DNA from: an uncultured Clostridia bacterium
Lineage (GTDB): Bacteria > Bacillota > Clostridia > Christensenellales > UBA1242
NCBI GenBank assembly: GCA_949841045.1
Contig: CATKXS010000012.1
Location: 1-37,983 of the forward strand
DNA: 37,983 nucleotides
Reading direction: 5' to 3'
This document shows, piece after piece, positions 1 to 37,983 of the stretch; within the stretch, counting starts at the first letter, position 1, and every line of letters starts with the position of its first letter. A program made the position numbers and the translations under genes. Under the pieces are notes generated by a model. It had not been told where the DNA came from. It was given only the letters and a program-made list of their open reading frames with translations, and searched no databases.

Positions 1-1678
1 CATTACTCCCATTTACTTCATGGTCATCTAAGTATATACAAGCAGAAGCTAAATCTACCTTCCAACCCGCAAACTTATATCCCTGTCTACTGAAAGCATT
101 AGGGTATAAATTTTGAGCTTCGTTAAAGGTGAAATTCTGGTTTTCCATACTTCCACTGCCTTCTATTACGTTGTATTTTACAGTGTAGTTATTTTTTACC
201 CAGTTTGGAGTTAAAGTTTGATTTTCGGCAATGTCCCAATTTCTTGCACTAGTTCCATCAGTGTTATAATATTTATAACCGTTGGCACCATAGTAACCCT
301 CAAATGTAAAACCTGTTCTAAATGGAGGAGTTATTGCTGTCATTGGCTGACCAAAAGTTACATCTGCACTTCCATTTCCTCCTCTACCAATATCAGCAAG
401 AGAATTATCGAAATTTACCCTATACTCATTAGGCGTCCACTGCGCGTAAAGCGTCAGCACATTGCTTTCATCACGTTTTGGGTCAAAGTCAATCCCGTAA
501 GTGGTATTTGCAGAAGTATATCTCGTCCCCGTCCCATCTTGTTTTGTATTCCAGCTATCGAAGACATATCCAGTTCGGACTGGCACATTCGAGGAGACCT
601 TAATTAGACGTGGAGTGTATGTTCCTCCTCCGTATTTCATATATTGTGCTGTTGAACTGCTTGAAATAGGTTTCCCACTTTGAGCTGCCCCTCCATTCAA
701 ATTATAACTTATTCTTAAATCTCTTTTATAAATCAATCTATATTCGCCAGCATCTATGTTAGTAAAATACTTACCCACTGCGTATTGTGCTTCCATAGTT
801 GCATAATTACTGGTTATCCAGTCGCTATCATTCCAATAACTAGGCTTCCATTCGTAACTCGAATAAGTGTTGCTTGGCCTAAAAAGAGTATAGCCCGTTC
901 CTGCAGTATAAGTAATCTTTCTACTTTGTGCGGTAAAATTATTATCATAATATTTGTAATTAACACTATAGTTTACTTTTGCATTGTTAAAAAGTAAAAT
1001 TTTAGGAGTAAATCCCCATTGTGTAAAGACTGTGTCTATATCGTCAACATTAACTGTCCATTGGCCAGTCGTTCCATTACAAACTTTTTCATATCTTTGT
1101 TCGCTAGAATCATCTTCGTCACTATAACTGCCGTAATATTCATATACACCGCCAAATTGTCCTCCAGCTATATCCTCAAAAGCAAATATTAGATTTCTAT
1201 ACATAGGCAAAGTACCAACGGGTGTATAATCCCAAAGTTCAGAACCTCCATTATTTCTCCAGTCTCCGCTACTAAGCGCGTTGTTTCGAGCCGTCTCACT
1301 ATCAAACCATATTAACAAACAATCCGCATAATATGAACCATATTCATATTGCAAAAATGAGGCAAAAAATTTTTGAGATATAACGGGAAGTATTGGGTTT
1401 GCATAATATGCGACATTTCCCTTAATACCTGCTGCGCCATGAAAAACTGGCATCGTATCCTTTTCTAAATTACCGCCGGAATCATATACTTCTTCATATC
1501 TATCTTGTACCGAAGAATCAAGAATTGTGGTAATAAAAAATTTTAATGAATATGTACTCGCGGACTGAGCTTCTTTAACCGGATTTTTAGAACTAAAATC
1601 TCCTATAAGCAAAGAGCCACAAACAAAAAGAGTAATTAAAAATATAAATAATGGACAATATTTTATTATCTTTTTCAT
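1..1678 (-). CDS. Secreted surface protein with InlB B-type (Listeria-Bacteroides) repeats, truncated at the left window edge
   Basis: Open frame from ATG at 1678 to the window edge (absent from the ORF track because it has no stop in the window). Starts MKKIIKYCPLFIFLITLFVCGSLLIG (signal peptide); contains RISYNLNGG...VPVRTGYVFDSWNTKQDGTG...LTLYAQWTPNEYRVNF and ...YKFAGW, typical of InlB B-repeats. RBS GGGAG five nt upstream of ATG. Confidence 0.85.
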   Translation of the reverse strand, partial: MKKIIKYCPLFIFLITLFVCGSLLIGDFSSKNPVKEAQSASTYSLKFFITTILDSSVQDRYEEVYDSGGNLEKDTMPVFHGAAGIKGNVAYYANPILPVISQKFFASFLQYEYGSYYADCLLIWFDSETARNNALSSGDWRNNGGSELWDYTPVGTLPMYRNLIFAFEDIAGGQFGGVYEYYGSYSDEDDSSEQRYEKVCNGTTGQWTVNVDDIDTVFTQWGFTPKILLFNNAKVNYSVNYKYYDNNFTAQSRKITYTAGTGYTLFRPSNTYSSYEWKPSYWNDSDWITSNYATMEAQYAVGKYFTNIDAGEYRLIYKRDLRISYNLNGGAAQSGKPISSSSTAQYMKYGGGTYTPRLIKVSSNVPVRTGYVFDSWNTKQDGTGTRYTSANTTYGIDFDPKRDESNVLTLYAQWTPNEYRVNFDNSLADIGRGGNGSADVTFGQPMTAITPPFRTGFTFEGYYGANGYKYYNTDGTSARNWDIAENQTLTPNWVKNNYTVKYNVIEGSGSMENQNFTFNEAQNLYPNAFSRQGYKFAGWKVDLASACIYLDDHEVNGSN

Positions 1679-1696
1679 ATTCACTCCCATAATTTA

Positions 1697-1723
1697 ATTT
1701 TACCCCCCCCCGAAAAAAGTCAA
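1697..1723 (-). promoter_or_regulatory. Putative sigma-A-type promoter with a G9 tract in its spacer
   Basis: Minus strand: TTGACT - TTTTTCGGGGGGGGG (15 nt) - TAAAAT, immediately upstream of the surface-protein RBS and ATG. Confidence 0.5.
1703..1711 (-). repeat. Homopolymer G9 tract (C9 on + strand), promoter-located candidate contingency repeat
   Basis: taccccccccccgaaaaaag region read directly; nine C on + strand. Confidence 0.9.
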
Positions 1724-1870
1724 GCATTTTACCATAGGTTTAAGCATTGTTTAAAACCTTTCTTTTTTAGTTTCGGTGGTAAGTCATTATTACTCGTACA
1801 TTTATCTTCTGCATTTTGTAGTATTTTATCATATTTTGTCGAAAAATAAAATTAATTTATACAAGTATTG

Positions 1871-1910
1871 AAAAAAAATTGGCAATTATTCAAAAATGAA
1901 TAATTGCCAA
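1871..1910 (-). terminator. Rho-independent terminator-like hairpin
   Basis: TTGGCAATTATTCA-AAAA-TGAATAATTGCCAA followed on the minus strand by an eight-T run; downstream of gltX. Confidence 0.6.
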
Positions 1911-1962
1911 GTCTAAATTTCATTTTAACTAAAAAAAGCTCACACAAATTGTGTGAACTATT

Positions 1963-3609
1963 TTACATTTTCTTTATAAATTGTTCTAGTCTTGCTTTTG
2001 TCTCTTCTTCACCTAATATTTCTATAATAGTAAATAGTGTTGGAGAATCTTTTTCGCCAGTTATTGCAAGTCTTACAAACTGGCATGCTTTTGCAACATT
2101 TCCCTTATAGTCTTCTGGATGTTCTTTGTATGCTTTATTATCAGTAGCATAACCAAGACTAGCGGAAATAGATTTTACATCTTCAAACCATTCCTCATTT
2201 GACGCTGGCATTTTAAACGACCTAAGATATTCTTCAATGAATTCTTTTGCTTTTGACTCATCACCCGCGTCAAGCTGATAATTTTGTGGACGAGCAAAGA
2301 AATAATGGAATTTTTCTTTCATCATCTTATAGTTGTAAATGTCCTTTCTAGGCTTTGGGCGACCATCTCTATCCATTGCACATACTTTTACAAATTTGTC
2401 CTTATCAGATTTCAAAATCTTGGCAAGTTCGCCATCATACTCCTCTGCCCAGTCAAGCCAGTTTTCATAAAGTTTTTCACCGCTTATTAATGAAATGACA
2501 TTTTTAGAAATATCATTGAGTTTGACAAGGTCAAAGATTGGTGCGACTGCTGTTATATCGCTTGGTTTAAACTTAAACTCTTGCCAAGATGTGGTTGGAT
2601 TATTTTTTCTCCAAATTTCAAAGCCAGAGTTTATCATATTTAGTAGATATTCAAACACCGCTTCATTTGGATAACCATTTTCAGGGAAAAACATCATGTT
2701 TGATTCTGGGTCATATCTTTTAGAAATCTTGCGTCTGTTGCCTTGTTCATTGAGTTTATAAATAAGTGGATTATGGCAATATTGAATTGGCTTAAAGCCT
2801 AGTGCTTCAAATAGTTCAATATGAGCTGGGGTTGATGCAATATATTCCTCTCCACGAACTACAATATTTGTTCCCATAAGGGTATCATCAATTGCATGCG
2901 CAAATGGATAAGGAGGTGTTCCATCTGTTTTCAATATGATAAAATCTTTTGCATTTGCTTTTGCCTCAATGTCTCCTTTGAGTAAATCATTAAAGACAAT
3001 TCGCTCGTTGCCTTGATTTTTTGTTTTGAGCCTGATTGCAAAGCTGTCACCGTTATCAATATGCGCTTTTATTTCTTCATAACTAAGCTCACGACATGAA
3101 TCATATTCGCGTTCATCATCTTGAACAAATTTTTGCTCACGAAGTTTTAGAACATCTTCTTTTCCCTCTGTCTTTTTACAGAAGCAAGGGAATGCCTTTC
3201 CTTCTGCAACAAGTTTTTTAGCAAAGACCTTGTAAATATTTTCTCGTTGACTTTGAACATAAGGTCCATAATTTCCAACATCTTTTCCGTCTAAAGTTTG
3301 GTATTCATCAAACTTAACATCAAAGCGTCTTAGCACATCGTAAAGCACCTTTTTTGCTTCTACCTTTTCTCTCTTGCGGTCGGTATCTTCAATACGAAGG
3401 AAGAGAACGCCATTTGTATTTTTTGCAATATTATAACTTATGAATGCTTGAAAGAAATTGCCGATATGAACAAGGCCTGTTGGACTTGGCGCAAATCTTG
3501 TAACCATTTGTCCATCTTTAAGCATTCTTTTTGGGTACTTTTTAAATATGTCGTCAGCGCTTTCGTTTATATCAGGAAAGAGAAGCTGGGCAATATCTTG
3601 TGAATTCAT
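1963..3609 (-). CDS. gltX: Glutamyl-tRNA synthetase
   Basis: TRFAPSPTGLVHIGNFFQAF and LRIEDTDRKRE signatures; KISKR (KMSKS-like) motif. Confidence 0.93.
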   Translation of the reverse strand: MNSQDIAQLLFPDINESADDIFKKYPKRMLKDGQMVTRFAPSPTGLVHIGNFFQAFISYNIAKNTNGVLFLRIEDTDRKREKVEAKKVLYDVLRRFDVKFDEYQTLDGKDVGNYGPYVQSQRENIYKVFAKKLVAEGKAFPCFCKKTEGKEDVLKLREQKFVQDDEREYDSCRELSYEEIKAHIDNGDSFAIRLKTKNQGNERIVFNDLLKGDIEAKANAKDFIILKTDGTPPYPFAHAIDDTLMGTNIVVRGEEYIASTPAHIELFEALGFKPIQYCHNPLIYKLNEQGNRRKISKRYDPESNMMFFPENGYPNEAVFEYLLNMINSGFEIWRKNNPTTSWQEFKFKPSDITAVAPIFDLVKLNDISKNVISLISGEKLYENWLDWAEEYDGELAKILKSDKDKFVKVCAMDRDGRPKPRKDIYNYKMMKEKFHYFFARPQNYQLDAGDESKAKEFIEEYLRSFKMPASNEEWFEDVKSISASLGYATDNKAYKEHPEDYKGNVAKACQFVRLAITGEKDSPTLFTIIEILGEEETKARLEQFIKKM

Positions 3610-3729
3610 AATTTCTCCTCTAGGCGGATTATCCGCTTTCTATGTGGATTGTCAACTTTTTAATGGGATTATCCCCAGTCTAATATGAACATTCCACTTT
3701 CTTAACAGGTTTTTATTTTATTAAAAATT

Positions 3730-4779
3730 TTAATCAGCTAAACTACTTTGAAGAAAAGTCGCAACTCTATATATAGCGCTATTTTCACCAACAAAATAAT
3801 TTAAGACTCTATCGTAATAAACATTTGCAAAACTATTTACTTTTTTGTAAGCGTTTATGTCATTGTCATAAGAGTTTGCAAAATTATAAAATGAGAATTT
3901 ATTCATTGCTTTTCTTGCGTCTCCCCTTGTCGAGTCAAGAGAAGAGAATATAGTAATTACATATTCCATTTCATCAGCTAACAGGTTTACGAGGTCGTCT
4001 TTCTTAGCACTCATTTTTGACATAACTACATTGCCAAAGTTTGCCATGCTTAAATTTACCAAAGTAAATTCTGAAGAAGATTTAGTTAAATCAAGAGGTT
4101 CGCCTTCACAACTGTCAAAGAAGAACAATTTAAAATCTCCATAAATATTTAGATAGTTATAATCCAAATAGAATTCAAGACCTTCATTATCCATGCTTTC
4201 CGAGCCAACATTCTTTGCAAGTTTGGCCTCATTATTTAAAAATTTTCCAAGTCTGTTTGCGCAATCGAATGTTGAATTAATGAAGCTATAAGCAGAATTT
4301 TTGTAATTATAGAAAAAGCCATTATAAATTGAATAATCTGCATTAGTATCCTTTAAAGAGTTGAACTTTTCATGTTCTTCTTTTAAAGTATCATATTTTT
4401 TATTTAAGTCTTTAATTGACGATTCAAGTTTTGAGTAGTCAGCTTTAATATTATTATCTTCAAGAAGAGGATAATACTTTTCAATGAAGTTAAGACCAAC
4501 TGCAGCAAGCGTTCTATAGTGATTATATGAAAGTTGTACAGTGCTGCCATTGCCCGCCTTATTTGTCATATCTTGAAGGTCGAAATTTGTTTCAATATAA
4601 TTTATTGTCCCCTTTGTAAATGGGCTATCCACATCTTCTTTTATAGCTGTTATCGACTCATCAAATAGTTTATAAACGTTTGCGCTTGACGTCTTTTTAG
4701 CACAACCGAAAAGCATAAAACTCGATGCTGAAAGTACAAGCGCGAGGAAAACTGATAAAATTATCTTTTTACTTTTCAT
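3730..4779 (-). CDS. Putative lipoprotein of unknown function
   Basis: Lipobox-like N-terminus MKSKKIILSVFLALVLSASSFMLFGCAKK; ATGA overlap with the upstream gene. Confidence 0.7.
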   Translation of the reverse strand: MKSKKIILSVFLALVLSASSFMLFGCAKKTSSANVYKLFDESITAIKEDVDSPFTKGTINYIETNFDLQDMTNKAGNGSTVQLSYNHYRTLAAVGLNFIEKYYPLLEDNNIKADYSKLESSIKDLNKKYDTLKEEHEKFNSLKDTNADYSIYNGFFYNYKNSAYSFINSTFDCANRLGKFLNNEAKLAKNVGSESMDNEGLEFYLDYNYLNIYGDFKLFFFDSCEGEPLDLTKSSSEFTLVNLSMANFGNVVMSKMSAKKDDLVNLLADEMEYVITIFSSLDSTRGDARKAMNKFSFYNFANSYDNDINAYKKVNSFANVYYDRVLNYFVGENSAIYRVATFLQSSLAD

Positions 4780-5768
4780 AGGTTGCCTCCTAAGAATTCT
4801 TTGACTTGAGCGTAAACACCGTCTGGGTCACTTACATTATCAAATGCATAATCGAAAAGGATTTTTCCTTCGCTAACTTTAGCTGAAGCTATAATCTTTT
4901 GATAATTGTCTTCTTTATAAAGAGAGGTAAATTTGTTTGTCTTTTCATATTTTGCCTGAACATTGCTATCAAAATAATATGAAGTAATATCGCCAGAATT
5001 TACATTAGTCAAATATGTGTCTACAAAGTTCTCAAACGCACGTACTACAGAACTACTTACATAGTTGTAGTCATCTGTTGAATTGTCTTTTTTGTCCTCA
5101 CCTGCAACTTTTTCAAGTTGTAGAACGAGAACATCCAAATAATCATTTGTTGCATTTATAATAATTTTTGAAGCTTCATTGTTTTCAAGAATGTTTCCCA
5201 TTGAACCTGTATAAGACTTGCCAAGAGCAGAAATTGCACTTCTATTATACTTAAGCCACTTTACAAACTCTCGTCTAAAATCAATCATTCCGTTTGAAAG
5301 TGCAGTAGTTGTGCTTGAAGAGGTAACAGCCACTTCTGTAAGGTCATTGAGAATGCTGGCAAGTTTTTTCTGGCTTGACTTTGCACTATTGAGATTGTTC
5401 TTAATAGGCTTATAGTTCTTTTTGAAATTTTTATTTGAACTTGCAAAAACAAGTGAACTATTGTAGAAATCTAAAATATCACTTACACTTTCTGCAATTA
5501 TTCGAACGTCATCAAGCTCTGAAGTATAAACATGCAACCTTTGATTGTCTTTAAGTTTTTGACTGAACACTCTTAAATCAGCGTCTTCTTGCTCATTTTT
5601 CAAGAATGTAGTTTGAGCTGAACGATTTAATGTTTCAATCGCGTTGTAGGTATTTGGTGGAATACATAGAAGAATGACCACAACAATAATTGCAACAAGC
5701 ACGACTAGACCAACTGCAACAAGCCATCTTTTGCCATTCCCAGTAGAGTAATCTTTCCCTTTTGCCAT
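4776..5768 (-). CDS. Membrane-anchored protein of unknown function
   Basis: Single strong N-terminal TM segment (WLVAVGLVVLVAIIVVVILLCI); overlaps the lipoprotein gene by ATGA. Confidence 0.65.
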   Translation of the reverse strand: MAKGKDYSTGNGKRWLVAVGLVVLVAIIVVVILLCIPPNTYNAIETLNRSAQTTFLKNEQEDADLRVFSQKLKDNQRLHVYTSELDDVRIIAESVSDILDFYNSSLVFASSNKNFKKNYKPIKNNLNSAKSSQKKLASILNDLTEVAVTSSSTTTALSNGMIDFRREFVKWLKYNRSAISALGKSYTGSMGNILENNEASKIIINATNDYLDVLVLQLEKVAGEDKKDNSTDDYNYVSSSVVRAFENFVDTYLTNVNSGDITSYYFDSNVQAKYEKTNKFTSLYKEDNYQKIIASAKVSEGKILFDYAFDNVSDPDGVYAQVKEFLGGNL

Positions 5769-5844
5769 AATTACCTCCTATATTTTACTTTTTTATGATT
5801 ATTTGAATTCTCAAAGTCATTGTTAAATAACATTCCTTTTCGCC

Positions 5845-7287
5845 CTATTCATCATCGCCAAACACATTGACATCTGCGACATTTTCAACTGGTGTTTCTT
5901 CAATCTTACTATATTCGACTGCCTCTTTGCGCTTGCCTGAGAAAGTCTTGTCGCCAAGATTGACAAAGGTTGTATATTCACCAATCCATCTCAGTTTAAC
6001 AGTGCCTGTGCCACCATTTCTGTGTTTTGCAATAATAAGTTCAACAGTGCCTGGTTCATCTTCCTGAGCCACGTCATTATATTTTTCTGGATTGTACAAG
6101 AATAATACAATATCAGCATCTTGCTCAATTGCACCAGAGTCTCTAAGGTCTGAAAGCATAGGCCTATGGTCTCCCTGTCTACTTTCAACACCACGAGATA
6201 ACTGCGAAAGTGCGATAATTGGAACATTGAGTTCCTTAGCCGCAATCTTTAAGTTTCTAGAAATATCACTGACTTCATTTTGTCTTGTATCACCTTTCTT
6301 GTTACTGCCCGAACTCATAAGCTGAACATAGTCAATCATGACAAGGTCGATATTATCTTTAACTTTCAGCCTACGGCACTTTGTAAGTACATCTGCTGGA
6401 GTTGTGAGTGATGAGTCATCAATATATATTCCGCTTGCTTCAAGTTTTTTGGCAGCAGTCCAGATACGTTTCCATTCCTCACCGTCCATTGTTCCATTTA
6501 ATGCTTTCGCCATTGGCACTTTTGCAAGTGAACAAATCGCCCTTTGCATAAGTTGGTCGCGACTCATTTCAAGAGAGAACACCGCACATTTTTTGCCATG
6601 TTCAACGGCGGCATTTACAAGTATATTCATAGAGAAAGAGGTCTTACCAACACCTGGACGAGCCGCGAGCAAAATAAGGTCACTGTTTTGAAGTCCATTT
6701 GTTATCTTATCAAAATCGCGATAACCTGTTGGAATACCTTTTATTGAGGTTGGGTCTTTTGCAATTTTATCAAACTTGTCAATAATGTGTTTAATTGCAC
6801 CATTTGGAGCACCAACATGCTCAAGGCTTGAACGCGCTTCGTTTTCAGCAATATCAAAAATCTCTTTTTCTGCAAACTGCAAGCATTTATCTTTGTCTTC
6901 GCTTTCGTATGCGTTTTCAATTATGTGTTGACCTGAATAGATAAGTTTTCTTTTTACAGAGTCTGCTTTGACAATATCGCAGTAATATTTGAAATTGGCA
7001 GCTGAAGGAACAACATTTGTGAGTGCTGTTATGTATTCAATTCCGCCCACTTTATCAAGTATCTTATCTTGGTCAAGCTGGTCAGTAAGAGTTACGAAAT
7101 CGACAGGAATTGACTTTTGATAGATTTTATTCATGGCGTTATAAATATTCTTATGAGCGTCAGTATAAAAATCGTCCTCTTTCATTATGCCAAAAATGTC
7201 AACTTGCGCCTGCAAGTCAATAAGTATTGCGCCAAGCACTGACTGTTCGGCTTCAATATTATGTGGCATAATCTTGTAATCTGCCAT
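5845..7287 (-). CDS. dnaB: Replicative DNA helicase
   Basis: MPHNIEAEQSVLGAILID; Walker A AARPGVGKTSF; DLVMIDYVQLM; SQLSRGVESR. Confidence 0.95.
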   Translation of the reverse strand: MADYKIMPHNIEAEQSVLGAILIDLQAQVDIFGIMKEDDFYTDAHKNIYNAMNKIYQKSIPVDFVTLTDQLDQDKILDKVGGIEYITALTNVVPSAANFKYYCDIVKADSVKRKLIYSGQHIIENAYESEDKDKCLQFAEKEIFDIAENEARSSLEHVGAPNGAIKHIIDKFDKIAKDPTSIKGIPTGYRDFDKITNGLQNSDLILLAARPGVGKTSFSMNILVNAAVEHGKKCAVFSLEMSRDQLMQRAICSLAKVPMAKALNGTMDGEEWKRIWTAAKKLEASGIYIDDSSLTTPADVLTKCRRLKVKDNIDLVMIDYVQLMSSGSNKKGDTRQNEVSDISRNLKIAAKELNVPIIALSQLSRGVESRQGDHRPMLSDLRDSGAIEQDADIVLFLYNPEKYNDVAQEDEPGTVELIIAKHRNGGTGTVKLRWIGEYTTFVNLGDKTFSGKRKEAVEYSKIEETPVENVADVNVFGDDE

Positions 7288-7431
7288 TTCGCCCTCCTTT
7301 TTTGTGATTTTAAATCATCTTTTGTTGTAATTAAGCGAATTATTCGCCCTTTAAATGTGTTGTCACCAAACACTAAATCCTAAATCCCCTTATGGGATTA
7401 CACATCGTGTGCCATTAACGCACCAAGTGTG

Positions 7432-7698
7432 TTAAGTGCGCGTGAAAGGGTCCTTTTTGCCTGCCTCCTCCCGCTTCTTTTCTTTCTTTTTATCAATTTT
7501 AGCACAAACCCACATAAATATCAAGTAAACAGCGGAAGTAAAAACTATAATAATAAATCCGCAAAGTACTGGGTGCATGTTTGTATATTCAAAAAAGAGG
7601 TAAGCAATGAACGCGTCAAGCAAAAAGATTGGCAGTAAAAATATCAATAATCTCTTAGTAGATTTTTTTAAATTGCGTCTTTCTGTTGGCTCGAGCAT
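7432..7698 (-). CDS. Small membrane protein of unknown function
   Basis: 88 aa, two hydrophobic segments, Lys/Glu-rich tail. Confidence 0.4.
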   Translation of the reverse strand: MLEPTERRNLKKSTKRLLIFLLPIFLLDAFIAYLFFEYTNMHPVLCGFIIIVFTSAVYLIFMWVCAKIDKKKEKKREEAGKKDPFTRT

Positions 7699-7712
7699 AA
7701 CGCCTCCTTCTA

Positions 7713-8054
7713 TTATTTGTCGCCTAATTCGCCTTCTTCCTCTTCTTTGGAAATATCTTTTTTATTAACATCATCTTTTTCCTTAACGGTCAAATCGATA
7801 TTTTCAAATTCATAAATTTTATATCCAAAAAATTTAAGTTTGTTTATATCTCCAAATTGCCCATGATTGGTATAGCAACCATTTTCTTCATGAATTTCCC
7901 AAGCTCTGTCATGAATATGAATTTCGCTTTTATACCATTTTTTATCCATTTTTTTGAAAGCTTCACAAAGGAGTGAGGCTTGCTCTTTGGTCTTAGTATG
8001 AATTGCAAAACTCTTCTTGTCATTCCAAAATTCTTCAAGTGTGATTTTTTCCAT
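7713..8054 (-). CDS. Hypothetical protein
   Basis: 113 aa ORF, coding-like composition, no recognised family. Confidence 0.5.
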   Translation of the reverse strand: MEKITLEEFWNDKKSFAIHTKTKEQASLLCEAFKKMDKKWYKSEIHIHDRAWEIHEENGCYTNHGQFGDINKLKFFGYKIYEFENIDLTVKEKDDVNKKDISKEEEEGELGDK

Positions 8055-8110
8055 TTTATTTTCCCCTTCTTTTAATTAGATTTTTTATCCGCTTTATACA
8101 AGCGTTTGAT

Positions 8111-9943
8111 TTAAATTTCACCCCTTAAAATTTTCCCGCGTTCGCGATTTCTAAGATTGTGGTCAAGTATAATTTTTCTAATTCTAAGGCTCTTTGGTGT
8201 AACCTCAAGAATTTCATCATCGGCAAGGAATTCTATATCATCTTCAAGGCTCATTTTGACAGGTGGAGTAAGTCTAAGCGCATCATCTGAACCAGAAGCA
8301 CGACAGTTTGAAAGATGTTTTTTCTTGCAGACATTTACAACAATATCTCCCCCTTTTGGGTTTGAACCAACAACCATACCTGCATAAACGGCAGCACCGG
8401 CACCAATAAACAAGTCACCTCGCTCTTGTGCGTTAAATAGTCCATATACAATTGCTTCGCCGTCCTCATGAGCAACGAGAGAACCGTAATCACGTCTTTT
8501 GATTTCTCCCTTCCATGGCTGATAATCATAGAACACCGAATTGATTACGCCTTCACCTTTTGTATCAGTGAGGAGTTCGCTCTTAAAGCCAAAAAGACCA
8601 CGCGAAGGAATTAAAAACTCCATTTTAATACGACTTCCATGAGGGTTCATTTGAACAAGTTCGCCCTTTCTAACCCCCATTTTTTGCATTACGACACCAG
8701 TGCATTCCTCTGGGACGTCAAGGATAAGTCTATCAATAGGTTCACATTTAACGCCATCTATAACCTTAATGAGAACTTTAGGCATTGAGACCTGGAATTC
8801 AAAACCATCTCTTCTCATATTCTCAATAAGGATTGAAAGGTGCATTTCGCCTCTTCCGCTAACCCTAAATTGTTCGGCAGTTTCTCCGTCCTCAACTCTT
8901 AAAGAAAGGTCTTTTACTGCTTCTTTTGTAAGTCTATCACGAAGATGTCTTGACGTAACAAACTTTCCTTCCTTGCCTGCAAGAGGGCTGTCGTTTACCA
9001 TAAAGGTCATTTCAACACTAGGCTCTGCAATCTTAACAAATTCAATAGGTTCAACTTGAGTGCTGTCGCAAACAGTATCCCCTATTTGAATGCCTTCAAG
9101 GCCTGCAATACAGACAATTTCACCAACAGTTGCACTTTCAACTGGGACTTTCTTAAGACCTTCAAATACAAACAAGCTTACAACCTTTGATTTAACAATC
9201 TTCTTTTCATCGTGGAAGTTACAAAGAGTTACACTTTGTCCAACTTTGATTGAACCTCTTGAAATTTTTCCAACAGCAAGTTTTCCAACGTATTCATTAT
9301 GCTCTGCTGAAGATACCAAAAGTTGACATGGGCTAGCCTCGTCACCTTCAGGCGCTGGAATATAGCTGATGATTTTGTCAAACAGAGGATTCATATTAGT
9401 ACCTCGCACGTTTTGGTCATCGCTTGCTATACCCTCTCTTGCTGATGCAAAAATGAATGGAGAATTAAGTTGTTCTTCATTTGCATCGAGTTCAAGGAAG
9501 AGCTCAAGCACTTCATCAATCACTTCGTTTATGCGCGCGTCTTGTCTATCAATTTTATTTACAACTACAACGACTTTAAGCTTGAGCGCAAGTGCCTTTT
9601 CAAGTACAAAACGAGTTTGAGGCATTGGTCCTTCGTAAGCGTCAACTACAAGCAGTACGCCATCTACCATTTTAAGTACACGTTCAACCTCTCCACCAAA
9701 GTCAGCATGTCCAGGTGTATCAATAATATTTATCTTTGTGTCACCATAAAGGCAAGAGCAGTTTTTAGATAAAATAGTAATTCCTCTTTCTCTTTCAAGT
9801 GCGTTTGAGTCCATAACGCGGTCTTCAACAACTTGATTATCTCTAAAAACACTTCCTTGCTTTAAAAGTTCATTTACAAGTGAAGTTTTGCCATGGTCAA
9901 CGTGGGCAATAATCGCAATATTTCTAATTTTTTCGTTCTTCAT
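8111..9943 (-). CDS. typA: Translational GTPase TypA/BipA
   Basis: [57 protein letters not shown]. Confidence 0.95.
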
Positions 9944-10131
9944 AATTTTTCCTTTTTAACTAATTCAGTATAACACATGCCACTTAAAATTTCAAGCATA
10001 TTAAAATATTTTACTAATAAATATATAATTAATGCTCTGCCACGAACTAGAAATGAAAAAGACTTTTTCTCCTTATACGATATGCAATGAATAATAAACT
10101 AAGCCAATTGTCTAGCTATAGGCTTAGAAAT

Positions 10132-10437
10132 GAACAAAACTTAAATTTTTATAATCTACTTCCGATAAATCAGCCTAAGGCTGTCAAGCATTTGGCTTAG
10201 GAACGAAATATATATTAAATTACTACTAGCCACACGACAGTCGCCAAGCATTTGGCTTGGGAACAGCGATGCCTAACTGAATAATTTCAACTTACAGTAT
10301 TATCGCAAGTTAAGTTTGCTTGAACATTTGGCTTAGGAACGAACAAAACTTAAATTTTATAAATATTGTTTACGATAAAAACAGCCTAAGGCTGTCAAGC
10401 ATTTGGCTTGGGAACGAAATATATATTAAATTGCTAC
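10132..10437. repeat. Intergenic degenerate repeat cluster
   Basis: Two approx. 97-bp copies (10132-10227 and 10341-10437) of GAACAAAACTTAAATTTT...CAGCCTAAGGCTGTCAAGCATTTGGCTTRGGAACGAAATATATATTAAATTRCTAC, with two more copies of the CATTTGGCTTRGGAAC core between them. Confidence 0.8.
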
Positions 10438-10472
10438 CAGTCTAACGATTTATGATTAAGCGTAACGCTTAA

Positions 10473-10498
10473 AAAAGTGGACTAAATAAGTCCACTTT
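10473..10498 (-). terminator. Rho-independent terminator
   Basis: Minus strand AAAGTGGACT-TATTT-AGTCCACTTTTTT directly after the 10497..11189 ORF. Confidence 0.75.
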
Positions 10499-11189
10499 AC
10501 ATTTCATGTTCTTCTTGCAAATCCTCTTCTTTGTCTTCTGTTAAACTGTTAAGCCTATCTTTAAGAGCATTACGTTCGCCAGCAAGAGCTCCGTCTTTAC
10601 CATTTTGTAAGTTTTTGATTATATCAAGATTGATAATTTCTCTTGCTTTATTGCCATACTCGGCTTCAGAAGTAAGATTGATATTTACAGTCATTCCCCT
10701 AAAAAGTATTGACGAGTCAACCTCTTCCTGAACAAGTTTATTGTCATAGTTTTCAATTAAAACTTCACGTACAGCCTTTTCTTGGATTTCTTCCATTTTC
10801 TTAAGAAGCGATTTATGGTCATAAACACCTACTTCTTTAATAAAAGCCTCATACTTTTCAATTTTTTCAATTTGAAGTTTATTAGCCTGGTGATTATTTT
10901 CAAGTGTTGCAAGTTCGGCTTTTAATTTTTTCTTGCCGAACAAAGTCTTTTTTATAGCCTTTTCCAACCTTGCTTTTTCAGCAGGATAGCGTTTTTCATC
11001 AAAATAAATTACGTCAATGTCAATGTCAGTGAGAGTTTTTTTCATTAAAAAGCCTTGTCTCTCATATGCATCTTCATAAAGCTCTACAGCCTTACTATAG
11101 TCCATAAGTAGTTTTGTGTATTCATTATTGGCATTGAGTTTTTTCTCGGTTTCTTTTCTGAATAATTCATCAAAAGATTTATATTGCAT
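10497..11189 (-). CDS. Coiled-coil protein of unknown function
   Basis: 230 aa, Lys/Glu-rich heptad-like sequence; own terminator. Confidence 0.6.
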   Translation of the reverse strand: MQYKSFDELFRKETEKKLNANNEYTKLLMDYSKAVELYEDAYERQGFLMKKTLTDIDIDVIYFDEKRYPAEKARLEKAIKKTLFGKKKLKAELATLENNHQANKLQIEKIEKYEAFIKEVGVYDHKSLLKKMEEIQEKAVREVLIENYDNKLVQEEVDSSILFRGMTVNINLTSEAEYGNKAREIINLDIIKNLQNGKDGALAGERNALKDRLNSLTEDKEEDLQEEHEM

Positions 11190-11435
11190 AAACTTACCTC
11201 CTTTTACTCTAGGATTGATAAAGCGGGTTAATATATTATATGCATATTTTATCTTACAAGTATATTATAACATAACTATCTCAAATAGTCAACTAGTTTA
11301 TATAAAAACAAGGCCTCACATGCTAAAAAAATGTCAAATAATTGCGATTTTTAGTTGAAATTGCAAAAAAATTAAATTTTATTTCAGTAATTTTATAAAA
11401 AAAACGCTTATTAAATTTGCGTCAAACTTGCACAA

Positions 11436-11460
11436 AAAAAGACGCACACAAGGCGCGTCT
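11436..11460 (-). terminator. Rho-independent terminator downstream of rpmE
   Basis: Minus strand AGACGCGCCTTGTGTGCGTCTTTTTTT. Confidence 0.6.
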
Positions 11461-11522
11461 ATTTATTTGGGTACGCAAAAATAACAAAGTATTTTTTAGT
11501 ACGCAAGAAAACGACAATTTTC

Positions 11523-11729
11523 TTATTTTAAACCATATTTCTTGTTGAATTTTTCAACGTTACCACTAGCGTCAACCACTTTCTTCTTACCAGTAAAGAA
11601 TGGGTGGCATTTATTGCAAATGTCAAGACTTAAAGACTCGCCTTTAACGCAAGACCTTGTCTTGAAAGTATTTCCGCAAGCGCAAGTTACAGTAACTTCA
11701 TGGTAATCAGGATGAATTTCCTTTTGCAT
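11523..11729 (-). CDS. rpmE: 50S ribosomal protein L31
   Basis: [22 protein letters not shown]...[26 protein letters not shown]. Confidence 0.95.
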
Positions 11730-11776
11730 AATAGTCCTCCTATAAATATTTTTTTGCGCAATTTGCGCAGTTTTAA

Positions 11777-12037
11777 TTAGTCACCTACATATGGAAGTAA
11801 GGCAACATTTCTAGCTCTTTTGATTGCGGTGCAAAGCTCTCTTTGGTGATAAGAGCAAACGCCAGTTTGACGTCTTGGTAAAATTTTACCTTTTTCAGTG
11901 ATATATTTTCTGATTTTTGAAACGTCTTTGTAGTCAATAGTTTTTTCACCAGCAACACAAAAAGCACAAACTTTTTTCTTTGAAGGTTTTCTAAACTTTT
12001 TTACAACAACCTTCTCTTCGGCTTTAGCTTCTGCCAT
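11777..12037 (-). CDS. rpsR: 30S ribosomal protein S18
   Basis: [19 protein letters not shown]...[33 protein letters not shown]. Confidence 0.95.
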
Positions 12038-12068
12038 AGTTATAATCTCCTTTTAAATATTTTTACCC

Positions 12069-12479
12069 TTAGAATGGTAAGCTGTCATCGTCATCAATAG
12101 GTTCAAGCTCTGCATTGCCATCACTTGGTCTAACAGCGCCGTCACCAGTAGGGTCGCCACTTCTTGAACTTAAGAATTCAACATCGTTTGCTGTGATTTC
12201 AGTTGTGTAACGTTTGCTTCCATCAGATGCTTCATAAGATACATTTTGGATACGTCCAACTACGCAACATTTTGAACCTTTTTTCAAAAATTTGTGGCAG
12301 TTTTCAGCAAGTCCTCTCCAAACAACAATGTTGAAGAAATCTGCTGATGGGCCATTATCGTTATTGTTTGCAAAGCCTCTTTGCACAGCAAGAGAAAATC
12401 TGCAAACTGAAACACCACTGTTTGTTGTGGTAATTTCTGGGTCTTTAGTTAAATTTCCAATTAAAATAATTTTGTTCAT
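12069..12479 (-). CDS. ssb: Single-stranded DNA-binding protein
   Basis: MNKIILIGNLTKDPEITTTNSGVSVCRFSLAVQR; acidic C-terminal tip DDDSLPF; rpsF-ssb-rpsR synteny. Confidence 0.95.
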   Translation of the reverse strand: MNKIILIGNLTKDPEITTTNSGVSVCRFSLAVQRGFANNNDNGPSADFFNIVVWRGLAENCHKFLKKGSKCCVVGRIQNVSYEASDGSKRYTTEITANDVEFLSSRSGDPTGDGAVRPSDGNAELEPIDDDDSLPF

Positions 12480-12691
12480 AATATCTCCCCTGCAAACTTA
12501 GTTTGCATCATTATCGTACACTGAGTAGTAATCTCCATTCACTTCTCATTCCATCGAGCCAGATGTTCGACGACTATCGTTGTACCTTGTAACATTATCT
12601 AGTACCAAATGTTCGACAACCTTAGGCTGTTTTCTATTAAAAACTAATTTTTAAATCGTAGTATTCAAAAATTTATGTTTGCTTTATTAAA

Positions 12692-12973
12692 TTACTTTCT
12701 TACGAAAAGTTGACGAACAACGCCTTCAGTAATGTTCATGAGTTTTGCCATTGCATCAATTTCGCCTGCGTCAATTGTCATGTTCATAAGAACATAAAAA
12801 CCTTCGTTCTTGAAATTGATTGGATAAGCAAGTTTTCTCATTCCCCATTTATCAATGCCTTCAACAGTGCCGCCTTTAGATTCAACATAAGAAGAGAATT
12901 TTGAAATCAATTCTTCACGTTTTTCTTCGGCAACATCAGAAGCGATGATATAAAGAAGTTCATACTTATTCAT
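12692..12973 (-). CDS. rpsF: 30S ribosomal protein S6
   Basis: MNKYELLYIIASDVAEEKREELISKF...WGMRKLAYPINFKNEGFYVLMNM; start trimmed from the ORF track (13024) to the internal Met with an RBS. Confidence 0.93.
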   Translation of the reverse strand: MNKYELLYIIASDVAEEKREELISKFSSYVESKGGTVEGIDKWGMRKLAYPINFKNEGFYVLMNMTIDAGEIDAMAKLMNITEGVVRQLFVRK

Positions 12974-13049
12974 ACTTTTTACCTCCTTTTGGACAAAATG
13001 GTCTTTTCCTTTAAAAAAAGACAAGGACAGTAAATTTTACTGCCCTATT

Positions 13050-13078
13050 AGTATATCTTTGTTTATATAATTTGTCAA
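13050..13078 (-). promoter_or_regulatory. Sigma-A promoter of the rpsF operon
   Basis: Minus strand TTGACA-17 nt-TATACT. Confidence 0.75.
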
Positions 13079-13109
13079 GCGTTTTATTAATTTTTAATTA
13101 CGCTATTTT

Positions 13110-13829
13110 TTATCTTTGAGACCCTTCCTTTTCATCTCCGCCTTTGCGCTCTTTTTCTTCGTCATAATCACTGCCAAGAAATTCCTTTTTATCCCGCCTA
13201 GTCTCTTTTCTAACATTCAAAATCTCATTTTTTAATTTGAATTTATCCAATTTATTTACATTTTCTTGCTCAAACTTTTTGTTTCTTTCTTCATTTTGTC
13301 CCAAAGATTTAACATCCGTATAGTTTATATAATCATTTTCTGTAATCTTATCGGTCAAGTATCTATATAGATATTGCTCAACTAAACCATGTTCAACAGT
13401 ATTAGCCTCATAACTGAGTACAAAATCAAAGCCAATTTTTTCATAAAGCTTCACTGCATTGTCATTATGCCCCATGCATTCTACCGAAACAGTCGGAAAA
13501 CCTTTTGAGTGGTGAAGCGCATAATCAACAAGCGCACTTCCTATTCCTTGCTTTTGATAATCTTTGTCAACCGCCAAAACCGCAATATACAAACTACCTT
13601 CAATATATCCTTCCATAAGCGAGACAAACCCTACAACATTGTCGCCTTTCATAGCACAAACATAATAATTTTTAGTAGCAGTTTCAAAAGCAATATCTTC
13701 AAGGAGACCAAAAATACATTTATTATCAAAAATTCCATCATGATTTATATCATGCTGATGATAAATTCTTAAAACTTGACTCATCAAATCATCTTTTTTC
13801 TTTACGACAACAAATTCTAAATCTTCCAT
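13110..13829 (-). CDS. GNAT-family N-acetyltransferase with charged C-terminal extension
   Basis: AVLAVDKDYQKQGIGSALVDYALHHSKG...VECMGHNDNAVKLYEKIGFDFV. Confidence 0.85.
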   Translation of the reverse strand: MEDLEFVVVKKKDDLMSQVLRIYHQHDINHDGIFDNKCIFGLLEDIAFETATKNYYVCAMKGDNVVGFVSLMEGYIEGSLYIAVLAVDKDYQKQGIGSALVDYALHHSKGFPTVSVECMGHNDNAVKLYEKIGFDFVLSYEANTVEHGLVEQYLYRYLTDKITENDYINYTDVKSLGQNEERNKKFEQENVNKLDKFKLKNEILNVRKETRRDKKEFLGSDYDEEKERKGGDEKEGSQR

Positions 13830-14014
13830 AATATATCCTTTTTATGGCTTAATTTTAACATGTTTGCATAAACTTGTCAATACAGCCTTAAAAAGCTAAG
13901 GCTGAATCTTAACTAAAACATTTAATAATCAAATATTCAATAAAATTCATTTTATTATTGGGTATTATTGCGTAACTAAAAAAGCACTATTTTCGTTAGT
14001 GCTTTTCTTTAATT

Positions 14015-14794
14015 CTACTTTTCTTCTGATATTTCGCTATTATTTTCATCATTTATTGACTTCTCTGTTAAATCTTCAACCTCGCTCTCGTCAGCTATAA
14101 AATTGACATCTTTAGCCGATTTTTCTTCTAAATTTTCATCATTTTTGCAATTTTTAGGTGAATTATTCACTTTTTCAGGCGAATTCTTCGCCTTTTTTGA
14201 TGAATTATCTCTTTTTGATTGCCTATGAAATAAACTTATAAACTTACCCAAAATAAGGATAATCCTCTCACAGTGAGTCATGGCATATTTTTTACAATAC
14301 GCCTTTCCAAAAATTGTAAGCGCGGCGATAACAGCAGAAACAACCGAAGCAATTAAGACTTGTAAAAAGTCATCAGCTACATTAAAAACAAAGAACGCAG
14401 TAATAGTTGCACCAGCAGCACCGGCAAGAATACCACAAATATCTCCGATGACGTCCGCTGACACACTTGCAACCTTTTCTTTATTTTGAATAAGCTTAAT
14501 TGATTCTTTCGCGCCTCTCACTTTTCTCGCCGCCATAGCTCTAAAGGGCTCAAAGTTTGCAGTTGTAATTGCCACACCCACCATATCGGCCACTATCGCT
14601 ATCAAGATGAACACCAAAATTACAACTATACTTACAGCAATGCCCGCTCCACTTAGAGAAATTTCGCTGACTATACCAAAGGCGAGCGATAAAAAGAATG
14701 ACAAAACAAGCACGATAAGTGGCCATTTCCACCATATCGCAAATTTTGACGGTTTAGGTTTTTTAGGTTTTTTCACTTTCATTTTAATCCTCAT
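14015..14794 (-). CDS. DUF21-like polytopic membrane protein, candidate OLE-associated protein OapA
   Basis: VADMVGVAITTANFEPFRAMAARKVRGAKESIKLIQNKEKVASVSADVIGDICGILAGAAGATI flanked by TM helices, resembling DUF21/OapA as recalled; close to a candidate OLE RNA. Confidence 0.55.
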   Translation of the reverse strand: MRIKMKVKKPKKPKPSKFAIWWKWPLIVLVLSFFLSLAFGIVSEISLSGAGIAVSIVVILVFILIAIVADMVGVAITTANFEPFRAMAARKVRGAKESIKLIQNKEKVASVSADVIGDICGILAGAAGATITAFFVFNVADDFLQVLIASVVSAVIAALTIFGKAYCKKYAMTHCERIILILGKFISLFHRQSKRDNSSKKAKNSPEKVNNSPKNCKNDENLEEKSAKDVNFIADESEVEDLTEKSINDENNSEISEEK

Positions 14795-14912
14795 TTTTTT
14801 ATTTATCTATTTCTATATAATTTTTATAGTTTTTCTCTATCGCTTCTAATATGAGTTCGACTGCGAATCTCGTTTCAAAGGATAATTGTAGTTTATCTTT
14901 ATTCGCATTATA

Positions 14913-15323
14913 CTAGTCGATGATTTCTGTCATTTCACCTTTTGCTATGCTAAATGACCACCAATCACAAATCATTTCAACTATATAAACATAAGGCATG
15001 TCGTGTACCCTCCCCCGTTTGTCAATCCAAGCTTCTGGGTGGTGAAGATTTGTCTTTTTATGCGATTCTACCGCTTTTTTGAATAAAATTTCGCTTTTTT
15101 CGTCATTTTTTCCAAAAAAATGTTTTAAATATGGCAAAAATTCTTCGTCAGTATATTTTGACATATCATGCTTTTCTATATTCTTCCTGATAATACTTAG
15201 AGTTTTTTCGTCTAAATTTAGGCTGTCTTTATTAATTCTTTTGCAATATTGGTCAAATGCCTTTTTAATATTTTCTCTATGAGTCTTTATGTAATCTAAA
15301 TATTCGACAATTTCTTTTTCCAT
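14913..15323 (-). CDS. DUF5662-like hypothetical protein
   Basis: IEKHDMSKYTDEEFLPYLKHFFG...ESHKKTNLHHPEAWID...MPYVYIVEMICDWWSFSIAKG; start trimmed to MEKEIVEYL. Confidence 0.6.
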   Translation of the reverse strand: MEKEIVEYLDYIKTHRENIKKAFDQYCKRINKDSLNLDEKTLSIIRKNIEKHDMSKYTDEEFLPYLKHFFGKNDEKSEILFKKAVESHKKTNLHHPEAWIDKRGRVHDMPYVYIVEMICDWWSFSIAKGEMTEIID

Positions 15324-15487
15324 AAATATAGTATAGCACATTTGAAATATTTTTGCAACAGACTTCGTCTGCTTTCGCTAAGTAACCGTCTTTGTTTGGC
15401 AGGTTTAACCTGTTTTTATTTTATCACATATTATTCTTCAAGTACAAAAGACATTTAAAGCCTCTATTTTCAAATCTATTTTAAAAA

Positions 15488-15522
15488 CAAAAAAGAGAAT
15501 AACGGAAATATCTGTTATTCTC
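15488..15522 (-). terminator. Terminator of the approx. 600-nt ncRNA
   Basis: GAGAATAACAGATATTTCCGTTATTCTC followed by a T run on the minus strand. Confidence 0.85.
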
Positions 15523-16089
15523 CCAGAAGGTAACTAGCTAAGTAAACCTTGCGCCATAGGTTCGGTCGGATTTCCCATTCTCGCACTCCATGTCACCATT
15601 AGAGCAGTTTCCTTTTAAGCAAGACATAACACCGAATCGCCACTTAGGTCGCACTATAATCCTTAACTAGCCAGCTTAGTCCAGCAACAGTCTAGAAGTT
15701 TTCCTTGACAGCGGGACACTTAATTAGCCTATTTTGCAAACTCAATTTCAAGAGCAGCAATAAATGATTGTTGGCCTTCCTCTCAATTTATCGCCTATGC
15801 TCTATCCCAAGAAATTCACTCAAGGCAGGCTACACTGCACACAACTTTTATCGCAATGCAGGTTCTTACCCAGCAGATGGCCTCATATTGACACCACCAA
15901 ATCTAGGTCTCCACGAAAATTGGGATTGCCGCTATATGCCATTATAGCTTTCCCAATAATCTTAACTTCCAGCCCCAGCCCCAGTTTGGGCAACCAAAGC
16001 CAGCACCAGAAACTTCACAGATATGCCCTTCGACGCTATTACTTCGCCTTCCTTGAGAGCCCGTCTGACTAGAATACTGCACCTTCTAC
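15488..16089 (-). ncRNA. Large structured non-coding RNA, approx. 600 nt, candidate OLE RNA
   Basis: Higher-GC region with no convincing CDS, bounded by promoter TTGACA-18-TATACT (16125-16096) and terminator GAGAATAACAGATATTTCCGTTATTCTCTTTTTT (15522-15488). Length and nearby DUF21/OapA-like gene fit OLE; family identity not verified by a covariance model. Confidence 0.65.
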
Positions 16090-16095
16090 TTTAAT

Positions 16096-16125
16096 AGTAT
16101 ATCACAAAACAATATTAAATGTCAA
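16096..16125 (-). promoter_or_regulatory. Sigma-A promoter of the approx. 600-nt ncRNA
   Basis: Minus strand TTGACA-TTTAATATTGTTTTGTGA-TATACT. Confidence 0.85.
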
Positions 16126-16208
16126 ATATTAGCCAAAAATATTAAATCAGCCCCTATTTCCCCACTTTTAATTAAAAGTCGAACCTAAAAAATTAAAATC
16201 AATTCTTT

Positions 16209-16403
16209 TCATTTTATATTAAAATTTGAGAATGCGTAGCTAACATTTTTCCTATTAGGCGGTGCCGACAAAGTTAAATGTGTAAGTTTTTCTTTTTTAC
16301 CCATTCCATATACTACCTTATGCTCTTTCACTCTGTTTTCGTCAAGCATAAGCCTATTCAATCTATCCTAATATTTCTCTAAACTTTCTGTTCGTTTTCC
16401 CAT
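16209..16403 (-). pseudogene. Small degenerate ORF with one in-frame TAG
   Basis: ATG at 16403 reads MGKRTESLEKY*DRLNRLMLDENRVKEHKVVYGMGKKEKLTHLTLSAPPNRKNVSYAFSNFNIK*; coding-like apart from the TAG at 16370-16368. Confidence 0.35.
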
Positions 16404-16540
16404 AGAAGTAGTTTAACATATATGTCAAAATAAGTCCATGAAGAGATTTCTGTTATAGAATTTTAATATTATTAAAAAATACAAAATTAAAATGCTTTTA
16501 AAATTATTGAAAATGTGCTAAAATCATATGCGGAGGAGAA

Positions 16541-16882
16541 GTGTTAAAACTAATAAACCTAAAAGAAGGCGAATACAGTGTTGATAGCGCAATTGCAACT
16601 GTTGAAATCGAAATTGAAAGTGCAAAAAAAGAAGGTATTGTTGCAATTAAGATTTTACATGGTTATGGCTCACATGGACGCGGCGGTGTGATAATGCGGC
16701 AACTTCGAAAATCTCTCGCTCTTTGGAAAAGAAGCGGGCTAATCAAAGATTTCTTTGGTGGCGATAAGTGGAATTTGTTTGACGAGAATGCAAAAAGGAT
16801 ATTAAATAAAGATAAATCCATTTATAGCGACTGCGATATTACAACTTCAAATCCAGGTATAACAATAGTCGAAATTATGTAA
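16541..16882 (+). CDS. Smr-domain-like protein
   Basis: LKEGEYSVDSAIATVEIEIESAKKEGIVAIKILHGYGSHGRGGVIMRQLRKSL; GTG start after GGAGGAGAA. Confidence 0.65.
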   Translation: MLKLINLKEGEYSVDSAIATVEIEIESAKKEGIVAIKILHGYGSHGRGGVIMRQLRKSLALWKRSGLIKDFFGGDKWNLFDENAKRILNKDKSIYSDCDITTSNPGITIVEIM

Positions 16883-16926
16883 ATTTACATAAAAACATTA
16901 TAAATATGCTAAAAAATGGTGAAAAA

Positions 16927-17625
16927 ATGCTAAAAATTGATAAATTAAGCTATAATGTCAAAGAAAATGACAAAGATAAGGAAATCTTGAAAGACATAAA
17001 TTTAAGCTTTGACGAAAATAAAATCTATGTGGTGACAGGTCCAAACGGCGGCGGAAAATCTACCCTCGTAAAACTTATTATGGGCATAATAAATCCTGAC
17101 AGCGGAAAGATTTTTCTTGATGAACAAGACATCACAACTCTTTCCATTGACGAGCGTGCAAAGGCTGGAATAAGTTTTGCCTTTCAAAAGCCTGTGACTT
17201 TCAAAGGATTAAAAATAAAACAGCTTCTCGACATTGCAAGCGGAAAAACAAACAATGTTGGACAAAGCTGTGAGTATCTTTCTGCCGTTGGACTTTGTGC
17301 AAAGGATTATATTGACCGCCCTCTTGACGATAAACTCTCTGGTGGTGAGCAAAAGAGGATTGAAATTGCTATGGTGCTTGCACGAGGCGGAAAGGTAAAT
17401 ATCTTTGATGAGCCTGAAGCTGGAATTGATTTGTGGAGTTTTGAAAAACTTACTAATATATTTTCATCGCTTAAAAGTACAACGACAATAATTGTCAGTC
17501 ACCAGCAAAAGATACTTGAAATTGCTGACGAAGTAATCCTTCTCAAAAATGGACAAATTGAAAAAGTCGGCTCATACTCGGAAGTTGCTCCACTTCTTAA
17601 TCAATCATGCGCTCAGCTTAAATAG
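16927..17625 (+). CDS. sufC: Fe-S cluster assembly ATPase SufC
   Basis: GPNGGGKSTLVKLIMG, LSGGEQKRIEIAMVLARGG, NIFDEPEAGIDLWSFE; start trimmed to MLKIDKLSYN. Confidence 0.88.
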   Translation: MLKIDKLSYNVKENDKDKEILKDINLSFDENKIYVVTGPNGGGKSTLVKLIMGIINPDSGKIFLDEQDITTLSIDERAKAGISFAFQKPVTFKGLKIKQLLDIASGKTNNVGQSCEYLSAVGLCAKDYIDRPLDDKLSGGEQKRIEIAMVLARGGKVNIFDEPEAGIDLWSFEKLTNIFSSLKSTTTIIVSHQQKILEIADEVILLKNGQIEKVGSYSEVAPLLNQSCAQLK

Positions 17626-17633
17626 AGGTAAAT

Positions 17634-18554
17634 ATGGAAAAATTTGAAGAAAAATTATTAGAAAAACTTACAGATTTGCATAAATTACCAAGTGGAGCAT
17701 TTAATTTACGCAAAAATGGTCAAGCAGAAGTAAGAAATACAACAAAAGAAATTGACATTGTTCCTAAAAAAGACAAGAGCGGAATTGATATTATTGTCAA
17801 GCCAAACGTCATAGGCAAGAGTGTCCATATCCCCGTCATAATTTCGGTCGGCGGACTCAGTGACCTCGTATACAACGATTTTTATATTGGCGAAAACTCA
17901 GATGTTCTCATTGTCGCTGGTTGTGGAATTCATAACGCAACTTGCAAGACAAGCACTCATGACGGAATTCACTCTTTCCACCTTGAAAAGAACAGCAAAG
18001 TTAGATATGTTGAAAGACATATTGGCGAAGGCGAAGGTACTGGTGGTAAGATTTTAAATCCTGTGACCAAATGCACTCTCAAAGAGGGCGCCCAAATGAT
18101 TATGGAGACCACCCAACTTGGCGGAGTGACTTCCACTGTCAGAAAAACTTATGCAAAACTTCATAATAATTCACGCCTTACAATCCAAGAAAACATTTTA
18201 ACAACTGATGAGCAAACCGCAAAAACCGAATTTAAGGTTGACCTTGTTGGAAAAGGAAGCGGAGTTGAAGTTGTCAGCCATAGCGTTGCAAGAGATAATT
18301 CATTCCAAGAATTCCATTCAAACGTCATTGGCAGGAACGAATGCTTTGGACATGTTGAATGTGACGGAATTTTACTTGATAATGCACGTATTATTTCGGA
18401 GCCAAAAATTGACGCAGTAAATAAGGAAGCCTCTCTTGTTCATGAAGCAGCAATCGGAAAGATAGCCGGCGATGAACTAATAAAACTTATGACACTCGGA
18501 CTTTCACAAAAGGAAGCTGAAGAAATAATAATACAAGGCTTTTTGTTAGGTTAA
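17634..18554 (+). CDS. Short SufB/SufD-family scaffold protein
   Basis: Beta-helix SufBD core, e.g. VVSHSVARDNSFQEFHSNVIGRNECFGHVECDGILLDNARIISEPKIDAVNKEASLVHEAAIGKIAGDELIKLMTLGLSQKEAEEIIIQGFL. Confidence 0.9.
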   Translation: MEKFEEKLLEKLTDLHKLPSGAFNLRKNGQAEVRNTTKEIDIVPKKDKSGIDIIVKPNVIGKSVHIPVIISVGGLSDLVYNDFYIGENSDVLIVAGCGIHNATCKTSTHDGIHSFHLEKNSKVRYVERHIGEGEGTGGKILNPVTKCTLKEGAQMIMETTQLGGVTSTVRKTYAKLHNNSRLTIQENILTTDEQTAKTEFKVDLVGKGSGVEVVSHSVARDNSFQEFHSNVIGRNECFGHVECDGILLDNARIISEPKIDAVNKEASLVHEAAIGKIAGDELIKLMTLGLSQKEAEEIIIQGFLLG

Positions 18555-18631
18555 AAAATTAAAAAAAATGTTATAAAATTAGATAATTACAAAAAATCCT
18601 TAAAATTTAAGGATTTTTTTGCTTTTTTGTG

Positions 18632-19750
18632 CTATTTTGATTGTTTTTTCGATAAATTATCCCAAAATGCACTTATTTTTGGATTTTCGTAGAAGTCCGC
18701 GTCTACAGTCATTCCGGTCAGCCACTTAATAATTCGCACGTCTGATGTTGTCAGTTTTTCGTCTGTCTTAATTATCTTTCCGCTTATATGTGAGCAGTCC
18801 TCTGTTGGGAAATTGCATATTCCTTTTTTCTTTAAAATACATTCATGGTCGTGCTTATCAATTATTCTATAATCAAATGGCAAATTTACGCTCAGTGTGT
18901 CACTTAAATTTTTCTTAAATGAGAAACACTTTTCTTTCATTGGACAGCCAAAACAGCCGACTTCATGTGGTCTATAATAATGTGCGTTATAATCTCTTGG
19001 TAAATCATGTACATAAGAAAATAGACATGAGGTCTTTTTAAAGATTGGAACATTGTATTTTTTTGCAATCTTTTCAAACAGCTCTTGTTTTTCCTCAGAT
19101 ATTATTTTCTTGTGTCCAAAAGTGTAATTAGGATAAGGCTTTAAATCAATCCCCTGTCTTTCCCACTCTTTTACGCTTTCTGGCTTGCCTTGAAGCCCAG
19201 AGTAACCAATAGCAAGACCATATTCGTTTGCAAGTTTAATTACTCTTTCAAAAACTTCTTCACTGTCATTGATATTATAGCAAATAGGTCTAAATTCGAT
19301 TGAATAACGATAATTATTTTTTCTTGTTTTAATTTGCTTTAAGTTATTTTCAAAACGTTCCATATTTGAACCGTCGTATTTTGAGTTAATTCCAAAAGTT
19401 GAAAAAGCTATATGTAAATCAAGATTAAATTTCCTATCTGGGAAGATAGAATAATCACCTTTCGTTACAATCACAACAGGTCCAACATGCCCTGCCTTTT
19501 CAAGTTTTTCAAGAAGTGCCAAAGTATTGTCGAGTTGCAAAAGTGGGTCGCCGTAAAAAAGGTTGACAGCAACTGGCAAAGATAAAAAGTCTTTATTAAT
19601 TTCGCTTGGCAGGCGCATAAAATTATGTTTTTCAGCCTTTTCACAGCCCACGCGACAATATGAACAGTTGTAACAATAATCGAGCGATTGCCCGACCATC
19701 GCAAAAGACTTTGCAAAATAATAATCATCTAACAGTTTATCATTTTCCAT
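18632..19750 (-). CDS. Radical-SAM-like protein with atypical N-terminal CX2CX2C and C-terminal Cys clusters
   Basis: YCYNCSYCRVGC; NLFYGDPLLQLDNTLALLEKL; C-terminal GCFGCPMKEKC and CILKKKGICNFPTEDC. Confidence 0.7.
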   Translation of the reverse strand: MENDKLLDDYYFAKSFAMVGQSLDYCYNCSYCRVGCEKAEKHNFMRLPSEINKDFLSLPVAVNLFYGDPLLQLDNTLALLEKLEKAGHVGPVVIVTKGDYSIFPDRKFNLDLHIAFSTFGINSKYDGSNMERFENNLKQIKTRKNNYRYSIEFRPICYNINDSEEVFERVIKLANEYGLAIGYSGLQGKPESVKEWERQGIDLKPYPNYTFGHKKIISEEKQELFEKIAKKYNVPIFKKTSCLFSYVHDLPRDYNAHYYRPHEVGCFGCPMKEKCFSFKKNLSDTLSVNLPFDYRIIDKHDHECILKKKGICNFPTEDCSHISGKIIKTDEKLTTSDVRIIKWLTGMTVDADFYENPKISAFWDNLSKKQSK

Positions 19751-19866
19751 TTTTTTCTCCTGCTCTAAATTATATCATATCTTTTTTATTTAACATAATA
19801 ATTTAACTTTAAAATTGCTTTTACTTTAAAAATATTTTTGATACAATATTTTTAGGAGAAAAGATT

Positions 19867-20667
19867 ATGGACAAGTTATATTCAAAAATTATTAAGGCAG
19901 TAAAATCCTCAACGGACATATATTTAAACAAAAACTACGAAGAACGCGAAGACAAACACAAATTTGATAATGATGATGTAACAAATCGAGACATTATGAC
20001 CCAAGACTTTTTGCAAGATAAATTTAAAAAGTTGTTGCCAGGTAGCAGATTTGTTGGAGAAGAAGGCGGGGAAGAAAAGCCTGAAAACGATTATGTTTGG
20101 GTTGTCGACCCAATAGACGGGACTTTCAATTTCAAGCATGACGTTCCAATTTACGGCACTCAAATTTGTCTAAGAAAAAATGAAAAGACAATTTTCTCTT
20201 GCTTATATCTGCCCGTCTTAAATCAGACTTATTATGCAATCTTAGGTAAAGGCGCTTATCTTAATGGAAAGCAAATCAAAATTTCTGACAAAAAAGAAGT
20301 TAAAAATATTGGTGTTTGCATAGGCGACTTTCAAGTGTCACTTGATATAAAAAAACAAAAAGAAATCGTGAGCGCACTAAACGACAAAGTGAAAAGAATT
20401 CGTATGTTTGGGAGTTCATGCTTTGACAGTTGCCAGATTTCAAAAGGTTCACAAGACGTTTATATCACTCACACCATCACTCCTTGGGACCTTCTCCCCG
20501 GCGATTTACTCATAAGAGAAGCTGGCGGAGTCGCCTATGTCAATAAAGATAGAACCTCTTATATTTACGGCAGCCATGAAAATGTGCTCCAAGTTCTTGA
20601 CCTTTTAAAAAATGTAGATAAGTATTCAGTCCTCGAAAACATAACCTTGCAAGACTTTAAAAAATAG
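19867..20667 (+). CDS. Inositol monophosphatase-family protein
   Basis: FVGEEGGE, WVVDPIDGTFNFKHDVPIYGTQICL, TPWDLLPGDLLIREAGG. Confidence 0.9.
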   Translation: MDKLYSKIIKAVKSSTDIYLNKNYEEREDKHKFDNDDVTNRDIMTQDFLQDKFKKLLPGSRFVGEEGGEEKPENDYVWVVDPIDGTFNFKHDVPIYGTQICLRKNEKTIFSCLYLPVLNQTYYAILGKGAYLNGKQIKISDKKEVKNIGVCIGDFQVSLDIKKQKEIVSALNDKVKRIRMFGSSCFDSCQISKGSQDVYITHTITPWDLLPGDLLIREAGGVAYVNKDRTSYIYGSHENVLQVLDLLKNVDKYSVLENITLQDFKK

Positions 20668-20727
20668 TGGCCAATTAGTCACTATTTTTTATATCGCTTG
20701 AATTGATATATTTTTAACTTTTAAATA

Positions 20728-21240
20728 TTACATCTCTTGTTCAAAAAACAAATCATTATTTTTATCAATCCAATTTGAAATGTGCTTTTTTGTTAAACCG
20801 CAATCAGTAATTGATGTTTTTATGATTTTGTTGGCGGAAAAATGTTTTTCAAAATCAAAACTTTCGTCATCAATTATAATAAATTCACCTTTTGGATTCT
20901 TTTTTAAAAATTTAAGAATCTCCTCGCCTCTTTTTTGTGGAGATGATGAAATTGGTGTTGCAAGAAGTTTATTCTGAATCTTAATTCCGTTTTGTTCAAG
21001 TGCGGTTTTGGCCTTTTCAAAATCATGTCGCCATGTAGATGACAAAACTAATTGTGGCTGATATATTTCTCCTAACTTTTTAATAAGGTAGTTAAGCGCT
21101 GACACGCTTTCATTATTGAATTCAACAATATCATATTTTGATTTTATAATTCCATTTTCTATTGCTTGCTTTCTCCACTTCCAGTCCCAAAGCACGCCGT
21201 CAATGTCAAGAAATATATAAAACTTTATCTTCTCTTCCAT
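20728..21240 (-). CDS. HAD-like hydrolase
   Basis: FYIFLDIDGVLWDWK (DxDGV motif), LVLSSTWRHD, FIIIDDESFDF. Confidence 0.75.
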   Translation of the reverse strand: MEEKIKFYIFLDIDGVLWDWKWRKQAIENGIIKSKYDIVEFNNESVSALNYLIKKLGEIYQPQLVLSSTWRHDFEKAKTALEQNGIKIQNKLLATPISSSPQKRGEEILKFLKKNPKGEFIIIDDESFDFEKHFSANKIIKTSITDCGLTKKHISNWIDKNNDLFFEQEM

Positions 21241-21384
21241 AAAATAATATTACAATAATTTGTCATTCAAGTCAAGTTCTATTTTATAAAGCGGAGTTAA
21301 AAGATTGTGCATAATGCACACGAAGAGACTAAATTGTGTCTAAGACACTCTCAACGAAGTAATCAAAAGTCCTAAGGCACACGG

Positions 21385-21413
21385 TAATAAAAAAAGTGCC
21401 TAAGGCATGGCAC
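21385..21413 (-). terminator. Rho-independent terminator
   Basis: Minus strand AGTGCC-ATGCCTTA-GGCACTTTTTTTATT immediately after the 21414..22559 ORF. Confidence 0.7.
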
Positions 21414-22559
21414 TTATTTAGTTTTCTTTTTGGTTGTTTTATTGGCTGGCTTTTCTGCCGGCTTTTTGGTAACAGTTGGCTTTTTGTCTGCAACGGCAGA
21501 TTTCTTTACAGTTGCAACCTTTGCTGGCTTAACCTCTTTTTTATTTGCCACTTTTGCACTCTTTTCGCCTGCAGGTTTTGTTTTCTTTTGCACAGTCTTT
21601 TTTTGTGTAATGATTTCATCGCCAGCTTGGTTTTCAACATCATTTGTCTTTAACTTTGAATGTGCCTTGTTTTCTAAGCTTGCTGATTTAGTGTAGCGTT
21701 TTTCCAAAAAAGTAGGAATTACAAATGCGCTAGAGCGATAGTTGAATAATCCGTCTGCAAGCATTCTCATATTTCGCTCATCAGAGACATACAAGAGACG
21801 TTTGTTTTCGGACATATTTTTAATTTGATTTGTAACATTTATAAGATTTTGAAGTTGTTTCATCTGCAATCTGCAACCATACCAAGAATTGCCAATTATC
21901 GTAATCGCGGACAAAGAAGGAATCAAAATATTTATAAGTGTTGTAATGAAGGTATCATTAAAACTAAGAGCAATCAGAAAAACAATAACACAGAAGCCTA
22001 TCCAAATGGTTAAGAAGAAAGGTTGTATAGAAAGGTAGAGTTTGTAATCTGAACGTATTTCTTTATCTATGTATTCAAATTGAGCTGTTGCATCTTTTGG
22101 GTCATCATCTTGACTATACAAATAGTTTTTGAAATATTTGTCTGGCTTATGACGAGTCTTTTTTGCATAAACCTCAATTATTGTTTGAGGGATTGGTTTG
22201 AGAATTGAAGGGTTTGGATTGTCAAAAACATAGGCTTCATACTTATCACGGAGAACTGTTCCTTCAGTGTGCATGCGCGATACATAAAACCCTAGCACAA
22301 GCCCTACAACCACGATAACACCAGAAACAAGATTGAGAACTGTTGCCACAATAGACTGTATTTCAACAATGTTTTTTACGTTTGGTGCCATTTGAGGAAG
22401 ATACCTATTAAAAATAGCGGCAAGGCAAATAGCAAAGGATAAAACAATAATCAAGTATTTAACCGATTTTTCCTTTCTAAGACAATGGTGACTTGCTCGT
22501 AAATAAGTTAACGCTTCACTATCATTTTGAAGCTGAAGAATTTTACTTTTCTGTTTCAT
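21414..22559 (-). CDS. Four-TM membrane protein resembling the S-4TM/SLATT-type effector class, with a Lys/Ala/Pro-rich histone-like tail
   Basis: Two pairs of predicted TM helices around a soluble segment with ...LRDKYEAYVFDNPNPS...QFEYIDKEIRSDYKLYLSIQPFF; C-terminal KKSAVADKKPTVTKKPAEKPANKTTKKKTK. Confidence 0.5.
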   Translation of the reverse strand: MKQKSKILQLQNDSEALTYLRASHHCLRKEKSVKYLIIVLSFAICLAAIFNRYLPQMAPNVKNIVEIQSIVATVLNLVSGVIVVVGLVLGFYVSRMHTEGTVLRDKYEAYVFDNPNPSILKPIPQTIIEVYAKKTRHKPDKYFKNYLYSQDDDPKDATAQFEYIDKEIRSDYKLYLSIQPFFLTIWIGFCVIVFLIALSFNDTFITTLINILIPSLSAITIIGNSWYGCRLQMKQLQNLINVTNQIKNMSENKRLLYVSDERNMRMLADGLFNYRSSAFVIPTFLEKRYTKSASLENKAHSKLKTNDVENQAGDEIITQKKTVQKKTKPAGEKSAKVANKKEVKPAKVATVKKSAVADKKPTVTKKPAEKPANKTTKKKTK

Positions 22560-22680
22560 GAGAAGGATTATAACATGTTACTCGTCCTTTGTCAACTTAA
22601 AAATATTGACAAAACATTTTTAAAAAAGCTCTGCTAATTCCTTACATGCAGAACTTTAATTTATAAATAATAATCACAAT

Positions 22681-23463
22681 TTAACTAAAAAATTTAGAAA
22701 GTTCTTTTGCTCTTTCAAGGCTTTCTTTATAGAATTCAACTACTGACTTTTCTAGATATTGATACCTATAACAGCTCTCCAAAGTTATTGGTCCGTCATA
22801 TCCGGCGTTTAACAAACTTTCAATTACCCCCCCCCACTTAATAGTGCCGTCAAAAGGCAAAAGGTGTAAATCGTCAGATTTGTCGTTATCGTGCAGGTGA
22901 ACTGCAAAGATTTTATCTTTAAACTTGTCCCAGCTGAACTTATCGTCATAATGACAATGGCAATGACCTGAATCATAACAAACGCCAGCGTTTTTATTTT
23001 TAATTCTGTCAAGTAGGTATTCAAGATAGCCAAATATTTTATTGTTTTCAAAGGCTACTTTAATACCAAGCTTTTCAGCATAATCAACAACTTTTTTTAG
23101 TCTTTTTACACCTATTTCACTTGGGGCTGGTGCAACCGATTTGCTTGACAAATGCATAATAACCATTGGAATATTATTTTTCCTTATCTCATCTAAATCT
23201 TTAAGATAATTTTTTACAAGTTCATTACCGCTCTCATCGTCAATCCAAATATTATTAATTCCTTTATAACCTAGATGAGCAAACTCAATTTCAAGTCCAA
23301 GTTCTCTGCAAAGATTTACCTGCTGTTGTTGAGAAAATGACCAGTCTTTATCGTACCATTGTACAAACACGCCGTTGAAGCCCGCTTCCTTAATTGCATA
23401 AATAGTGTCCTCAACAGTTACATTTTTATTGTCGTTTTGTACACATTGTATTATTTTTCTCAT
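22681..23463 (-). CDS. Sugar phosphate isomerase/epimerase-family (AP-endonuclease-2-like TIM barrel) protein containing a G9 tract
   Basis: GFNGVFVQWYD, VAFENNKIFGYLEYLLD, GVCYDSGHCHCHYDDKFSW, FAVHLHDNDKSDDLHLLPFDGTIKWGGVIESLLNAGYDGPITLE. Confidence 0.82.
   Translation of the reverse strand: MRKIIQCVQNDNKNVTVEDTIYAIKEAGFNGVFVQWYDKDWSFSQQQQVNLCRELGLEIEFAHLGYKGINNIWIDDESGNELVKNYLKDLDEIRKNNIPMVIMHLSSKSVAPAPSEIGVKRLKKVVDYAEKLGIKVAFENNKIFGYLEYLLDRIKNKNAGVCYDSGHCHCHYDDKFSWDKFKDKIFAVHLHDNDKSDDLHLLPFDGTIKWGGVIESLLNAGYDGPITLESCYRYQYLEKSVVEFYKESLERAKELSKFFS
22827..22835 (-). repeat. Homopolymer G9 tract inside a CDS
   Basis: Coding strand AAG TGG GGG GGG GTA ATT GAA (K W G G V I E). Confidence 0.9.
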
Positions 23464-23474
23464 TGTTTCTCCTA

Positions 23475-24050
23475 TTACAAAATTTCATTTAGTAAATCAA
23501 AAAGCTCTGGAATTCTATAAATTCTATGATAGCCGTCAAAATGATTATAACCTTTTAGGTATGTTGCCTTTGCATTAAAATCCTTTTCAAAGCGTGTAAA
23601 TTTTTCCTTGTTGCCATCATCTTCATCAGAATAGAAAAGATATACACTCTTCAAATTTTTTCCATATTCAAAATCTTTACCAGTTAAGTAAGCCTGTTTT
23701 TTGACTTCAACAATATAGTCATTTCTCGTTGAAGGATATTCATACACTGCGCCTGGCGCAACAGCTATATAATGCTTTGGCATAAAATTATGTTCTCTAC
23801 AAAAACGCAAAAAGTATGCATTGCCAATCGAGTGCCCAATCACAATTGACATTTCGTTGAGCTTGCCACTCTTTAAATATTCTGATAAGATTTTATCAAA
23901 CTTTAGGTAAGAACTCTCTGCTCTAATCGGAAATTTTGGTAAGATGACGTTAACGCCCTTTTGCTCCATTTTTTCCTTAACATCTTGTCCCCAAAATTCC
24001 AAAGTATCGCCATTCAATGAATGGAGTATAAAAATGTTTGATTTATTCAT
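23475..24050 (-). CDS. Serine hydrolase, RBBP9/YdeN-like alpha/beta fold
   Basis: MNKSNIFILHSLNGDTLEFWGQ, IVIGHSIGNAYFLRF (GHSIG nucleophile elbow), YNHFDGYHRIYRIPEL. Confidence 0.75.
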   Translation of the reverse strand: MNKSNIFILHSLNGDTLEFWGQDVKEKMEQKGVNVILPKFPIRAESSYLKFDKILSEYLKSGKLNEMSIVIGHSIGNAYFLRFCREHNFMPKHYIAVAPGAVYEYPSTRNDYIVEVKKQAYLTGKDFEYGKNLKSVYLFYSDEDDGNKEKFTRFEKDFNAKATYLKGYNHFDGYHRIYRIPELFDLLNEIL

Positions 24051-24070
24051 AATTACCCCTTTTTGCCATA

Positions 24071-24583
24071 TCACATATTTTGTTCATTTTCGTTTGTAAG
24101 TGTGCCGTTATAAACAAGTTCGGTGCTGTTTTCATTGTAAAGCCCTTTTACCTCTTGCGTTCTTTCCCAACCGTATTTTTTTATCAAACCTGCAAACATC
24201 GGAAGTCTATAATCAACCAAAGTTATCATTGGTTTTTTAGTCCCAAGAATTTCTATTGCCTTATCAACAAGTTTTGTTGCAACCCTCATTCCTCGAAATT
24301 TCTTGTCCACAAAAAGCGTGCAAATCTTTTTTTCATTTTCGCCGTCTTTAATAAATGCAGCCCCCATGATATTCTTCTTTTCGTCATAAGCAAAAATAAT
24401 ATCTCTTCTGCCACTTAAATCCAAGGTCTCTTTTAACTGCTTTTGATAAAACCAACTCTTTCTCGAAGGATAATCTTCACTTATAAAATCGGTCATCTCA
24501 TAAAGTTTGTCACAGACATTTAAAATGTCCTGCATGTAAACTTTTTTATTTAACAGTTCTTTTATAGTTGTAATATAAATCAT
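24071..24583 (-). CDS. GNAT-family N-acetyltransferase
   Basis: KICTLFVDKKFRGMRVATKLVDKAIEILG; start trimmed to MIYITTIKELL. Confidence 0.75.
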   Translation of the reverse strand: MIYITTIKELLNKKVYMQDILNVCDKLYEMTDFISEDYPSRKSWFYQKQLKETLDLSGRRDIIFAYDEKKNIMGAAFIKDGENEKKICTLFVDKKFRGMRVATKLVDKAIEILGTKKPMITLVDYRLPMFAGLIKKYGWERTQEVKGLYNENSTELVYNGTLTNENEQNM

Positions 24584-24667
24584 AAAAAATCCTTTTAAAT
24601 AACACTTATGAGAAGTTGCTAGAAGCAACTGATAATCTTACGATAATACTGAAATAGATTTCAGTTC

Positions 24668-25066
24668 TCATTGCGTGTTTTTAGCCTTCGGCGTACTCAC
24701 TCTTGCAAGCAAGTTCGTACTTCTTGTAATAACTTTGACTTTTATAGCAAGTACGCCGTACTTATTTTCTTCTTCCACCGAATAAAACTCATGATAAATG
24801 TCTTCAACTTCCGTTTTGCTTTCGCTAGGAAATCCAACCTTTTCAAGCGGAAGAGTATCAATCATCTCTTTAAAAGACTTAAAGTAAATAAGGTCAGCTA
24901 CAACTGTTTCTAAACTCTCGCTAAGTTCTGGCAATTTTTTAAATACGATTACATCGCCCACATCAATATCTCTTCGCTTTTCGTCATTGAGGCGGATTTC
25001 ATAAATTTTTTCACCACTTTTTATCTTGTCATAGTAAACTGCTCTAAGCTTCATTTCATGTTTCAT
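24668..25066 (-). CDS. ASCH-domain protein
   Basis: MKLRAVYYDKIKSGEKIYEIRLNDEKRRDIDVGDVIVFKKL; start trimmed to MKHEMKL with RBS GGAGAA. Confidence 0.75.
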   Translation of the reverse strand: MKHEMKLRAVYYDKIKSGEKIYEIRLNDEKRRDIDVGDVIVFKKLPELSESLETVVADLIYFKSFKEMIDTLPLEKVGFPSESKTEVEDIYHEFYSVEEENKYGVLAIKVKVITRSTNLLARVSTPKAKNTQ

Positions 25067-25156
25067 ATTTTTCTCCAAGGGGCTTAGCCCCTTTTTTATT
25101 TTATCATGTTGAAGGTCTGTTGTCAACCTTGCAGAGCGCTATCACAATATATAAGT

Positions 25157-26152
25157 TTACAATAATTCTATACCCTCTTTCTGACATTTTAAAAGTGTTT
25201 CACTGTCCCAATAACTTGATTGAACTTCGCCAATATGAGCGCGTCCTAAAAGAAGTTGACAAAGTCTGCTTTGCCCAATACCGCCACCTATTGTTAATGG
25301 AAGACTGCCCGCTAAAATTGATTTATGATAATCAAGTTCTAATCTATCCTCTGTGCCCGTCTTTTCTATTTGCTCAGCCAAACTTTTTGCATCAACTCTT
25401 ATTCCCATACTTGACACCTCAAATGCCAAATCTAGCACTTCATGATAAAACAGCAAATCGCCGTTATAACCCCAGTCATCATAATCTGGCGCTCTTTTGT
25501 CATGAGGCTTGCCGTCAGAGAGTTTTTCGCCTACGCCAATAATAAATACTGTCTTATATTTCTTTGTTATTTCATACTCTCTTTCTTTTGGCTCTAAGTG
25601 AGGAAACATATCGAGAAGTTCTTGGCTTGTTATAAAATATACATCTTTGCAAAGAGAAACACCACTAAAGCCTTTGCCCTTTAAGTATTCGCTTGTCTTA
25701 ATTATAGCCTTAACGATTTTTCTAACCGTTCTTTTTAAATAATCCCGACTTCTATCTTCTCTTAAAATCACCTTTTCCCAGTCCCACTGGTCTACATATA
25801 TAGAATGAATTTCATCCATTTTATCATCTCTACGAATAGCGGTCATGTCAGTATAAAGCCCCTTATGAACATTAAAACCATATTTTGCAAGCGCAAACCT
25901 TTTCCACTTGGCAAGCGACTGCACAATCTCCACCTCTTGCCCGTCTTTAAGCACACTAAAAGCAACCTTTCTCTCAACTCCACTGAGGTCATCTTGAAGC
26001 CCCGACTGCTTTGTAACAAGAAGCGGCGCTGACACTCTTAACAAGTCAAGCTCTCTTGCCAGTTCTCTTTCAAATTTGTCTTTAATAAGTTTTATATATT
26101 TTTGTTTTTGAAGTAAATCTAAGTGAACATATCTGTCCTTTTTAAATTCCAT
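25157..26152 (-). CDS. asnA: Aspartate-ammonia ligase (asparagine synthetase A)
   Basis: DLLRVSAPLLVTKQSGLQDDLSGVERKVAFSV, GLYTDMTAIRRDD, SIYVDQWDWEKVI, LTIGGGIGQSRLCQLLLGRAHIGEVQSSYW. Confidence 0.95.
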   Translation of the reverse strand: MEFKKDRYVHLDLLQKQKYIKLIKDKFERELARELDLLRVSAPLLVTKQSGLQDDLSGVERKVAFSVLKDGQEVEIVQSLAKWKRFALAKYGFNVHKGLYTDMTAIRRDDKMDEIHSIYVDQWDWEKVILREDRSRDYLKRTVRKIVKAIIKTSEYLKGKGFSGVSLCKDVYFITSQELLDMFPHLEPKEREYEITKKYKTVFIIGVGEKLSDGKPHDKRAPDYDDWGYNGDLLFYHEVLDLAFEVSSMGIRVDAKSLAEQIEKTGTEDRLELDYHKSILAGSLPLTIGGGIGQSRLCQLLLGRAHIGEVQSSYWDSETLLKCQKEGIELL

Positions 26153-26303
26153 AATATCTCTCCTATTTAATTTTATATTTTGTTATCCTTTTCTATTTAT
26201 CATATTCCTCGCCCGCTACGGCATTACTCTTTCTCATATTTTCCCTTCCTTTTACTTTAAAGATAACAGCAAATAAAAACTCTTGTCATTCTTGCCTTCT
26301 TTT

Positions 26304-26340
26304 AAAAAAAGCACCCTTTGGATTTCTCCAAAAAGTGCTT
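26304..26340 (-). terminator. Leader terminator (candidate attenuator) upstream of asnA
   Basis: Minus strand AGCACTTTTTGGA-GAAA-TCCAAAGGGTGCT (13-bp stem, two G-U pairs) followed by a T run; between the leader ORF and asnA. Confidence 0.85.
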
Positions 26341-26363
26341 GAATTATTGATAATTAAATCAGA

Positions 26364-26441
26364 CTATTCATTAGCAAAAAGAAACCCATAATTATATGCG
26401 TCCACATTGTTGCTATTATTATTGATAGTGAGTTTAATCAT
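26364..26441 (-). CDS. Asparagine-rich leader peptide of asnA
   Basis: ATG at 26441 reads MIKLTINNNSNNVDAYNYGFLFANE* (7 Asn of 25); RBS AGGAG six nt upstream; too short for the ORF track. Confidence 0.75.
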   Translation of the reverse strand: MIKLTINNNSNNVDAYNYGFLFANE

Positions 26442-26464
26442 TCATTTCTCCTAGTTATGTTTTA

Positions 26465-26493
26465 AGTATAGTCTTTTTTATTCTATTAGTCAA
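26465..26493 (-). promoter_or_regulatory. Sigma-A promoter of the leader-asnA unit
   Basis: Minus strand TTGACT-17 nt-TATACT. Confidence 0.8.
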
Positions 26494-26509
26494 TCTTTTT
26501 TAAATCTTT

Positions 26510-27013
26510 TTAAACTCTTTCGTTTTCCTCTTCTTTTTCTAAGACATTTAAAACAATGCTCGAAACGGTATCGATAACCGCTTGTTTATTGTCTTCTCTA
26601 TCCTCTTTATAAACTTTTATTTTCTCAGTATAGAATTTCTTTTGAAGTCTATCATAAACGCTTACAAAAACAACGTCATCTTCGCCACTACCATTTGCTG
26701 GGTCAAATCTTTTGAGTTTACCAGTTATCCCAACGCCAAAGTTTGACTTAGTAAAAATTGCGATTTTGTGACTCATCTCTTTTGCAGTCTCCTCGCTATA
26801 AACAGAAAACTTGTCAATCACTTTTCTTGACACGCCCATTTTTATTTTATACTCATTTGAATATGTTGTCGCACCAAACTTAAAAATCTCGCTCGCTCCA
26901 GGAACATTGGTAATCTCATTAGCAAGACCGCCACCCGTACAAGACTCCATTGTGGAAATGGTATAACTCTTTTCTATGAGCTTTTCAACCATTAATTTAA
27001 CATTCTTATTCAT
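26510..27013 (-). CDS. CinA C-terminal domain (NMN amidohydrolase-like) protein
   Basis: YTISTMESCTGGGLANEITNVPGASEIFKFGATTYSNEYKIKMGV...GVGITGKL. Confidence 0.9.
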   Translation of the reverse strand: MNKNVKLMVEKLIEKSYTISTMESCTGGGLANEITNVPGASEIFKFGATTYSNEYKIKMGVSRKVIDKFSVYSEETAKEMSHKIAIFTKSNFGVGITGKLKRFDPANGSGEDDVVFVSVYDRLQKKFYTEKIKVYKEDREDNKQAVIDTVSSIVLNVLEKEEENERV

Positions 27014-27101
27014 AATTAAATCCTCTTACATTTTTCATTATAACACAAAAGCCTCTTACAAACCAATATAATTCTTTATATCTTTATAAGAGGCTTTTTC
27101 A

Positions 27102-27913
27102 TTAAGCCTTTTTGTAATTATTTAAATAGCCCTCTACTACAAAATAGTTGTCACTTATAGTACCGTCAGTAAAATAGTTAATACTGTTAGATGATGTTTC
27201 AACAGTACGCCACCAGCATGTTTCTTTACCAAACATCTCAATTCTCTCAGCACCATAGAATCTCTCTTTGATAGGATATTTCTTCAAAACTTCTTGGAAA
27301 AGATTTTCGTAAATTTCTACGTCCTGAATGAGAGAACTCTCTCTGGTATCAGTTGAAATTCGTCTAACTTGGATATATTTTATGTCCTCATACTTAGACA
27401 AGAATTTAATAATATCAAGTACTTCGTCTTTATTATATCTATTGACAACGATTGCAACTCGAATATGATTTGTATCTGATTTTATTGCAGGAATTAGCTT
27501 ATTCATGTCAAGTAAATCTCTCCTGCCCATAATCTTGAAATTTGTTTCACTATCCAAGCTATGTAAAGATAAGCCCTCTCCACTTTTAAGTCTTCTTATG
27601 GCTGGCAAATGTTTCTCGACCAAATAACCATTTGTTCTTATACCAAGTTCAAAACCTTGCGATTGAATGTAATCAACAAAGTCGTCAAAAATTTATAAAT
27701 TAATGCGTCAGTATTCTGCCCTGTTAGATAAAGCTTCTTAATATTCTTTTCACGGCACAAATCTAAAAACTTATCAAAGTTTTTTCACTCGCTCCAATGA
27801 ATGGCAGTTTGGTTATGGCAATTTAAAAGCTCAGGATTGTCCTTTCCTAAACAAAAATAGCAGTTGGCATTACACTTGGCCAAGTAAGTTGATGTTTGAA
27901 AATGAGTACTCAT
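27102..27913 (-). pseudogene. Radical SAM protein gene with two disruptions
   Basis: ATG at 27913 reads MSTHFQTSTYLAKCNANCYFCLGKDNPELLNCHNQTAIHWSE[TGA]KNFDKFLDLCREKNIKKLYLTGQNTDALIYKF[-1 nt]DDFVDYIQSQGFELGIRTNGYLVEKHLPAIRR...; CX3CX2C motif. The tail is the 27102..27623 ORF. Confidence 0.75.
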
Positions 27914-28082
27914 CGCGATTTCGATTTTTAATAATTTTCATAATGCTCTTCTTATGATATTATCAATTGTGTCATATCTAAATTAGTTTGGCAAGATATT
28001 TTTTAAAATTTTAACGGGAAAATTCTAACAGGTAATGTTGACACAATTATTAATCCGTGTTATCATTAGTTTAGGAGTAAGT

Positions 28083-29114
28083 ATGAAAATAAGATATTAT
28101 GAAGACAGCACTATTGAAAACAATAGAAAGTCTATATTCCTCGCAGGTCCTACCCCACGAAGTAATAATGTAAAAAGTTGGAGAGGAGAAGCGCTTGAAA
28201 TTCTTGAAAGACTTGGCTTTGACGGAGACGTTTTTGTGCCTGAGTCTAACACAGGCAAATTTGGCAGTCTTCTAAACATTGAATATGGCAGTATAACGGA
28301 TTGGGAACATGCCCGTCTTGACAGAGCTGACCTTATAGTATTCTGGATTCCAAGAGAACTTAAAGACATGCCTGCTTTTACAACAAATATTGAGTTTGGA
28401 CTTTATTTAAAATCGGGCAAAATTGTATACGGCAGACCTGACGATGCACCAAAGAATAGATACCTTGATTACATATATGAAAAAGAGTATTCAAAAAAGC
28501 CATTTTCTACTCTTGAAAACACTTTAAAAGATTGCGTGACAAGATTATCTCAAAAATCAGAAAACATTTTCTTCACTTCTGATACACACTTTGGCTCTGA
28601 AAGAACCCTTAAATTTTCAAAGCGACCATATGCTAGCGCAAGCGAAATGGATAAGGATTTGACTTTAAAGTGGAATGCTATTGTAAAAGCAAACGATGTC
28701 GTATATCACCTTGGAGATTTTGGTGATTACTCAAACATTAAAAATCTTAATGGCAAAGTTACTTTGATACTTGGCAATTATGAAGAAGACGATTTGAAGA
28801 TGAACTTTGGTGGTGACTTTGATAAATATAAAAAGGCATTACTAAAATTAGGTTTTAACGATGTGGTTAAAAAGGGCAAAATGATAAACCTAAACGGCGA
28901 AGAAGTTTATATGACTCACCGTCCACTCGACTGCAAAAAGGATATGTTCAATCTGTTTGGACACATACACGAAAAAAATATGTGTAAAAGATTTGGACTT
29001 AATGTCGGCATTGACTGCTCAGACTATCGTCCATTTTCAAAGGAAGATGTACTCTTCTATAAGAACGCAATCGAAAATTATTATGACGACAATGTGTTTG
29101 TAGAAAAAATATAG
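28083..29114 (+). CDS. Fusion of a nucleoside 2-deoxyribosyltransferase-like domain and a calcineurin-like metallophosphatase domain
   Basis: N-terminus SIFLAGPTPRSNNVKSWRGEALEILERLGFDGDVFVPE...WEHARLDRADLIVFWIPRE; C-terminus IFFTSDTHFGSERTLKF...VYHLGDFGD...LILGNYEEDD...MTHRPLD...NLFGHIHEKN. Start trimmed to MKIRYYED after GGAGTAAGT. Confidence 0.82.
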   Translation: MKIRYYEDSTIENNRKSIFLAGPTPRSNNVKSWRGEALEILERLGFDGDVFVPESNTGKFGSLLNIEYGSITDWEHARLDRADLIVFWIPRELKDMPAFTTNIEFGLYLKSGKIVYGRPDDAPKNRYLDYIYEKEYSKKPFSTLENTLKDCVTRLSQKSENIFFTSDTHFGSERTLKFSKRPYASASEMDKDLTLKWNAIVKANDVVYHLGDFGDYSNIKNLNGKVTLILGNYEEDDLKMNFGGDFDKYKKALLKLGFNDVVKKGKMINLNGEEVYMTHRPLDCKKDMFNLFGHIHEKNMCKRFGLNVGIDCSDYRPFSKEDVLFYKNAIENYYDDNVFVEKI

Positions 29115-29146
29115 AGATAAATTTCTATCTCTATATTTTTTTGTAT

Positions 29147-29623
29147 TTATTTTGTTTGGTCAAAAATTATGTGTTCAAAATTATAATTTTTACTTTTTAA
29201 TTTGTCTATTAAAATAGTTGGTTTAAATTTGTACTTTTCAAGTTCGTCTAATTTAATCCACTTAAATTCAAGGTCTTTTAAAACACCTTCATCATTTTCG
29301 GTATATGAGAAGTCTTTTGTTTCAATATCACCTTCTAAAAGATAAAAATAGCATATTTCGTGTACTTTCTTACCGTCATTGCCAGCGAAAAAGTTTTCTA
29401 TAATAATTATGAGTTTAGCGCCCGTGCAATCAATCATAATTTCTTCTTTGACTTCGCGTTTTATTGCGTCCTCAGAATTTTCGCCTACATGGATATGTCC
29501 TCCTGGCAAACAGTAAAAACCATTGTGGCACATCTGAACGCCAAGGACCTTGTCCTCTTTAATAAACATTCCAGCAACTCTCATTTTAAAATTGCAATTT
29601 TCATCTTTTATTTTAATATCCAT
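29147..29623 (-). CDS. NUDIX hydrolase
   Basis: LPGGHIHVGENSEDAIKREVKEEIMID (Nudix box). Confidence 0.88.
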   Translation of the reverse strand: MDIKIKDENCNFKMRVAGMFIKEDKVLGVQMCHNGFYCLPGGHIHVGENSEDAIKREVKEEIMIDCTGAKLIIIIENFFAGNDGKKVHEICYFYLLEGDIETKDFSYTENDEGVLKDLEFKWIKLDELEKYKFKPTILIDKLKSKNYNFEHIIFDQTK

Positions 29624-29788
29624 TTTTATCCCTCCATTTCCTCTACAAATTTTACAACTTCTTCCTCTAAATTTTTATTTGGATAAACTAACCTCATTAA
29701 TCCTTCTCCTTAACCTATCTTATTTAATTTATAACACATAAAAAATTTAAACACAACCTAAATAAGACATTATTAATAATTAAAAAAG

Positions 29789-29805
29789 CACCATAAATTA
29801 TGGTG
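29789..29805. terminator. Hairpin with A/T runs on both sides, possible bidirectional terminator at the end of the dlt-like operon
   Basis: CACCAT-AAATT-ATGGTG flanked by AAAAAA and TTTT. Confidence 0.5.
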
Positions 29806-29819
29806 GTTTTTATTTTTAA

Positions 29820-30041
29820 TTATTTAAGTCTTTCAATCATTTCGAACATTGCCTGGGCTGAATTGAAGTTTGCAGGAATAATGTCGGCTGGTGAAATCTC
29901 AATGTCGAATGTATCACAAAGTTCTGAAACGATTTCCAAAATGTTTAATGAATCTAAAACTCCGTTGTCGATAAGTTTTTTGTTGTTTACAAAATCAACA
30001 TCTGGTCTAATTTCTTGTAATACCTCTAAAAGTTCTTCCAT
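29820..30041 (-). CDS. DltC-like acyl/aminoacyl carrier protein
   Basis: 73 aa; phosphopantetheine site VLDSLNILEIVSELCDTFDIEI; gene context. Confidence 0.85.
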   Translation of the reverse strand: MEELLEVLQEIRPDVDFVNNKKLIDNGVLDSLNILEIVSELCDTFDIEISPADIIPANFNSAQAMFEMIERLK

Positions 30042-30115
30042 AATTTCCTCCTTTATAAAACTTGTTTTATCATTTTTTTCGCTCTCGCATGTAGGTAAGC
30101 TTCTGATAACATTGT

Positions 30116-31252
30116 TTATTTATTTGAATTAATCTCGTCAGTTCTAATTGTGTCGCGAACAAGACGAATTCCATTTTTATCTTTCTTGTAGATAGATGGC
30201 ATATCTCTACTTAAAAAGAGATATATACCTTCGGTGACAGAATATGCGCCAACTCTCAAAAATTCGAGTGTGTCACCTACCTCAGCTTTTTCCAGTTCAT
30301 AATTTTTTACAAGCACGTCTGCCGTTGTGCAAAGTGAGCCGCAAATAGTATAAGCTTCCTTTTCTGGAACACCACTATTAATTCTTGTATGATTAATAAA
30401 TGGATGTTTCATAGCCATCATTTGGCCATAATAATTGAGGTGATTAATTCCGCCATCAACTATAAGATAGTTTACATCACAGTTTGTCTTTTTGTCAACA
30501 ACTTTTGTAATATAACTGCCCGCATAGGCAACCAAAAATCTTCCAAACTCAAAGACAACTTCTCTGTCGCCTGCAAATTCAAATAGAGTTTTGAGCTGGC
30601 TAAGCATTGCAATTTCATCTTTTTCAGCATCACTTTTAAAATAAGCCACACCAAGACCTGGTCCATATTCTATTCTGTCAAATTTAAAATTGTATTTATT
30701 TTCGAGTTCCTCTATATAGCTTTTTAGCTCTATCACTTCATTTGTGATTTTTTCTTGCTTCTTTTGAGTGCCCGAGTAAAGTTGCAATCCGCGAATGTTA
30801 ATCCACTTATTTTTTGAAGCAATTATTTTTTCTATGCCCAGTTTGTCCATTCCAAACTGATTTCCACTTGTAAGTCTTAAGCAAACATTTAAAACTATAT
30901 TATTCTTTTCAGCCATTTCGCAGATAAGCTTTAGCTGTGCTGGTGATTCAATTGTGTAAAGAGGTTTATCTTTCATAAGCGAAACAATTCTTTCAATATC
31001 GCCTCTTTCTTTATAAACCCCAGAAAGCACAATTTTTTCACCTGGAACACCCACTCTTTCACAAATCCTAAATTCGCCTGGCGAGCAGACTTCAAGAGCG
31101 TCTACAATATTCACCATATCCTCAATCAAAAATGGATTTGCTTTGACTGCGTAACAAATTTTTATTTTACTGCCAAGTTCTTTTTTGATAAATTCTACTC
31201 TTGTTTTTAAAGCCTCAACATCAAAAACAAATGCTGGCGTTTTTAAATTCAT
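30116..31252 (-). CDS. Fold-III PLP-dependent amino-acid decarboxylase (DAP/Orn decarboxylase and BtrK-like superfamily)
   Basis: PLP Lys in ICYAVKANP; EYGPGLGV; EFGRFLVAYAG; CGSLCTTADVL; VGAYSVTEG. Confidence 0.88.
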   Translation of the reverse strand: MNLKTPAFVFDVEALKTRVEFIKKELGSKIKICYAVKANPFLIEDMVNIVDALEVCSPGEFRICERVGVPGEKIVLSGVYKERGDIERIVSLMKDKPLYTIESPAQLKLICEMAEKNNIVLNVCLRLTSGNQFGMDKLGIEKIIASKNKWINIRGLQLYSGTQKKQEKITNEVIELKSYIEELENKYNFKFDRIEYGPGLGVAYFKSDAEKDEIAMLSQLKTLFEFAGDREVVFEFGRFLVAYAGSYITKVVDKKTNCDVNYLIVDGGINHLNYYGQMMAMKHPFINHTRINSGVPEKEAYTICGSLCTTADVLVKNYELEKAEVGDTLEFLRVGAYSVTEGIYLFLSRDMPSIYKKDKNGIRLVRDTIRTDEINSNK

Positions 31253-32757
31253 GCTTTATAGTCCTCCATAAGTTTTTTTCGATTGACCTTTCCATTTTCT
31301 GTAAGAGGCATTTCTTTGACTACAACAATGTGATGAGGAATCATAAAAGGTGGCAATTTTGTTCTAAGGAAGATGTTGATTTCGTCACCTTCAACATCGC
31401 CTTGACAGAACATGTAAATCTTTTGTCTTTTTTCCTCAAAGATACAAACCGCCCTTGAAACACCTTTGAATGAGAGCGTTGCATTTTCAATTTCGCCAAG
31501 CTCGATTCTGTGTCCCATGTATTTTATTTGATAATCGGCTCTTCCAGAGAAATGTAATAGTCCATCCTCACCATAGAATCCAAGGTCGCCCGTTTTATAC
31601 ATCTTTTCTTCATAAGCTTTTTGGTCTGGGTTTAATACAAAAGCGTTTGCGGTCTCTGCAGGACTATTATAATAGCCGAGTGACAATGCCGAGCCTACAA
31701 CACAAATCTCACCAAGCACATTTGGCTCTTTTGTTGTCGTGCCATCTTCTTTTATTAAAATAATTCTTTCATTTTCAAATGGTCTACCTATTGGCAGTGC
31801 TTCTCCTTCAAAAGCACCTTCTGGAATTTCAAAGAAAGTGCAATTGCAAGTGATTTCTGTTGGTCCATAAAGGTTGACATATTTTACATCAGGAAGATAT
31901 TTTTTCCAGTAGTTAAGTTGTTTTATTGGCATGGCCTCGCCACTGAATAACACCTTTTTTATAGTTGTAGGCACTTTATACGAAAAAGACCTAAATCCAG
32001 AAATTATACAAAGTGCAGACACCGCCCATATAAGTGTTGTGACCTCTCTTTCGCAAAGATAATCAATAAGAATTGTTGGAAAAGAGAATTTTGCTTTTGG
32101 AATAATTTGCATGGTCGCTCCACACTTGATTGTAGAATAGATGTCCTTAACAGAAACGTCAAAGTCAAATGGTGCTTGCGAGGCAAAGACCTCATTTTCG
32201 TCCATGTCAAACTGACATGTAAACTCCTCTATAAAATCAATAACTGAACGATGAGAAACAGCAATCCCCTTTGGTTCGCCTGTCGAACCGGATGTAAAAA
32301 TCACATACAAAGGGTCGGTATCTATTTGACTCATGCGCACCTTTTCTAGGCAAGAAAAATCACAATTATCTTCATAGCTCATTTCAATAACTTTGGCTTT
32401 ATCTACAAAGTCAGGAAGTACTTCCCCGTTAGTAACGATTACATATGGATTATTTAGTTTATTTAAAATTCTTTGTTTGCGTTCGTCAGGGTGAGCTGGA
32501 TTTAAAGGAACATAAAATGAGCCTGCGTAAACAACCGCAAAGAAAGCAATGAGAGTCTCCACGCTCTTGTTGCCAAGCACGGCAACTGGTGAGCAAGGCT
32601 CTATAACTTTTGTCAATTTTACAGCCATTGTCTTTGCTTTCAAAACAAAGTCTTTATATGTAATAGCTGAGTTTTCATCTGCAAACACTGTCTTGTCTGG
32701 CGTCCTAGATGCACTATCTTCAAGCCAAGTTAAAACATTTTTAATTCTTCTAGACAT
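31249..32757 (-). CDS. DltA-like amino-acid adenylation enzyme (carrier-protein ligase)
   Basis: FTSGSTGEPKGIAVSH, QAPFDFDVSVKDIYSTI, NLYGPTEITCNCTFFEI, YKTGDLGFYGEDGLLHFSGRADYQIKYMGHRIELGEIE, NGKVNRKKL. Confidence 0.9.
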   Translation of the reverse strand: MSRRIKNVLTWLEDSASRTPDKTVFADENSAITYKDFVLKAKTMAVKLTKVIEPCSPVAVLGNKSVETLIAFFAVVYAGSFYVPLNPAHPDERKQRILNKLNNPYVIVTNGEVLPDFVDKAKVIEMSYEDNCDFSCLEKVRMSQIDTDPLYVIFTSGSTGEPKGIAVSHRSVIDFIEEFTCQFDMDENEVFASQAPFDFDVSVKDIYSTIKCGATMQIIPKAKFSFPTILIDYLCEREVTTLIWAVSALCIISGFRSFSYKVPTTIKKVLFSGEAMPIKQLNYWKKYLPDVKYVNLYGPTEITCNCTFFEIPEGAFEGEALPIGRPFENERIILIKEDGTTTKEPNVLGEICVVGSALSLGYYNSPAETANAFVLNPDQKAYEEKMYKTGDLGFYGEDGLLHFSGRADYQIKYMGHRIELGEIENATLSFKGVSRAVCIFEEKRQKIYMFCQGDVEGDEINIFLRTKLPPFMIPHHIVVVKEMPLTENGKVNRKKLMEDYKA

Positions 32758-32758
32758 T

Positions 32759-33715
32759 CTATGCCTCCTTGCCAACCTTTTTTCTATAGTCTACCAACTG
32801 TTTGTTCCATTTTTCATACTCTTTTTGTCCGCGCTTATCCTCAAGTGATGTCACTTGTTTGAGCCAACCCCCTAAATATTTTGAAGCCTTAACAGCGCCC
32901 TTATAATTAAGGTGGTCACCCCCATCAAAAGTTTCTTTTTCCCAGTCCATGCCAACTTCTTTGGCAATATCCTCCACATTCATATCAATAAATGGTATGT
33001 TGTGTTTTTCTGCATATTCTGCAATTGTGTTATGCATGCTGTAATTCCAATTAAATAAAGTTGGATAAGCAAAGAATACTACTTGAATGTTTTTCTTTTT
33101 ACAAAGTTTGATGATTTTTTCAAAGGATTTTTTATATCGTTTTGACATCTCTTTTTTGTTATTTGTTACAACCATATTGTCGTTAAGTTTTCCTGCCTTT
33201 ACGCTAGTTTTGTACGTATAAGCCTTTAACACATTCTGTTGAGCAAATTCATTTTTCCAATAATAATGTCTGTCATAAAAAGGCCAAGATGTCAATATCG
33301 CTTTTTTAAGGTCAGACCTTACACTTGCATTTGCAACTTCATAGAAAAATTGGTCAACTTCAAGTGCAATAACACTTGGCGATTGCCTTTTTAATACATC
33401 ACATATAAATTGATAGGAATCCCAAGGCATTTGAAGAGATTGTGCACAGTTATATCCAACAATTCCATATTCATCATAAATTTCCATAGGAGATACGCCA
33501 TAACGCACACGACTATGCCCTACATAAAGTGCATCAATAGTGTTTTCTTTTTCCATAAAAATTGTTTCATTTTCGAGGCTCCTATAAAAGTGTGCCTTAT
33601 TTGGAACATTTGGACCTAAACAAAAGAATAACACAAGTAAAATAGACAAGGTCGCCAGTAAAAAGCCAGACACACGAATGGCAAGTAAACTCTTTTCATT
33701 TTTAATCGTTTTCAT
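32759..33715 (-). CDS. DltD/AlgX-like SGNH-fold membrane-anchored protein
   Basis: N-terminal TM; IDALYVGHSRVRYGVSPMEIYDEYGIVGYNCAQSLQMPWDSYQF; C-terminal DGGDHLNYKGA (D-x-x-H); start trimmed to MKTIKNEKS. Confidence 0.75.
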   Translation of the reverse strand: MKTIKNEKSLLAIRVSGFLLATLSILLVLFFCLGPNVPNKAHFYRSLENETIFMEKENTIDALYVGHSRVRYGVSPMEIYDEYGIVGYNCAQSLQMPWDSYQFICDVLKRQSPSVIALEVDQFFYEVANASVRSDLKKAILTSWPFYDRHYYWKNEFAQQNVLKAYTYKTSVKAGKLNDNMVVTNNKKEMSKRYKKSFEKIIKLCKKKNIQVVFFAYPTLFNWNYSMHNTIAEYAEKHNIPFIDMNVEDIAKEVGMDWEKETFDGGDHLNYKGAVKASKYLGGWLKQVTSLEDKRGQKEYEKWNKQLVDYRKKVGKEA

Positions 33716-33716
33716 T

Positions 33717-35270
33717 CTAAAAACCTCCATACATAAATGGTGCCGAGCTATACATGTCGCCATAAACGCCAAATATTACAACAAACAAAATTAGAGATAT
33801 GTAAATAAGCCATCTCACTGGAAAAACAAAGGTATCAATCTTGTCACGAATGTTTATTTTCTTTTCTTTCAATATGTCCACTATAACCATTATAACAACG
33901 GCAACCATAAGCACAACTACCTCTTTATAGTCAAGCCCAAGCCCCAAAAGTGAACCTTTATATGGAGTAAATAAAGAACCTAAGATATAGAAAGCGTCTG
34001 AAAGAGTGTTTGCCCCAAATATCGTTTCGCCTACAAGAATTATGATGAGAGTTCTTGCCCGCCTAACCATATTAAGCCAAGTTGAATCTGGATTGACTTT
34101 CATTTTTGCCCACATCTTTTTAAACAGTGGTTCCATAAGCATGCCAAATGCGATGATAACAAAATAGTATAGTCCATATACAATGTACTTCCATTCTGGC
34201 CCATGCCATAAACCATTACATAGCCATACGCAAAATAGAGCGACAATAGTTGGCAATGTTTTAGTAAAGTGGTTCTTATGTTTTTTCTTTACAGCCTTTG
34301 TAAACTTTTTCATTCCACTAGTCAGTGCCACAGAATAAAAAATATATTCCTTAAACCAAAGGCCAAGTGTTATGTGCCACCTTTGCCAAAATTCCTGAGG
34401 ACCTTTTGCAAAGAATGGTTGGCGAAAGTTTTCTGGAAGTTTAATCCCAAACATTTCAGCAATACCCAGCGAAATATCCATAAACCCAGAAAAGTCAGCA
34501 TAAAGCTGGAGTGTGTAGCCAAGTATAAATACTAAACTACCCCCCCCCGAGAAATTAGTAGGGTTTGCTGCTATCGTTTTAACTGCTAGGAAAACCCTAT
34601 CCGCTATGACAAGTTTTTTAAATAACCCCCAAATAACCCTTTGCCCGCCATGAGCAAGATTTTTATATTCTGCCTTATGACCTTCAGTAATCTGCTTGCC
34701 GTCCTGGTCGTATCTAAGAATTGGACCTTCAACTATGCTTGCAAAGAAAGTTAAAAACGCGAGGATTTTAAAAAAGTTGCGTTCGGCAGGATACTTTTTT
34801 CTATGTACATCAACTAGGTAACCGATTGCCGACAAAGTATAGAAAGAAATTCCTAGTGGCAAAAAGAGTTTTAATCCTCTGAAAGTAAGACCTGCATTAA
34901 AGAGGTTTAAAAAAGAGATAAATGATTCTCCAAAAAAGTTAAAATATTTCAAAAAGCCAAGTATGGCAAGATTGAACAAAATTGTAACAACCATTGACGC
35001 TTTGTTTAAGCGTTTGATTTTCTTTTTATCTTCTTTTGTAAGCTCGGGATTTTGACTTATCTTATCATTCCTCTTTTGAATTCCAAGTGCAGAGAAGTAA
35101 ACACCGATAGCGGTGGTTATAGCAAAAACCAAAAGATATTTATCTATTGCACAATAAAAAATTATACTAACGCATAAAAGAACTATCCACCTAAACCTGA
35201 GTGGAATTATGTAATAAAAAACAAGTGATAATAAGACTGCAACTGCAAGATATAATAATAACTGATTCAC
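33717..35270 (-). CDS. DltB-like MBOAT-family membrane O-acyltransferase, with an internal G9 tract
   Basis: GISFYTLSAIGYLVDVHRKKYPAERNF, YADFSGFMDISLGIAEMFGIKLPENFRQPFFAKGPQEFWQRWHITLGLWFKEYIFYSVALT, CNGLWHGPEWKYIVYGLYY. Confidence 0.9.
   Translation of the reverse strand: MNQLLLYLAVAVLLSLVFYYIIPLRFRWIVLLCVSIIFYCAIDKYLLVFAITTAIGVYFSALGIQKRNDKISQNPELTKEDKKKIKRLNKASMVVTILFNLAILGFLKYFNFFGESFISFLNLFNAGLTFRGLKLFLPLGISFYTLSAIGYLVDVHRKKYPAERNFFKILAFLTFFASIVEGPILRYDQDGKQITEGHKAEYKNLAHGGQRVIWGLFKKLVIADRVFLAVKTIAANPTNFSGGGSLVFILGYTLQLYADFSGFMDISLGIAEMFGIKLPENFRQPFFAKGPQEFWQRWHITLGLWFKEYIFYSVALTSGMKKFTKAVKKKHKNHFTKTLPTIVALFCVWLCNGLWHGPEWKYIVYGLYYFVIIAFGMLMEPLFKKMWAKMKVNPDSTWLNMVRRARTLIIILVGETIFGANTLSDAFYILGSLFTPYKGSLLGLGLDYKEVVVLMVAVVIMVIVDILKEKKINIRDKIDTFVFPVRWLIYISLILFVVIFGVYGDMYSSAPFMYGGF
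34540..34548 (-). repeat. Homopolymer G9 tract inside the MBOAT CDS
   Basis: Coding strand TTC TCG GGG GGG GGT AGT TTA (F S G G G S L). Confidence 0.9.
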
Positions 35271-35302
35271 TTTCGTCCTCTATGCATTAAATTCACTTGC
35301 TC

Positions 35303-35331
35303 ATTATATCACAACAATCGACAATTTGCAA
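35303..35331 (-). promoter_or_regulatory. Putative promoter of the dlt-like operon
   Basis: Minus strand TTGCAA-17 nt-TATAAT upstream of the MBOAT start. Confidence 0.6.
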
Positions 35332-35572
35332 TAAAAAAAGAATTTTTTGTTACATAATCTTATATAATATTGCATATCTTTTAACTTCGATTTTCAAAAT
35401 TAAACTTTAATCTCCAAAATTCCGACAATAACTACACTTTTAATACAAAATTAAACAATATATTTTTCTAATAATGCTTAATTATTTTGCCATCGTCAAA
35501 ATCATAAAAAATACTTTACATATGATTTCATAAAAAAATCTTAGGACTTTTCCTAAGACTTTTTATTGAGCT

Positions 35573-36982
35573 CTATTTCTTTTTAAAATGGTGAGGCTCA
35601 GTTACTTCAAATGGCGACATAACCTCTTCAAGTGTCTCTTTATTCATAAGTCCCCGCTCAAGTACAAGTTCACGAAGTGGCACACCAGTTTTAAGTGATT
35701 CTTTTGCAAGGCGAGCCGCTTCAATATAGCCTATATAAGGAGTTAAAGCTGTAGCCATTCCAACGCTATGTTCAAGTAGGTCAGTGCACCTATTTGGATT
35801 TGCAGTAATGTCAACAATGCAGTTATCAATAAGAGTTGAAATTGCATTATTCAAACACTCAATACTCTCAAATAAAGAATAGAAAATTACAGGTTCAAAA
35901 GCGTTTAATTCAAGTTGCCCAGCTTCAGCCGAAAAATTGATTGTGACATCATTTCCAAAGACCTTATAAGCTACTTGCGACACAACTTCAGGTATAACTG
36001 GATTCACCTTGCCTGGCATAATAGAAGAACCATTTTGTTTTGCTGGCAAGTTAATTTCATTAAGTCCTGTCTTTGGACCACTTGCCATTAATCTTAAATC
36101 ATTACACATTTTAGATAGTGTGACTGCAAGTGTTTTAAGTGCTCCAGATAGTTTTACATAAACTTCAATATTTGAAGTCCCATCAAATAAATCCTCTGCC
36201 TGTTCAAATTTATCACCACAAACGCTACATATTGTTTCAACAATATTATCGAGATAATATCCGTCTACAGTTATCGCACTTCCAATTGCACTTGCACCCA
36301 TATTTAAATAATGAATATCTTCTTCTGCACGCATTATATTTTGTGTGTCACGTTTTACTGCAGTCGCAAATGCGTGAAAACTTTGTCCCAGTCTCATAGG
36401 TACTGCGTCTTGAAGTTGCGTTCTTCCCATTTTGAGAATTCCGTCAAACTCCTTTGCCTTATTCATAAGTGAATTATAAAGTCTATCTAACTGATTATAT
36501 AAAGGCTTAAGAAGTGAAATGAGCGCAAGTTTTCCAGCAGAAGGATAAATATCATTTGTTGACTGCGACATGTTTACATGGTCGTTTGGGTGAACAATTT
36601 TATATTCACCCTTCTTTCCTCCCAAAATCTCAATCGCACGATTTGCAATAACCTCGTTTGCATTCATGTTTGCCGATGTGCCTGCTCCACCTTGAATGGC
36701 GTCAACAATAAACTCATCATGAAGTTTGCCAGCAATTATTTCATCGCAAGCTATAACAATTGCATCTGCAATTTTGCCTGATAACCTACCTGAAGCATGA
36801 TTAGTCAAAGCACAACTTTTTTTAAGCTTTGCAAGTGCAACAATAAGCTCAGAGTGAATGCTTTTGCCTGTAATATTAAAATTTTGTTTTGCTCTTAAAG
36901 TCTGAATTCCATAGTAGGCAGACAAGGGAACATTCAAATTCCCGATTGAATCTCCCTCTTCTCTAAATGCAATTTTGTCCAT
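35573..36982 (-). CDS. aspA: Aspartate ammonia-lyase
   Basis: GGAGTSANMNANEVIANRA, HPNDHVNMSQSTNDIYPSA, GSSIMPGKVNPVIPEVVSQV; start trimmed to MDKIAFREE. Confidence 0.88.
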   Translation of the reverse strand: MDKIAFREEGDSIGNLNVPLSAYYGIQTLRAKQNFNITGKSIHSELIVALAKLKKSCALTNHASGRLSGKIADAIVIACDEIIAGKLHDEFIVDAIQGGAGTSANMNANEVIANRAIEILGGKKGEYKIVHPNDHVNMSQSTNDIYPSAGKLALISLLKPLYNQLDRLYNSLMNKAKEFDGILKMGRTQLQDAVPMRLGQSFHAFATAVKRDTQNIMRAEEDIHYLNMGASAIGSAITVDGYYLDNIVETICSVCGDKFEQAEDLFDGTSNIEVYVKLSGALKTLAVTLSKMCNDLRLMASGPKTGLNEINLPAKQNGSSIMPGKVNPVIPEVVSQVAYKVFGNDVTINFSAEAGQLELNAFEPVIFYSLFESIECLNNAISTLIDNCIVDITANPNRCTDLLEHSVGMATALTPYIGYIEAARLAKESLKTGVPLRELVLERGLMNKETLEEVMSPFEVTEPHHFKKK

Positions 36983-37285
36983 AAAAACCTCTTCTATTAT
37001 TAAAAACATTATCGCATATAAAACCAAAAAAATCAATAGCTATTTTGAAAATATTTTATATGATTTTAATTTAAATTTTACATAAAGCGTGTTATACTTT
37101 GATTATAGCTATTCATTAAAAATATAATAACATATTCATAATCTTTTGCAAAAGAATTCTTAAATTTGTATATAAAATAGTCAAAATAGGCTTACAATCA
37201 TATTAAGGCAAACCAGCTCCACTATTTACAGAAATTTGTCAATACATCAACTATTATACCACTTTGTTAACAGAGAGGATACAAA

Positions 37286-37783
37286 CTAAATAATTTTTAT
37301 CGCAAATTTTTGCAAAATCTCTTTTAATTCATTATTACATAGATTTTCAACAGCTTCTTTACTTCCTTCGACTGCAATAACTTTCATTTCAGGTAATGTG
37401 TAATCATCAATCTCAAAAGTTAAACCACCTTTTTCATAAACGTACCTTGTTCTAAAATTATCTGCAACCAACCTAAAACTTAAAATATTCAAAGCCGATT
37501 TAACAAACAGCATAAGCTCATCTGTTACAATCAAAGTTTGAGACTCTTGCGATATTTTTTTGCCTTCAATCTCATTTTTCGAAAGTTTAAAATCAAAATA
37601 AACATTTGTTTTGTTTCTGACCCTTTCTGTCGTAAGACGAGAAATCAAATGCGGATTATAACCACTTTCATAAACTTTACGATTTTGACTTGAAACTGAA
37701 ACATGCCTATAACCATTCTTTTTACAAAACTCAATAAAAGGTTCTATAGACGTGACTTTAAAACTATGCTCATATTCTTCCAT
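37286..37783 (-). CDS. CYTH-like domain protein
   Basis: TTERVRNKTNVYFDFKLSK...RYVYEKGGLTFEIDDYTLPEMKVIAVEGSKEAV, compatible with a CYTH (ThTPase/adenylate-cyclase class IV-like) tunnel; recognition by eye only. Confidence 0.5.
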   Translation of the reverse strand: MEEYEHSFKVTSIEPFIEFCKKNGYRHVSVSSQNRKVYESGYNPHLISRLTTERVRNKTNVYFDFKLSKNEIEGKKISQESQTLIVTDELMLFVKSALNILSFRLVADNFRTRYVYEKGGLTFEIDDYTLPEMKVIAVEGSKEAVENLCNNELKEILQKFAIKII

Positions 37784-37903
37784 AATTTTCTCCTATTAAA
37801 TTATAACAAAAAAATAAACCTAAACCAAACTTTTTTATGTTCGATTTAGGTTTTATTTGGCGGAGTGTGAAATTGTCTAAACGTACTAAATATATAATGT
37901 AAA

Positions 37904-37983
37904 TTAATCTCTTGCCATTTTCATAATTTCTTTTCTAAGTTTGAATTTTTCCAAAATTAAAATATTGTTTTTAAATTTATTAT
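37904..37983 (-). CDS. C-terminal fragment of a CDS truncated at the right window edge
   Basis: Open frame from the edge reading NKFKNNILILEKFKLRKEIMKMARD*. Confidence 0.35.
   Translation of the reverse strand, partial: NKFKNNILILEKFKLRKEIMKMARD

Follow-up and report, generated by a model that had tools for sequence, protein, structure and literature searches.

The surface-protein gene and its promoter

The stretch of DNA analysed here, called the window, comprises 37,983 nucleotides from an uncultured Clostridia bacterium. At its left edge lies a gene for a secreted surface protein on the minus strand, and the contig ends inside this gene, at base 1. The protein carries Listeria-Bacteroides/InlB repeats (Pfam Flg_new, 6.4e-12; TIGR02543 above its cut-off). 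The earliest ATG of the long open reading frame is at 1690; the ATG at 1678 is the one with proper Shine-Dalgarno spacing and a signal peptide after it. From 1678 the minus strand reads ATGAAAAAG, and the N-terminus of the protein, MKKIIKYCPLFIFLITLFVCGSLLIG, is signal-peptide-like. At positions 2-196 of the window the end of the protein is identical over about 60 residues to the protein of L025 on contig C8, and both contigs break there. These identical ends indicate that the surface genes have 3′ parts in common.

Table 1. Features of the surface-protein locus, in window coordinates
Feature	Position	Strand	Basis or remark
Secreted InlB/List_Bact_rpt surface protein, start ATG 1678, 3′ end past contig	2..1678	-	profile matches
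Shine-Dalgarno GGGAG, ATG 5 nt further on	1684..1688	-	sequence
-10 hexamer TAAAAT	1697..1702	-	sequence
Spacer of 15 nt, TTTTTC + G9 (G9 tract 1703-1711)	1703..1717	-	sequence
-35 hexamer TTGACT	1718..1723	-	sequence
Alternative -10, TAAAAT overlapping on the upstream side, preceded by TG	1726..1731	-	not conserved in G043
Intrinsic terminator, 14-bp stem + T8	1879..1910	-	fold z -5.8
Intrinsic terminator, 10-bp stem + T6, directly 3′ of gltX	1937..1959	-	fold z -4.4

Positions 1723 to 1697 of the minus strand read TTGACT-TTTTTCGGGGGGGGG-TAAAAT, with the hexamers 15 nt apart. In minus-strand order the region consists of GGTAAAATGC, TTGACT, TTTTTC, GGGGGGGGG, TAAAAT, TAAATTAT, GGGAG, TGAAT and the gene start. 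A homopolymer tract is thus present between the -35 and -10 hexamers of a sigma-70/A-type promoter, and a control search of the genome with the reversed pattern returned 0 sites. An earlier note on this DNA had described the same arrangement, with a 15-nt spacer at G9 and a GGGAG ribosome-binding site before the ATG of an InlB-repeat protein, and both sequence and coordinates bear it out exactly. It had also counted this tract as the third G9 run. Three G9 runs are indeed present in the 38-kb window (34% G+C), against 0.00 expected from 100 dinucleotide-preserving shuffles of the window, in which zero runs arose. The other two, at 22827-22835 and 34540-34548, lie within open frames, in a xylose-isomerase-like TIM-barrel gene and an MBOAT acyltransferase gene respectively. 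Each of these frames is open with G9; with G7, G8, G10 or G11 it closes within a few codons.

Upstream of the surface gene, on the same strand, lies gltX, with its stop codon at 1963. Two intrinsic terminators stand between the two genes (Table 1) and shield the surface gene from upstream transcription, so that its own promoter has to lie in the remaining stretch of about 155 bases. Other promoter candidates in that stretch are weaker, with 9/12 matches. No G/C run of at least 7 was found near gltX in seven related genomes that have this gene, which indicates that the surface gene and its promoter are an accessory insertion.

Tract promoters in the genome and its relatives

The host genome (1.16 Mb in 34 contigs, 95% complete) contains 29 runs of at least eight G or C, where about 1.4 are expected from composition. 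By hand classification, with poly-C spacers and hexamers slightly further from consensus also admitted, about 17 lie in -35/-10 spacers, nine are coding and three are elsewhere or unclear; promoter spacers make up a tiny fraction of the genome, yet hold about 17 of the 29 tracts. The pattern TTGAC-N-G6+-N-TANAAT alone matched nine sites, and its reversed form none. An example of a poly-C spacer in this genome is TTGACA-AAT-C9-GAT-TAAAAT.

Three coding tracts (L010, L017 and L040, in G000 contigs C5, C7 and C13) consist of a G9-G10 run at a common position in the signal-peptide-coding sequence (..LALTLPNS-GG..). They are likely to be a translational version of the switch discussed below. At L039 the tract promoter occurs in two tandem copies about 260 bp apart. 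The first copy has G9, and TAGCGC stands where its -10 hexamer would be.

Across the genus, 240 tract promoters were found in 40 of 61 genomes (141 poly-G, the number of sites listed, and 99 poly-C), and the reversed patterns gave one match in total. Poly-G spacers occur in 27 of the 61 genomes and poly-C spacers in 31. The highest numbers per genome are 23 in G032 and 16 each in G008 and G043; in G008 and G032 the promoters belong to a cassette, over 70 bp long, that is repeated and so raises the counts. With copies collapsed, 182 distinct contexts are left, and the same design is found in different cassettes in different species.

For the family and the class we used a stricter pattern, G8+ with TATAAT. 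In the family it matched 32 of 198 genomes, belonging to 17 of 42 genera, with a control of 0 and tracts reaching G15. In the class it matched eight of 392 genomes. Besides the genome of the window these were another member of the family, two genomes from the same order in which the pattern occurs several times, and four in which it matched once. Those relatives that carry a name are MAGs of uncultured Clostridia, and some come from rabbit and deer guts. A search of viral contigs for the promoter core found none.

Most products of poly-G promoters are secreted proteins with InlB repeats or of the BspA-LRR type. In the host genome 8/9 poly-G genes encode a strong hydrophobic segment at the N-terminus, as do 12/13 in G043 and 8/9 in G032, compared with 3/15 genes behind ordinary promoters. 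When poly-C sites and weaker hexamers are included, the figure for the host genome is 11/17 (p = 0.016); poly-C sites, which drive a mixed gene set, are therefore less clearly tied to the surface. The InlB-repeat group comprises 18 products (from G000, G043 and G056), the protein of the window among them. A second group comprises 11 products in G008, G032 and G060, and its tested G032 member is a BspA-type LRR protein. Also among the products is a lipoprotein common to three species. For the L036 lipoprotein clear relatives were found only in G032 and G060, and an orthologous promoter series built on it was dropped because these were too few.

Spacer length, tract length and the proposed switch

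In the host genome the 95 listed ordinary promoters, which match TTGACN-N-TATAAT and lack a tract, have a modal spacer of 17 nt, with 51 at 17, 15 at 16 and 12 at 18 nt. In G043, 34 of 62 ordinary promoters, counted by eye among the matches listed, have 17 nt. Tract promoters of the genus are distributed differently: 57 have spacers of 15 nt, 89 of 16, 30 of 17, 10 of 18, 20 of 19 and 18 of 20 nt, giving a main peak at 15-16 nt and a lesser one at 19-20 nt. Among TATAAT sites with spacers of 14-20 nt, 63/88 ordinary promoters and 8/110 tract promoters have 17-18 nt (p = 3e-22). Among the tract promoters of the host genome nine have 15-nt spacers, three have 16-nt spacers and one has an 18-nt spacer. 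Most assembled alleles are therefore one to two bases below, or two to three above, the usual distance. After random reassignment of tract lengths to contexts, 16.7 TATAAT sites would be expected to have exactly 17 nt, and 5 do; the shortage reaches significance over all sites and loses it when each genome contributes one (P = 0.13). We accordingly do not take the shortage of 17-nt spacers to prove that these promoters are off by default, and regard the default-off state as a lead only; the separation between ordinary spacers of 17 nt and tract spacers of 15-16 or 19-20 nt offers a handle on the question.

We consider it probable that the G9 tract makes the spacer of this sigma-A-type surface-protein promoter variable in length, and that the promoter belongs to a set, spread across the lineage, whose members are switched by slippage independently of each other. 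Replication slippage would add G residues to the tract or remove them, moving the distance between -35 and -10 around the 17-nt optimum. Promoter strength would shift with it, each surface protein would go up or down on its own, and mixed populations of cells would result. The earlier note had suggested such tuning by spacer slippage, of the porA/opc type, and for the class as a whole the sequences support it: the roughly 17 sites in the genome and 240 in the genus, the mostly secreted products, the off-optimum spacers and the copies of differing length all point the same way. On the same reasoning cells would differ in tract length, G9 would give low transcription and G10 or G11 higher, and the variation in the surface would be of benefit in the gut.

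In A-form geometry poly(dG).poly(dC) has a shorter rise and lower twist, and would need a longer spacer. We therefore rejected the idea that such geometry compensates for the short spacer, as it predicts a longer one, not a shorter one. That the G9 allele is weakly expressed, as the earlier note had it, is only plausible. The size of the effect is uncertain, because promoters in E. coli with consensus hexamers express well with spacers of 15-19 bp (PMC8695583). In contrast to this tolerance, the opc promoter of Neisseria meningitidis responds strongly to the gain of one C: its poly-C tract gives low expression at C11 and high expression at C12 (PMC3447861).

The concentration of assembled alleles at 15-16 nt would also suit a fixed short-spacer regulon, in which 15-16 nt is the working distance and the tract a structural or regulator-binding element of constant length. 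So would the retention of the core in G043 despite unrelated flanks: in G043 and G000 the flanks differ by at least 27 changes in 106 bases, and recent copying does not explain the repeated core there. We nevertheless judge this reading unlikely, since the tract is anything but constant. Either G or C can form it, its distance from the -10 hexamer is anywhere from 0 to 8 bases, and its length ranges from 7 to 11 bases in the genus and up to 15 in the family. Nor do tract length and the length of the remaining spacer compensate each other (Spearman 0.03 for G tracts and -0.03 for C tracts), which is expected under drift by slippage. Near-identical cassettes within a genome carry G7, G8 or G9, where assembled lengths are MAG consensus values that may be off by one. 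Copies within a genome served here as a proxy for instability of tract length. In G008, 58 pairs of cassettes have at most 10 changes per 106 flanking bases, and tract length is unequal in 34 of them; these pairs are not independent and the comparison is descriptive. One example, L083 and L091, combines one flanking-base change with G8 in one copy and G7 in the other. Loss of mismatch repair was ruled out as the source of instability, as MutS1 is present in all 61 genomes of the genus.

A second alternative places the start at the overlapping upstream sequence TATGGTAAAAT, an extended -10 promoter, and makes the tract part of the 5′ leader, where it would act, if at all, after initiation. Two 9/12 matches have TG ahead of their second hexamer and end at 1726, and five of nine poly-G sites of the host genome have a TANAWT upstream of the -35 hexamer, at a distance of no more than 20 nt. 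The same motif, however, precedes 6/20 ordinary promoters, but only 2/16 tract promoters of G043. It is therefore not a common design, unlike TTGAC-tract-TANAAT, and we hold a start at the upstream sequence to be quite improbable. That the tracts are side products, of biased mutation, of the copying of cassettes or of assembly, with no switch function, is least credible of all: the cassette copies in G008 and G032 do inflate the counts and MAG homopolymers may be miscounted by a base, but the crowding of tracts into promoter spacers, the recurrence of one design in the cassettes of different species, the 182 distinct contexts and the spread over 17 genera argue against it.

Switching of promoter strength by the spacer tract, the reading that we prefer, has well-described precedents. 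In Neisseria meningitidis a poly-G tract between -35 and -10 causes promoter phase variation of porA (PMC3899988). The likeness to porA and opc lies in a G or C homopolymer within a surface-protein promoter, where in those genes a change of one base alters transcription (PMC3899988, PMC3447861). They differ in that few loci are involved there and expression was measured, whereas here about 17 loci in one genome, and a whole lineage of uncultured gut Clostridia, are known by their sequence. The vlp genes of Mycoplasma hyorhinis form a surface-gene family in which each gene has its own promoter homopolymer and switches independently (PMC10502178), although the tracts there are poly-A and belong to one family at one locus, and here they are poly-G or poly-C and serve several surface families that are unrelated to each other and lie dispersed in the genome. 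In Mycoplasma mycoides vmm and Haemophilus influenzae hifA/hifB the number of spacer repeats likewise switches a surface structure (PMC10502178, PMC3899988), but there the repeats are dinucleotides and only single loci are involved, whereas here G/C runs occur at many loci. Slippage of G/C runs is also shared with the coding homopolymers of Campylobacter and Helicobacter (see also the survey PMC2831843), of which the host genome has counterparts; they switch a reading frame, whereas the site in the window is a promoter.

The mechanism is thus already known, and its reuse at many loci across a family of uncultured Clostridia is, as far as we found, undescribed: our search of the open-access literature found no published report of the tract promoters of this lineage. 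Promoter-spacer slippage has so far been known from few loci in few pathogens. We put forward, tentatively and with rather less confidence than the reading for the single promoter, that in this lineage of small-genome gut Clostridia the set forms a genome-wide combinatorial surface switch, with 10-25 independent tract promoters in each genome of the species richest in them, tract lengths kept mostly off the 17-nt optimum, a low default state and a minority of cells turned up by changes of one or two bases. If this is true, gut commensals would provide a natural series of one switch, in poly-G and poly-C versions and in independent cassettes, and single assembled genomes of such species would conceal large surface heterogeneity. 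Counts of tract length in existing metagenome reads could test the prediction.

Elements around the tract promoters

In several species a structured repeat of about 170-290 nt lies between the tract promoter and the gene. It has the form TTGG(G/T)GAGGC(A/G)CC...CCTCTCCC...AAGGACCCCAAGGGG, gives strong folds, and showed no match to Rfam at E values up to 1. It is present at L039, where it separates the tandem promoter copies, at L063, L068, L069 and L083-L094, and also at L141 and L144, and more copies occur in G043 and G030.

The cassettes of G032 and G008 (L061-L080 and L081-L096) have a long perfect palindrome, AGGGTATCC..GGATACCCTATTT, directly after the -10 hexamer. From its position it would overlap the start site, and an operator, a terminator and a leader hairpin are all candidates for its role. 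Upstream of and within the -35 hexamer of the same cassettes (L061-L096) is an imperfect inverted repeat that ends at the tract. Its arms are GCATTTTTTG..CAAAAAATGC in G032 and GCCCTTTTTG..CAAAAAGGGC in G008 and, compared by eye, they have changed jointly between the species.
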